Assembly: GCA_964036295.1 (NCBI GenBank)
Contig: OZ038462.1
Span: forward strand, 2,735,501-2,799,500
DNA length: 64,000 nucleotides
DNA from: Plumapathes pennacea
Taxonomy: Eukaryota; Cnidaria; Anthozoa; Antipatharia; Myriopathidae
Reading direction: 5' to 3'
This document shows, in pieces, positions 1 to 64,000 of the stretch. Numbering within the stretch: the stretch's first letter is position 1; every line of letters starts with the position of its first letter. The notes beneath the pieces are model-generated. The model saw nothing but the letters and a program-made list of their open reading frames with translations. It had not been told where the DNA came from and did not search any database. Both the position numbers and the translations under genes were made by a program.

Positions 1-1745
1 TTTCAAAGTAGGCAACAAAGACCCTGCTTCATTTATGTTCAGTCAAGTGTCAATACTTGAACAATCATATGCAAATACTTCGAATTGCGGCTTTTTTTCC
101 CGCTTTGGCGGTCCGGCCGGGGTACAGTGGTCTGAGCACGAATGCGTTAATAAATTCGCCTCACAAATTGCTGGGACATCTAGACTGGAAAAACTTACTG
201 GAAGTGGCGCAGAAAGTTGATGTAGGTCACTTCGCCGGCAGCATTTTTTTGATTGTGTAATTTATATTGTAGAGGCAGTGTGTATAACGATCGATCCAAT
301 CTAACTCCAACTTTCCCGAGAGTTTCGAGGGATTCTGATTGTTGACACGTAGGCCCATACTGAGTGCTTGTATACTGACCTACACATGCAGCTATATATA
401 CATCCTACACAAACACTACGGCTCTACTGTAAAAAAAACTGTACAGCCCCGTTCAGACCAAATAACGGATCCACGCAGACCTACATAGCACTATGCCGGC
501 CTATAGTGCAGTTACAGTTTTATACAGCCCTAACAGTTAACAATTATTCACCTCCACTTCGGCGAATAATTGTTTTAGTATATACCACACAAGTTTAATA
601 GCCAACTGCCAAATAGCTATTTTATTTCCGACAAAAGTGGGCAAAAATTGGGCTCGCGTGCCATTTTATTTTACCGGAAGCCGTCGGGAGGTGAATAATT
701 GTTTTAGTATATACCACACAAGTTTAATAGCCAACTGCCAAATAGCTATTTTATTTCCGACAAAAGTGGGCAAAAATTGGGTTCGCGCGCCATTTTGTTT
801 TACCGGAATCCGCCGGGAGGTGAATAGTACTTGATATTCCGAGATTGGGGAGCCAATCAGAGGGCGCGAAAAGCACTATTCACTTGTGTGGTACATACTA
901 ATACTTTTTACCGCTGAAGTGGAACTTAGTCGAGACAAATTTAACCAAGAATTTTATTGTCATCCTTGAAAATTGGAATCAGTGAAAAGAATATCAATTA
1001 ACTTTCTATACTGGTAATCTTTGTTTGACGGCCATTGATGCTTTTTAGGGAAAACAAAAAAAAAATATATATATATATATATATATTCGGCGGAACTAAA
1101 CTAAGTGGCAGAAACTGGCTTCCTACTGAAGTAAACTATCACCTCCGTTGACGTAAGCCGTCTCTAGAATGCGTTGGGCTATATGATTCACCGAGATTGT
1201 TCTTGGATTTCCTGTTCTCAGATCGCATAATGGTACTTTCCTCTGAAATAAGATAATAGCATAATTCAATTTTAATTGAAAGACGTTTGTAAAGGATACA
1301 ATATAATCTCACAAGTATAAGTTAATCCATCGGGGTTCTGAATTTCAGATTCCACAAGACACTAAATTATATAAGACACCGTTAGACCACGCAATACACC
1401 ACTCTACTCTGCTCTGTCGTCCGCTGTAACACACACCATTTCACACTGCACTAAATGATATTAATTAGACACTATTAGCCGACTACACTATACACTGCTC
1501 TACACTAAACCGGCCACCACTCTAAACTGCACCAAGTTACATTAGACCACTGGCAAGATCTCAATATCTCGGAAGTGTCGCTTTTGGTACCATATTTCAA
1601 GCGCAGATAAGAACATCTTCTCGGTAGCTAATAGAGCATTTTAGTTATCAATAGTGCCTTTCAAAGATTGAAAAATGATTTTAAGTACTAAAGGGCCACC
1701 TTGAATTCTCGTTTCAGTAGCACTTTAACAACTGGCCTTATAGAC
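1..1745. other. Region downstream of gene A; repeats, no gene seen
   Basis: This flank holds the probable 3' UTR of gene A, an inverted-repeat element at 554-922, an AT microsatellite at about 1062-1086, and a degenerate cactc/tacac-type array at about 1390-1560. I found no exon or clear polyadenylation signal. Confidence 0.5.
554..922. mobile_element. MITE-like TIR element with internal tandem duplication
   Basis: The left end (ccacttcggcgaataattg, from 554) and the right end (reverse complement starting ccacttcagcgg, ending at 922) are imperfect inverted repeats of about 45 bp that share ttagtat..accacacaagt. Inside, a unit of about 129 bp starting gaataattgttttag is repeated at 563 and 692. 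No coding capacity was seen. Confidence 0.75.
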
Positions 1746-4700
1746 TTACTCAGTCTCGACGCCGTATGTGCGTCCGATCCTGGCCATCTCCTCTTTGTCT
1801 GGTTGCAGGAGAGTGTTAATGCGCTGGACAAAGGAAAACGAGAAATAAATGTTACTTCACTAAGAGAAAAACAAAAGGTCCCTTATCTGCCATCCTGTGA
1901 GTGTTCTGTGCTAATAACGTGTTACGGTTTCTCTTTAAAAAAAATCACAGCAAAATGTCTCAATGTAGAGCAATTAGTTGCAGTAGTACGACTGGCTTAT
2001 GGCTTTGTTGCATATCCGCAGACTAAAGTTTCGTTAATAAAGTTTATGCCTGTAATTCTATAATTGCCATGTTCCACTGTCAAAGTCAAACTTCTTAACA
2101 GTGCAAAAATAGGGCCTACTCCGGGTTCTAAAGTTGCCTTAAGTCGTCCTAAGTCACTGTAAGCCGCAGTGAACAGAGTCTCCTGAAATATCTTAAACCA
2201 ATGAATAAAAAAGTTAGCCTTTACCAACTGGCCTTAAGTCGCCGCAGTGAAAACTGCTGGATTTTCTTAAGTTGCCTTAAGTTGCCTTCAGTCGCCTTCG
2301 GTCGCCCGGGTAAAAATTGCTGTATTTCCTTAGGACCCGGAGTAAACCTAAATAGCTCTTGTACTCATCAAGAGCGTTCATCGAATGACTTTGACACATC
2401 GACACATAGAGCTTTTATAAAAAAATATATTTGACATTTCCGATTGTATGCGTTTTATACGTTGAATCAAACTTGTGATAGTGAAAGGGTTAAACCAACT
2501 GACACTGAAACGGTTAATGGAAATTAGCCGCCAAAATCACGAGGCGCACAAAAGTACACGGAGGTTTTGTTCTTGGTTGTGCCTTCTTTGGCACTGATTG
2601 GTCAGAGGTGGATGTCTTACCTCGACTACGGTTCCAGAAGTGAAGTTGACGTAGTAGTAAAGTGCATACCCCGGTACGCACAAGAGAGATGTTATGCACA
2701 GCATCCAGCCCACGAACTCGGCCCAGGGTGGAAAGCGGTAATCACCATAAGTAATGCCGGACCAGTAAATGCAGTTCCACAAGAAAATCACCTGTGGGAG
2801 GAGGGGAGGAACACGTTTTGTGTTGTAATGATCAGTGCAGCAGAAATTCAAGCGACACACTTATGCTACAGCCATCATTTACACTGCTAACAGTTGCTTC
2901 TGTCGCTACTATGGTACAACCACTGTTACTACTGTATACATCTGCTAGTCCACACTTTTACTAGTCTACTATTGCTGCTCCTACTAGAGTGATTTCAATA
3001 AACCCGTGAAACAGTTTTTATTAGTGAGGGTGTACTAGTATCTAGTAGAGAGTATTTGTCTATATCTTTGATTCGAAACAAAATGTTGCGATATTGGGAA
3101 ATTGAATATCCGAAGTGGCCGCGATCCGACCGCTAGCAAGTGTTAATGTCCGCGTCGATACAAATATATTGAAGACATATCTACGGAACGTCACTAAAAA
3201 CACGCGAGTCGACGTCAACTCAAGGCAATTTCTTGTCCTTTCACCGAACAAATGCGTCCATGCAGGCTCATTAGTTTTTGCTCATTAGTTTTTACAAATT
3301 ATGACAATTCTAGGCTCCTCTCGCACAGCTCAACACGCCAATCAAGTGCCCACATTGTTTCTTTTATATGGGCAAGAGTCTAGTTTACTGTGAGTTTTGT
3401 GTAGGGGCTTTTGAGAAGAATTTCCGGTGGCAAATAAACATAGTCCATTGCCGTATAGTCTGACATCTACTTGGAGTGTGTACGTGTCTCTAATAGTCTC
3501 TAATAGTGTAGTATCTGTTTCACGGGTTTATTGAAATCACTCTATTATTACCACTACTCTCACCAATACTCTCACTACTACTCTCACTACTACCACTACC
3601 ACTAGCTGCTACATTACCGTTGTCACTGCTGCTCCTATTACAGTACTATAGACAATGCCTTGCTGACTGCTTTTTGCTTTACCAATTTTTTTCTGTTACC
3701 AATATCGACCAATACTAGACATTACCAAGATTATTGTAGGGGAAATGTACTTCCAACAGACTCGGAAAAACATATTGGGAGGGTGTCCGATCATGGACTC
3801 GATGTTTTTGGAGAATCTCTCAGTTCCTACGGAAAACGCGGGTGTTCAGTTAATGACATGACATAATCAATGACATTATTCATTACATCACATAATATCG
3901 TATCCTATCTTATCTACTGTATTATATGTCTATCAAAATGTCACATCAGGTCACCGACAGAAATGTCTATTATCATATAGACACAAGTGTTTTACTGAAA
4001 AAATGAAATCCATACGAAACTACATCCGGTACCTGAGTGGCGTATTTTCCATATCTTCACTAGTGAGGATATCGATGGCATCATTTCCCGCTTTTACACG
4101 GTTGTTTTAGCATTTTCTCGTAAAACACTCTTTTTATATGATAAAAAGAAAGTTACACGGCGGCTTGAAGTTGTGGATTTTATTTTCTCGGGTTAAAAAC
4201 AAAATTGTTACTCTCTCGTGCAGCGCTCGTTCGTAAAATATTGTACCACTCGAAAATAAAATTCATATCTTCGCGCCGCCGTGTAATATCCTCTATTTCG
4301 ACGACATCAATAAAGGTTGTGCACATTACGCACCGTAAAACCAACCGATACCAATGACCTCCAGGAGAGCAACAAGAATTAAGGAAATCCCGCCACTTTG
4401 ATAGTCGAACATCTGGAACACATACACGCCGCCCTGTGTAGAGGGGCGAAAGGTAAGGCATGGGCCCAATTTAATTAAAAGAACATCTAAAGAGACCTTC
4501 TCACCGCAGATGCTTTGCGCGCCCAGTGGCAGACAGCAGTCATTTTCGTATCATGCGAAAGTGGCGGATTCTCATGTTTTCTACGTTTTATCGGGGAAGT
4601 TATTAGCAAGAACTCAGAAAGTGTATTGAGTACGACAAGCAGCGACAGTCAGATTGATCAGTCACAACGTAGGCGCCTCTGAAAAGTCAAGCTAGGAATT

Positions 4701-7700
4701 TGTAGATAATTTTTATTCTTTTATTGTTTTTAATATTTTTTATTGTCTATTATTTATATTTATATTTATATTTATTACTATTATTTAAAAATTTCATTAT
4801 ATTATCATGGTAACCGTCAGCAAGTCAAAGATGCAAGTCGGCATGCCACACGACGTCACAACTTACCTGAGTCACGTGTGCTATTCCCAGTAAATAGCAA
4901 ATAACACAGAAGCCCAGTGTGATGACAGACTTGTACCGCTCGAAGCGTGGAGAAGCTTCAGTCATCACAGTAGTACAGGTTTCTACTCCAACAAACTGCA
5001 GAAATACATCAATATTGATCTATCAGCTAAATGATCCCTCTCAATCTGCCAGCGAAACAAAATGGCAGTTTTTGGACATACTGTAGTAGAGATATACTGG
5101 CATCAACAAACCTTATTTGAGAGATATGCTTGTCATCAACTTATCTATCTATACATGAACTCCCAAGAGTCGGGTCAAGTTCAACTTTCTCTTTCAATTT
5201 CACCAGACATATATATCACACAATATGGAAAACTTGGCTTTTAAAACTTTGCTCGGTTGACAACTGATTAAATTATCAATTCAGTCTCACAGAAACATGT
5301 AAGGTTTCTTTGTGAAGAGAGAATCGGAAGTGTCATGCAGTTCTACTTACCTGACTGTCCAATCCAAGATTGAACAACATGAAGAAAAAGAGGAAAGCCC
5401 AGAATGGTGAAGCGGGCATTTCATTGATCCCCTGGGGATATGCAACGAATGCAAGTCCAGGGCCTAAAGATGTAAGACACACACTGTAAATTACCATAAG
5501 AATGTGGCCGGTATGTGGTCGGAAAGTCCGGAAGCACTTTCGACCAATCAGAACGTACAAAGAACTAATCGGCAACAAGTGACTTGTTTTGCTCATGATT
5601 GGCTGAGAAGAGAGACTAATCTTCTGATTGGTAACTGTGTATTGGATAACTTTCATGGAAAAATTACAAAGACAAAATCAAAGCCTCAACAAAATAATTT
5701 TCGACTTTCATCGGTAAATCCCAAGTTATGAGGTTGGACAGGGGAGGTGAGGAATGACAGTTTCGTTTCATTACCTCCTTTTACGACCTCGTCCACGTTC
5801 AACTGCAGCTTGTGAGCTGCAAATCCCATCGTTGTAAAGATAACAAAGCCAGCAAAAAGGCTTGTGCCACAGTTAATCAGCGATACAATGAAAGTGTCCC
5901 TGTATGGAATAGACATAAATTAGGTAGAGTCTATATTTTTTAAAACTCACTTTCAGGCTAATTAAAGGGGCCCTTGCGTGCCGAAATCCTTGAAACCGCC
6001 ATTTTTGAGGCTTTCGAAAGTCAAAAAATGAATAGGAATCCATTTCCATCCGGTTCGTTTGAGAAGAAAATTAGTTTCTTTTGATCTAAAAGTGCAAATA
6101 GACTATTTTTCTTTTGTTTAATTACATTCTTTCGTGTTGGGAACCAAATTCAACCTTTAATATTTTCCAGATGTAAACAAAAACGTTGAAAATGCTGAGA
6201 GAGCCCCTTTAACATTGCGTATCAGTCAAGGTAAGGATTTCCACTGTTTCAATCTTAAAGGACTGTAGAGGGGTCAGAAAGAACTTATACATAAACCATG
6301 CTGCTTTAAATGACTCACTTTTCACAGTTGTTTCTGAATTTGTTATAGCTTCCGTATGTGATGAGCCCGCCAAAGCCAACGCTGAGCGAGAAAAAGATCT
6401 GGCCAGCGGCGTCCACCCACACCTGCAGATGCAAAATAACTTCAATAACCCCATCAGGTCAGGTCATGGTGAAGATCATCATGGTGGTGGTGGTGGTGGT
6501 GGTGATAAAAATCATGGTGTAATGATGGTGTGGTAATATTGATAAGTGGTGATGGTGATGATTATCATAATCATGTTCAAGAATAGCTCAAAGAAGGATA
6601 TATCCTAATCTTGAACGTCCTTACCCCAGGGCTTTTCAATTTGCTGAAATCTGGGTCGAGATAGAAGGTCACCCCATCTTTAGCACCGGGTAGCGTGGCG
6701 CCCCTGATCAGGAGGATAAAAAGCACAAGATACGGGAACGTAGCTGTGAAGTACACAACCTGCCAATAAAAAATATCACAGAGGAAATAATTAATTAAAA
6801 CGAGTTGAAGGACCAAGCTTGAGACAGAATATAATGATCAGTTCACGGTGATATTTTCTGAGAAAAAAAATATATAAATGTTAGGATTTTCTTGACTTCT
6901 TGAAATCGTATTGAGACCTGCTTGAGTTAGGCCATTCTTGTTTAATTCCTTGTTTCACATGTAATAAACATGAAACATTCCTGCGGGTGAGATAGTTACA
7001 CAGTTAAGTCCTGGTTGTATCCATGTAACGAGCAGTGAGCTTACTTTTCCCGCCGACTTGATTCCTTTCCAGACACAAAAGTAAACAATAATCCACGCCA
7101 GCAGAAGGCACATTGCTAATTCCAGGCGAACCTCTCCAGCATGGCCTATTCCGTCAGATAGTTGAAGCACGTGGTCACTGTATAAGGGTATGGGAGGTTC
7201 TATTAACATAAAGTGAAATCTCAGAAAATGGGCTTCGAACAGAAGCAAGAACTAATAGCCGCAAGAGAAAAACATTCGCACAGAAGATATACATAAAGAA
7301 AGACAAACTGAGACAGCCGGCAGAAACAGATTAACAACGTACAAAAAAAAAAAAAAAATGAAACTGTGTTTTATAGCATTGATTATTTATTCTTAGAAAC
7401 GCACCACAGGAGCCGTGTCTCTGTACCTATTTATAAAACGGCTTTTTAACCGGCCAATCATTGCGTGCGTAGTATCATAGCTATTTTATAAATTGTTATT
7501 ACAAAGATATCGATAAAATAATCGCGAGTTTCTTTAGTCCTAAAAACTGATATCTTCATTTTCATCAAAATATCTTCACATGTGAAAAGGGAAATAATAT
7601 CTTCGCCGTGCGCGCAATTTTTGAAGTGAGTGAGTCCTGACAGGTAATAAGAACCTTAATTAAAATAAGTATTTGTTCGGAATATTTTATGGAATTTACG

Positions 7701-10700
7701 TAATATAACAAACAGAACATTGATCAACACTCAAACATAAAATTCGTATCTCCGGACATAGAAGATAAAAAGACAGGAACAGATATAGGGTACGTTCGAT
7801 CTGGTTTATTCAGGAATAGCCCAGCTGAAATGTTCCAAAGTGTTGCTTGTTGCGAAAAAATTTTTTGTTCAAATTTGTTTTAAAAACCTCTCCACTGACA
7901 TTGCGAACAGATATTGATGTATTGCTACCCAAGTCAACTCCAATCCAAAAATATATATACCCATCAAAATCGCTATACCTATTCCGGAATAAGCCCATCG
8001 AACGCGCCTTAAGAGAAAGAAAGGCTGAGACAGCCGCATACAAAAACCGGGATAAAAACAGCAAGGGCTACAATACTATCAGGGACCGTACGAGAAAACG
8101 AGAAGCAGACAGAGACAAATAGAGAGCCCAAGAAAAGCCAATATGACAAGTCTTAAAGAATTAAACAATGCGCGGGAGTAGGTTAGACATTCACAGCAGC
8201 AGGAAAGCGAAACACCATTGGCTTACTTGAAGTATTGTTCCTCTGGAGATTCGTATTTGAGCCCACAGTTCTCCGGCTGGCCATTAGCAACGCAGTCAAA
8301 CTTTTCATTTACGCGTGTGGAGCTATAGAAGGAATTTTAAACTTAGAACTTGCAATCTTGGTATAGTCTTATTTAATAGCTACAGTCTCACATGTGGATG
8401 TGCCTATTTCGTAGTTTAGACTTTGAACATGTACTGACTTTCGTGGAGGCTAAAAAAATTAAAGAAATTTCAGGGCCAACTATAGAGGCTGTATGAATAT
8501 TCAACCAGCCATTACTGATGTGGCTTTTGCCTCAACGCACCTCTTGTTCATGTTTGTGTGACAAGCAAACTTTACAAATCCACAAAAACAATATTGGTTT
8601 TGCTTTTGCTCCTAACTGTAGCCGACAATCTTTATCAAGCAGAACGTATGACACTAAATATTATATATTATTATATAGGGAAAAGGGGCACTTCCTGTGA
8701 TTGGCTATACGGAGAGGCCCCTAACGTAAATAAAAAGGTAAAAACTATAGAAAACAGAAGATTTTTGTAATTTTAAGGGTGAGTAGGATCGGTCGGCAAA
8801 AGAAATCGTATTGGCATTTCAAAGGGATTCTGGTACTGGTCCTTCGATGCCTGTTGTGTGTGGTTTTTCTAGACATTTTCTTATTCAAAGGCATAGAAAA
8901 GAAGCCATTTTTTTACTAGAGGTATATCAAGCGTCACTATTTTAAACTATTTTATAGGATAAGAGGTTTTAAGCCTGAGCAGAGCAATTCCTTCTAGCCT
9001 CCTCCTCCAGACCCACAGTCCTCAAAACAAACACTGCTGCATGCGTTTCTATTGGCAATCTTACGTGCACGTTAAGTTGCTGTTCCACTTGTTGTCACAT
9101 CCCTGCCATGGTGGATCTTTCCTCCAAGCGGCGAACATGTAGAAAAAGGTCCAAGCCATAATGACATTATAGTACACACTGCACAAGAATGTGATAATGA
9201 GCATAGCCAAACCGATTCCTGGAAGAGCAAGAGAAGGAAAAGAAGAAAAAGTAATAGAAGAAATAGTTGACACGGTATTTGAGAAAAGCTCGTCTTCCAC
9301 ACCTCGTGAAAATCCGAGCAAATACAAATCGATCAACAGCTCTAAGGCGCTGTTACGTTGTGCAGTTTTTCTTAGCAGCTTGTCTCGCAATGGTTGAAAA
9401 TTTACTGTTACAGTTGCAGACGCAATGGCGTTGCGAGACAAGTTGCTGAAAAAACTGCACAGTGTAAACAGGGCCTTTAGTTCCCGAAAGACCTAATTTT
9501 TCGCGAAAATCTTTCATTAATCATTCATTGTATGAAAAAAGAGTAGATCTGCATTCTGCAGTCCCAGGCATTTACAATGATGTATAATACGTATACGCAA
9601 TATCCTTACATGTACTAAAATATGACTCTTGTTTGTTTACTAAAACGAATAATGTCTCTCTTATATATAAATGAAATTATACTCCCCTTGAATTATCAGT
9701 CAACAACTGACAGTGTAAATTACGTCATAGATATAGTGGGGATTGAAGGGTTAATAACACAAGCCAAAGCTCACCTCCAAACATTGGACAAACTGCGGCC
9801 CAGGCTCCCACAACTCCTCTCTGCACATACTGACCGAGTGCGACCTCAAGGTAGAAGATGGGGATGCCACAGAAAATCAAGCAGATGACGTAAGGGATCA
9901 AGAAGGATGCTGGGTAAAAGAAAATAGTTGCCGTGTAAGAAGGGCGTTCGAATATTGCGTTTCCCGCGCTTTCTGATTTGGTCCAAACATTTGGCGGTAA
10001 GGATTGAGCAAAACCAAACGCAATTTGGTCACGCTGTTCTCACGGAGCCGTTTTCGCACGACTGTCGAAAGTAATCGTGGGATTGCTTTAGTTTTGCGTT
10101 TGCTACGCTTTTGGGTTGGCGCAACTTTAGGCTTGGGAGCATATTTGGACAATAAGAAACAAAAATTAATAATAATAACAAAGTACACTAGGAATGCGAT
10201 CTTCTCACGCAAGCAACTGGAGCGTTGACGTTTCCTCGCACAGTTGATTGGTTGCGTGACAGTGAAACGGCAGGGAATGCGGAAGTGGGGTCAGTTGTCA
10301 GACATAAGTACACAAAGTAGGGCCTTGATCAACACTCTTAATCAATCAATCACGTTCAGTCTAAATTAATGAAAGACAGCATAATACGTCTGTACACAAG
10401 GCTATGCGACCTAGAATTTTCAAGTTTGGCTAATGCTCAATAAACACATCATCGGCCGCTTAGAATGGAACGCTTTTACCAACCACATTTACTCAATTTA
10501 TTTGGCAGATTCAAACCGGGTCGATCATTCTATAAATACATCCCGTTCTAGTCCCCTGGTACGTGCTTGGAAAACAGTTTTAATACAACAACTGTCATAA
10601 GTAACATTTACTCGCGAAAGGTATAGAGGAGATACAAGTTAAACATTGGAGGGTTTTGATTTCAGATTGCATGTTCAGGTTGGTCGAGCTTTCATCTATC

Positions 10701-12037
10701 GTTTCTGAAAATAAACTGACGACTTTGCATCAAGATCATTCAGTCGCCACAAGAAAGGGCAGGCCCACCGCTCCACTACAGTCAATTTGAACGTCCAACT
10801 TATCCACACGGAAATAATTATTAGGAGGCAAAGGAATGTCTCTTGAGCAACTATTGAACAGGCAAAAATTCCCTGTTTTTGCTGGCTAAAGGCTGGTATA
10901 CAAGCGGTGAAAATCAAATCAGCCGAAATTTTGTCAATTATAGGGGGAAAAGGTTTGCAAAATCCTAACTGTACCAGATTCAACTAAGAATGCGTTCGAT
11001 TGGGTCAGTAATCCAGAATGGCGATCATACTGATTGGTAGGAGCTGAATTATGTCGGTATGTATTAGGAGCTGTTTGAAATGTCAGCATGAAGGTTTTGA
11101 GAACAATCCCGAAAAAAAATTTCCCCCGGAACAAGCAAAACTTTACGATCATTTTAGCTAGTCCTATTCCGGAAAATGGTCAATCGAACGCACCCCAAAG
11201 CCAGACCAACGCGACCGCACAAAAGGTTTGGCCAAAAGCCAAAGGAACTTGTGTACAGATATTAACCCGTGCAATTCATGTCTACGCTTTGAAATGACGA
11301 GAAGCTAAAAACCAGAAAAGTTTTCGTATTAATTTACTTGTTTCAGTCTTGTAATCCTCGAAATACCCGCCATGCACTGTATTGTTGATTTGTGTTGGGT
11401 AGCGTACGCGAAGTTGGCTGCTGAAATCTTTGATTGAGCGGTTTTGAATTTTCTGTTAAGCAAAAGTCAGCCACACAGGCGTGAAAGGCGAGAAAGCCGA
11501 GGTATAAAATGTTCGGTAATAGACCTATAAGCCTGATTTTCACAAGCGACGCAAGCATAAGCACAAGCACAAGTACATACGCAGCGCCAGCACAAAGATC
11601 AACATTTGTTTTTTTTTTTCTTTTACCTTTGTGAATGCACCGCTCGTCGCACGGAAGCACATCGCGCTTTAGCTTGCGTCACTCGTGAAAACGAGCACGG
11701 GTTTCTTCGAAATTATCGTATGTTGAATCCCATTACATCCTTCCCTTTTCCGATATCATGAAACTCGCTCGCAAATTGTAGAGAGTGTTTTCTTACCTCC
11801 GCCATTTTTGTAACATAAGTAAGGGAATCGCCAGACATTCCCAAGGCCCACAGCATAACCGATGCACGACAGAAGGAACTCAATTTTCCGATTCCATCTC
11901 GTTCTTCCACCATGGGTGTCGGCATTCTTGGTATTGGTGTTGTCTGTTCCGACTTCTGTTTCTTCAGCCCGTGTGAGGGTGATGTTGCTTGGGTTTGAGA
12001 CCGGGTAAAGATCAGGGCTTGCGCCTTGTTCGGCCAT
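1746..12037 (-). CDS. Gene A: complete SLC6 Na+/Cl--dependent transporter, 14 exons
   Basis: Exons (minus, 5' to 3'): 12037-11797, 9909-9775, 9218-9065, 8322-8227, 7177-7045, 6759-6625, 6422-6319, 5899-5775, 5463-5351, 4995-4867, 4433-4334, 3826-3726, 2791-2621, 1823-1746. All junctions are GT/AG and phases agree, giving 1815 nt and 604 residues, normal for SLC6. TM1 has [14 protein letters not shown] (about residues 60-73). The position that is Asp in monoamine carriers is Gly64, which points to an amino-acid-type substrate (GABA, glycine, taurine or similar). Family residues tied to Cl- binding are present: IPY in TM2, [10 protein letters not shown] in TM6 and NCGTS in TM7. LGLDSQ ends TM8. 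The second extracellular loop has a Cys pair around an N-L-T glycosylation sequon near residue 173. The protein ends GRTYGVETE, then TAA. It should act in the plasma membrane. The start ATG opens exon 1 about 50 residues before TM1, as usual. The exact substrate is unknown. Confidence 0.93.
2986..3543. mobile_element. Foldback/TIR element in the last-but-one intron of gene A
   Basis: A 29-bp sequence at 2986-3014 (agagtgatttcaataaaccc onward) is repeated in exact reverse complement at 3515-3543. The 500-bp interior has no convincing ORF. This looks like a non-autonomous DNA transposon. Its target-site duplication is not clear because both flanks are degenerate ctact/actct repeats. Confidence 0.8.
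6481..6575. repeat. GGT/GAT microsatellite in a gene A intron
   Basis: A run of ggt triplets grades into gat/atgg-type triplets, between the TM6 and TM5 exons of gene A. Confidence 0.8.
7789..8009. mobile_element. MITE with ...CGTTCGAT ends
   Basis: The left end reads tacgttcgatctggtttatt then caggaatag. The right end reads ctattccggaataagcccat then cgaacgcgcc, the imperfect reverse complement. The element is about 220 bp, non-coding, and lies in an intron of gene A. A relative is at 10991-11192. Confidence 0.7.
9351..9470. repeat. Palindromic hairpin element
   Basis: The arms gtgcagtttttcttagcagc + ttgtctcgcaa and ttgcgagacaagttgctgaa + aaaactgcac are near-complementary around a short loop, inside the gene A intron between its second and third exons. 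This is consistent with a small foldback MITE. Confidence 0.7.
10991..11192. mobile_element. MITE with TGCGTTCGATTG ends
   Basis: The left end tgcgttcgattg (10991) and right end caatcgaacgca (11181-11192) are perfect 12-bp inverted repeats. Internal similarity (ccgga/ccaga, gatcat) links it to the element at 7789-8009. It lies in intron 1 of gene A. Confidence 0.7.
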
Positions 12038-13139
12038 CGTGAACGAAAGAAGAGTTTCGCGGCCTGCGAGGGCGGTTGATTTGCCAAGGTCTCAAGTTCT
12101 GTTTTCGCGAGATTTGAATGCTTGTAATTCTTTGTGGGCTGTGACTCATTTCTTTTGTGTCAGAGGTCAGGTAAACAAAAACCCACACACGTTCATTTCA
12201 AGTTCGTTTTTACAACAACTAAAAACAGAGATTCTTTCGCGATTGTAATCGTTTGTTCCCCACCTGACGTTCTGACTTTCTTTGTTCAGCTGGACGTCCG
12301 ATCAAGCAAATCCAGGTTTCCCTCGCCCTCTTGACGGTTTTGCCCAAAGACAAACCACATAAAATCTTGTTTTCAGCTTAAAACCTAATCCTTCAAGGAC
12401 GTTGATTTAAGAGCAAAACCTTCCTGTTTCAGAAATAAAAGATGACATCATAATACAGTGGCCCTAAACACTCCTCCATTTCCGACATGTCTGTTGCCCA
12501 ATGCTTCAAAGCGAGGCCTAGTGCGAAACGGCTTTTTAGTATAAAGACCACTTTCACTCTACAATTTTTGGTGTTAAAAGTGAAATCGGAGTTATTCAAA
12601 TGCTTATTATTTACTTATCTCGCGTGCGGTAGCCTGCGCCCACATCTGAACTAAACACGGTACAGCGGTTGATTCGGACGCGAGTTTCTGCGAAAATTAT
12701 TGTTTGTGGAACCACGGACGACCACCCTTTGGAATAGTCACCAAGCGTAAATTTTCGCCCAAATAAATCAAATGCCCTCCAAACGTCCCTGTACAGGTTG
12801 TTAGTAAAGTAGCACACTTTGTGAAAAATCTCCCGAAACGTAAGTTCAGCTGGTCCGTTCAGTTGGCTTGTGTACTGCTTGATATAATTTCAGTTTCCGT
12901 GTGGTTCAGTGGAGTGCTTGAAATTCTTGGTCATGACAAACACAATTTTACATGGTTACTACGTTTATTTTTCCAAAACTTCCAGATTCTTTATTCTCGT
13001 GGCTGTTTGCTAATAGCAACGGTAGCCTGCGAATACAGCCGTAGCCCGTCGGGCAGCTGCAACGGCCTATTGGAGCTTTTGTAGTTCCTATTTGAACATG
13101 GTTTTCCCAGAGTGATGGCTGTAGGATCACGAGGAGGAA

Positions 13140-13905
13140 ACCTACCAGGAATGCGGCCGAGTAGAAATTTCTGCATGTCAACCATTTTACACGTTCAAAA
13201 AAGAACTTCTCTCGCCAGCCTCTGAGCTATTCTTGGGTTGTAATCTATATCTGAAGGAAGTTTAGAATAGAAAGACATCGTGGCCATGTTAGATCCACTT
13301 ACAATTATAGACGTCCTCCAACAGTATGTACATGCACAGACATAACTTGACATGAACTACTTGAGTGTTTGATCGACTATAACTTTATTATTGGGATCAC
13401 GCCGATTACATCGGGTCTGTGCTAAACAATAACATGAACAATACGCAGAGAATGCTATTGTATTTCATACAGAGCAAAAAGAAAACAAAAAATTGAAAAA
13501 CCTACTTTTTCCCCCGAGCCTGCGAAGGTCATTTTCCCCGCCACCCATTATCTAGATAACAGTACCCGCCATGTTACCCGTACACCGCAGCGCGGAAATA
13601 CATTTTCGATCCTGCGATAACCTTAAACAGCGCTTAGCGGTCACTGCACAAAAAATTAGAAACAGTAGGGAAGTCAAATGGCTTTCGCAGTTCGTGTAGT
13701 AGCCAGAAACATCAAACTTAAGACTTCATGTTCAAGTGAAAATTGGGTCCACATATTTTCTGACGTAAGTTTCGTGCAAGAATGAAGCTTACACACAAAT
13801 TGTTTTTTCTGGTTATAGATAGTAAATATGTCAATTGACCAACAGGAGTGACATCAAACAACATATTTCCGCGTTACATGCACTAAGTACCCCACAAAAG
13901 ATTAC
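13140..13905. repeat. Segmental duplication copy 1 (partner 39836-40630)
   Basis: Long runs match the 39.84-40.63 kb segment with only scattered substitutions and small indels, for example gtagaaatttctgcatgtca and ccgattacatcgggtctg. A shorter piece recurs at about 54330-54500. The copy here lacks the atggccgccatgacgtcatt stretch found in the other two. Confidence 0.85.
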
Positions 13906-13906
13906 C

Positions 13907-14170
13907 TTGCGCCTTGTTCGGCCATAACCGTTGAAACGAAAGGAGTGTTTGCGGCCAGCAAGTTCTTTTGCTGTGAGCGTGGCTCAAATTGCTATTTCCG
14001 TGAGACTTGAATATTTTTAATTCTTTGCCTCTGATTGTGTCACAGGTTAGACAAACCGACGCACATCAGGCAAGTTCGTTTTTACGAAACGTCTATCCCG
14101 AAGCTTACTGCATTCTTTTGCTGTTGTTTGTTCCCTTGGCCATGCGCGGCCGACTGAGCGCGGCCAACTG
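13907..14170 (-). pseudogene. Decayed copy of the gene A 5' end
   Basis: The stretch gcgccttgttcggccat, coding MAEQGA on the minus strand as in gene A, recurs here and is followed by degraded similarity to 12038-12310 upstream of gene A. After MAEQGA the reading meets a possible donor (gtaatc) and the rest of exon 1 with TM1 is absent. It could be an alternative short first exon, but a truncated duplicate is simpler. Confidence 0.5.
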
Positions 14171-14717
14171 ATCGATACGGGGACGAACACGCTTGCCAAA
14201 TACACGCACAAGGGCCTGTTTCGCAGGCTACTCCTTACAATAAATCGTAATAGAAATCGAAATCGTAACTAGAGACATGTTTCGTAAAACATGTGTAAAT
14301 CTTTCCGTTACAATAATATTATTTAAGTTAATTCCAACTTAGTTATGAATTAATTTAAATCTATACTTGTTTAATAAAGCCAGCAGTGATTTTGACAGTT
14401 GACTGAAACAAAAGAATTAGCTGCCGCTTCACTTGGGCCCAGTTGTTCCAAGAACCATCGCGGCTGAAGTACCTAACAATCCCACCCACAACATAATGAA
14501 TATCCGCCCGTTTTACTCATAATTAAGAATTAATTGCCATCCAGGATTATCACATTCTTTCTCTGGACGCCTTGGGCATCAAAGACAGAGTTTTGATCAA
14601 AAGCTAAAAGAAAGCTTGTTTTAGCTCACAACCTACAAAGAAAGCTAAGTTCTGAGAGAAACTTTATCACTTCCAAGAGTAATTTGGGACCTGTTAGTTG
14701 GGACCATTATTTATCAT

Positions 14718-14742
14718 GGGGGGGGGGGGGGGGGGGGGGGGG
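14718..14742. repeat. G homopolymer, 25 bp
   Basis: Uninterrupted run of G. Its length may be unreliable in the assembly. Confidence 0.9.
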
Positions 14743-14929
14743 ATCTTTTTGGGGGTCCACTCAATTTTGGGTTCACACAGATATATGTGGAAATGAAAGA
14801 GGGGTGTATGAAATTTAAATTTAACTTTAGGTTATTTCACCGTATTAGTATTACATATATTATATATCGAACAGTTGACTGATTTTTCTCCTGTGAGTAA
14901 ACATAATCCCATTAAAGTCCACCGACTGA

Positions 14930-15540
14930 AGAGAAGAACTCTTCTCAGGGACTAAAAGCAAGACTGGACGAGGAAGAAGAACGTTTCATTGAGCTGCACT
15001 TTATTCGAGGTGAGCTGTTCATGGAATTTTGCCGTGATTCATGCGGTAAGAAAACAGAAGAGTCAAACTCTGACCTGTGTCCTTAGTGCTGTAAAACAGA
15101 TGGGTGGGGCGATCTACAGAGAGATTTTCCAACCCTTTCCTGATCACAAGAATCAAAATCACTAAATGGACGTTTATGACACCCCAATGGAAGATAGAAA
15201 TGGCAAACGTAGAACACCAGACGACTTTTTGCTACGAAAGCAACTCAAAGTGTTGTAAGAAGAGAAGTGAATCAGTCAGGAAAACCCGGACAGCATCACC
15301 GCACATTCTAAAATGTATGGTGTAGCAGAAAAGCACGTCATCAACTATCTGAGCCATCTTCAAGATATTGATCACAGAAAAGGAATCAGAGCAAGAGCAA
15401 AGTAATACGATTTTCCGTGAAAGGAACGGAGTAGAAAGTGGAAGAATAGAAGAGCTGCGAGTTAGGGAGCTCGATATCTATTTGAAGCGACATGGACTGA
15501 CAACTATCTACTATGGACTGACGGGCGAGTATTCATTCTA
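14930..15540 (+). pseudogene. Decayed ORF, probably transposon-derived
   Basis: Short open pieces in different plus-strand frames follow one another: an acidic piece with ARLDEEEERFIELHF, then RRTPDDFLLRKQLKVL, then EKHVINYLSHLQDIDHRKG, then LRVRELDIYLKRHGL ending at a stop near 15540. The last piece resembles a SAP-type DNA-binding motif. The broken frames suggest an old mobile-element gene. The family is not recognised. Confidence 0.35.
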
Positions 15541-16158
15541 GAGCTCTATTGTGAATGAGATTGTTTGGTACTTCAGCATCGTAGAGGACTTCGAGTATGA
15601 CTGCTTTGCTGTACCTACATATTGTGTATGCTACAAACCGTAAATAAATACAATACAATAAAATATACATAAATACACAAGTAGTTTTCTTAAATAGTTT
15701 GGACCTAACAAACGTGCTTTGAACAACTCGGCAAGTGTTCTGCATTCACTTTATGCTTTGTTTGGTGGAAACTCAAAGCAGCTCATGCAGATTTTAATTC
15801 GCTCAGTCATTCTTAATGGCGTATGGCACATCTACGACCAAAATCATTGAGTGCTTACTATTTACACAGAAAAATTTAGAAATTTCAGTTCAAGATCAAA
15901 TGGATCAGGCAATTTCTGGAAAACCTATTCGAAAATCGTTGAGTACCTTCAGAGCTGCTTCTCTTTTTCCGGTTGGAACGGACCGCAAAAAATTTTCCGT
16001 ACCATTTAAACATTTCTTCCGTTTCTGGTCTCCCTTAGACTAGAAACCAATTGCGTTTGACTGATCCCCGGAAGTGGTAAGCACCACTCCTTCCGGTTGG
16101 TTAGTTAATTTCTGAAGTCGCTCACCATTATACAATAGTCACCCCCACCTGATTCTTC

Positions 16159-19100
16159 CTACAATTGGTCAGCAGCCCATGTTACACTGGGCATTGGGTT
16201 CCGTTCGTTCGCACCTTCGTCTCTTCCGCATGGCGCTGACAAAGAGCGAGAGAACCTCGAGGAGCTAGGGGGAGAAGGCCGTTCTTGAAAACCTGGAGAC
16301 TGTTTACCTTCCCATTCTTTGAACGTTTCCTTGAGTAGATCTGATACTTCACCAAAGGGTAAATCCACCGGTCTGCGAGAAAAAAATTAAAGTAAACTCA
16401 ACGCTTCTAAAAATGCAAAAATCTCTCTGTAATGCAAACTTGACAAACAACTTCGAGATTGCACTGAGTCATCATCGGTATGAAACCGTCATCTACATGC
16501 CCAAGTTTGGTGGTGGAAGCTCTACATTTTGAACCGTCTCATATTGTACATTAACTAAAGTTAAGTTAAGTTGCTTACACTAGGACTGTACCAGCTTCTT
16601 CCCAAATGCTCCTCATCTTTGGGTCTATGCCGGATGGCGAGAGGAAGTAAACCTTCTTTATCTTTGCCTAGAATGATAAAGCATGGAATTTGCACAAACG
16701 TTTCATATATCTAATATGCTATTGCGAACCACTTTAATTCTCAAGGATAGAGGGGTTACGGACTATAGGCAGAGGTAGCAAGAAGGGAAAACTGTGCTTG
16801 GTAATTGAGCAGATAAGGGGCAGTTTACAGATTCCTTTCTTTCTTTTCTTTGGGGGTGGGGGAGGGGAGGGCACGGTAAAGCAAGAACATCTGATAAATG
16901 GAAAAACTATCGACTAGAAGCCCAGAGAGCATCACTGAATACAAATCTGAAATCGACAAACGAGGACCGCAGATCAAAGATCTGAAGGGACTGTTAGAAA
17001 CAGTTTTCCTGATTATCTCACCTCGACGGCATATGCTGCATTCTTCCTTGTAGGTGGATGCGTGGAGAAAGCCAGAAGCGAAGCGGATGCGTTGCCGTCC
17101 GGGCGGTGCACTATAGCGCGTTCAATGGCAGGCATCGAGTCAACTTCAACTGCTTTTTCTGCGCCTTGGAGCTTCTCTTGACAGGCTATGACACGCACCT
17201 AGAACAATGATTACATAGACATACACGATGCAGATCAAACAGTCACAATAAACTTATTCAACTCAACCACAACGAATATTTTGAGTGTACTGACAAACTC
17301 TACATCTTAGTGTGTGTAAACAAACAAACAAACAACATACAAACCAAATCAAACCAAAACAAGGACAACAAAAATTACGAAACGAAGCGTACTGAAAAAA
17401 AAAGAAGACAATTGTTTAGCTTTCTTGGCATTTTAAGTTAAAACTTACGTTGGATTTAAATGACAAATGGTTTGAGTGGCATGTTGGTTGTGATCGTCCG
17501 GGTAACAGTAGTCTCCAGGAAGTCTGTTGTTGGTTGTTGTCTCGTGTTGAAATGCCGACACGATCCCGATTAATGGGGATTCTTGAATTGCTCTAGAAAT
17601 ATTGACCTGGAAACACTATAGCCTGATAACCGAACTGTGATATGTGGTCTTATATTTTGTGGAACGGAAATTAGTTATGCTGCGGCAAATTTATTTATTT
17701 ATTTTTATGACGAAGAAGCTGGTCTCCGTGCTCGATTTTGCAGGTCTGAAAAGTATGTCGGGTCAGTGTTAAGTAATAAAATAGGATTCTATGCTGCTCT
17801 CTTTGCTTAATAACCTTTGGAAGCGATCTAAATACCAGTTGTGTGCAAAATGACTGTTATACGAAAAGCGAAAGAAAAAGAATTGGACGGCAGCGAATCA
17901 AGAAAACAGTTTTTCCCTTAGCAACGTGCAATACGGCTGCTTTTATATTTTATTGACCGAGCGCGAGGTCCGTACGGGAGAATAATGCTCGAGCTTTTTT
18001 CCGAAGGCTGAAATTCAATATCGCAATGGCCTCCAGTAAACATCAAAACTTACCGATCTCTCGACGGCTTAATTGTCGTAGGCTATTCGTCCATCACAGT
18101 AAAGATAAACATCAGCTCCGTAAAATCTTCGATGATTTTGAAATAAAACGACTTTCATTCATTGTGAAATCCTTACTTGTGGTGTTTACAGCACAGATAC
18201 TGCTGGCGGCGCTACAATTACAAAACAGTAAGACCGACAAACATGATTGTATCTCACTTCTCAGATCCGTTCACGGTGACTGTTCACATTCTTTGGCCGA
18301 TCACTTTGCTTTCCTTCCACGTTAAACCATCCGACTTTTTAGAACGAGCTAATCTGCTGTTTACGATGCCACAAACACTGGCAATACAGGTCGAATCTTC
18401 TTCTCCAACTGTTTTCTTGGCTTGCAAACTGAAAGTTTTCCCTGTGAAGTGGATTTATCTCCTTTACAAATTCTCGTTTCACCGCTTTGGTTCAGCAGAC
18501 TTAGTCGACACCTTTTACCGAAACCAAAGAGCTGCACAACCTCGTGTGTAAAACTTTTGACAAACAAATTTAACTGTGACGTAGCGGTCCATCTGCCCGG
18601 TCCGTACAAGAAAATACGGACCGCTAACGAACCAATCAGAATGCTCCATTCCCATCATGGACTGGTGAGCCATATAATATACCTTTTATTTGTCTATGGA
18701 GTTACTGCATGCCCATGGTATGCGAAGCCTTGTCACCGTTCTGTTCTGTGACGGAATCATCATATCAAGAACACCACTGTGCCATATCGCCTCGAAAGTC
18801 TCCCAAATGGTTAATAAGGTCTAATTCTGTTTAATTTATTATCGAACGACGTCATGATGGTCGTGACGTCACGATGCAATTTGGACAATGGTTACCGTGG
18901 AGACGCTTCAACTAATCATAGCCGTGCAGATTCTCGTCACAAAATTATCAACTTTCATTTGAAAGGTTCGCACTCTGCCTCGTTTTCTAACATGCATCTA
19001 AATCGCTTGTCAGCCTGAGATAAAGGAATAAAAGCAGCAGAAGCATTTAAAAGGTACCTTCAGACATTCAGTGGTAAGGACGTACCCTTCTTGGCTCTTC

Positions 19101-22100
19101 TGGTCTTCCGAGAAAGTGCTGACAAATTGCGCAATCAGCAAAAAGACCTTTTGATCTTGGGACAAAAGCTTCAGTTCTGACTTGGTCTTACTTCTTAATT
19201 CGTTCCACCAGACCAATTCCTTCTTGTTTTTGTTTCGCTCTTCATTTAACCTTTTGTTAACATCTTCGAACAACTTGATGATGTTCTTTTCCAAGAGCTC
19301 CCTCTCTTTTAGTCTTTTTGGATATGGGCTATGTAATTATAAGAAACAAGAGTATAGATCATAAATAACAATATTACAATAATAGCATCAACTGGATGCA
19401 CGATAATCCCTGGCAATCGGCTCGAAAAAAATATATTGACAAAATTGAAGAAATGAACGAAAAATGTGTATGTAATGTGAAATGTTCCCATGTAAACGCG
19501 CCTTTACCAAGTTATCATGTAAATAGAGGATATTAGATGGCCGTGCAGAGATACGAATTTTATCTTCGAGTGTTGATATCTCTCAGTGTGAGCTCAACGA
19601 ACGAGTGAGATTATCAACACGAGAAGATAAACTTCGTATCTCTAAGCGGCCATATAAAGTTCTGATTATTATATAGATATCAATGAGATATCCAGAACAA
19701 AGACATATCTTACAGCCTTTATTTCCTGTCACGGGGCTTGCAGTCTTCAAAAATCGCGCGCACAGTGAACATATCATTTTTGTCCTTCACGTATGAAGAT
19801 ATACGAAAAAAACATGTTTTTAGAACTGGAGAAATCCTGGTATTTCATCGATACGTTTTAAGAGTTGAGAGTTGAGGGAGGTTCTTTGCAGGACCTGGCA
19901 GCACTTTAAATTTACGAAATATTAAGAAGATTTGTATAGGAAAAGTTGTTGGTGAGCAAGCCTTGCCCACCAATAACTTTTTCCATACAAATCTTCTCAA
20001 TATTTGCGCCAAATATGATCTATGATTGGTGTGAGCCTGAACTGTTGCATCCGCACATGTGTTTTCATGCTCTTTCCTTTTCCGGCACTCAAAAGCCCGA
20101 AGTGATGAATTTTCAGTCATGAGGGTCATGTGACCAGTTGCAAAGAGCCTGTTGCTGATGGACAAATGACAAATGACCTATATCCCGGAATCATTTAAGT
20201 AGTCCGACTGTAACATCATTACTTTACCTGAGTAAGATTCCATTTTCCATTAAGTACGTTTTGCTTTCCTTGTATCCGTCACGATACACATAGTAGTACA
20301 CCCTTGCCACACCTACCTGCAATATTAAGCGAAGATTTGTGGCTACTTCTGAGTTGAGTGGAGCCATCATTTTGAGGCTACCTTTGTCTTCGACATTATT
20401 TCAAACAGGAAACCGCGCTATATAAAAGGGCTGTTGCCAGGAAAGACTTTACTCGTTTGCCAACCAAAAGCGACCAAGACAAAAGCTCCTTGTGGTGAAA
20501 AAATCAAACATTTCAAGGTAATACCCGACTAGAGAGAGAAAAAACAAAAATGTGCTTCGTCATCTTTTCCATAAAACAGTTATTCAATTGTAAAAACCTA
20601 TTGCTTCTTACAATAAAACAGCCTATACATGGACAGGCATTTGACTACAGAAAGAAGGCAGCAGGAAAGAGGTAGGTAAAAAGTCTTTCTTCTTCTGACC
20701 ACAAATATATTTATCAGTAAAGCTAGTGTAAAAGGGCTGTTGCCTGTTGACTATAGAAAGAAGGCAGCAGGAAAGAGGTAGGTAAAAAGTCTTTCTTCTT
20801 TTGACCACATATATATTTATCAGTAAAGCTAGTGTAAGTTTTAAATATGCCTGGCGCAGGGGGAACATTAACCAGAATTTTCTGGCTGGAAGCTAGAAAA
20901 AAAAAAAATGCATTGAGATCCGCCCGTTGGCTCAAAGGAGGTGTCTGAAAATCAGGCTAAGGACGCCAACTTTTCCGTTTTCGAACTGTCAGAGTTCCTA
21001 TTATAATATAGTTTCTTTACTTTAATTTTCATACCTCCCGTAACCACCTGGCACACTCTAAGCAGGGAAACATCGTAACAAACACTGTGGACCCGGCGAA
21101 CATCTCAGACTGATTATGTATAATCGTTCTGCGTTCCGCATGGAGAACAAGGTTTGCGAGACCCTTAGTTCCTTCCCTTTCTTTAATCAGACGTGGATAC
21201 CAATTGAACCCAAGTGCCAAAACCTAACAAAGATAAGAAAAACGTTACTAAATGTGGAGCAAAAGTGGATCACAAGAGAAAACATATCTGTCTACTCTAT
21301 TTTGCGCCGAATTGAACTGAGAATGGCTAGGTATATCAAGAATGCTACCACGTGAGCAGCGGCTTTTGACGACACCGACAGAACAGCTCAACGCAAAATT
21401 GCTTGTCAGTATTGGTTTCCTTCCTCTCGGTTTCCGAACAATGGAACACTGTTAGTATTCATACCGTAGAAAACCGGTTATAAGCCACCTGGCCTCAATC
21501 TAATGCCGGATCAAATCGATGGTGCTGCAGATGTAGAAATTCATCTTGAGAGTGAGGGTGACTGAGGATAATGTGAAGAGTACCAGTAGCGGCTCGAACG
21601 TTGATGTACCGCCGTGCAGGAGCACATCGAGAATCCTCAGACTTTTTCTGAGCACATTCTGTGCACATTTGTTTTCTTCCCCAGTTTTAAGCCCCCCTGG
21701 TTATAAGCACCCTAAAAACCCTTCCGAAATCATATAGGCCCAGGGCTTATAACCGGGATTGTACGGTATTTGGTTATAGGTTGCAGCTTAGGTCGCCAAA
21801 ATCTCCAAATTTAAACTTCTCTAAAAAGAAATCGCTAAATCTTGCTGAAAAACAAAAATAAATAATCGCCAAAAAAGTTCCTAAAATAGTATAACCTTAA
21901 AACGGACCCCACGGGGATTTTTCAAATATTAAGTGCAAACAGCGGACTGAAGAAAGCAAACAAGAGACCTCTCGCTTTTCCTCCAAGTAAAAAAAATGTA
22001 TATTTTATTAAAGGGCAAAATATAGCTCGGGTACTAACCCGGGTAATGTAATGTTGTTTTATTCTTAAAGTTTACCCGGGATGTGTCGTCCCGCCCGCTT

Positions 22101-24105
22101 ATAAACACGCTAGCCGCATCTCCTTGTAAACAGGGCCTAATACGACTCAATTCGGGCTCAACCGAACAAAGAAATTGGCCGGAAATTCGCCGTTTGTCTG
22201 ACAAGATTTGATTTCTGATCATTGTCGTATGTTCTTCTTAAAAAGCACAAAAACTGTTCGAAACCGGCGCCGTTTTATTAATCGCAGCCTTATCAGCATC
22301 TTCCTTAAAGCTGGTGTTACATTGGTCAATTTGCAACGCCGATTTGCTCCAAATTCACGCAACTTTCGCTTTCAAAAACTTGCAACGCGTTGCAGCACTG
22401 CAGATATCGCGAAAACTCGTTCGCAATGGGGTGTAATACCTCAACGATTTTTAGCGCAACATCATATCGTTGCAAATCGACCACTGTAACACCACCTTGA
22501 GGGGCACTAATACGGGCAAGAAAAAAGGAGCAAATTATCGCTCAACATTGTCGGGTTGCATTGCAAGTTAAAGAGCGATGTTGCGCGTGTTACCGCTCAC
22601 GCAACAACAACAAAATGTAGCATGACTCTGTTGCAATTACAAACACGAAATTCGGCCACGTGATTGGACAGTTTGACAAACAAGATGGCGGCCGAGCAGT
22701 TTTGTTGCGTGACGACAGTGTTAATACGCCCGACAAACCAACATTTTGCTGCAGAAAGTAGAAGCTCGTTCTTGCAACGCAACAGTTTTGTGTGACAAGT
22801 TTCACGATTGTGTTGCCCGTACTACTGCACCTTTAGGAAGATCTCTGCGTTGGCCGTTTTGAGTGCGCCCCCACGTTAAGGTATACTCTTTTCTTTCAAA
22901 TGTACCGAGCGATTCTTGGATCAATTCGGCGCAAAATGGATTGGAGAAGGGAGCGGACAGATAAGCAGAACCTGGGTCCAGTTGCATAAATCGAAAGGTA
23001 CGATATTATCGCCTAGTCCCGGGCGTTCATAGTGTTTCATGCAACCGGGACCCAGTCAGATCTGCACAAATGCATATATCTCCTTTACTGGGGAGGAATT
23101 TAGAAAGTTAAATAACTATATGCCCAGGCTTATAATATCTTTACAACTATTAATAGAAAGGTCATTAACACAAAGCAACTTTCGTCTCAACCTGCAACGC
23201 GAGTTCATAATTAGACAGATGGCCTTACCTTCCCAGCAGAATCAACGAATACACAACCAACCCTCATGCTCGTGACTTTGTTTCCAAGGGAACTTATTAT
23301 CGCTAAAGACATAAGATACTTCTTGAGAGCCTAAAACGTAGAAATAAATGAGAGCTGTCCTGAACTGTGCCTTAGTATGAACTTCTTTTTTATTCAGGTG
23401 GTTTCTTGTACGTGGCCCGGTTTTTCGAAAGTCGATTAAGCTAATCTAGGATTAACGAAATTCTTTCTCTCGACCTCTCTGCCAATAAACTGCTGGGTTT
23501 TGTTCGAAGATGGATTAGAAAGCTTGTTCCAGCTTAAAACGTTATCAAGAAAGTCGTTGTGGACGAAACTTTCACGTTTTCAGACTAAAAAATGACAAGA
23601 AAGTTTAGACCTAATCCAGGATTAGCCTAATCGTGCTTTGAAAAGCCGGGCCCTGTATAACAACATTTATGGCATAATCTAGACCATCACATAAGATAAC
23701 AGCACAACTCTGTTACACTATAGAGGACCACCTATATTTTATTTTTTGTGCTTTTTAAAACAGAGTCAAAGTTTAAACTATCAATCACACTCTGATTTTA
23801 GACTCTTTATGTGTACCGTATCTTTCATTAGACACATTTCAGGGGATGCCCAAATGTCGGGATGAACCGCCCGTAGAAACTGGTATGATTTTCATAGAGT
23901 ATAGACCAAATAACATAGCAAACAGTAATGTCAATTATCACAGAACTGAGAAACTGAGGAACTATCAATGACTACAGATGTTTTTTCTCTTACTTCGCTT
24001 AGCGGTGCTGGGAGTATCAATGATGACTTATTGGCACTACCAGTAGAATGTCCCCAAGAATAACATTCGGACTCTGTGGGTACTCGAACACGTGGCACTT
24101 CTTGC
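16159..24105 (-). CDS. Gene E: tandem deaminase-fold protein, one active-looking and one degenerate domain (5' partial)
   Basis: Exons: 24105-23994 (tentative), 23330-23229, 21223-21035, 20316-20228, 19328-19058, 17198-17022, 16667-16579, 16372-16159; all phases agree and a TAG ends the frame. The first domain is typical of zinc-dependent cytidine/dCMP deaminases: RVGCVFVDSAGK, then LVLHAERRTI (Zn-binding His and catalytic Glu), then VTMFPCLECARWL (two Zn-binding Cys), then GVARVYYYV. A Lys/Glu-rich exon of about 90 residues follows. A second deaminase-like unit then appears, in which PAIERAI replaces the HAE motif and STHPPTRKNA replaces PCxxC, before KIKKVYFLSPSGID. The second unit therefore seems to have lost its zinc site. 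The tail is Ser/Pro-rich. The likely reaction is deamination of a cytosine-containing nucleotide; the substrate is not known. About 414 residues are visible and the true start is not found. Confidence 0.8.
18026..18325 (+). other. Plus-strand ORF of 99 codons inside a gene E intron, status unclear
   Basis: It begins MASSKHQNLPISRRLNCRR and has one hydrophobic stretch (FIVKSLLVVFTAQILLAAL). It lies in a region with repeated ggtccgta-type motifs (17965, 18598) common to small repeats, so it is more likely chance or element-derived than a gene. Confidence 0.2.
19530..19656. repeat. Palindromic MITE-like hairpin
   Basis: Arms atggccgtgcagagatacga and tcgtatctctaagcggccat flank complementary atcttcg..gttgat and atcaac..gaagat segments. 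Located in a gene E intron. Confidence 0.75.
19918..20004. repeat. Strong hairpin, stem of about 40 bp
   Basis: aatattaagaagatttgtat and its near-perfect partner atacaaatcttctcaatatt enclose a second complementary pair (ttgttggtg / caccaataa). Located in a gene E intron. Confidence 0.85.
20648..20840. repeat. Tandem duplication, period about 107 bp
   Basis: A block starting agaaagaaggcagcaggaaa and ending with taaagctagtgtaa occurs twice in direct orientation with few differences. Confidence 0.85.
22310..22496. mobile_element. MITE with GGTGTTACA termini
   Basis: The left end tggtgttacattggtcaatt and the right end (reverse complement tggtgttacagtggtcgatt, then tgcaacg) are inverted repeats of about 27 bp. 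Non-coding, in a gene E intron. Confidence 0.75.
22494..22837. mobile_element. MITE abutting the previous element
   Basis: The left end ccttgaggggcactaatacg + ggcaa and the right-end reverse complement cctaaaggtgcagtagtacg + ggcaa form inverted repeats. The same terminus recurs at 44907-44930, at the end of gene F exon 4, and near 56135. Confidence 0.6.
23414..23652. mobile_element. MITE, same family as the one nested in the LINE at 49011-49250
   Basis: The ends ggcccggtttttcgaaagtc and (reversed) gggcccggcttttcaaagca carry inverted repeats that include taatc(c)aggattag. About 240 bp, non-coding, and inverted relative to its relative in the LINE. Confidence 0.8.
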
Positions 24106-25068
24106 CTTTAAAACAATAAAACAAAGCAAGATTAAAACGAACCAAAATGGCATCGCCAAACCTCCACTGCTGGAGGCATTGCTAGTCATTTGTTCTCACT
24201 TGAAAAGCTCGAGGAATAAAATGCAGACTCACTACATTTACATGTAAGTGTCACTTCTTGATTTGAAAACAATAATGACAACAATAACAGACATAAGGAG
24301 CCAAAACAACAGAAGCGACAACAGTCCAAAGGGTTCTCGTTCCTATTCATATTAACACATAACACCAGCGATACCAGTTAAGAATGTATGTAGTCTTCAA
24401 GACTGAAAAATGCTGTTGCTGGTGACTAACGTTTCGAGCTCATCTTCATAATCATATTTTAATATTATTAAAATAGATTGTGTCAGATGATGGTACTTAT
24501 TAGCCTGAAATTCAGCCGCTCTCTTGTTTGTCAGGGACCTGGGATGAAATGGAGAGCGGCTGAATGTCTCTGGTCGTTGATGTCATTGGTCTGTCTTGTG
24601 GTGATGCGGTTGGTCGTCAGTTACCATCGCCGCACACCAGAAAGCTGATACACAAACTCAGAATAGAAACCTTTCAACAGATGCCAACAACTACCTACAC
24701 CTTACAAACGACTAATAGATGACATCAAACGCAACCGAACGAACAATAGACGGATCAAAAGGACTCGAAAAGAAAAGAAAAAGAAAGAAAGAAAGAAAGA
24801 AAGAAATAATAATAATAATAATAATAAAAAAAACCAATTGCGAAACCCGAGTTCACATAGAAAAATGGGCACAACTAAAATTTCAAGACTTTGAATATAA
24901 CTTTATGACCTAAAAACAACGAGCAAAATGCCCTGGCAGTCGAAGCTTTTGATGCTGCATACAAAGTTTCAAAATCATCTCTTTATCAAGAACTCGAAAC
25001 TAATTCGGACAAAAATCTGACATTCCTTGGCCTAAACAATCTCTCCCCCTCCCCGGGAGAGGGGTTGC

Positions 25069-25591
25069 ATCACCGCTAAATATAATAACAACGCTAAATG
25101 TAATACCCACCGTAAATGTAATAAAAATCAGCGCTAAATGTAATACCCACCGTAAATGTAATAAAATTTAACGCTAAATGTAATAAATGGTCAACCGTAA
25201 GCATAATAATCTGACTCACCGTAAATGTAATAACATTTAACCCTAAATGTAATAAAGGTGTCCCACTAACTAATTTATGCGAGTCATGGCCGAAGTTGGT
25301 ACCACCAAACCTAACGTGACACAGCATATGTCACGTGGCCGAATAGGATGGTCACCATGGCAACAAGATTATTAAAGCTAAGTTGGGTATATTATAAAGC
25401 TGAATTTGACCTTCGACTAGACTTTGGATTGCATTTTAATTTTTTTTTTTTTTTTTTTTTTGACTTTCGATTTTAGCTTTAAACTTAGGGGAAAAGAGGG
25501 AGATTTTCGGAGAACAAACTTAAAATCACTATCAGCTATCTAATCGCTATCAGGTATTACATTTAGCGTTGTTATTACATTTAGCGGTGAT
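25069..25591. mobile_element. Element with TIRs built from tandem CGCTAAATGTAATA-type units
   Basis: The left end (atcaccgctaaatataataa onward, from 25069) is repeated inverted at 25553-25591 over about 39 bp with one clear mismatch. The left side continues as about nine spaced copies of (a)c(g)ctaaatgtaataa / accgtaaatgtaataa up to about 25255, spaced about 20-22 bp. The right side has two inverted copies. A T-run lies near 25440-25460. No ORF accounts for it. Confidence 0.8.
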
Positions 25592-25617
25592 ACATAATTT
25601 TGGATGTGAGTGTGCCG

Positions 25618-25850
25618 CCCGGTCCTGAAAATCCTTACCCTATTTCAGACCAAAATAGCTGATTTTCTATACCCTATTTCAGACCTGACCCCAAAAATGT
25701 ATACCCTACTTCAAACCCATTTCAGAGATTTTTTCTTTTGCAGCGATTTCCGCTCTAAATTTTCTTCCATTTGCCGTGCAATATCCACGGCGACACATTT
25801 CTAATAAAATCATACCCTGTCCCAGAGCAGAAGTACAAAATCGATACTAC
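25618..25850. repeat. Degenerate minisatellite, unit like ACCCTATTTCAGACC
   Basis: Repeated taccctatttcagacc-type units. The same family, with the same lead-in (gtgtgc..c..ggt/act.gaaaa.ccttaccc), occurs at 32225-32475. Confidence 0.8.
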
Positions 25851-26584
25851 TAACCCCATTACCTACATTTTATTTCCAGATTGGCTTGTCCGTTGAACAC
25901 CTCCAGCTTGTCCATCACTCTACATTTCAAAAATGTGTATGATTATAGTGGTTTATCCCTTGTACATATCCTAATGAGAAAATCTAAGTACTGATTGTAT
26001 CTCGTTTTTAATGTTGGTCAGTCAGTCGACGACCTCTGTCATGTAAAGACTGATAGAAGGTCCGTTGAAAATGAAAATTCTAATTAAGCAGCAAAGCTAA
26101 ATTCTCTCACGCGTAATTCAAATACTTGACGAAATAAAGTACACCGCGCATTTGTGTGCAACATTTCTTGCGCACGATCGTGGTTTCACTAACTTGCTGT
26201 CACTTTTGTCAAGAGTGAAAATCACGAGATTTCGTCTTTCGCGACATTTTTACATAAAGAAACACAACAGAGTTCACTTTCGTGCATGCTCTGCGCCCCA
26301 CATCGTTTTTAAGGTAGCCCACTCCACTCCGTGGAGAGGCGACCTTTATGGGATTGAGTTGTCCCCCATTCACTCTGCGTCCACAATGGAAATCCATATA
26401 AAGATATGTTCTTTTGTGTTCTATCCAAATTTGGGTATTCCAAATTGGGCGTGACGAACGCGGGGTAAACTCGTCGAAGGTAGTTTCTTCTGATTTATCA
26501 TGGTTGTCAAGAATTTGAAGCTTGTTGTTTGGCCATTGAGCCTGAGTGTTCCTACAGTTGTAGGGCACTCACTGTACTGTGATT

Positions 26585-26755
26585 ACGAAAGCATACTGCA
26601 ATTGAGCGAGAATGTTTGGGCGAACGAAGATGATGAAACTACGTGGCTGACATGTCTACAGCTGTGACGCATATCGAGGTTGACACAGCGGAGCAATTAT
26701 GCTCGAAAGTCAACACCGTTTGGTTCTGTGAAACATGCACGGATAAACTGGATTT
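26585..26755 (+). pseudogene. Possible PHD-like zinc-finger remnant, frameshifted
   Basis: One frame reads ENVWANEDDETTWLTCLQL to a stop. The next frame reads VDTAEQLCSKVNTVWFCETC and then ends. Together the Cys spacing and the W..C and WFCETC motifs recall a PHD finger, which occurs in ORF1 of some CR1-type LINEs. The break and the small size make this weak. Confidence 0.25.
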
Positions 26756-27802
26756 TAGGAAATGATTTTGGCTTCCGTTCGTAAGTTCACCGCGGAAATT
26801 TCGTGGATTCGATATTTGATGGATACCGATACGGGATTGCAAATAACTCTGTCGCCGCTAATTATTTTAATAGTCCCGACGAAACTTTCTGTGGCGACAC
26901 AAAATAGTTCTGAGAAGATAACAGGCCGAAAACGGACACCAAAGCTACGATGAGCTTTAGCCGTAAAACAATAGCGATTTATGCTTTACAGTGTACATGA
27001 CATTTGTTGCCTAACAAAATGCTTTTGCTTATCGTACATTGCCTGCTGAAATGTTTCTTTCATTCAATCATGAAGCCTTTGTTTCGCAGTGGTCAATGTG
27101 TACTAGAAATGAACAATACACCGAAATAGTCCTGAGCGTTGAGCTTGCATTCGCAAATGGACTGAACACGCTGTGAACAAAACCGCAATAATATTGTAAA
27201 CAAGTATTGTGTTTCATTCATTCCTCGCTTACAGTTTTATATTTGTTACAGAGCACAAATACTCGAAAGCCTGATAGAAGAAACGCATTCAGTTAATAAA
27301 AGGAACAGGTAAGTATTGAAGCAAAGGCTGGATTAATCGTGGCCTCTGATTAGAAATAAATGTTCGAAGTCAAACTGCCAAAATCGATTGTGCATAAAAA
27401 GATATGTCACGCATTACTCAGCTTTTCTTGCTGACTGACACTTTCTTTTTAAGCACAAAATGCAGAGTCGCTCAACCTTTAAAGGGGTACTTTGACCAAA
27501 ATCGGACCATCACTTAAATTCAATTAAAAACAGTCAAAAGCAATCTTTAGCACACCACTAACAATCCTACCAAACCGTTTGTCGAAATTATTTTTGGAAG
27601 TGCCACTTTTTGACCTCTGTTTTTCTTGAGCCGTGAATAAATCGATAATTCCGAGTGGGGATTGGAGAGATCGGCGTGACGTCATCTTACCAACGCAAAG
27701 TATCACAACTATAAGGGAAGTGTGAAGTTTTGCAGAAGAGCGCGTGTAACTCTTGATTGAAATCGAAGTAGAATTTGGAATTTTCAAACAAAACTGCACA
27801 AC

Positions 27803-28071
27803 ATGTCAGGTAGGTGTGTAGTGCAGGGCTGCGACAGCAAGTCCAACCCGAAAGAGGGCATTTCCCTTCACATTTCGCTCAATAATAAAGCGCTGTGCGC
27901 GATGTGGAAGAACGGTTTGTGCTACTTCATCGCAAGAACTTCAATCCTGGTGATCGCTTCTCTGTCTGCTCGAAGCATTTCGAAGAGAGCTGTTTCTCAA
28001 GGCTCCACCAAGAAGGTTTTCTTCAGCAGACTGATTCCAGGATCAGACCCCACAATTTGGAGAGCAACTAA
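27803..28071 (+). pseudogene. THAP-domain fragment with a frameshift
   Basis: The frame opens MSGRCVVQGCDSKSNPKEGI, the first Cys pair of a C2CH THAP zinc finger. In another frame it continues FNPGDRFSVCSKHFEESCF, the closing Cys-His pair, then ends RPHNLESN and a stop at 28069-28071. The frame changes near 27885-27895, where the invariant Trp of THAP domains is also not evident. THAP domains bind DNA and are found in host genes and P-element-like transposases. No transposase follows, so a decayed fragment is most likely; a missed small intron is the alternative. Confidence 0.6.
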
Positions 28072-28780
28072 AGATCGAGGCGAAAGTGCAAGAGATCGTC
28101 GTAAGTCTTGAGGAGGGAAAAAATTCGGAATTTTTTCGAAGTTTGAGCAGTTTAAGAGTCCCACAATTTACAAACTGTCATTAAACTGCTTTCTTAGATG
28201 TTTCGTTTAGCAGAAATTGCAAGAACTGAACTTTCGCTTTCATCGCAAATCGCACACTGTGGCGGCGTGACAACTTGTTATGAGTCCATTCGAGTAAATT
28301 TGAAGCACTTTTCGGACTGATGCAACCAAAAGCCATACTATTACAAGTTAATGAATACAAAAAGGCGGTGTTTCAGTGTAATTGTTGTAGTTTAATAATA
28401 AAACGGTCAAGTTAGCTAGACGGCGGCTTTTCATATAGACACAACGCCGGGCGGAATCACACAACAGTCCGCATGCCAAATCAACGCAAATGTATTTATT
28501 CAAAATAGTGGCACTGTGTACGATCTATGAATTTCACTTTACATTAAAACCCATGCATTTACTAGATCCTTCAATAATTTGATAGAATCGAAAAGTTCAT
28601 GTTGATTTTGCAGTAGTTTGTGTGCTACTGACTTCGTAAATTTTCCGAGTTCTGAAGTGTGTTAAAATTAATAATGGTCTTACACGTTCCAAAATTTACT
28701 TCTCGGCTGAATCTTTTCTTGAATTCGGCTTCTTCTTCGACCGTGACTTTCTCGACGTACGCCGCTAGTTCTTCGATGTT

Positions 28781-31700
28781 TTAATAGAATTGAAATGTTT
28801 TGATAGAATCGAAAAGTTCATGTTGATTTTGCAGTAATTTGAGCGCTTTTCGAAATTCTTCGAAATAACCACGTCTGCTGTAACCACTTAAAAGAACAGC
28901 ACTTACTATGGTCTGATAGCTGTCTGAAATAATGGTTGACAATGCAGGGGCTGTATCCATTGAGAAAGCCCATTTATCGTCTTCAAAACCTGGAAATATA
29001 CGTAGTATTAGAGGGATTTAATTGTCATATGAGTTTATACAGTATGTCAATTACTGACTTTGTTAGGTATGATTATACACCTTTGAACTAAGACGTCAGA
29101 ATTTTTACATAGATATGAACATAGTTACATGTATAAATACATACGTTGCAAAGTTACGATAACAAAAATGTTCAAGGTTACGATCACGTGTCTGAGTCGA
29201 TAATTTTCTAATTTGGTACGACTAGTACGAAAACGACAAAATGACACGACATGTAGCCTGAAATGTCAGTCGTCTCCACGGCCCTCATGTTGAGGGTCGA
29301 GGAGACGACAGACATTTGAGGCCATTTCAGGTTGTTGCCAGGAGTTCGAGAAATTACGACAGTCGTTCTTTCTATAGTACGAGACGATAAAAGCAATAGA
29401 ACTTCGGCAAACCGAACAAATTGTGCAACCTAAGAATAATAGGTAAAGTTACAAAGACATAAGGAATATGAAAACACTTTTTTCCTAGTTCCTCGCGTTG
29501 CCTTCGCCGTCGTCGTCCCAAATATAGAATCATGCACGCCAAGTTAATATGAGGAGGTAATAAGATGCATTTACCTGATGTTCCAGTTGTATACGGCACC
29601 TCCCCGCTGTCCGTTGTTCCTCTACACAGGAGCATGTAGTGGGCCCCAGTGTATCCCAAGTTGATCTCCTTATGGGGGGGTTGTTGGGAGGCGGGCACCA
29701 CCTTCGTGAGCCTCTGCAAAAGTAGGTGTAGTGATATTGCAAATTGTGTTCAGACTAAATAACAGAGTTGTAAACAGGACAGAACTACAAACTTACGCCT
29801 TCCCAACTGAAGATGTTGATTTGGATGGAAAAAACCAAGGCAGCGGATACAATGACGGGGTGAGTAACCATCTCGCCCCGCAAAGCCTCCACCACCTCTC
29901 TCCAGGTTTGGGGCCGCTTGCGTCCGTGATTTGGAAAATCATCATCCGCCAAAAAGCTTTGCAGGTCAATTTCGACATCATTGCCTTCCTAAAAATATAT
30001 ATAACTAAATAATAGGTCGAGTCCTGTTGTGTTTAGTTGAATTTGGGTTTTGGTTCAAACACGGTAGTGTCCTGGGATATAGTCATTATCAGACTTCTCT
30101 TTCTCTCTTTGCCAAAGATCGGGTCAAACAAACCAAGAAACCATACAAAAACTTTCATCACAAAAATATCTTCTCCTTCTTCTTCCAGTTGTCCACCAAC
30201 CTTAATACTGAGGACTAAAACGTTCCTCCCAACATAACATAACATAAAATAACATAACCAATTGAAAACACCCGCCCCACCAAAGGCATCTCATACAAAG
30301 AAAGTAATTATCATAAATAGCATGAGACAGAATTACTGAAACCGAACGGGCTGTTTTGTATGACAAAGTACGTCGAACTATTGTTTTATGCCTTCGTACT
30401 ATCTTTAGTCCTTTCTTTTGACGTTCTCAATCCTTACCTCGTTCCTGATTTTAACAGTGTGATGTTCTAACAAGTAGTTCTCAACTTTGTTGATCACATC
30501 ATCCTCAGGGAGCTTCAATGACTCCCCCAAACAGCGGTAAAAACAGCGGTTCCCACTTCCAGGAGGATCATATTCAACCTTGAACCCATGCTCACTGCAG
30601 GATGCCAACAAAAGCTGTACTCGTTCATCGGTTATCTACAAAGATAAAGGATTCCGTTGCTTTTCCTTTCTTAAAAAAAAAACTGTTGCACAGACAGACA
30701 GACAGCAAGAGACAGCCAGACAAAGCCAGACAGATATAACAATGCCAAAATACATTTACCCCGCACCATACGATTTCTGCCCACTACGTACCACCGGTTC
30801 CCGAAAGTCGTACACTAGCTTAAGCTCTTTTTCCAGCAAATGAAACAAAACCCCAAGCATTATATTCTACGTCTTTAATGATTTTGAAACACTGAAACAA
30901 TGACACACAGAGATTGTGAAAATTCCAATTTCCATTTTATTGAACGTCGGTTTTGTCAAAACTTGAATCCTGTAAACGTCAAACGGTGAAATTTGCCACG
31001 TGCGGTAATTGTTCGATTTCCATCGACTTTATTTTGCTTATCCTTTTTGAAGAAGTATAGCCAAACACGTTACTGTGGCTTCAGATCACTCCCATTTTCC
31101 GAAACACTCGATAAACCGGAGAACTTTGCCACTTTACACTACAATCGCTATGTGATGCACAACACGAGTCAACGCCAGCCTCGCTATCGTGTTTTGTGCG
31201 GTTACCAATCCAATAATGAGCCAGGAACTGTTAAAACAAGTGTATTGTATTGATTACTTTACACGCATAATTTATAAACATGTGTGTACAATACAATATT
31301 GTGACATGCTCATAAAAGACCTTCTAAGTTTTAGGAGACTGAATTCTCTTTCCTTTCAGTGCTATGCTAAATTATCTTGCCTGTGCTGTTTGTTTATGGC
31401 GGCTCTTTAACAAATTGTTCAAATGAATCATTCACATGCTAAATAATATATTATACTTATATTTACACATATAAGATAGATAGATATCGAGACATAGATG
31501 ACCTTTATTTGTATTTACACACTTATAAAAGCATACAGCTTGTGGGGACATGCATTACTAATCTTTTTTTTTTTCAGATGACAACATCAAGAGTGCAGTC
31601 AAGAGCTATCAGCATAAAATTTAAATAGTCACTAGTATTATAGTTCAACATACACCTCTGGGCACATACCTGACAGGGTTCATGTGCTCCAAGCAACATC

Positions 31701-34700
31701 ACCTGCCTCTTAACAGTTGGTGGCAACTCAGGCTGTGGGTGAACAAATGTAAGGCACACTGGTAAGAGGAAATATGTCTACATTGTTAATTTCTACCATT
31801 TAACTTTAATAGTTTAATGAGTTACAATAACGAGTTACAATAAATAAGTTACAATATGTGGAAAAACAATAAGTTGCAATATAATGAGTCCTTAAGAGCA
31901 ACTATGGGAAGAGTGCTATATATTTATAATTTACTGTCCTTATAGCTATTGTAGGTGCTTAATATGTGTTTGATATAGAAGGAAAAAAAGGGTTTAAAAG
32001 ATGGGGTATATTTTTATGTTGCAGTTGGCAGAAACTCATTTTCATGTATTTGCTAGACTTTGCATACTAAATAACTACTTTAGTTCAACATTTGTCATTT
32101 GAAATTGCAGTCTTCAACTGGTCTTCCATGTGGTATTGAAAATTTTAAAGCTTCTAAATTTATGTAAATAAAGTACTGCCATTATGATCCAGGGGGGGGG
32201 GGGGTACTTCTCAAAAGTTTGGGTACTTAAGTGTGCTGCACAGGACTGGAAAACCTTACCCCATTTTAGACCAAAAATTGTGATTTTCAACCCTACTTCA
32301 GACTAAAATCTGCAATTTTCTACCCTATTTCAGACTAAAATTTGCAATTTTCTATCCCATTTTCAACCACAATGTTCAATTTGTTTAACCTTTTTCAGAC
32401 CAAAATGTGCAATTTTTGACCCTATTTCAGACCAAATATCACAATCTCCTACCCTATTCCAAACCAAAGGCTCAAAATTGTACCTTTCAGATTTAAAATG
32501 CTCCAATTGCTTTCATGTTCTTGCAAACCCCCACATGCTTTCCAGCTAGCAGCCATGGCTCTCCATTACCATACAGTAGGCAATTAAGCGCACTAACTGA
32601 GAATATTACATTTTAGAAGTATCACTCACCCCCTGAGTGTCTGCAACTGGAAGTGGACAAACAGATGTGATACCCTAGTAGATCAAATTAAAAAAAATTA
32701 GTTGCATTACTTACAGTACTTAAACAAACAATGATTAGTGGAAGCAGAGAACACAGGACTGCAGTAGTTCTACTGGGCATCTAACTCCTAATGCATGACC
32801 TTTTCCAATTCCCTCCCTTTTCTCTCCCTAACAGTCCATGTAGCTTGGGGAGTCACTATAGGACAAGAGTATTAATTATTACAGTCGGTAGGCCCAATGG
32901 TAGCACTTATAAGCTTTTATAAAAATGTACTGGTTGTTACAGTCAGTGTTACAGTGTCACAGCACAAGAGGAATCTATTTTGTAACCAGTACAACAAAGC
33001 ATGACTTAGGGCACATACTCGATCTTAAGTTCTGTAAGTTCACTGAATTTGATGTACCTTGTCGTTAACAAAAACTCGTATTTGAACATCCTCTGTGTCA
33101 ATCCATTTACCATGCTCATCACATATTTGAAGAGATATTACACTCTCTGGCAACAATTTCTTGCCAAAGGAGTCTTTCAATATCTTATTCATATCGAGGG
33201 GGACCTTCTGATTATCAAAGTGCACAAACAATTTAGCTCCACCTCCACCTCCTTGGAACTGAAAAAGGGAAAAGTTACAATATCTAAATAAAAGCAAAAA
33301 ATTAAATAAAAATAAGAAACAGCAAGAAAACTAATACTAATTAGCTCTATTTTCTAGAGTTAGCCTTGGTAAACTTTTTCAAAAGTTTTAGTAAATATCA
33401 GAATTCTAACAAGGTAAAAATAGGTAAGAAAAAAATTGGGGGTTACAAAGTTGGAATTTCCGCTATTTGGCAATTTTTGTTTTTTGACAAAATATAAAGT
33501 TCCAACTTGTAGAATTTTTAGAAAATTCTACTACGAAGAGGCAGGGGTTGTAACTTTGTTTGTGCGCAGTTTAAAAAATATTCACTGAACAGAACCGGAG
33601 AAAATCAACCTGAAAGTTGTACTTTTTTGCCAAATGCTGACTTCAACAATCGCATTTTACCTGTGGAGCATGCGCACAACTGCATGTAAACACAAGGAGA
33701 AAGAAGCAATCGCACGCCAGCAAGTACAGCAAGTTTTCTGAGTGCGAAACTAAGGAAATAACACCATGCAATTCCTGAAGTTGTCTTGAGAAGCTTGTAC
33801 TAGATATGTCAGCTACAAATTATTCTGTGCGAACTAATCTTGGCGAAGCCTCAAACGATGTGAGGGTGATAGTGGTTCAACAACTTGATCCTTTTCAAAG
33901 TCGTAAAGGCATGAAGACCGTTCGAAAGTCTTCAGTTCAAGCCGTCGTATGCCAGTCCACTAGCTCCCAACAAGTTTGTCGGTAGTTGTGTCCCATCAAG
34001 TTCATTCATACTTATTCAGTACAGTTCGTGAATATTTAGTTTTGCAACTGCTCACTTGAAATAATATGCCACAGACCGACACGAGATCGAAATCTGCAGC
34101 TTAGTAGGATTTGCAAGAGCTTCATAACAATACCAATATAGTCTGTCTAAGTTTGCTTACTCCCAAGAATTGATGTCAGTGTTGTGACTAGGCCGAATGT
34201 AATGGTTTGTCCATTGCAATGATTGCCAAAATGACCATCTGAGCCGAGTTTGTCACGGCTGTTCATTTCAAAGTCATACGGAATAAAATCTGAATTGTAG
34301 AACTTGTTCGTCGTGACTGTTCCTTGTTTAGATATTAACCTGACAGAATGTGCAGAAACAATACTTTCAAACTAATTCAGTAGAATTATATACATTCGAA
34401 GGTAAAGTGATAAAGATTGGCGATCAAGTAAAGCCGGCGTGTACTGAGTTTGATTGAAAGGCTTCGCAAGCTATGTTTACCCTTTGTGGCACGAAGAACC
34501 GTGCACGCATTGTTAACTGTTTTTATTTCGAGTTTTTAGAATTTTCTGTTAAATTCTGATTTCCTCCAGCGAATTACGAAAGTAAGGTTTTTGTTTCATT
34601 GTGATTTTTGCTGCCCACGCAAAATTTCGTCTGAAAACCCTATGGAGCCACCTTAAAAGCCTGCTTTACAGTAAATGTGTATCTTTGCATCAGAGCCAAC

Positions 34701-35076
34701 TTTAGATAACTATTAAACGGTGTTGCTGGCGAGTACACATAGTGTGATCGCAAATCGTTTCATTAATGTGAACCAATCACCGTTTTGGTTTTGCTAGTAC
34801 TTTTAGGCCCCGCTCACACAAGAGCGAATTTACCCGGATTCGAGGCAGTTTCTGGATTCGTGAAAGCGTTGACACTATAGCTTTTGTAAATCCGGTGTCA
34901 TTTTTAGTGAATACGGAGAGAAATCGAAAGTGGGAACTTTGTAACCGAAATAGTTTTCAAGTGTAAAACAGGGCTTAAATTGGTCCAGCGTGTTTTTGCT
35001 CGCTTCATTGCAAACTTATGCATCGATCAATTCCAACTGTTACCACCCCATTACGTACCTGCTCATTTCCCGCCAT
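28781..35076 (-). CDS. Gene D: OTU-like cysteine protease with a novel N-terminal domain
   Basis: Exons: 35076-35059, 33258-33058, 32674-32630, 31732-31670, 30635-30438, 29988-29797, 29713-29575, 28989-28781. Phases agree, giving 1065 nt and 354 residues. The start is a short exon, MAGNEQ, immediately before gtacgt. It is chosen because it is the only start nearby that joins exon 2 in phase. Exon 2 (about residues 7-73) encodes a Gly-rich lead and a compact domain (KLFVHFDNQKVPL ... VISLQICDEHGKW ... VQIRVFVND) that I do not recognise and that recurs at 55743-55928. Residues from about 110 form an OTU-like fold: SGNRCFYRCLGESL with candidate nucleophile Cys140, RPQTWREVVEAL, and YTGAHYMLLC with candidate catalytic His264. 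OTU enzymes usually cleave ubiquitin chains. The motif here reads SGNRC rather than DGNC, so activity is likely but unproven. Exons 3 and 4 are short and in phase, so they could be skipped. Confidence 0.8.
32225..32475. repeat. Degenerate minisatellite in a gene D intron
   Basis: Units like accctatttcagaccaaaat + ntgcaatttt, period about 27-30 bp, preceded by a G run. Related to 25618-25850. Confidence 0.8.
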
Positions 35077-36820
35077 TTTTTGAAGGAAGAGTAACTTTCC
35101 AAGTAGCTTCTTCTTGTTAGTCCACACGAATGCGTTTGTTTTACGTTTCGATTTTCATTGAAAAAGAACAAGTTTCCCGCAGGCAGACGCTCGAACAACC
35201 CCTCGTGCTTGGTAACCAACTCTATCTTAGATGGCCGCGCGAAGTCTGGTTGAGAGTTTGGCCAACCTCTTCCCCAGACTCCGCGTGGCTGTAGAAGAGA
35301 GAGAGCCTGTTCACAGGCGAATGATGCAAGAGCTGAGGTCGAGGTAATCTCGTATCCAGAATCTTCCGCTGTCTTACGGCGCATCGACGCAAAAAGAAAG
35401 CGAACCCAGTTCCTTGATGCCATTTGGCGATACGGAAATAACTCGTGACATTGATGTTCGGGCTAGTTCAAATGCCCAGTAATTCGCCCTATGAGCAATT
35501 TTACTAAATTAAAAGAACAAGCTTACAACAAAAGCCGAAATGTATAGCCTTTAATTTGTATAAAGGGTGTCTGACAAAATATATATTTACTGGAGCATAA
35601 GTAAAATAGATGGAATTACGAGGTGCAGTTATGTGAATGCCAGGTGAACGCCCGCTTTGAAGATTGTGCTGCTGACGTTTCGAGCCTTAGAAGCCCTTAC
35701 TTTGTCAGAGCTTGCAACGTACGCTATTACATTTTAATGGAGTTCAGGACGTACACTCCGTTAACGTTGATACATTCTGCATCTTGCCGCAAAATGTAGT
35801 TCTAACATGGACTATGTATTCCAGGCCATTGGATACTGCATTAAAAGCTAACACAAACATATTGTGAATGAAATGATGAAATACCGAAAAGCTTTCAGAT
35901 CAACAAGACAGCAGATAATGTTTTTGTTTACGCATTTCCTTCGGTCTTTTGCGTTTAAACACAGACAAAAATACAACACCAGGAAATGGCTTCGATCCGA
36001 GGACTTATTTCTCTTGCAGTCACCTATTTATATTCTATTCTATTCTATTAGCTTCGCCAACAAACATATAACACTGATAATGACAAGGATACTATTAGGA
36101 ACGCGTTGGATGACCGCAACACCCTGTGCAATTGATTAGAAGACTCAACTCCACGACTCAAAACTCCATATTGTGAATAATTGTAATAATAATACTAATA
36201 GAAAGAAATGTACACTTCGCGTCATAATTATTGGTAACGTCACCACATAACTAGCTTCGCTACGTTTTACAGCTGCAAAGCAAAAAGAAAAAGTGTTAGA
36301 TTCGGCGTCCGGAGATAAGCGCGTGTCGTGCACGCGTGCGTTCGTTTCGCTCGCGAGTGCTGTGGGTTCATGCGTGTAGGCATAAAGGTGGTGTTACAAG
36401 TATCACATAAAATACAAAGAGGTTATTACACGGGAAGGAGTGCAATACGGCGGAGTATTTTTACGAGTTGGTTTTATTTTTTCGAGCCTGCTTCAGGCGA
36501 GAAAAACTAAAACTGACGAGTAAAAATACAGCCGTATTGCACGACTTTTCGTGTAATAAATTGTTTATTACACGACAAACGAAGCAGGGCAAACATTCTC
36601 GCCGCTCGCAAAATGGAACAAAAAAAATGACGCGTTCGTAAACTTTGCTTGCGGAAACTGATCACGTAAGCTAATAAACCAGTTGATCTGGTTCCTGACG
36701 AGGCAATACGCTCCCATCTTTGCACTCGTTTTGGCCCGTATTTGCACTCGAAAATGTGAAGTCGTGTAATAATAACAAGTATCACATAGTAGACTCACAA
36801 GTATTACATAGAATACTCAC
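35077..36820. other. Gene D upstream region and start of a duplicated unit
   Basis: 35456 onward matches 53745 onward and, more weakly, 56520 onward (gttcgggctagttcaaatgc in the first copy). A tgacgtttcgagcctta motif at about 35678 recurs near 56690 and 61760, so it is part of a common element. A palindromic element is at 36422-36771. No gene is supported here apart from the gene D start. Confidence 0.6.
36422..36771. mobile_element. Nested palindromic MITE inserted in the B copy
   Basis: The ends ttattacacg and cgtgtaataa recur internally. ggagtgcaatacggc (left) pairs with gccgtattgcacgac (right), and a second arm pair follows at about 36562-36771. The equivalent position in the C copy, near 57420, lacks this sequence, so the insertion came after the duplication. 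Confidence 0.75.
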
Positions 36821-39605
36821 AAATATCACATTGGCTGACCGCACGATGCCGTTCTCCTGCTCAATTTTTTCCATCATCTCAAGGTCCGGTGTTGTAAGTG
36901 TTCTGTAACGCTGAAAAACGTATTTTTTGTTTTCAAATTCAACACGCTGTGTATATAACTATGTTAATGGTAAATGTATAGCGAAAAGTAACTGTACGGC
37001 CGAGCATTTTAAGTTTCTATCTGGTGGGGCCATGTGGTGGTATATCTGTAGAAAGCCGGGAAAAAAAAAAAAAAAAAAAAAACGTAGGAATTGCCTCCCT
37101 CCCTTACTACGTAAGTCAAATGGTTCCGATTTTCTGATCACCTGGTAGGATGCGACAGGTTCAATTATGATTACCTCCATAAAGGTTCCTGGAGTCTTCC
37201 ACATCTCGTACAGTGCTACTCCTGGTATCACGAGCATTGAGGAGAGCGCCATCACCCAGCCTATGAACTCACCCCACCCCGGGTAAGCAATTTTGTTGTA
37301 GGACACACCGGCCCACTGGAACACGCTGGCCAGAACAATAATCTACGAATCAAAAGCAAATGGGCCAAACTTTTAAAAGCAATGAGAACTTCAACCGATT
37401 AAGGGAAATGTCCCTTTTGTTGAGTTTGCCAGGAGACAAGGGCCTCCTGTAGTAACCTTGAAAGGGTCGTGTGGACGATGATGGTGACGATGACGATGGT
37501 GATGATGATGATAGTGATAATGGTTATGGTGACGATGATGATGGTGACGATGATGATCGTGACGATGACGATGGTGACGATAACGATGACGATGACGATG
37601 TTGATGAAGACAATGATGATGCGGATGATAATGATGATAGTGACGACGACGATGATGATGGTGACAATGATAATGGTGATATGATGATGGTGACGTCTAA
37701 GTTTATGATTATGGTAATGGTACTAGTAAGGACGACGATCACCCATGATGATAATTATAATGAAGACAAAGATAATGATGATAACAATGATAACAATGAT
37801 AAGGTGATGATAATAGTTATAACGACTAGATAATAATGACGATAGCGATTTAATGCAGGAGAATAATTGATACCCGAGAGGCAGGAATGATATTTAGAAA
37901 AAGGTTAAACTCACGATTGTTACGACAGGAGTGATATATTTCCAACAGATGCGAAACCAGCGGTTGGGTTTTTTGCCTGTCATGGCCTCGACGTCCCTAC
38001 TGAAGTTATCCACGCCTGGGGAATAAAAACAGGAGCGTACAATGATTAAATAACGATTTGTATGCACGTAAAGATAAAAACGATATGATGAAAAAGAAAA
38101 AAAAAAAGAAAAAAAAGGGGGGGGGGGGGATTTCGTAAACACTCACCATATATCCAACTCACTGTGATCACCTCACACAAAACAAGGAACAGAAGGGAGA
38201 TTCCGGCCGTCTGGTAATCCATCAAGTTAAACACCCACATACCACCCTACAAAGAAACACAGAATTATGCGAGTGATGTAATGTATAAAAGTAATATTCT
38301 GATGCCTGCAGGTGAGGCAACAACATGGAAAATGCCGTTTTGGAAACGACAGAAACTTCGTGCAACGCTCGTAAAATCTTCGAACTTAGCCAAGAAACTC
38401 AAAATTAAGAGACGTTACTCATGTATGAGTTACTTCCAAACGTTTCTAAACATAGCTTGCACACGATGTGAAATTTTACCTCGAGTCATAGACTGAGTTA
38501 GATAGTAATGGCGAAGAACGCTGACCAACGGAAGTGACGTCAGTACCGCGCCCAGAGTGTTAATGTGATCCCGGGTGCAAGTAGAGTTTTAACAGACTTG
38601 TTGGCAACTGACGTTTCGACCACTCGACTGACGTTTCGACGACTCGACTGAGTGTTAGTCGTATTTGGAGAATATTAGCTAAAATGGCATTGACAAAGAT
38701 TAAAAGGTTGATACGGAGACGGAGAAGATCGTTACCTGCATTACACACGGAATTCCAAGAATCAACATGCTCACGCAAAGACCGACCACGAACAGCGGTT
38801 TGCGCCATTTTCCTTTGAAAACTGGAAACTCGTCTGTGAAAGCTGTAATAACGGCTTCGATCTGCGCAAACTGCGGAGTTTAAGCAAACAGAAGACGTTA
38901 CACCAAATGGCAGTAAGAAACCAAATGACACTACAAGAAATCCCAGAAAAACTCCTGCAGCGGTGGGGTGGGGAGCAATGGGGATTGATGGGGGAGAGGG
39001 AGGGGTGAGGAAAGGCTGAAGGTCTTGAACACTTAAGCCCACCAAAACATAAAGCGTAAGTTAACATAGTTTCTGTCACACGTGACCAAATCACCTGACT
39101 GTCCAGTCCCAGTGTAATTAACATGAAGAAAAACAAGAAATTAAGAGATGTCATTCATGTGTGAGTTACTTCAAAACATTTTCTACAACATAACTTGCGC
39201 ACAACGGGGCTTGCACACGATGTGAAATTTTACCTCGAGTTATAGACTGACTTAGATAGTAATGGTGACGAACGCTGACCAACGGAAGTGACGTCGGTGC
39301 TGCGCCCAGAGTATTAATGGTCATCTTGGTGAAAGTAGAGTTCAAAGAGACTTGCTGGCAACTAACGTTTCGACCATTCGACTGAGTGTTAGTCGTATTT
39401 GGAGAATATTAGCTAAAATGGCCTTGAAAAGGAGTAAAAGGTTGATACGGAGACGGAGAACGATCGTTACCTGCATTACACACGGAATTCCAAAAATCAA
39501 CATGCTCACGCAAAGACCGACCACTAACAGCGGTTTTCGCCACTTTCCTTTGAAGACTGGAAACTCGTCTGTGAAAGCTGTAATAACGGCTTCGATCTGC
39601 TCAAA
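36821..39605 (-). pseudogene. Gene B: partial 3' duplicate of the SLC6 gene C
   Basis: The exons are intact but the gene is incomplete: TM9 copy 2 (39605-39471), a truncated TM8 remnant (about 39136-39095), TM9 copy 1 (38870-38736), TM10 (38246-38147), TM11 (38015-37915), TM12 (37342-37175) and a C-terminal exon (36910-36821). Each matches gene C closely, for example [19 protein letters not shown] and [17 protein letters not shown], with canonical splice sites. Exons for TM1-TM7 are absent and TM8 is cut where the sequence jumps into a second copy of the TM9 region. A complete 12-helix transporter cannot be made. It is a recent segmental-duplication product, possibly still transcribed. Confidence 0.8.
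37469..37835. repeat. GATGATGGTGAC-type minisatellite in the B copy
   Basis: About 360 bp of gat/gac/ggt triplets between the TM12 and TM11 exons. The homologous array in gene C is at 58108-58430 and is shorter. Its plus-strand reading as a poly-Asp ORF is not a gene. Confidence 0.9.
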
Positions 39606-39835
39606 CTGCGGAGTTTAGGTAGACAAAAGACATCCAAATGGCAAATGGCTAATAAACCAAATGGCACTAAGAAATCTTAGAAACACTCCTGCGGGAGTGG
39701 GGTGTTGAGCAATTGGGATTGGTGGGGGAGGGGAGGGGGAGGGGTGGGGGTGAGGTGGGGGGGAGGAAAGGCTGAAGGTCTTGAACAATTAAGCCTACCA
39801 AAACATAAAGCGTAAGTTATCATAGTTTCTGTCAC

Positions 39836-40630
39836 ATGAAAACTAGGAATGCGGCTGAGTAGAAATTTCTGCATGTCAACCTGATTTACACGTTCAAAAA
39901 AGAACTTCTCTCGCCAGCCTCTCTGAGCTATTCTTGGATTGTAATCAATATCTGGGGGTACTGTAGATCCTCTTACAATACAGGTTTAAGAGTATTCTAT
40001 TATTAAACGTTCTCCAACATGGCCGCCATGACGTCATTTGCAACCCAAGAATGTGACCGTACGTACATGCGCAGACATAACTTGACGTAAACTACTCGAG
40101 TGTTTGATCGACTACAACTTTATTACTGGGATCACGCCGATTACATCGGGTCTGGGCTAAACAATAACACGAACAATACGCAGAGAATGCTAATGTATTT
40201 CATACAGAGGAAAAAGAAAACAAAAAATTGAAAAACCTACTTTTCCCCCTGGGGCTTGCGAAGGTCACTTTCCCCGTCACCCATTATCTAGCTAACAGCC
40301 CGTACACCGCAGCGCGGAAATACATTTTCGATCCTGCGATAACCTTAAACAGCAATTAGCGGTCACTGCACAAAAATTAGAAACAGCAGGGAACTCGAAT
40401 GGCTTTCGCAGTTCGTGTAGTAGCCAGAAATATCAAACTTAAAACTTCATGTTCAAGTGAAAATTGGTTCCACATATTTTCTGACGTAAGTTGCGTGCAA
40501 GAATGAAGCTTACACACAATTTTTTTTTTTTCTGGTTATAGATAGTAAATATTTCAATGGACCAACAGGAGTGATGTCAAACAACATATTTCCGCGTTAC
40601 AAGCACTATAAGTATCCCCACAAAAGGTTG
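39836..40630. repeat. Segmental duplication copy 2 (partner 13140-13905)
   Basis: See the partner segment. The junction with the SLC6 duplicate is abrupt at about 39836 (gtcacatgaaaactaggaat). The other end abuts the duplicated gene F exon at about 40630. Confidence 0.85.
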
Positions 40631-40637
40631 GGACTTT

Positions 40638-40862
40638 TTAAAGGGCTGAGGTTACCTCCCCGTCCTGAAAAGGCTTTCTTTTCTTCACCTTCTTCGTGGC
40701 TTTAACTTCCTCTATGACCGAAACCTTCTCTGCAGCCTTTTTAAGGCTATCCTCAAATACGCTGTCCTTTCCAGACACTGTGACATACATATCTTGCAAT
40801 AGAACGCCAAAATTATCAGAGTACTGCTGCTTGATCTTGTCGTTTTTGGAAGGTCTTATTCC
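40638..40862 (-). pseudogene. Duplicate of the last exon of gene F
   Basis: Acceptor cttcatttag precedes an open 75-codon reading in phase 0. It contains LLQDMYVTVSGKDSVFEDSL and KVKKRKPFQDGE and ends at TAA. Gene F ends with LKDMYVTRSGKDSLFETSL and KKERKPFQDGE, a clear paralogue. The protease domain itself is not duplicated. It could be an alternative last exon of gene F or the tail of a lost tandem copy. Confidence 0.7.
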
Positions 40863-41251
40863 CTAAATGAAGCCCAACGAGCTACCATTTAAGAAATATA
40901 TAACGCGTCACCGTGTAATATAGCCTCATCTAAACACTTGGGAAGTTGGGAGAACACGAGAGTAGCGTAAGAAAACCACGAGGCCGCCGAGTGTTTGTCC
41001 GCCGAGCTAGGTCTAAATGGATTTTCGCATATCGGAGCAGGTAGAGTAATAGTTTTTGGGCATCATACAATACGATCCGATTGACATTTTGAAGTTGGCT
41101 TTACTATTGATACAAGATAGTTCGCACTAAAGGTCGGCCTGGGGTCAAGGACGCAGCTGTAGTTGCAGATCTGTTCTTCCATAGAATTGGACATAATGGT
41201 TCCCAGATAAGTACTTGACCAGGCGAAACCTTCAGCATTAAGCTATCGTAA

Positions 41252-41462
41252 TTAACCCTTTCACTCCCAAGAGTGACCAAGTTCAATTTTCTCCTTCAGT
41301 TCTGGCAGCACACATTTCTTATACAATAAGGAGAACTTGGCTTTTGTTACCTTGCTCAGATAATAGGTGATTAAACTACCAATTCCCACTACATCACTCA
41401 TACAATTTCCCTTTTAAAAGATTGGGAGAATCTGCATTCTGAACTTGGGGGTGAAAGGATTA
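41252..41462. mobile_element. MITE with TTAACCCTTTCAC termini
   Basis: ttaaccctttcac at the left and gtgaaaggattaa at the right, imperfect inverted repeats over about 13 bp. Related copies are at 62214-62403 and, decayed, near 5150-5340 and 45680-45780. Confidence 0.7.
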
Positions 41463-42222
41463 ACCTAATGGATATTGGTTTAGCAGGATTAACCCATTTC
41501 TACCAAGTGATAGCCATTTAATTAGCCGTGAATTCTAATTATTCTAAAGCTGCTTAGTAACTACTTACTTAGCCGTCGTACCTGGGCCATTCCGAGTGTC
41601 AACATACCAAATTTATTCGTTTCCAAACTACGGGAAGATTAGCTAGATTTATACTATAACAAAACTAAAAGCAGACTACCTTCCATGCACTCAGCGCTGT
41701 GTTTTCACTTACTCAATCAAAGGGACAATGTCACATCAGTGCCCAACAACAAAAATACGGATAATAAAAGAATACTAGAAATTTCATACTCAAGAGGCTT
41801 TTTCGCGAAGCCCGTGGCACATACAAAATACTCGATACAGTAAAAGACTGGATTGATGTAATATGTATTATGCGATTCGAATTAGTACGATAGAAAATAC
41901 GCAATATGAAACCTGAGATTGGAAGAAGTCAAGATCTCGCCAAAATTTGGCCGACTGTGCCCCGAGGGTTGACATTGTCCCCTTAAGTCGCAGAGTTTTT
42001 ACCATGTCACTACGATCAGTTCATTTACCAGCTTACAGTAGCGGTAACATTTAACAACAAAAGAGAACAAGTTACTTTTCATAGTGCAACGCTCTTTATT
42101 AATAGCATCACAGCTTGGCCAGGAATCGTGATGCTCAAATGCTAGTTAGTTAAACATGTTTTGCTACGACATAAGGGACATGTATAAGAAATACGGGTTT
42201 TATACACGATGCGAAACAATAG

Positions 42223-45200
42223 TTAAAATGGTCTTTCCCCGTCCTGAAAAGGCTTCCTTTCCTTCTTCTTCCTGCCTTTCAGTTTCCTTCCGGCAGTTTC
42301 GAAAGGAAAATCTAACATTTCATCCGAAGCCTCTTTCAGACTGGTCTCAAACAGGCTGTCCTTTCCAGACCGTGTCACATACATATCTTTCAAAATGAAT
42401 TTAATTAACGTACCATATCTGATATTATTGATTTCACTTCCATTAGTGTCATTTTTACATCTCACGTTTCCACTATGAATCCCCACAAGCTGCCACTTGT
42501 CATTGAACAGTGGAGCCCCTGACATTCCCTCTGATGTATCAGCCTCATACATTAAGACCCTTGGGTTTTCGTTCAGTGACTTTGCAGTCTCATTTTTGAT
42601 ACTCCGAGGCAGCTGTATAGCTTTCTTTCTAAAAAACAACAACGGATGGGAAGCTTTAAAATAACCAAAAATATTAATATGTTCTCCAATCAACTTTTCT
42701 CTTTCGGTATCAAGTACACATGTAAGAATTTCCACATCACTTAACAGTTGCTCGTGTTGTTCTTTCTCAGATTCGGATGGTTCCTTAATATCAACTACAG
42801 CATAATCCAAATCCTTACATTCGTAAACAGAATTTACGTCTAACTTGACGTCTAACGGTGCTCGTTCTTCTATACCCTGTAGGAAGGAACCAGGGGTTGG
42901 TATACCATAATCATTAAATCGAATAAACACGTTATCTTTTCCCTTTACTATCTTAAATACGTGATTAGCCGTTAGAATGTGTCGCTTACTAATACGACAT
43001 CCTGTGCCCACAAAAGTTTCGTCCAACATTATGCAACCAACAGCTTTCATGCTGTAGAAGGCACCATTGACATCCATATGTCCAAGCTCACTAGAAAAAA
43101 AAAAAAGGTCTTGAATACGTAGAATATACTTTACCATAGTTACTAGTTTACTATTTTCATTATTGTAACATTTTTGTTTTAATGTGAATCCTCCTGTCTG
43201 CTACATGTAACTTCAGTAAGCCTGCACTTCTGAGTTGCCTATTGCCTGTTTGAGGACATAAGTCACATGCAAAATTTGTACAAATCTCAGACCGGTACGA
43301 TTTTAGATCGGTTTCCATACAAATCCTTGTTTCTGTATACGTGAGACCGGTTCGATAAATTACCTCAAACATGTTACTTTGTTTGCACCGCTGCTCTTAC
43401 TGGCACAACAGGCCACCTCTGTTTCAAGGTGAAAAGAATTTGTGCATGTATCCAAAAATATTGGGATAAAACCAAAGAAAATGAATGTAAGGTATGACTG
43501 AAAAATATGCACCATGCAAGTAATGTTGCCCTGGAAACAAATGCAATAAATTGAAATCCTGTAATTCCTTGTCAACACATTTTGTTAGTAAAAAGATGAC
43601 TTAAAGACCGAGTTAGTTTTGTTTTTAAATATTCCTTGTCATTTCATTGTTGTGACCATGCTAACACTTATTGTACTAACAAACATGCTCTTGGTCAATT
43701 CACTGCTGTTTACGGAGACACTATAAGGAGTATTTATGAATTCCAAATATAGAATGACGCCCAAGAACTGACTCATCTTGTGCTGATAACCTTAACTAGC
43801 CTCGGTTTGGTGAAGCTCACCCTCATGTCTTCAATGATTCGCCATTTATAAATTTGATGTATTAAGGTGCTAAAAAGTCCCAGATCATGATTGTTAAATC
43901 AAATATGCTACTGTACCTTTCATTTTCCGAAGACATCTTCTTAATTATTGTTTCTTTCCAAGTATCAGGTAACATGGCTTACAGTATGCTGTTGATGAAC
44001 AAATATTGGACACTGCTTCAGCACACATGTAATATCCACTTTTAAAACAATCTCAAAATTAGGACACTCATGACTGGACGAAAATCAGCTCCGATCTGTA
44101 TGGCATTTAAAAATATTTCTATAATTTTACTGTTGATATACATGTACATTACTTGCATCTGTGAAGGTACTCAGCAAAGTTAAATGCTTGTAATTATTTC
44201 TAATTGAAGTATGTACCTATAAGCCATAGTTTTTTTCCTGTTAAATATTTTTTTAAAATTAACTTACCACATTTTTAATTATATTCCACGATCCACGGAC
44301 GTTTTTCTCAGGACCCACACACATTTTTTCTTTCAATTGATAACTGACATCATCTTGATTACCACAATATTCATTCAAACGTTTTTCTACCGCTCCAGAT
44401 TCTTGGAACTGTAATGTAACAAGCAAAATATATGTGTGAACAAATGAATATTGCTAACAAAGCTCATTTTCATACTTATAATTCCGTAATGAAAAGAGAT
44501 TGGGGCTTATTAAAGAGAGAGAAGAAGAAACTTTACTTAACTATGTAATTTTATCAATCTTTATTGCTTTCCATGAAAGCCGTACTACACACTAATAAAT
44601 TGATATATAACTTCAATAATTACAATTCAATATAAATATGAATAAACTTCCTATACAAAATAAAAGTTATGTACAATTAAAATTTGAAACACAATGGTGA
44701 TCAAGCAACCTTTTGAACGATAAAATAGAGTGAGCCGGTCTAATATGGAAGGGTAAGTTATTCCACAAAGCAGCCCCACTATATACAAAACTGTTTTTGA
44801 GGGCATCTGTACGAGGCTTTGGGAAGAGAAGTTTTTTTTTTATAGATACAAAGATAGATAGATAAATAGATAGGGAGAGGGAGAGGGAGAGAAAGTTGCA
44901 CAATTTTGTTGCCCATATTACTGCACCTTAACACTTGGTGGAAAGTTGAGCAGTGTGCTGATCAACAACACAAAGCATGCAACACAGGAAAAAACGGAAA
45001 TGTACTGCTTCAAACGTTGCCTTTTTGTCCTAACCAAGACTGATTTCTTGTTGCTTGAATCCTTCACTGTTATGCCTCTCTGTTCAAGTGAAAAGAAGAA
45101 ATGCAAAACACATGAACTCCATTAATGCTGCTCACCCACAATGTTAACATTGCTAATACAATGCACTCATTGAGAGCTTTTCTTCTAGAAACAATTGGGA

Positions 45201-48200
45201 GAATTTCTACACAAATCGCAGCAGGTGGATCACACAGAACACACACTCTGACTACAATGTATATGTGACAGCAGCAATCTTAAGCTAGATGGATTTATAG
45301 TAAATTACCGAGTCATAAATACAGATTTAGAAAACCTTCTCTGCTTGATTTATCTGGCCTAGTGCCTGTACATGTAGTATTGTGTCTAGTGCTGGGCCAT
45401 GATTACCTGAATGATGGTCTTCTTCTCATCAAGCTCTTCATGCAATGTATGTTCCATTTCTTTGGGAAATCGCTCAACCTCAGCAAACTCAGCTGCGAGA
45501 GCCTGCTGGTCCTTCTCTTGATGCCACAGCTGCTCACACAATGAATACAGCTTCTCTTCAACCTGCAGAGTACAACATACAAAAAAGGATTACCGAACAT
45601 CAGTCCCTATTAAGCCCGCCCTCAGCTTTAAAAGCACAGAGTACAGTAAAACTCTGAAAATTCAAAGTTTATGCAAATACTCCTCGAGACTGGAAGAAAG
45701 TATGGGGACTTGGTCATGGAGCTGACTGAACTACCAATTCTCACTACATTCTTCTTGTGTGGTTGAAACTTTCTGCCATATATGAACCATACAGTAAGCT
45801 CAGCAAAGCCTCTTGAATTCACTCGCTTTTAACAAAATACCGAGCTCATAGATAGATACAAATTCTGTTTGCTTGCTCCAGTTCTTTCACTTGTTGCTTA
45901 GCAACAGCTTCCTTATCCACTAACTGTTTAATCTTGCCAGACATGGCTGCAAGCTGCTCTTGAAGAACTGAAACTATTTTATCATTTTTTTCCACTCAGA
46001 TCCTTCATTTGTTTAAGCTGCTCGATTACCTCATCTTGGCTTGAAATAAGCCTCCTCTGGGCCTCCAGTTTGTCCATAAGTTCTTCAACTGACTTGTTCC
46101 GATCAGTGACAACTTGGTTGGCCTCTTCAAGTCTTTTCTTTAGGTCTTCCAATGTCTGGATTTGCATTGCCAATTGTCTCATGCATTTCTCCTCATTCTT
46201 TCGGCCCTCAATCACCAGCTGTTTCTCTCTTTCTATCAGTTGTTGGATTTGGTTTCCCTTGAGAACCAGCTCATCCTCAAGTGCACTTTTCACTGGGACT
46301 TGCTTTGAAAATATAATGATGAGCAAGACTAAAGAAACAGAAGAGCTAAAAATACATCCCCCTTTTGCAGACAACAGCAGAGCCAAAATCATCCCTCCAC
46401 TGTAGACAACAGCAGGGAAACCTCTGACTCCAACGTTATCAGATGGAAAATAATATAAATACCAGAATATTACACTGACCCATGAACCTGACATCAAGTA
46501 TTTTGACTTAAATTTATTAGTGTTGATTTACTGCCTCCAGCTTCTGACTGGTTTACAAATATACCTCAGAGTTCCCACTAGTTTTGAAAGGTGGGGGTCC
46601 AGCAAATTGAGAGTTATTTTTGTTTTTCAAGGTCCCTGGTGCCTAGAAGGTATTTGACATTAAATGTAACATTATCTAACAAATTTTGTTAGACCTTCTA
46701 TGCCGATACCAAGAGAAACAGTTCAGCATGCAGGGAAAGGTTTTCTTTAATTCAATTGGCATGTTCATCCACCATGTTTTCTGCAACAAATCACCCTTGG
46801 GCAGGTCAGAGGTCAGGGACCAAGATGGCAGGAATTTTTTGGGCTCCCGATACCTTCGATATCTTTGCTATTTAGTTGCCCATCTACCTAGACCATCTAC
46901 CTTTTTTATGTGAAATGGCAGTAACAAGAGAAGTCTTGGAAGAAATCTTAGAAGATAAACTGAACAAGAAATTAGATCCCATCCTAAAGTTAGTTGAATT
47001 CATGAGCGCAAGCTTCGATGAAACTACAAAGATGACAAAGCTTGAACAAGACAACAGTGAAATCTCAAAGGAAAACAAGCAACTGCGGAGCAAGTGCCTT
47101 TGCGTATCCAACAAACTGGAGCTCCAAAAACAAGAAATGAACAACATGGAGCAGTACTCACGGCAAGACTGCCTTGAAATTTGCGGGATTCCACCTATGA
47201 TAAATGAAAACACTAACAAAATCGTCCAATCTATTGCCCCCTGACATTTCTATTAGCCATCGTCTCCCGAGTGAACATGGCAGGAATCAACATGGTAATC
47301 ACAACTCCATCATTCATGACCCAGCTATTATTGTTAAATTTACATGATGCAACATTCAGGATAAGTTCTACAAGGCAAGGAAAACCCCCCATGACAAAAC
47401 CACAAGAGACAATGGTATGCTCAGAACCACTGAGAGAAGAATATATATAGGAGAAAGCCTGACTCAGCATAACAGGAAACTCTTCAATCGCTGCCTTCAA
47501 GCTAAACAGGAATTGAACTACAAATTTATCTGGACTTCAGCAGGCAAAATTCTACTTCGAAGAGATGGATCTAGTCCAGTGAGATGTATCCAACACAAAG
47601 ATGACCTTAAGAAGATCTATGATGCAGCTGCTAGAGATACGTAACACTGCAACTAACTGAAACTGTGATGACATTGCCAACGTCCTTATTGTATGGTTCT
47701 CTTGATAGAGCCCTTACAGTTAATTTTATAAGCAACTAACTAAAAAATGATGTCATTTGACTTAATTAATATGCTACCCCATCTAGATCAGATTTACCCT
47801 CTGCAAACTCCAGCCATGATCTCTCTGGCATAGATCCTGATCTCAATGTGCCTATACAATCAAACTTACTATACCACTCATGATTTCCAAGATAGTAAGG
47901 AAAGTGCAAACTGCACTTCCAGCAATCACTTTTCAGTTCTTCACTCCAATACAAGAAGCATGAATGCCAACTTTGACAACTTTACACAGATGCTAACTGA
48001 ATTGAAGCATACTTTTTCGGTAATTGGACTAACTGAAACAAAATACGAATCTTCACATGATCAAGTAAATAATCATACCATTCCTGGGTATACAATAATT
48101 GTTTCCCAACCCAGTCTATCAAATGCCGGAGGAACGGGTTTCTTTATTTCTGAAAAATTAAGTTCCACCACAAGAATGGACCTATCTAGATCTACACCCA

Positions 48201-51200
48201 ACTATGAACCCTTGTGGATTGAAATTCATTGTGACCTCCACCATAATCTTATTTGTGGAGTTGTTTATGGACACCCAAACAGTGATCTTGAAGCATTTAT
48301 GACCTCTGTAAACCACACTATTGATAAAATAAATAATGAAAACAATTATTGTATAATAATGGGTGACTTTAACATAAATCTTTTAAACATAGACTCTCAC
48401 TCAGCCACTGATGAATTCCTAAATACCTTGGGATCTTATTTTTCAACCCTCACACATTGCAACTAACTCGCATAACCCATCACACAGCCACTTTAATATA
48501 TTGATATTATTGATAGCATTTTCTTCAATTCAATTGTCCATCATACTATAAGTGGTAATATAGTGTATGATCTAACTGACCACCTACCTAATTTTCTAAT
48601 CATAAATAAATTCTCAACTTTACCAAAGAATTTCAAAGTTTTCAGAAGAGATTATCCCCAGTTCAGTGAATCTAGTCTTCTAGAAGATTCTCAGTCTATA
48701 ATTTGGAACCAAGAAATTCCAGATAGTAATAATGCTATGTAATGTCTTACTCAAAATTAACTAAAATTGTAGATAAACATATCCCCCTTAAACAGCTGAG
48801 CAAAAAAGACATCCAACATATTTTAAAACCTTGGATAACTCCAGGCACAAGAGCCTCATTGATAATTATTGTTAAGAACAAAATTTATAAAAAATTCATT
48901 AAAACAAGGTCACTATACTACCAAATATATAGAAATAAATTAAACCACTTAATTAGAATCAGTAAAATCAAATACTATAACAAATATTTTAATTCAAATA
49001 GAACTCACCTGGGCCCGGTTTTTCAAAGCACGATTAGGCTAATCCTGGATTAGATCTAAACTTTCATGTCGTTTATATGCCTGCAAATATGAAGGTTTCG
49101 TCCACAACAACTTCCTTTATGCGTTTTTAAGCTAAAATGAGCTTTTTAATCGATCTTCGAACAAAACTCTGCAGTTTATTGGCAGAGAGGTCGAAAGAAA
49201 GAATTTCGTTAATCCTGGATTAGCTTAATCGGCTTTCGAAAAACTGGGCCTTGAAGAACATATGGAAAGGAATAAAGCAAACCACAAGTCTGAAACCCAT
49301 GGGAAGTAGTTTACAGTACCATCTAAAATACTCCAGGATGACATAGCTGAGCTCACTGATAGCAAATCTATTGCCGATGCATTCAATGCTTATTTCTCTA
49401 ATACAGGTAGCAATTTGGCTGCATCTGTCCCCTCAGTAAATAAGACAGCATTACAATTCATGCTCCCTAATCTACCCAATAGTTTATATCTTCATCCCAC
49501 CAGCCCTGAAGAGATTGAGGAGGAAATTGGTAAGTTGAACCCATCCAAGGCTACTGGCCCTTATAGTATACCTGTACAAATCTTAAAGCTGCTGAAAGGT
49601 CTTGTATCAAAGCCATTGGAAACTACATTTAATGTTTCTCTGTCCACTGGTGATGTCCCTGATTGCTTCAAATTAGCTAGTGTTATTCCTATTTACAAAA
49701 GGGTCTCAACTTAGCCTAAATAATTACCGCCCTATCTTCTTACTATCCATATTCAACAGAGTTCTTGAGAAAATCATGTACTAAAATATTGTACAATAAA
49801 CAATTTGGTTTTCGATCAAATCATTCTACACTGCAGGCAATTTTATCAATCGCTGACAAAACACAGGGAGCCATTGATAGTGGAAATTACTCCTGTGGCA
49901 TCTTTCTTGATTTAAGCAAGGCTTTTGACACAGTGAATCATCATATATTATTGCAAAAACTTGATCATTATGGGATAAGGGGAATAGCAAATGATTGGTT
50001 TAAATCATATTTAGAAAATAGAAAACAATTTGTTTCCTTGGGACACACCATATCAAAAACCAGACACATTTCATGTGGTGTTCCTCAAGGCTCAGTTCTT
50101 GGACCACTACTTTTTCTGCTACATATAAGTGATTTTGACTACTTTTGTATTAAATGTAACAAAGCTAAATATGGTGCTAAATAAACTATTGATTGATTGA
50201 ATAGGGGGATGCCAAGGCAGCTCTTCCTTGCTAAATCATCAATAAATCTCACCTAAATTTGAGCAAGTTCAAAACAGTGATGATTTCTCTACAACAAATC
50301 GCCATGAAATAGCAGGTACAGTAGTCTACACATTAAAAATCGCCACCAAAATTGCGCGAAGAACATCTCGTCAAAACAAAGCTGCGTGGCATGGCCAACT
50401 CAATCGCAGGGATAGCATCAAAGACAAAAATTTAAAAAGCTTTTAGGGCCTCTTCATATGAGCCTGATTACCGAGATTTGGCCCTCCCACTATTTCTCTA
50501 GTAAAAATTCCAATTGTTCATATGACAGGGTGGGCCAGCCCAGATAACCGAGATCTTGGTCTTTGCAAAATGAAAATGTTCCAACTATGTGAGTCTGAAA
50601 TAGGGCCCTGTAAGGGGGGGTGTCCATGTCCCCTGTCTGAATTTCAAAACTAGGTATGTCACAATTTTGAAATGTCTCCGAGTCGTTCATTAGAATTTCG
50701 ACCAGTGACTACATTCACGTTAAAATCTGAATTGTCCTTCCAACATTTGTTAGGAACTCCTGAAAAAAATCAACCCTGAAGGTAAAGGTTTATCACACCC
50801 TGTTAAACACTCTACACTTTTTTAAACCATCCAATCATTTACAGTTGGGGCGGATCTAGCATTTTGTGAGAGAGGGTTTGAGCACCAACACACTAAGGGA
50901 GTCTGGGGGCATGTTCCCCCCAAAATCTTGAAATCTAGATTTGCCGAAATACCATTTCTTGCATTTTGACAACTCTTTTGAACAAAATGTAAACGTTCAA
51001 ACCAACAATTTCAAACCAACAATTTCAAACCGCACTTCTTGTGAAATGCTCTCATACACTGCTGTCAGACTCGAAAACGACATTGATTATCATCCTCCGA
51101 GTGTGCTGCTTAGTGAAAGCGTGGAGTACTGTGTGAACCCACAGAAAAATTGGATAGAGAAATTTGTGAGCGCCAAAGGAGAAAGCTGCCTATGGTGGGA

Positions 51201-52070
51201 TTAGGGGCATGCTGCCCCAGAAGCTTTTAAAATTTGGCTCTCTAAAATGTCATTTCCCCGCATTCTAAAGCATGAAAAATGACTTTCAATAAAACATCCT
51301 AACGATGTTCTAAAATGTTCGTTACACCGGACGTTTCGCAAATATACAGGAAAATATTAATGGGAAAGAACGGAAACTCTGGAAACTTTAGAAGTGCTGC
51401 TGTGTAACTGCTGTTAGCTAGTAGAAAGGAAACAGCATCCAGAGACAAGCGCATCCGCGATAAATTGACAAAAGAAGGAAGCACTCCGCAATGTACACTG
51501 GTCACAGAACTGATTTCGCTGTCGAAATTTGTACCAAATACAAAATTCGCTGTCGGTTTAACTATTATCAGTGTCGCTGTCGGAATTTCCTTGCAGCGGC
51601 TTGTCATTCGTCGCTAGTTCGTAGCTCTCCTGTCGCCGTTTCAAGGACGTGTCGCTGGTTCGGATTTACCCCTTACAGAGCCCTTGAAATGTACTTGCTT
51701 CTTAATTTGGCATTGATGGAGTAGCCTGCGAGCAGGCCCTCTGAGGAGGCTATGATGGAAGAATTGGCAAAACTTTTGCATCATGGACACTTCATCTCGG
51801 TTACCCAGATTGAAATTTTCCATATGAACACACGACCGCGCTCACATATGAAGAGGCCCTAACCGTAACGTCAATCGAATTTCCAATCCTTACCTCATTA
51901 ACTTCATCAAACTCATAACTTCCCTGGTCCCCTGGGAAATTTTCTCCCGGAGTACCGTTTATATTATTTGTGAACTTCTCCGATCTGCACTTTGCTCGCC
52001 TTCGTTCCATGTTTAAAATAGAATGAAGAAAAGTGCGCTGGCTTTCTATTTCAAGGACGCGTGCGTCCAT
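42223..52070 (-). CDS. Gene F: coiled-coil, single-pass membrane, trypsin-like protease (frameshifted as read)
   Basis: Proposed exons: 52070-51894 (MDARVLEIES... EFDEVNE), 46302 to about 45870 (long coiled coil), 45562-45407 (coiled coil), 45079-44927 (basic stretch, then membrane helix YISVFSCVACFVLLISTLL), 44408-44268, 43086-42223. Phases fit except at the end of exon 2, where the donor is unresolved. Within exon 2 the coiled-coil frame changes at a seven-T run (45985-45991, plus strand). The last exon is a chymotrypsin-fold domain: GCRISKRHILTANHVF (His), DLDYAVVDI (Asp) and EGMSGAPLF (nucleophile Ser), with a very basic tail. The layout suggests a cytosolic or luminal helical stalk, a membrane anchor, then a protease. 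The side of the membrane is not decidable. The coiled-coil/membrane part and the protease part could be two genes, because exon 4 can also read through to a stop. Confidence 0.6.
44580..44845 (-). mobile_element. 3' end fragment of a LINE, minus strand
   Basis: Reading ALKNSFVYSGAALWNNLPFH ... SFKRLLDHH to a stop near 44667 matches the conserved C-terminal tail of CR1/Jockey-type reverse transcriptase proteins (YSGA.LWN.LP). It is truncated and followed to the right by gata and ggga microsatellites (about 44840-44895). Confidence 0.65.
46915..47644 (+). pseudogene. LINE ORF1-like coding region, broken
   Basis: First part: MAVTREVLEEILEDKLNKKL, a coiled coil, then YSRQDCLEICGIPP, ending at a stop near 47242. 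After a gap with stops, ESLTQHNRKLFNRCLQAKQE and NYKFIWTSAGKILLRRDG follow to a stop at about 47644. This matches the coiled-coil plus RNA-binding layout of cnidarian LINE ORF1 proteins. Confidence 0.7.
47846..48466 (+). pseudogene. LINE endonuclease domain
   Basis: Apurinic/apyrimidinic endonuclease-type motifs: LHSNTRSMNANFDNF, VIGLTETK, GTGFFISEKL and IIMGDFNINLL. It ends at a stop, while the downstream part of ORF2 lies in other frames. Confidence 0.75.
49011..49250. mobile_element. MITE nested in the LINE
   Basis: Ends gggcccggtttttcaaagca and (reversed) ggcccagtttttcgaaagcc, with taatcctggattag on both arms. Removing it rejoins the LINE reading between RTHL and EEHMERNK with at most a 2-3 bp duplication. 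Relative at 23414-23652. Confidence 0.85.
49415..50184 (+). pseudogene. LINE reverse transcriptase, truncated
   Basis: Motifs run in order: KLNPSKATGPYSIPVQILK, then after a frame change NKQFGFRSNHST, FLDLSKAFDTVNHHIL and GVPQGSVLGPLLFLLHISDF. The frame then ends. The catalytic YADD/FADD block and thumb are missing, and the 3' tail follows directly, so there is an internal deletion. Confidence 0.8.
50444..51862. mobile_element. Element of about 1.4 kb with TAGGGCCTCTTCATATG termini
   Basis: The left end ttagggcctcttcatatgag and the right end catatgaagaggccctaa are inverted repeats of about 20 bp. The interior (gtttgagcaccaac.., G runs) looks composite and non-coding. It sits next to gene F exon 1, in intron 1. 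Confidence 0.6.
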
Positions 52071-53379
52071 ATATGGAAAGCTGGTTGACTGATTGGTCAG
52101 GTTATATTATTGCGTTCGACGAAGGAGAACGCAGTCTAATTCGCGTCATTTCCGGTTGGATGCCATGCGATTTCAGAGTTTTGGGCGCCATCTTGGTACG
52201 GTCTGAGGAATGTCAGAAATAAACCTCGAAAGCATGGAGCATGCTACCGTTCGTGGTATGGTAACTAGCGCATGCTCAGAGGTGAAAAGAATTCGATTTT
52301 CAACTGCGTCACGGATCGGATCTTTCGTCACTGTCGTCACTGTCGTGTTTTGTCACTGCGTCACGGATCGGATCTTTCGTGTTTTTGCCAAGACAAGTGA
52401 AACTGTGTGGATTTTTTCGCACTATCGGTACGAACTATGAGCGAAGCTGTTTATCAGAATATCAGACCTTGTCTATAGTAGGTGATCAGAGTAGAATGGC
52501 ACATAAACATTGCCATATTCATTGTCATATTAATGTACTGTCTTCCAGCGTTCTATTTTGTTAGTTTACAGACCTTGAATTGTTATCCAAAAGATCGTTC
52601 AACATTTGCATTGTGACATAGACAGGACAGCGGGATTGGCGTGAATTTCTTTTTATTTCTTACTTTCTTAATTAATATTATCGGTTACCTCAACCTATGT
52701 TGTAAAGTGCCTTGTAGTCTGTTTCGCGTCGTTAACACCCAGTCAGGTAACCCATACCGCTCGAGAGTCTTTGTAGGTTTTTGCACGGACTACTAAATGC
52801 CGATTCGTATGCATCGGTACATAGAAATCGGTAACAGTAGAAATGAGTGAATAACTCAAGGCGAAATACTCTGGAAAATACCGTCCGTTGGGCATCGCTT
52901 CAAACCGCTCGCATGTCCGCCATCTTGTTTTTCCGAATTGTGGCTTCGTGTGACGTCATCGTAAAGTCGGAAATATTCCGAAAACTCAGGGGTCCTCTAG
53001 TGTCGACCTATATAAAAGTCCAAGGGAGGCGGCACAGGGGTTCCCAACACGCGGCAGTCAATCATGTGCGACGCATATTTAATGAGCTTAATTTCGGCTC
53101 CATGTGCGATTTACCAGGTGTTATTAAGTCACGCGCCTGATCGGTCAAGGTTTGATGACGTCACGACCGATCGGTTAATAAGGATTGTATGGGAAGATTT
53201 TCAAATCACATTTTAAGCGTGAAAATAAAAAAAATCTTACTCTTGAAATTGGTCAGAGAACAGAACGAGTCCTTATTTACTGTTAATGGTGACTTTCGAG
53301 GCGATTTGGCGCCAATTGAATTTTTTGTGGTGACTCGTTTAAAGTTTGCGGATTGGCCGTATCCGGTGAATACGGTTGA

Positions 53380-53700
53380 TGAATCCGCAACTTTTTGAAA
53401 ACGCTTCCGAGAGTGGATTTTTTTAATACGTTGTGAATACGGCGTCGTGTGGATGGTCGAATCCGTATATTTTTGAATACGCTGATCAAAAAGTTTCGGA
53501 TTTATCAACCGTATTCACCGGATACGTGTGGACGGGAGGCCAATCCGCAACGAAAAAGTTGCGGATTTAAAATATCCGGATACGTGTGGAATGGCTTAAG
53601 CGATTCGAATACGATACGTGTGGACGCGATTTTTTTTCAAATCCGCATCAAGAAAGTTGCGGATTCAAAAATATCCGAATACGTATGGACGGGGCCTGAG
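53380..53700. repeat. Repeat cluster with GGATACGTGTGGACGGG motifs
   Basis: Several direct and inverted copies of ccgtattcaccggatacgtg / tgtggacgggaggcc and aagttgcggattt motifs, typical of a small dispersed element. Confidence 0.6.
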
Positions 53701-53744
53701 TACCGACTGTGCGGCGAGAGAGGAAAATAACCTCTGGTACCCAG

Positions 53745-54260
53745 GGTATGTTCGGGCTAGTTTAAATGCCCAATAATTCGCCCGATGAGCAACTTCAGTA
53801 AATTAAAAGAACAAGCTTACTACAAAAGCCGAAATGTATAGCCTTTAAATCGTATAAATGGTGTCTGACAAAATATATTTTTACAATAATACGTCACTGC
53901 AGTAGTACAAAAGTCAACTGGTTCCGGTTTTTCGATCACCTGGTAAGCAATGAGAAACAACCAAAGACCATTCCCAGGATGCCACAGGTTCAATTATCAT
54001 TACCTCCATAAAGGTTCCTGGAGTCTTCCACATCTCGTACAGTGCTACTCCTGGTGAGCGCCATCACTCAGCCTATGAACTACCCCGGGTAAGCAATTTT
54101 GTTGTAGGACACACCGGCCCACTGGAACACGTTGGCCAGAACAATAACCTACGATTCAAAAGCAAGAATGGGTCAAACTTTTAAAAGCAACGAAAACTTC
54201 AACCGATTAAGGAAAACGTCCCTTTTTTTGAGTTGGCCAGGAGACAAGGGCCTCCTGCAG
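53745..54260. repeat. Third, decayed copy of the SLC6 3' duplication unit
   Basis: Starts with gttcgggctagtttaaatgc as at 35456, then jumps to sequence around the TM12 exon. The middle of the unit is missing compared with the 35.5 and 56.5 kb copies. Confidence 0.75.
54003..54149 (-). pseudogene. Decayed SLC6 TM12 exon
   Basis: It matches the TM12 exons of B and C (for example the tccataaaggttcctggagt strand) but has lost about 21 bp and about 10 bp internally, and its acceptor side is altered. It cannot encode a complete helix. Confidence 0.8.
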
Positions 54261-55742
54261 TAACCTTGACATGACACGGTCGTTACGCGCGGACATGCGC
54301 ATCCCATGACACACCCCTTTAAGAGTAATCTTTTAACTTCCTCCAACATGGCCGCCATGACGTCATTTGCAACCCAAGAATGTGACTGTATGTACATGCG
54401 AAGACATAAATCAACTTGACGCGAACTACTTGAATGTTTGATCGACTACAATTTTATTACTAGAATCACGCCGATTATATCGGGTCTGAGCTTAGCAATA
54501 GTTGTTGGTGCTGTCATATCCTGGGTCAAATAGAAAGTTATGTTCCTTAAACAATACAATACAAGACAATGACTGGTGGAAGCAGAAAATAAGTCCACAG
54601 CCCTGCAGTGGGAGTTCAAGTTATCCAATTCTAACTCACTTATCTCCTTAAATGGCCAGGGGACACTACAAGACAAGAGTATTATAAGGTAGGCTCTAAT
54701 GTATAGCACTGCACGAGCCTCTCTTATCATAGCAGCACTGCAAGTTAATCAGAAAAGAGTATTATTTATAAACTGTAGGAGAGATATAAGTGACAATTTC
54801 CTAGTTTGCTATCTGCAAATTTTGACTACTATGTGCATACGCAAGCTGTGTCATTTTGGTCTGAAACACTTGCAAAACAGGAAATAAAATGTCAGAAAGC
54901 AGCAATGTTGTTGTAAACTTGGCTATGTCTTTTTAATTGGCAGATTTTGTTTTTCAAGAAATTCTACATACAGTAAGATCTGTTTCCATTTAAAAATGCA
55001 TCTGTTTTCACAAGCCTCCATTTTGGAACCATATTTAAAAGTCTCCATTTCAAAACCAAATCTACCAATCAGAATGAGACTGTCCCAAGTCAGCACAGAA
55101 AAGTCATTTGTGATTTCATTATTGAGTTTTCATGCACAGCTTCTTCAACACCTACATGCTTGCATCACTTGCATGCAAAATTTACATTTATGTTTTATCT
55201 TTTTATTCATCTCGGTGTTAGCTGTGAAAAAATATATCTAAACAGGTTACAGGGATTCGTTATACAGACAGCCGACCAAGGGGAGTTAGACTACACTTGG
55301 TTCGATAGATCATGGCCATGTTGATGCCAAGTACAATAGACGCTAATGGGAGTGAGCATTATAACAGTGTTACAGTCCCACCAACATGGCCACCATGACG
55401 CCAAATGAAAACAAGAATTGCTCGGATAGAAAGTATAGAAATCTTTATAGCAATGCCACAGATGCCATAATGACAAAACTTAGTGATTAACATATTATGA
55501 TCTGTTGTCAAATGCTTTGGAAAACTCCATAAATAACCTCACAGGCGTGCAAGTCCTCCTCTATTGCCTTCTGTATTTTATCAGTTATAGTATACATTTT
55601 TAAATTAAAAGTGCTGCTTGCAGGACGATAAAATTGCGTTGCTTGTACGACTTATGAAGAGAATAGTTGGTATTTGGAAAGTCTTAATTTGTGTTTTGGT
55701 CAAAATAATGTTGAATTAGCTATAAGTACAAGGTACGTGTAC

Positions 55743-55928
55743 CTGTTTGACGTTGATTTGAAGTCCTGCTGGATTTACAGTTACTGAAGTTCCAGTAATC
55801 TTGTCACTTATAGTTACAGATATCGATCTGTCTGGTGGCACACCACGTGAAATCCTCCACTTTTTGATCAAATCAAAGAGTGGAATCTCAAGGTCACCAT
55901 CGTGCACGATAACTCTTGGATCGGGACA
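55743..55928 (-). CDS. Orphan exon with the same novel domain as gene D exon 2
   Basis: A 62-codon phase-0 exon with acceptor attttag and donor gtacac. It reads RVIVHDGDLEIPLFDL ... PPDRSISVTISDKITG ... LQINVKQ. Aligned to gene D exon 2 it keeps the pattern VH....(V/I)PL....(I/L)K....P..SIS..I.D...G....QI.V. No neighbouring exon could be joined. The intron sequence to its left resembles a gene D intron, so this is probably a partial duplicate of a gene D relative, perhaps still part of a transcript. Confidence 0.65.
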
Positions 55929-57439
55929 CTAAAATTGAATAATGAAAAAATAACGTAATACAAAAACTTTAACATTTACACCGTTTTCAGTTAGGTTAGG
56001 TCACAGAAATATGCGTCTAAGCTTGGAAAGAGAGCGCGCATACTGTTTCCCGCGTGGCAAAACGGGGCAACATTTGGGAAACATGCGCGCTAGTAATGTT
56101 ACCGCCACAATGTGTCTTCGTTTTGCCAGTTCTTAAAGGTGCAGCAATACGGCGTTGCGCATGTTACTACCCTTCGCGCAACTTGCCGCGCGACAAAAAT
56201 TAGAAACCGATCACCGTATTTTATGGGGGTTCCGCTTAGTGAGCAATGATTCAGAAAAACGAACAAAATAATGGCCTGGAAAAACGAGTTGTAGTGGAAA
56301 CAATGCGTCTTTTTATTTTTCAGGGCGGCAAAACGTGTGGTAAAAGGTGCGCTCAGTGCGGACACAACAAATGTTTCTGAAGTTTTTCAGAAACAACGTT
56401 TGTGTCCAGGACATAAATTTGTGTCCACGACACATGTCGCGCGTGGCAAAACGGGGTAACATTTGGGAAACATGCGTGCTAGCAATGTTGCCGCCACAAT
56501 GTGTCCTCGTTTTGCCAGGCCTCAAGTGAACAACAAAAGCCGGTAAATACATAGTCTTTATTTTGTGTAAATGGTGTCTGACAGAATATAAGTTGCTTGA
56601 AGATAAGTAAATTATTAATGGATTACGAAGAGCAGGTGGTGTCACATGTCAGGTTAAAACGCTCGGTTTAAAGAACGTGTTGGCTGACGTTTCGAGCCTT
56701 AAAGCCTGAGCAAACGAACGCAACATGTTGGCACAACATCGTCTATGATTTTGCACTTCCGAATGCTTCATGCGACGATAAGAGCAGCAATTGCGATGCA
56801 TTTTCGCGTTTTCCATCGTCTATTTTCATCGGGCTCATAATTGCGGACTCCAACAACACTGTACCGTTTCGCAAAGAGTTTTTGGGTGATAATGTTAGGC
56901 GATGTTGTCAGTGCCCACGTGGAGTTGCGTTCGTTTGCTCGAGTCTTTTGCTTTGTCAGAGCTTGCAACGTCCAGCAAAATAATACATTTACGGCGTTCA
57001 GCACATGCACGTTAATATTGAACATTTTGCATCTTGCCGCCGCTCCAACTCAGACCAAAAAAACACTAGTTCTAAAAGAAACTAGATATTCCAACCATTG
57101 TATGCTGCATTAAAAGCCAATACAAAAATATTGTGAATAAAATGATTAAATACCAAACAGCTTTCAAATTAATAAGACAGCAGCCATATTGTGAATAATT
57201 GTAATAATAATACTAATAGAAAGAAATGTACACTTCGCGTCACAATTCTTGGTAACGTCACCACATAACTAGCTATGCTACGTTTCACAGCTGCAAAACA
57301 AAAAGAAAAAGTGTTAAATTTGGCGTCCAGAGATAAGCGCATGTCATGCGCGCGTGTTGTGCGTTTTCACTCGCGAGTGATGTTGGTTCATGCGTGTAGG
57401 CATAAAGTTGATGTTGCAAGTATCACACAGAATACTCAC
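55929..57439. other. Interval before gene C's last exon
   Basis: Two similar stretches, 56040-56110 and 56440-56520 (ggcaaaacggggtaacatttg), look like ends of a dispersed element. 56520-57430 matches 35520-36400 of the B copy. No exon is supported. The 3' end of gene C may lie here. Confidence 0.5.
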
Positions 57440-59690
57440 GAGTATCACATTGGCTGATCGCACGATGCCGTTCTCCTGTTCGATTTTTTCCATCATCTCA
57501 CGATCCGGTGTTGTCAGTGTTCTGTAACGCTGGGAAACGTATTTTCTTTTTTGTAAAAGTTCAACACACTGTGTATAACTGTGTTAAGGTAAACGTAGAA
57601 CGAAAAGAAATTTTATTTATACATGGCCGAGCATTTAAGTTTCCAGCTGGTGGGGCCGTGTGGTGGTATACCTGTAGAAAGCCCCGGGTAATACGTACTC
57701 CCTCCTACAGTACTACATAAGTCAACTGGTTCCGATTTTTTGATCACCTGATAAGCAATGAGAAACAACCAAAGACCATTTCTAGGATGCGACAGGTTCA
57801 ATTATGATTACCTCCATAAAGGTTCCTGGAGTCTTCCACATCTCATACAGTGCTACTCCTGGTATCAAAAGCATGGAAGAGAGCGCCATCACCCAGCCTA
57901 TGAACTCACCCCACCCCGGGTAAGCAATTTTGTTGTAGGACACACCGGCCCACTGGAACACGCTGGCCAGAACAATAATCTACGAATCAAAAGCAAATGG
58001 GCCAAACTTTTAAAAGCAATGAGAACTTCAACCGATTAAGGGAAATGCCCCTTTTGTTGAGTTTGCCAGGAGACAAGGGCCTCCTGTAGTAGCCTTGAAA
58101 GGGCCGTGTGGACGATGATGGTGACGATGACGATGGTGATGGTGATGATGATGATAGTGATAATGGTTATGGTGACGATGATGATGGTGATGGTGACGAT
58201 GACGATGACGATGAAGACGTTGATGATGATGACAATGATGATGCGGATGATAATGATGATGGTGACGATGACAATGGTGATATGATGATGGTGACGATGA
58301 AGATTATGATTATAGTAATGGTACTAGTAAGGACGACGATGGATATGATGACGATTATAATGAAGACGAAGATAATGATAATAACAATGATAACAATGAT
58401 AAGGTGATGATAATAGTTATAACGACTAGATAATAATGAGGCGATAGCGATTTAATGCAGGAGAATAATTGATACCCGAGAGACAGGAATGATATTTAGA
58501 AAAAGGCTAAACTTACGATTGTTACGACAGGAGTGATATATTTCCAACAGATGCGAAACCAGCGGTTGGGTTTTTTGCCTGTCATGGCCTCAACGTCCCT
58601 ACTGAAGTTATCCACGCCTGAGGAATAAAAACAGGAGCGTACAATGATTAAATAACGATTTGTATGCACGTAAAGATAAAAACGATATGATGAAAAAGAA
58701 AAAAAAAAAAAAAAAAGGGGGGGGGTTGGGGGGACTTCGTAACCACTCACCATATATCCAACTCACAGTGATCACCTCACACAAAACAAGGAACAGAAGG
58801 GAGATTCCGGCCGTCTGGTAATCCATCAAGTTAAACACCCACATACCACCCTACAAAGAAACACAGATATGCGAGTAATGTAATGTATAAAAGTAATATT
58901 CTGATGCCTGCAGGTGAGGCAACAACATGGAAAATGCCGTTTTGGAAACGACAGAAACTTCGTGCAACGCTCGTAAAATCTTCGAACTTAGCCAAGAAAC
59001 TCAAAATTAAGAGACGTTACTCATGTATGAGTTACTTCCAAACGTTTCTAAACATAGCTTGCACACGATGTGAAATTTTACCTCGAGTCATAGACTGAGT
59101 TAGATAGTAATGGCGAAGAACGCTGACCAACGGAAGTGACGTCAGTACCGCGCCCAGAGTGTTAATGTGATCCCGGGTGCAAGTAGAGTTTTAACAGACT
59201 TGTTGGCAACTGACGTTTCGACCACTCAACTGAGTGTTAGTCGTATTTGGAGAATATTAGCTAAAATGGCATTTACAAAGATTAAAAGGTTGATACGGAG
59301 ACGGAGAAGATCGTTACCTGCATTACACACGGAATTCCAAGAATCAACATGCTCACGCAAAGACCGACCACGAACAGCGGTTTGCGCCATTTTCCTTTGA
59401 AAACTGGAAACTCGTCTGTGAAAGCTGTAATAACGGCTTCGATCTGCGCAAACTGCGGAGTTTAAGCAGACAGAAGACATTACACCAAAAGGCAATGGCA
59501 CTAAGAAACCAAATGACACTAAGAAATCCCAGAAAAACTCCTGCAGGGGTATGGTGGGAAGCACTGGGGATTGGTGGGGGAGGGGGAGGGGTGAGGAAAG
59601 GCTGAAGGTCTTGAACACTTAAGCCTACCAAAACATAAAGCGTAAGTTAACATAGTTTCTGTCACACGTGACCAAATCACCTGACTGTCC
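56520..59690. repeat. Segmental duplication containing gene C 3' exons (partner 35456-39136)
   Basis: Near-identical over long runs, including intron sequence such as gaaactcaaaattaagagac and gtcgtatttggagaatatta. The copies differ by the MITE at 36422-36771, by array length, and by the extra TM9 tandem copy in B. Confidence 0.9.
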
Positions 59691-61583
59691 AGTCCCAGTG
59701 TAATTAACATGAAGAAAAACAAAATAGCCCACAGTGTGGACAGCGGCATTTGCGAGATGGCTTCTGGGTAAACTACAAAGGCAAGACCGGGACCTAAGAA
59801 GAGAGGAAAACAAATAAAGTATAGAAAATTATATGTGATTTCTCATACGTTGAGTGTATATTTGTAAGCCTTTCCAAAAAGTAAATTGGGTTGCTGAGTT
59901 ACCAACTTTAATCTTCTCTTTTTATTTCATTATCTTACCAGAGTGTGTTATACAATGAGAAGTAAGTTGATAGATTGCTCAGATGAAAGTTCAGGAAATG
60001 TTTTAGTTATGCATGAAAACCTACACAAACGAGTGTTTGTCAAGTTAGTTTTATTTTATTTATAGTGACATTCGTTCTTCACCTGATGTGGCGACGTTTT
60101 TAACTGTTGTTTGGAGATTAAAGGCCATGAAACCCAGGACACTGAAGATGACGAAGCCGGCAAAAAAACTTGTGAAGCAGTTTGCACACGACAGGATTAA
60201 AGCATCTCTGAGAAAACAAAATGAACAAAATTATTCACAGGAATTCATTCATCCATCCATTTATGTGATTGGCTTTGACATTCTCATGTAAGTGAACTTA
60301 CTGATGGCAGTTGTTCTCAAACTTGTTGTAGCTTCCAAAGGTGATAAGGGTACCAAAGCCGATGCCCAGTGACCAGTAGATTTGTGTGGCAGCATATACC
60401 CACACCTGAATTTAAAAAAAAAAGGAATGCAAAGTGGTTCAAGGGGAAAAGCTATCAAATATTGTTCGAACATATATCACGATATATACACAACTTCAAC
60501 TGACCAATCAATGAAAAGACTGCAGTGCGCAGTCTCAAAAAGAACGTTCTCGGCGCCGGAACGTTTGATAGTTCCCGTCAACTTTAATGTTTTCTTTCGG
60601 TTTTTCACCAGAAATATCTCTGCATGCAGTTTGAAGACGTTGGCTCGCTTGCTTGGATGAAATCTGAATTACCAATTCTCATTATATCACTCGTACTGTA
60701 CATTCTCTTCTTCAGTGGTTGGGAAAACCTGCATTATGGAATGATGGAGTTTTGTCATAAAATTGGCGTTCCGCTAACCTGAGGGTCTGCAAGTTTGGAC
60801 CAATCAGGATCGAGATAAAACAGTACTCCATCCCCTGCTCCCTCCAGGGTCACTCCACGGATGAAAAGAATAAAGAGCACGATAAAGGGAAAGGTCGCTG
60901 TGAAATACACCACCTGTGAATGAGAGAGCCAAATATATCAACAATAGAACAGGCAAACTAACTCAGACTAATAAAGAAAAACGGTCCCCTGAACTGTCAA
61001 ATGAGACCCACCAAAGTGTGACCACTCGAAAGCTCTTATTGAGTACATTTTGTTTTGCCACCCTGGAAACATCAAAGGACACAATGTTGCCGCCACAGTG
61101 TGACCTCGCTTTGCCCTGCTCTTAGCTCAAGTATCGCTCTTCGTGCATCCACAAAATCTGGAGTTATAAATTTTAGGGGGGGGGGGGGGGTATGTCCTAT
61201 GGTGGTGCCATACACAAGTTAGATGAGAAAAACGTGTATAGAAAGGGTGAGAACGTGAAAACGATATAAACGTTTTGAACTGATAATCTACAGTATTATA
61301 ATGGGCGCACGTTTTATAATAAATCAAGAACGCCAAATACCTTGCCAGATGACTTAATTCCTTTGAACAGACAGAAATAGACAATAACCCAGGAGAGCAC
61401 CAGAGTGCCAAACAGCGGCCATCTCATTTCACCCATATCGTCGATGAAATCAGTAATCTGAAGAACGTAGTCCCTGGATATAACACAAGTTATCAGACTC
61501 GACATTAAGTTTTACTTTGGTTTCATTATCAGTATTATACCAATCTGAATCAACTAAAGGTCTATGTGTGAAAACTGGACACT

Positions 61584-61616
<33 letters not shown>

Positions 61617-61708
61617 TTGCCTTTATTGTTTTATGATTTGTACATATTTGAAATTAATAGCCAAAGCCAGAGGCTTATATTGCATAGGCTGGAGGAGAGT
61701 CTATAGTG

Positions 61709-61741
<33 letters not shown>

Positions 61742-63451
61742 TGCTGTTAAGAAGTTTGAGTTGACGTTTCGAGAGTTATAGCCCTTCGTCGGAGCAAGAG
61801 AAAGGAGAATTTAAGTCAAGGAAGGGCTAAGCAATGTTCGAAACGTTACTAGCTCAAAATTCTTAACGACGCCGTCCAGTTTCCTCACATCTTACACAGT
61901 TTCCTCACACACTTATAATATGATGAAGCTGGCAGGGGATGTGCCGTTGGAAACAGTAAAGTTCCATATTATTATAAAACGAACCATACTTCCTATGTAA
62001 CTAAGTATAAATTACCCGCCACTTTTGCGCCGATTGTGGCGGTAAAAAAGTAAAATGCATGTAACAGTTATTGTCTGAACTCACTTCCAGAATTCTGCAC
62101 TCGGTGAGGTGTGCTTCTGGGTGCAATTTTGAGGAAGGTCAAATGCTGTACAGTTTAAGATTCCATCGCCAGTTCTCTTCTCCCTTCCAAGGCAACAAAC
62201 AGAAGCGACAAGGTTAACCCTTTCATTCCCAAGCTCAAAATACAGATTCTCCAAAGCAGCCAAGAAGAAAATGTAATGAGAATGTAAGAACTGATATTTT
62301 GATCGGTTGTAATCCGAGCTAGCAATATCAAATACTCCTTACTATCTGTAATGACACTGAAAGAGAAAACTTAAATTGATCACACCTGGGGACGAAAGGG
62401 ATAATTATACTAGTAAGGTAGAGCCTCTCATAAATGGTCACCCTTGGTTTAGGTTTAAGTGACCGCTTACAGGAGGTGGTCGCTTATGGGAATTTCTTGC
62501 CACATCTCACTTAGGCTTAAATGGGATCTAGCCGTGTCAGGAAGCTGGCTTGCACGGAGTTTGAAAAATGGCAGAAACTTCCGTCTGGAATTTACTCTAA
62601 GATTAACTGGCATCTTCATGGTCATACTCATTATCTAGTAGACTTTTTGTGTATTAGTGGCTGTGAAGTACATCTCTCTCTCGCTGAGTTTGGTTTTGTG
62701 ACTCACAAGCAATATTTGGAGTTCCAGTAGTTGTCGCAGGTCTTCCACGGAACCTCAGCTCTGAAGGACTCGAATAAGTAGAAGAAAACCCACGCCAAAA
62801 TAACCACATAGTAGATACACACCATGTAACCAACCAAGCAGATAGAGTAACCAATTCCTGGAAGTTACGAAGATTCAATAAGTTTCCGTAATGCAGAGAA
62901 GACAGTCAAGCACCGCCATGGGTGGGGAGGGTGGGGGAGGGAGGGAGGGAGGGGAGATAGCAGGCCGAACTAAGGCTTATTCTTTAGAACATCATTCCTG
63001 TGTGGTCGAGCCAGTGACCATTTTGTCAAACTCTAGTAAATTGTACCCGCAGTTGTACACTTGTGTTCTGTATAAATCAACTAACCAAACACTTTTCACA
63101 ATAATAGCAATATACAGTGTTTGAGGGGGACTCCGTTTACTACTGGACTGCGGACAGTCCCTCCTTCTCCCGGAACTGCCCGCCATACTGTTCTGCGCTC
63201 GCACCAGGCTCCCGCAGTACGATCAAGGAGCGCCGTATAGTCCACTACAGGGAGAACCCCCCTCCCCTCCCCCAGGAGAAAGGAGGGAATATTTGCGGTG
63301 TTAATGCCAGCCTTACCTCTTGCTAACGGGCAGATAGATTTCCAAACGCCGATCACTCCTGAACTAAACCACTGACCGATTGCAAGCTCAAGAAAAAACA
63401 GCGGGACTCCGTTAAGTGCGAGCATAAGAAAATATGGAATCAGGAACGAAG
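57440..63451 (-). CDS. Gene C: SLC6 transporter, 5' partial
   Basis: Exons: 63451-63317, 62857-62707, 62183-62085, 61473-61341, 60913-60779, 60405-60302, 60207-60083, 59793-59681, 59452-59318, 58850-58751, 58617-58517, 57979-57812, 57529-57440, all in phase. It starts in TM2 ([13 protein letters not shown]); the TM1 exon lies beyond the window. The Cl--site context is kept ([10 protein letters not shown] in TM6, NCFTS in TM7), and LGLDSQ ends TM8. The second loop has [23 protein letters not shown] after TM8 resembles glycine/proline-type SLC6 members, so an amino-acid substrate is likely. Intron positions match gene A throughout, so the two are paralogues. The last exon seen ends SANVIL at a good donor (gtgagt). 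Either another exon follows or the frame reads on to a TGA at 57344-57346. Confidence 0.92.
58108..58430. repeat. GATGATGGTGAC-type minisatellite in gene C
   Basis: Homologous to 37469-37835 but shorter and with a different unit arrangement. Located between the TM12 and TM11 exons. Confidence 0.9.
61590..61740. repeat. ATA microsatellite and A homopolymer
   Basis: An (ata)n run at about 61590-61616 and an A run of about 30 at 61710-61738, with a tgacgtttcgagagtta element end just to the right (about 61760). Gene C intron. Confidence 0.85.
62214..62403. mobile_element. MITE with TTAACCCTTTCATTCCC terminus
   Basis: ttaaccctttcattcccaag at the left, ggggacgaaagggataa at the right; same family as 41252-41462. 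It lies about 30 bp upstream of a gene C exon. Confidence 0.65.
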
Positions 63452-63821
63452 CTGAAAAGCAAACACAGAAACGCAGACTACAGTTAGTAAATTAAAAGCA
63501 TAAACTGTACAGTTCGCGTTTACACCCGTCGTCATATCGGGGAGTATAGCGTACCCAGGATGCATTGGTGTCTACATAACAATCATTCACTTGTTTTATC
63601 ATGGTCGGCAGCCAACTGACTATTTCAGTAAAATGGTCAGATTGGTTCTGTTCTGTCCTGTCTGTGCTGCCAACTTTTATTACTTTATTAGAACCTCAAG
63701 GGGATTAACTTTGATTAACACTGCGAGTTTACCCATCGCACTGGGACAAGTTTAGTTTATTATTTTCCACTCAAAATCTGTCATCGGTCAACTGTCATCA
63801 TGCCACCGAACCCTTACTATT

Positions 63822-64000
63822 ATGGGCCAGCTGTCAGTGAGTCAGTCAGACAACTGGGAGTCCTCCCATCCGTTTAATCCTTCAGTAGAGAGCACGGAAT
63901 CGGCCAAAAGAGAGTACGAGAAATGGTCGAAAGAAGAGGAGCGATACCTCGTTACACTGTGGGCAGACCGGCTAGACCAGCTAGAAAGTCAGCAAGCAAA
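63822..64000 (+). CDS. Myb/SANT-like DNA-binding protein, N-terminal part only
   Basis: The frame opens at an ATG (MGQLSVSQSD...) and stays open to the window end. After a Ser-rich lead comes YEKWSKEEERYLVTLWADRL, a Myb/SANT-like (MADF/trihelix-type) helix with the usual W..EE...L..LW pattern. Such single-domain proteins are often host-captured or mobile-element (Harbinger-type) DNA-binding factors. It lies inside the presumed first intron of gene C, on the opposite strand. The upstream ATG at 63800 is rejected because its frame soon stops. Confidence 0.6.
   Translation, partial: MGQLSVSQSDNWESSHPFNPSVESTESAKREYEKWSKEEERYLVTLWADRLDQLESQQA

What the first reader, a model, noticed from the sequence alone, without database searches (positions are those of the whole stretch)
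33058..33258. Unrecognised domain of about 60 residues fused to an OTU-like protease
Exon 2 of gene D is one phase-0 exon encoding alternating beta-type strands around a helix (KLFVHFDNQKVPL / MNKILKDSFGKKL / VISLQICDEHGKW / VQIRVFVND). The order could fit a small beta-grasp or similar fold. I do not recognise it as a known OTU partner. As the N-terminal module of a candidate deubiquitinase it may bind substrate or ubiquitin.
Basis: partly seen in the sequence, partly recalled or inferred. Interest (0 to 1): 0.75.

Follow-up and report, generated by a model that had tools for sequence, protein, structure and literature searches.

The report
Orphan exon fused to OTU-like protease
A real-looking 67-residue coding exon of unknown family appears to sit in front of a protease-like (OTU) domain in an animal gene; the fusion is credible on sequence evidence, but what the exon does, and whether it is a new domain or a diverged known one, is not settled.

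Summary
Window 33258-33058 (minus strand) reads as an open, phase-0 exon of 67 codons with usable splice sites and coding-like codons (0 of 349 open stretches score as high). The OTU assignment is modest: no PF02338 match, but Cys and His blocks align collinearly with OTU domains. In two relatives, one a fragment and one broken, the first OTU exon opens with ATG after the acceptor; gene D has ATA there and no Met in that exon. Its OTU thus needs an upstream start, though a Met in predicted exon 4 could serve without exon 2. The exon is single-copy in its genome and has no relative in the collections searched; other eukaryotes could not be searched. AlphaFold without an alignment gives strand-strand-helix at low confidence, no structural match. 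Beta-grasp is plausible, unproven. An N-terminal ubiquitin-fold domain on an OTU enzyme is already known (OTUD2/YOD1). Verdict: real exon, probable fusion, identity open.

The parts
35059..35076 (-). gene D exon 1, MAGNEQ, probable start codon in context AAAAATGG; donor CAG|GTACGT (predicted)
   Evidence: first ATG of the open stretch 35005-35154
33058..33258 (-). gene D exon 2, 67 codons, the orphan segment of the finding
   Evidence: single copy in own genome
32630..32674 (-). gene D exon 3, 15 codons, GITSVCPLPVADTQG, phase 0, donor GGG|GTGAGT (predicted)
   Evidence: picked by eye, then one of five pattern-fitting phase-0 candidates in the intron and one of two with a pyrimidine-rich acceptor
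31670..31732 (-). gene D exon 4, 21 codons, PELPPTVKRQVMLLGAHEPCQ, phase 0, donor CAG|GTATGT (predicted); holds a Met that could serve as a start
   Evidence: a 49-residue query over exons 3 and 4 finds only their own two places in the genome
30438..30635 (-). gene D exon 5, first OTU-like exon, 66 codons, begins ATA (ITDER) where relatives L012 and L013 have ATG; holds candidate catalytic Cys in GNRCFYRC
29797..29988 (-). gene D exon 6, second OTU-like exon, 64 codons
29575..29713 (-). gene D exon 7, third OTU-like exon, holds candidate catalytic His in YTGAHYMLL, ends in phase 1
28784..28989 (-). candidate exon 8 (GFEDDKWAF...), start after ATTTCCAG, end not resolved; C-terminus of gene D not modelled further
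   Evidence: read directly from the sequence

Best explanation
Gene D most likely encodes a host OTU-type cysteine protease (candidate deubiquitinase) with a 109-residue N-terminal extension whose core is the 67-residue exon. Shown here: the exon is open, coding-like and single-copy; its OTU exons have relatives in the genome, none with a detectable copy of this exon; the first OTU exon of gene D has Ile where two relatives carry Met at the first position. Inferred: translation starts at MAGNEQ in exon 1; the 67-residue exon folds as a small beta-grasp-like accessory module; and it works as accessory domains of other OTU enzymes do, by holding a substrate, adaptor or ubiquitin near the active site, so that activity is aimed rather than created. 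It is more likely a fast-diverged member of a known beta-grasp group, or a lineage-specific module, than a new fold.
For: Open frame, splice sites, phase 0 and coding-like codons. The gene model gives 109 residues before the OTU exons. First OTU exon: ATG in L012 and L013, ATA in gene D, no other Met in that exon, so initiation must lie upstream. OTU-likeness: the profile of gene D + L011 aligns with six OTU domains of this genome over 119-120 collinear columns with the Cys and His-Tyr blocks aligned; 2 of 300 column shuffles reach the score, and the ten best shuffles align over 47 columns or fewer. Two of the five sub-threshold PDB matches (E 1.4 and 1.5) align at both the Cys and the His block (that those chains are viral OTU constructs is recalled). 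Constraint on the OTU exons: D/L011, exons 5 (part) and 6, pN 0.32 with pS 0.81, saturated; D/L012, 44 codons, dN 0.24 and dS 0.74. Precedent for an N-terminal ubiquitin-fold domain on an OTU enzyme: OTUD2 has a UBX-like domain at residues 46-128 (passages of PMC3705208), and removing it from Toxoplasma OTUD2 costs Lys63 activity (passages of PMC10038098).
Confidence: 0.45

Rival explanations
1. Exon 2 is a newly recruited coding exon (from 5' untranslated or intron sequence) with no conserved fold. It supplies an N-terminal tail, made necessary once the old start codon of the OTU gene was lost.
For: No relative of the exon in the own genome at E up to 10 or in the collections searched; glycine run at its start; poor AlphaFold confidence; two relatives carry ATG at the first codon of the OTU exon and, in L011 and L013, a similar upstream stretch with a possible noncoding exon.
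Against: Coding-like codon usage (+14.6; 0 of 349 open stretches reach it; the two OTU exons tested, which were in the training set, score 19.3 and 20.0); hydrophobic alternation and a predicted beta-hairpin plus helix.
Confidence: 0.22
2. Exon 2 is a strongly diverged member of a catalogued beta-grasp family (PB1, UBX-like, CIDE-N or ubiquitin-like) that a deep alignment would place, making gene D an OTUD2-like layout. This is one form of the best explanation.
For: Order strand-strand-helix fits; the stretch LQICDEHGKWIDTEDV resembles the acidic turn of PB1 domains (recalled, not tested); the PB1 domain of TFG (9e7c) appears in both Foldseek lists, but at E 9.9 and 6.9.
Against: No Pfam profile of any such family reaches E 10 with the whole exon or trimmed pieces, within HMMER's filters; Foldseek values are chance level. 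A direct profile comparison was planned but the family search for PF00564 did not complete.
Confidence: 0.27
3. Exon 2 belongs to a separate transcript or is usually skipped; the OTU exons are translated from another start, such as the Met in exon 4 or an unseen upstream exon.
For: Exons 1 to 6 are all phase 0, so exon 1 could join exon 5 directly in frame; exon 4 holds a Met; exon 2 lies 1.8 kb from exon 1 and 2.4 kb from exon 5; no RNA data.
Against: Exons 3 and 4 bridge the gap in phase 0 with usable splice sites; exon 1 has an ATG in good context.
Confidence: 0.18
4. Gene D is a decaying copy or a mobile-element-derived OTU gene without a working product.
For: Many of the 151 OTU matches in this genome lie in long open frames of up to 2,154 aa; OTU domains are known in Ginger1 and Helitron elements (passages of PMC2836005); two relatives (L013, L014) are broken and followed by the same repeat tail, and L011 has a damaged acceptor.
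Against: Gene D exons 1 to 7 hold no stop and keep GT and AG at every predicted splice site; substitution counts on the OTU exons point to constraint.
Confidence: 0.13

Closest known systems
OTUD2/YOD1 (yeast Otu1)
   Same: OTU catalytic domain preceded by a small ubiquitin-fold (UBX-like) domain (passages of PMC3705208 and PMC10038098).
   Different: Exon 2 does not match the UBX profile in Pfam; gene D OTU exons have no PF02338 match; the C-terminal zinc finger of OTUD2 was not looked for in unresolved exons.
OTU domains of Ginger1 transposases and Helitrons
   Same: OTU-type protease domains carried by mobile elements, several families of them in Hydra (passages of PMC2836005); this genome also has 151 OTU matches.
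   Different: Gene D is split by several introns; no integrase or helicase was noticed beside it by eye (not searched); its OTU type is distinct from the strong PF02338 matches.
PB1 domain (e.g. TFG)
   Same: Beta-beta-alpha start and an acidic turn resembling the OPCA motif (motif recalled).
   Different: No Pfam match; Foldseek E 6.9 to 9.9 only.
Own-genome paralogue L011 (contig C1:6495106-6495670)
   Same: OTU exons 51% identical, same intron positions by eye, Cys and His blocks conserved, no stop inside the three matched stretches.
   Different: Lacks the first codons of the first OTU exon and reads AA where gene D exon 7 has its AG acceptor; no exon-2-like stretch upstream in the 4.3 kb read, nor a match elsewhere in the genome.

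Membership tests
OTU cysteine proteases (PF02338) | Pfam profile match above cut-off | tested here: not met
   No PF02338 match up to E 10 for the joined exons (only a chance Tail_spike_N match at E 0.11 and 0.24, below cut-off) or for L011
OTU cysteine proteases (PF02338) | Catalytic Cys block before a helix and His block near the end of the domain, in collinear order | tested here: met
   Cys in GNRCFYRC and His in YTGAHYMLL, conserved in L011, aligned to OTU Cys and His blocks; the Cys block carries one extra residue
OTU cysteine proteases (PF02338) | Third catalytic residue (Asp/Asn) and OTU fold | not testable with these tools
OTU cysteine proteases (PF02338) | Profile similarity to other OTU domains | tested here: inconclusive
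   hhalign score 21.8 over 120 columns, E 0.009, probability 4.6%; 2 of 300 shuffles reach it
OTUD2/YOD1 | N-terminal UBX-like domain | tested here: not met
   No Pfam match of exon 2 or residues 1-109; fold not resolved
OTUD2/YOD1 | C-terminal C2H2 zinc finger | not tested
   Exons after 29575 were not resolved; the one candidate peptide has no zinc-finger match
PB1 / ubiquitin-like beta-grasp | Curated profile match | tested here: not met
PB1 / ubiquitin-like beta-grasp | Beta-grasp topology (b-b-a-b-b...) | tested here: inconclusive
   Only b-b-a predicted, mean pLDDT 60 and 72, pTM 0.34 and 0.43; no fold match

The most novel reading that the evidence does not exclude
The 67-residue exon is the founding member of an uncatalogued small domain, gained by one lineage of an OTU gene as the OTU lost its own start codon, and it steers the protease to a new substrate; a traceable case of how a deubiquitinase acquires an N-terminal targeting module.
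Probability: 0.13. Interest if true: 0.55.

Novelty: new variant of a known kind. Interest (0 to 1): 0.3.

Why it matters
If the fusion is expressed, gene D and its relatives give a within-genome before-and-after comparison: OTU exons that open with Met at an exon edge, and a copy where that Met is gone and new upstream exons code for the N-terminus. That would make the gain of an accessory module in a deubiquitinase directly testable. The layout itself, an extra small domain in front of an OTU domain, is already known, so the claim rests on the module being new, which is not shown.

Tried and rejected
Tried and led nowhere: exon 2 against viral contigs (66 pattern matches, none confirmed), prokaryote genome contigs (424 pattern matches, none confirmed), phages (five matches, best E 3), plasmids (none at E up to 1); second OTU exon against viral contigs (33 pattern matches, none confirmed). 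PDB sequence matches of exon 2 (best E 0.33, 0.22 and 0.67) were set aside as chance. Foldseek and VIA-align on low-confidence models: chance level. Rfam at gathering thresholds on the whole window: none. Papers, by listings only except where passages are cited: 8 papers; 1; 0; 6; OTU domain with PB1 domain and fusion, 0; 20, of which 8 listed; no title or abstract start seen describes this fusion.

Considered and rejected: exon 2 as a repeat or mobile-element piece (a 331-base stretch around it finds only itself); exon 2 as chance open frame. The scan for exons 3 and 4 used a donor pattern that the donors of exons 1, 2 and 7 do not fit, so it may miss candidates. A direct profile comparison with PB1 and UBX domains of this genome was planned; the family searches did not complete. 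After re-reading L011 (damaged acceptor) and noting the Met in exon 4, I lowered the best explanation from 0.50 to 0.45 and shifted the rivals slightly.

Full report
The observation. The finding lies on the minus strand. Window 33258-33058 translates without a stop into 67 residues. It is flanked by a strong acceptor and a fair donor, both in phase 0. A codon log-odds model trained on 1,373 codons of this genome, two of gene D's OTU exons among them but not exon 2, gives +14.6 bits in this frame and clearly less in the other five. Among 19,028 stretches of the same length taken as non-exon, 349 are open and 0 of 349 reach that value. The stretches overlap, some also trained the background, and the training set is small, but the exon is very likely coding. 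I first picked the two short exons by eye with that number in mind. A pattern scan of the intron then gives five phase-0 candidates, three of which (exon 4 among them) share one donor; the two with pyrimidine-rich acceptors are the ones that make 109. The scan's donor pattern is stricter than some of gene D's own donors.

The partner. The three exons at 30635-30438, 29988-29797 and 29713-29575 have no PF02338 match, only a chance match below cut-off, and the joined paralogue L011 has no match. They are nevertheless OTU-like. Gene D and L011 are 51% identical and share a Cys block (NRCFYRC) and a His block (HYMLL). Their profile aligns with six OTU domains from the same genome over 119 columns (E 0.013 for one comparison, probability 3.4%). 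In a shuffle test 2 of 300 reach the score, and the ten best shuffles align over 47 columns or fewer, against 120. A profile search of PDB sequences gives five matches, none significant (E 0.65 to 1.5). Two of these, 'RNA-directed RNA polymerase' chains of 170 and 176 residues, align at both the Cys and the His block, each block weak on its own; that these are viral OTU constructs is recalled. The other three are unrelated proteins with better or similar E-values. Gene D's block reads GNRC where the OTU domains aligned here have GN-C or GD-C, so activity should not be assumed. Substitutions between gene D and L011 over exon 6 and part of exon 5 are skewed to silent sites (pS 0.81, saturated; pN 0.32); between gene D and L012, over 44 codons, dN is 0.24 and dS 0.74.

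The fusion. A genome search with the OTU exons finds, besides gene D, four other places (counts are lower bounds). L011 has three matched stretches without a stop, but it lacks the first codons of the first OTU exon, and where gene D exon 7 has its AG acceptor it reads AA. L012 holds one exon only; L013 and L014 are broken. Aligned at the first OTU exon, L012 begins ATGAGCGAT and L013 ATGACTGAC directly after the AG of the acceptor; gene D has ATAACCGAT; L014 is broken there and L011 lacks the stretch. Gene D's exon contains no Met at all. By similarity L012 is nearer to gene D, and L013 nearer to L011; no tree was made. So where two relatives have a Met codon, probably an old start, gene D has Ile, and its OTU can be made only from an upstream start. 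The ATG of exon 1 (MAGNEQ) is the obvious candidate, but a Met in predicted exon 4 would also do, and would leave exon 2 out. L011 and L013 share an upstream stretch that looks like a noncoding exon; no transcript was available.

How it most likely works. Some OTU enzymes carry small accessory domains that hold ubiquitin or partners. OTUD2/YOD1 has an N-terminal UBX-like domain; its removal left human OTUD2 specificity unchanged but cost Toxoplasma OTUD2 its activity on Lys63 chains (passages of PMC3705208 and PMC10038098). By analogy the gene D exon would aim the protease. This step is inference only. The main alternatives are that the N-terminus is a recent, unstructured extension that became necessary when the start codon was lost, or that exon 2 is not part of the OTU message at all.

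Setting. The genome has 151 PF02338 matches, many in long open frames. OTU domains are known in Ginger1 and Helitron mobile elements (passages of PMC2836005), so OTU domains here may often be mobile cargo. Gene D, with its introns and signs of constraint, looks like a host gene, but an origin from such an element cannot be excluded.

Verdict. Real exon, probable fusion, unassigned module of possible beta-grasp type. Ordinary in layout, unresolved in identity.

Noticed in passing
L013 3907-3803 and L014 3419-3321 (minus strand): Two broken copies of the first OTU exon are both followed at once by the same repeat tail (CTGTTCTTTGACTAAAACAATTAGTGCGTTACAACACTCC...), as if a mobile element had carried off an exon piece.
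   Followed up: partly
own genome, e.g. C7:5423972-5424331, C2:24677432-24677791: 151 OTU-domain matches, many inside open frames of 500 to 2,154 residues, which suggests OTU domains in mobile elements.
   Followed up: no
L011 about 5110 (minus strand): The acceptor in front of the third OTU stretch of paralogue L011 reads AA instead of AG, so this copy may be decaying or use a shifted acceptor.
   Followed up: no
window 27803-28111 (+): THAP-like zinc-finger N-terminus (CVVQGCDSKSNPKEGISLH...), Pfam THAP only at E 0.07, below cut-off.
   Followed up: partly
window 28784-28830 and 28578-28625 (minus strand): Near-identical coding-like repeat KLLQNQHELFDSIK downstream of the OTU exons, a possible tandem duplication at the 3' end of gene D.
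   Followed up: no
window 35231-35345 (+): An open stretch beginning MAARSLVESLANLFPRLRV ends at a possible donor, about 155 bases from gene D's start on the other strand: a possible two-way promoter.
   Followed up: no
window 47834-50184 (+): Broken open frames that look like a non-LTR retrotransposon (endonuclease and reverse-transcriptase-like; recalled, not searched).
   Followed up: no
window 38771-39060, 39460-39600 and 59226-59618 (minus strand): Near-identical exon copies of a transporter that looks like an SLC6 family member (recalled, not searched), a tandem array.
   Followed up: no
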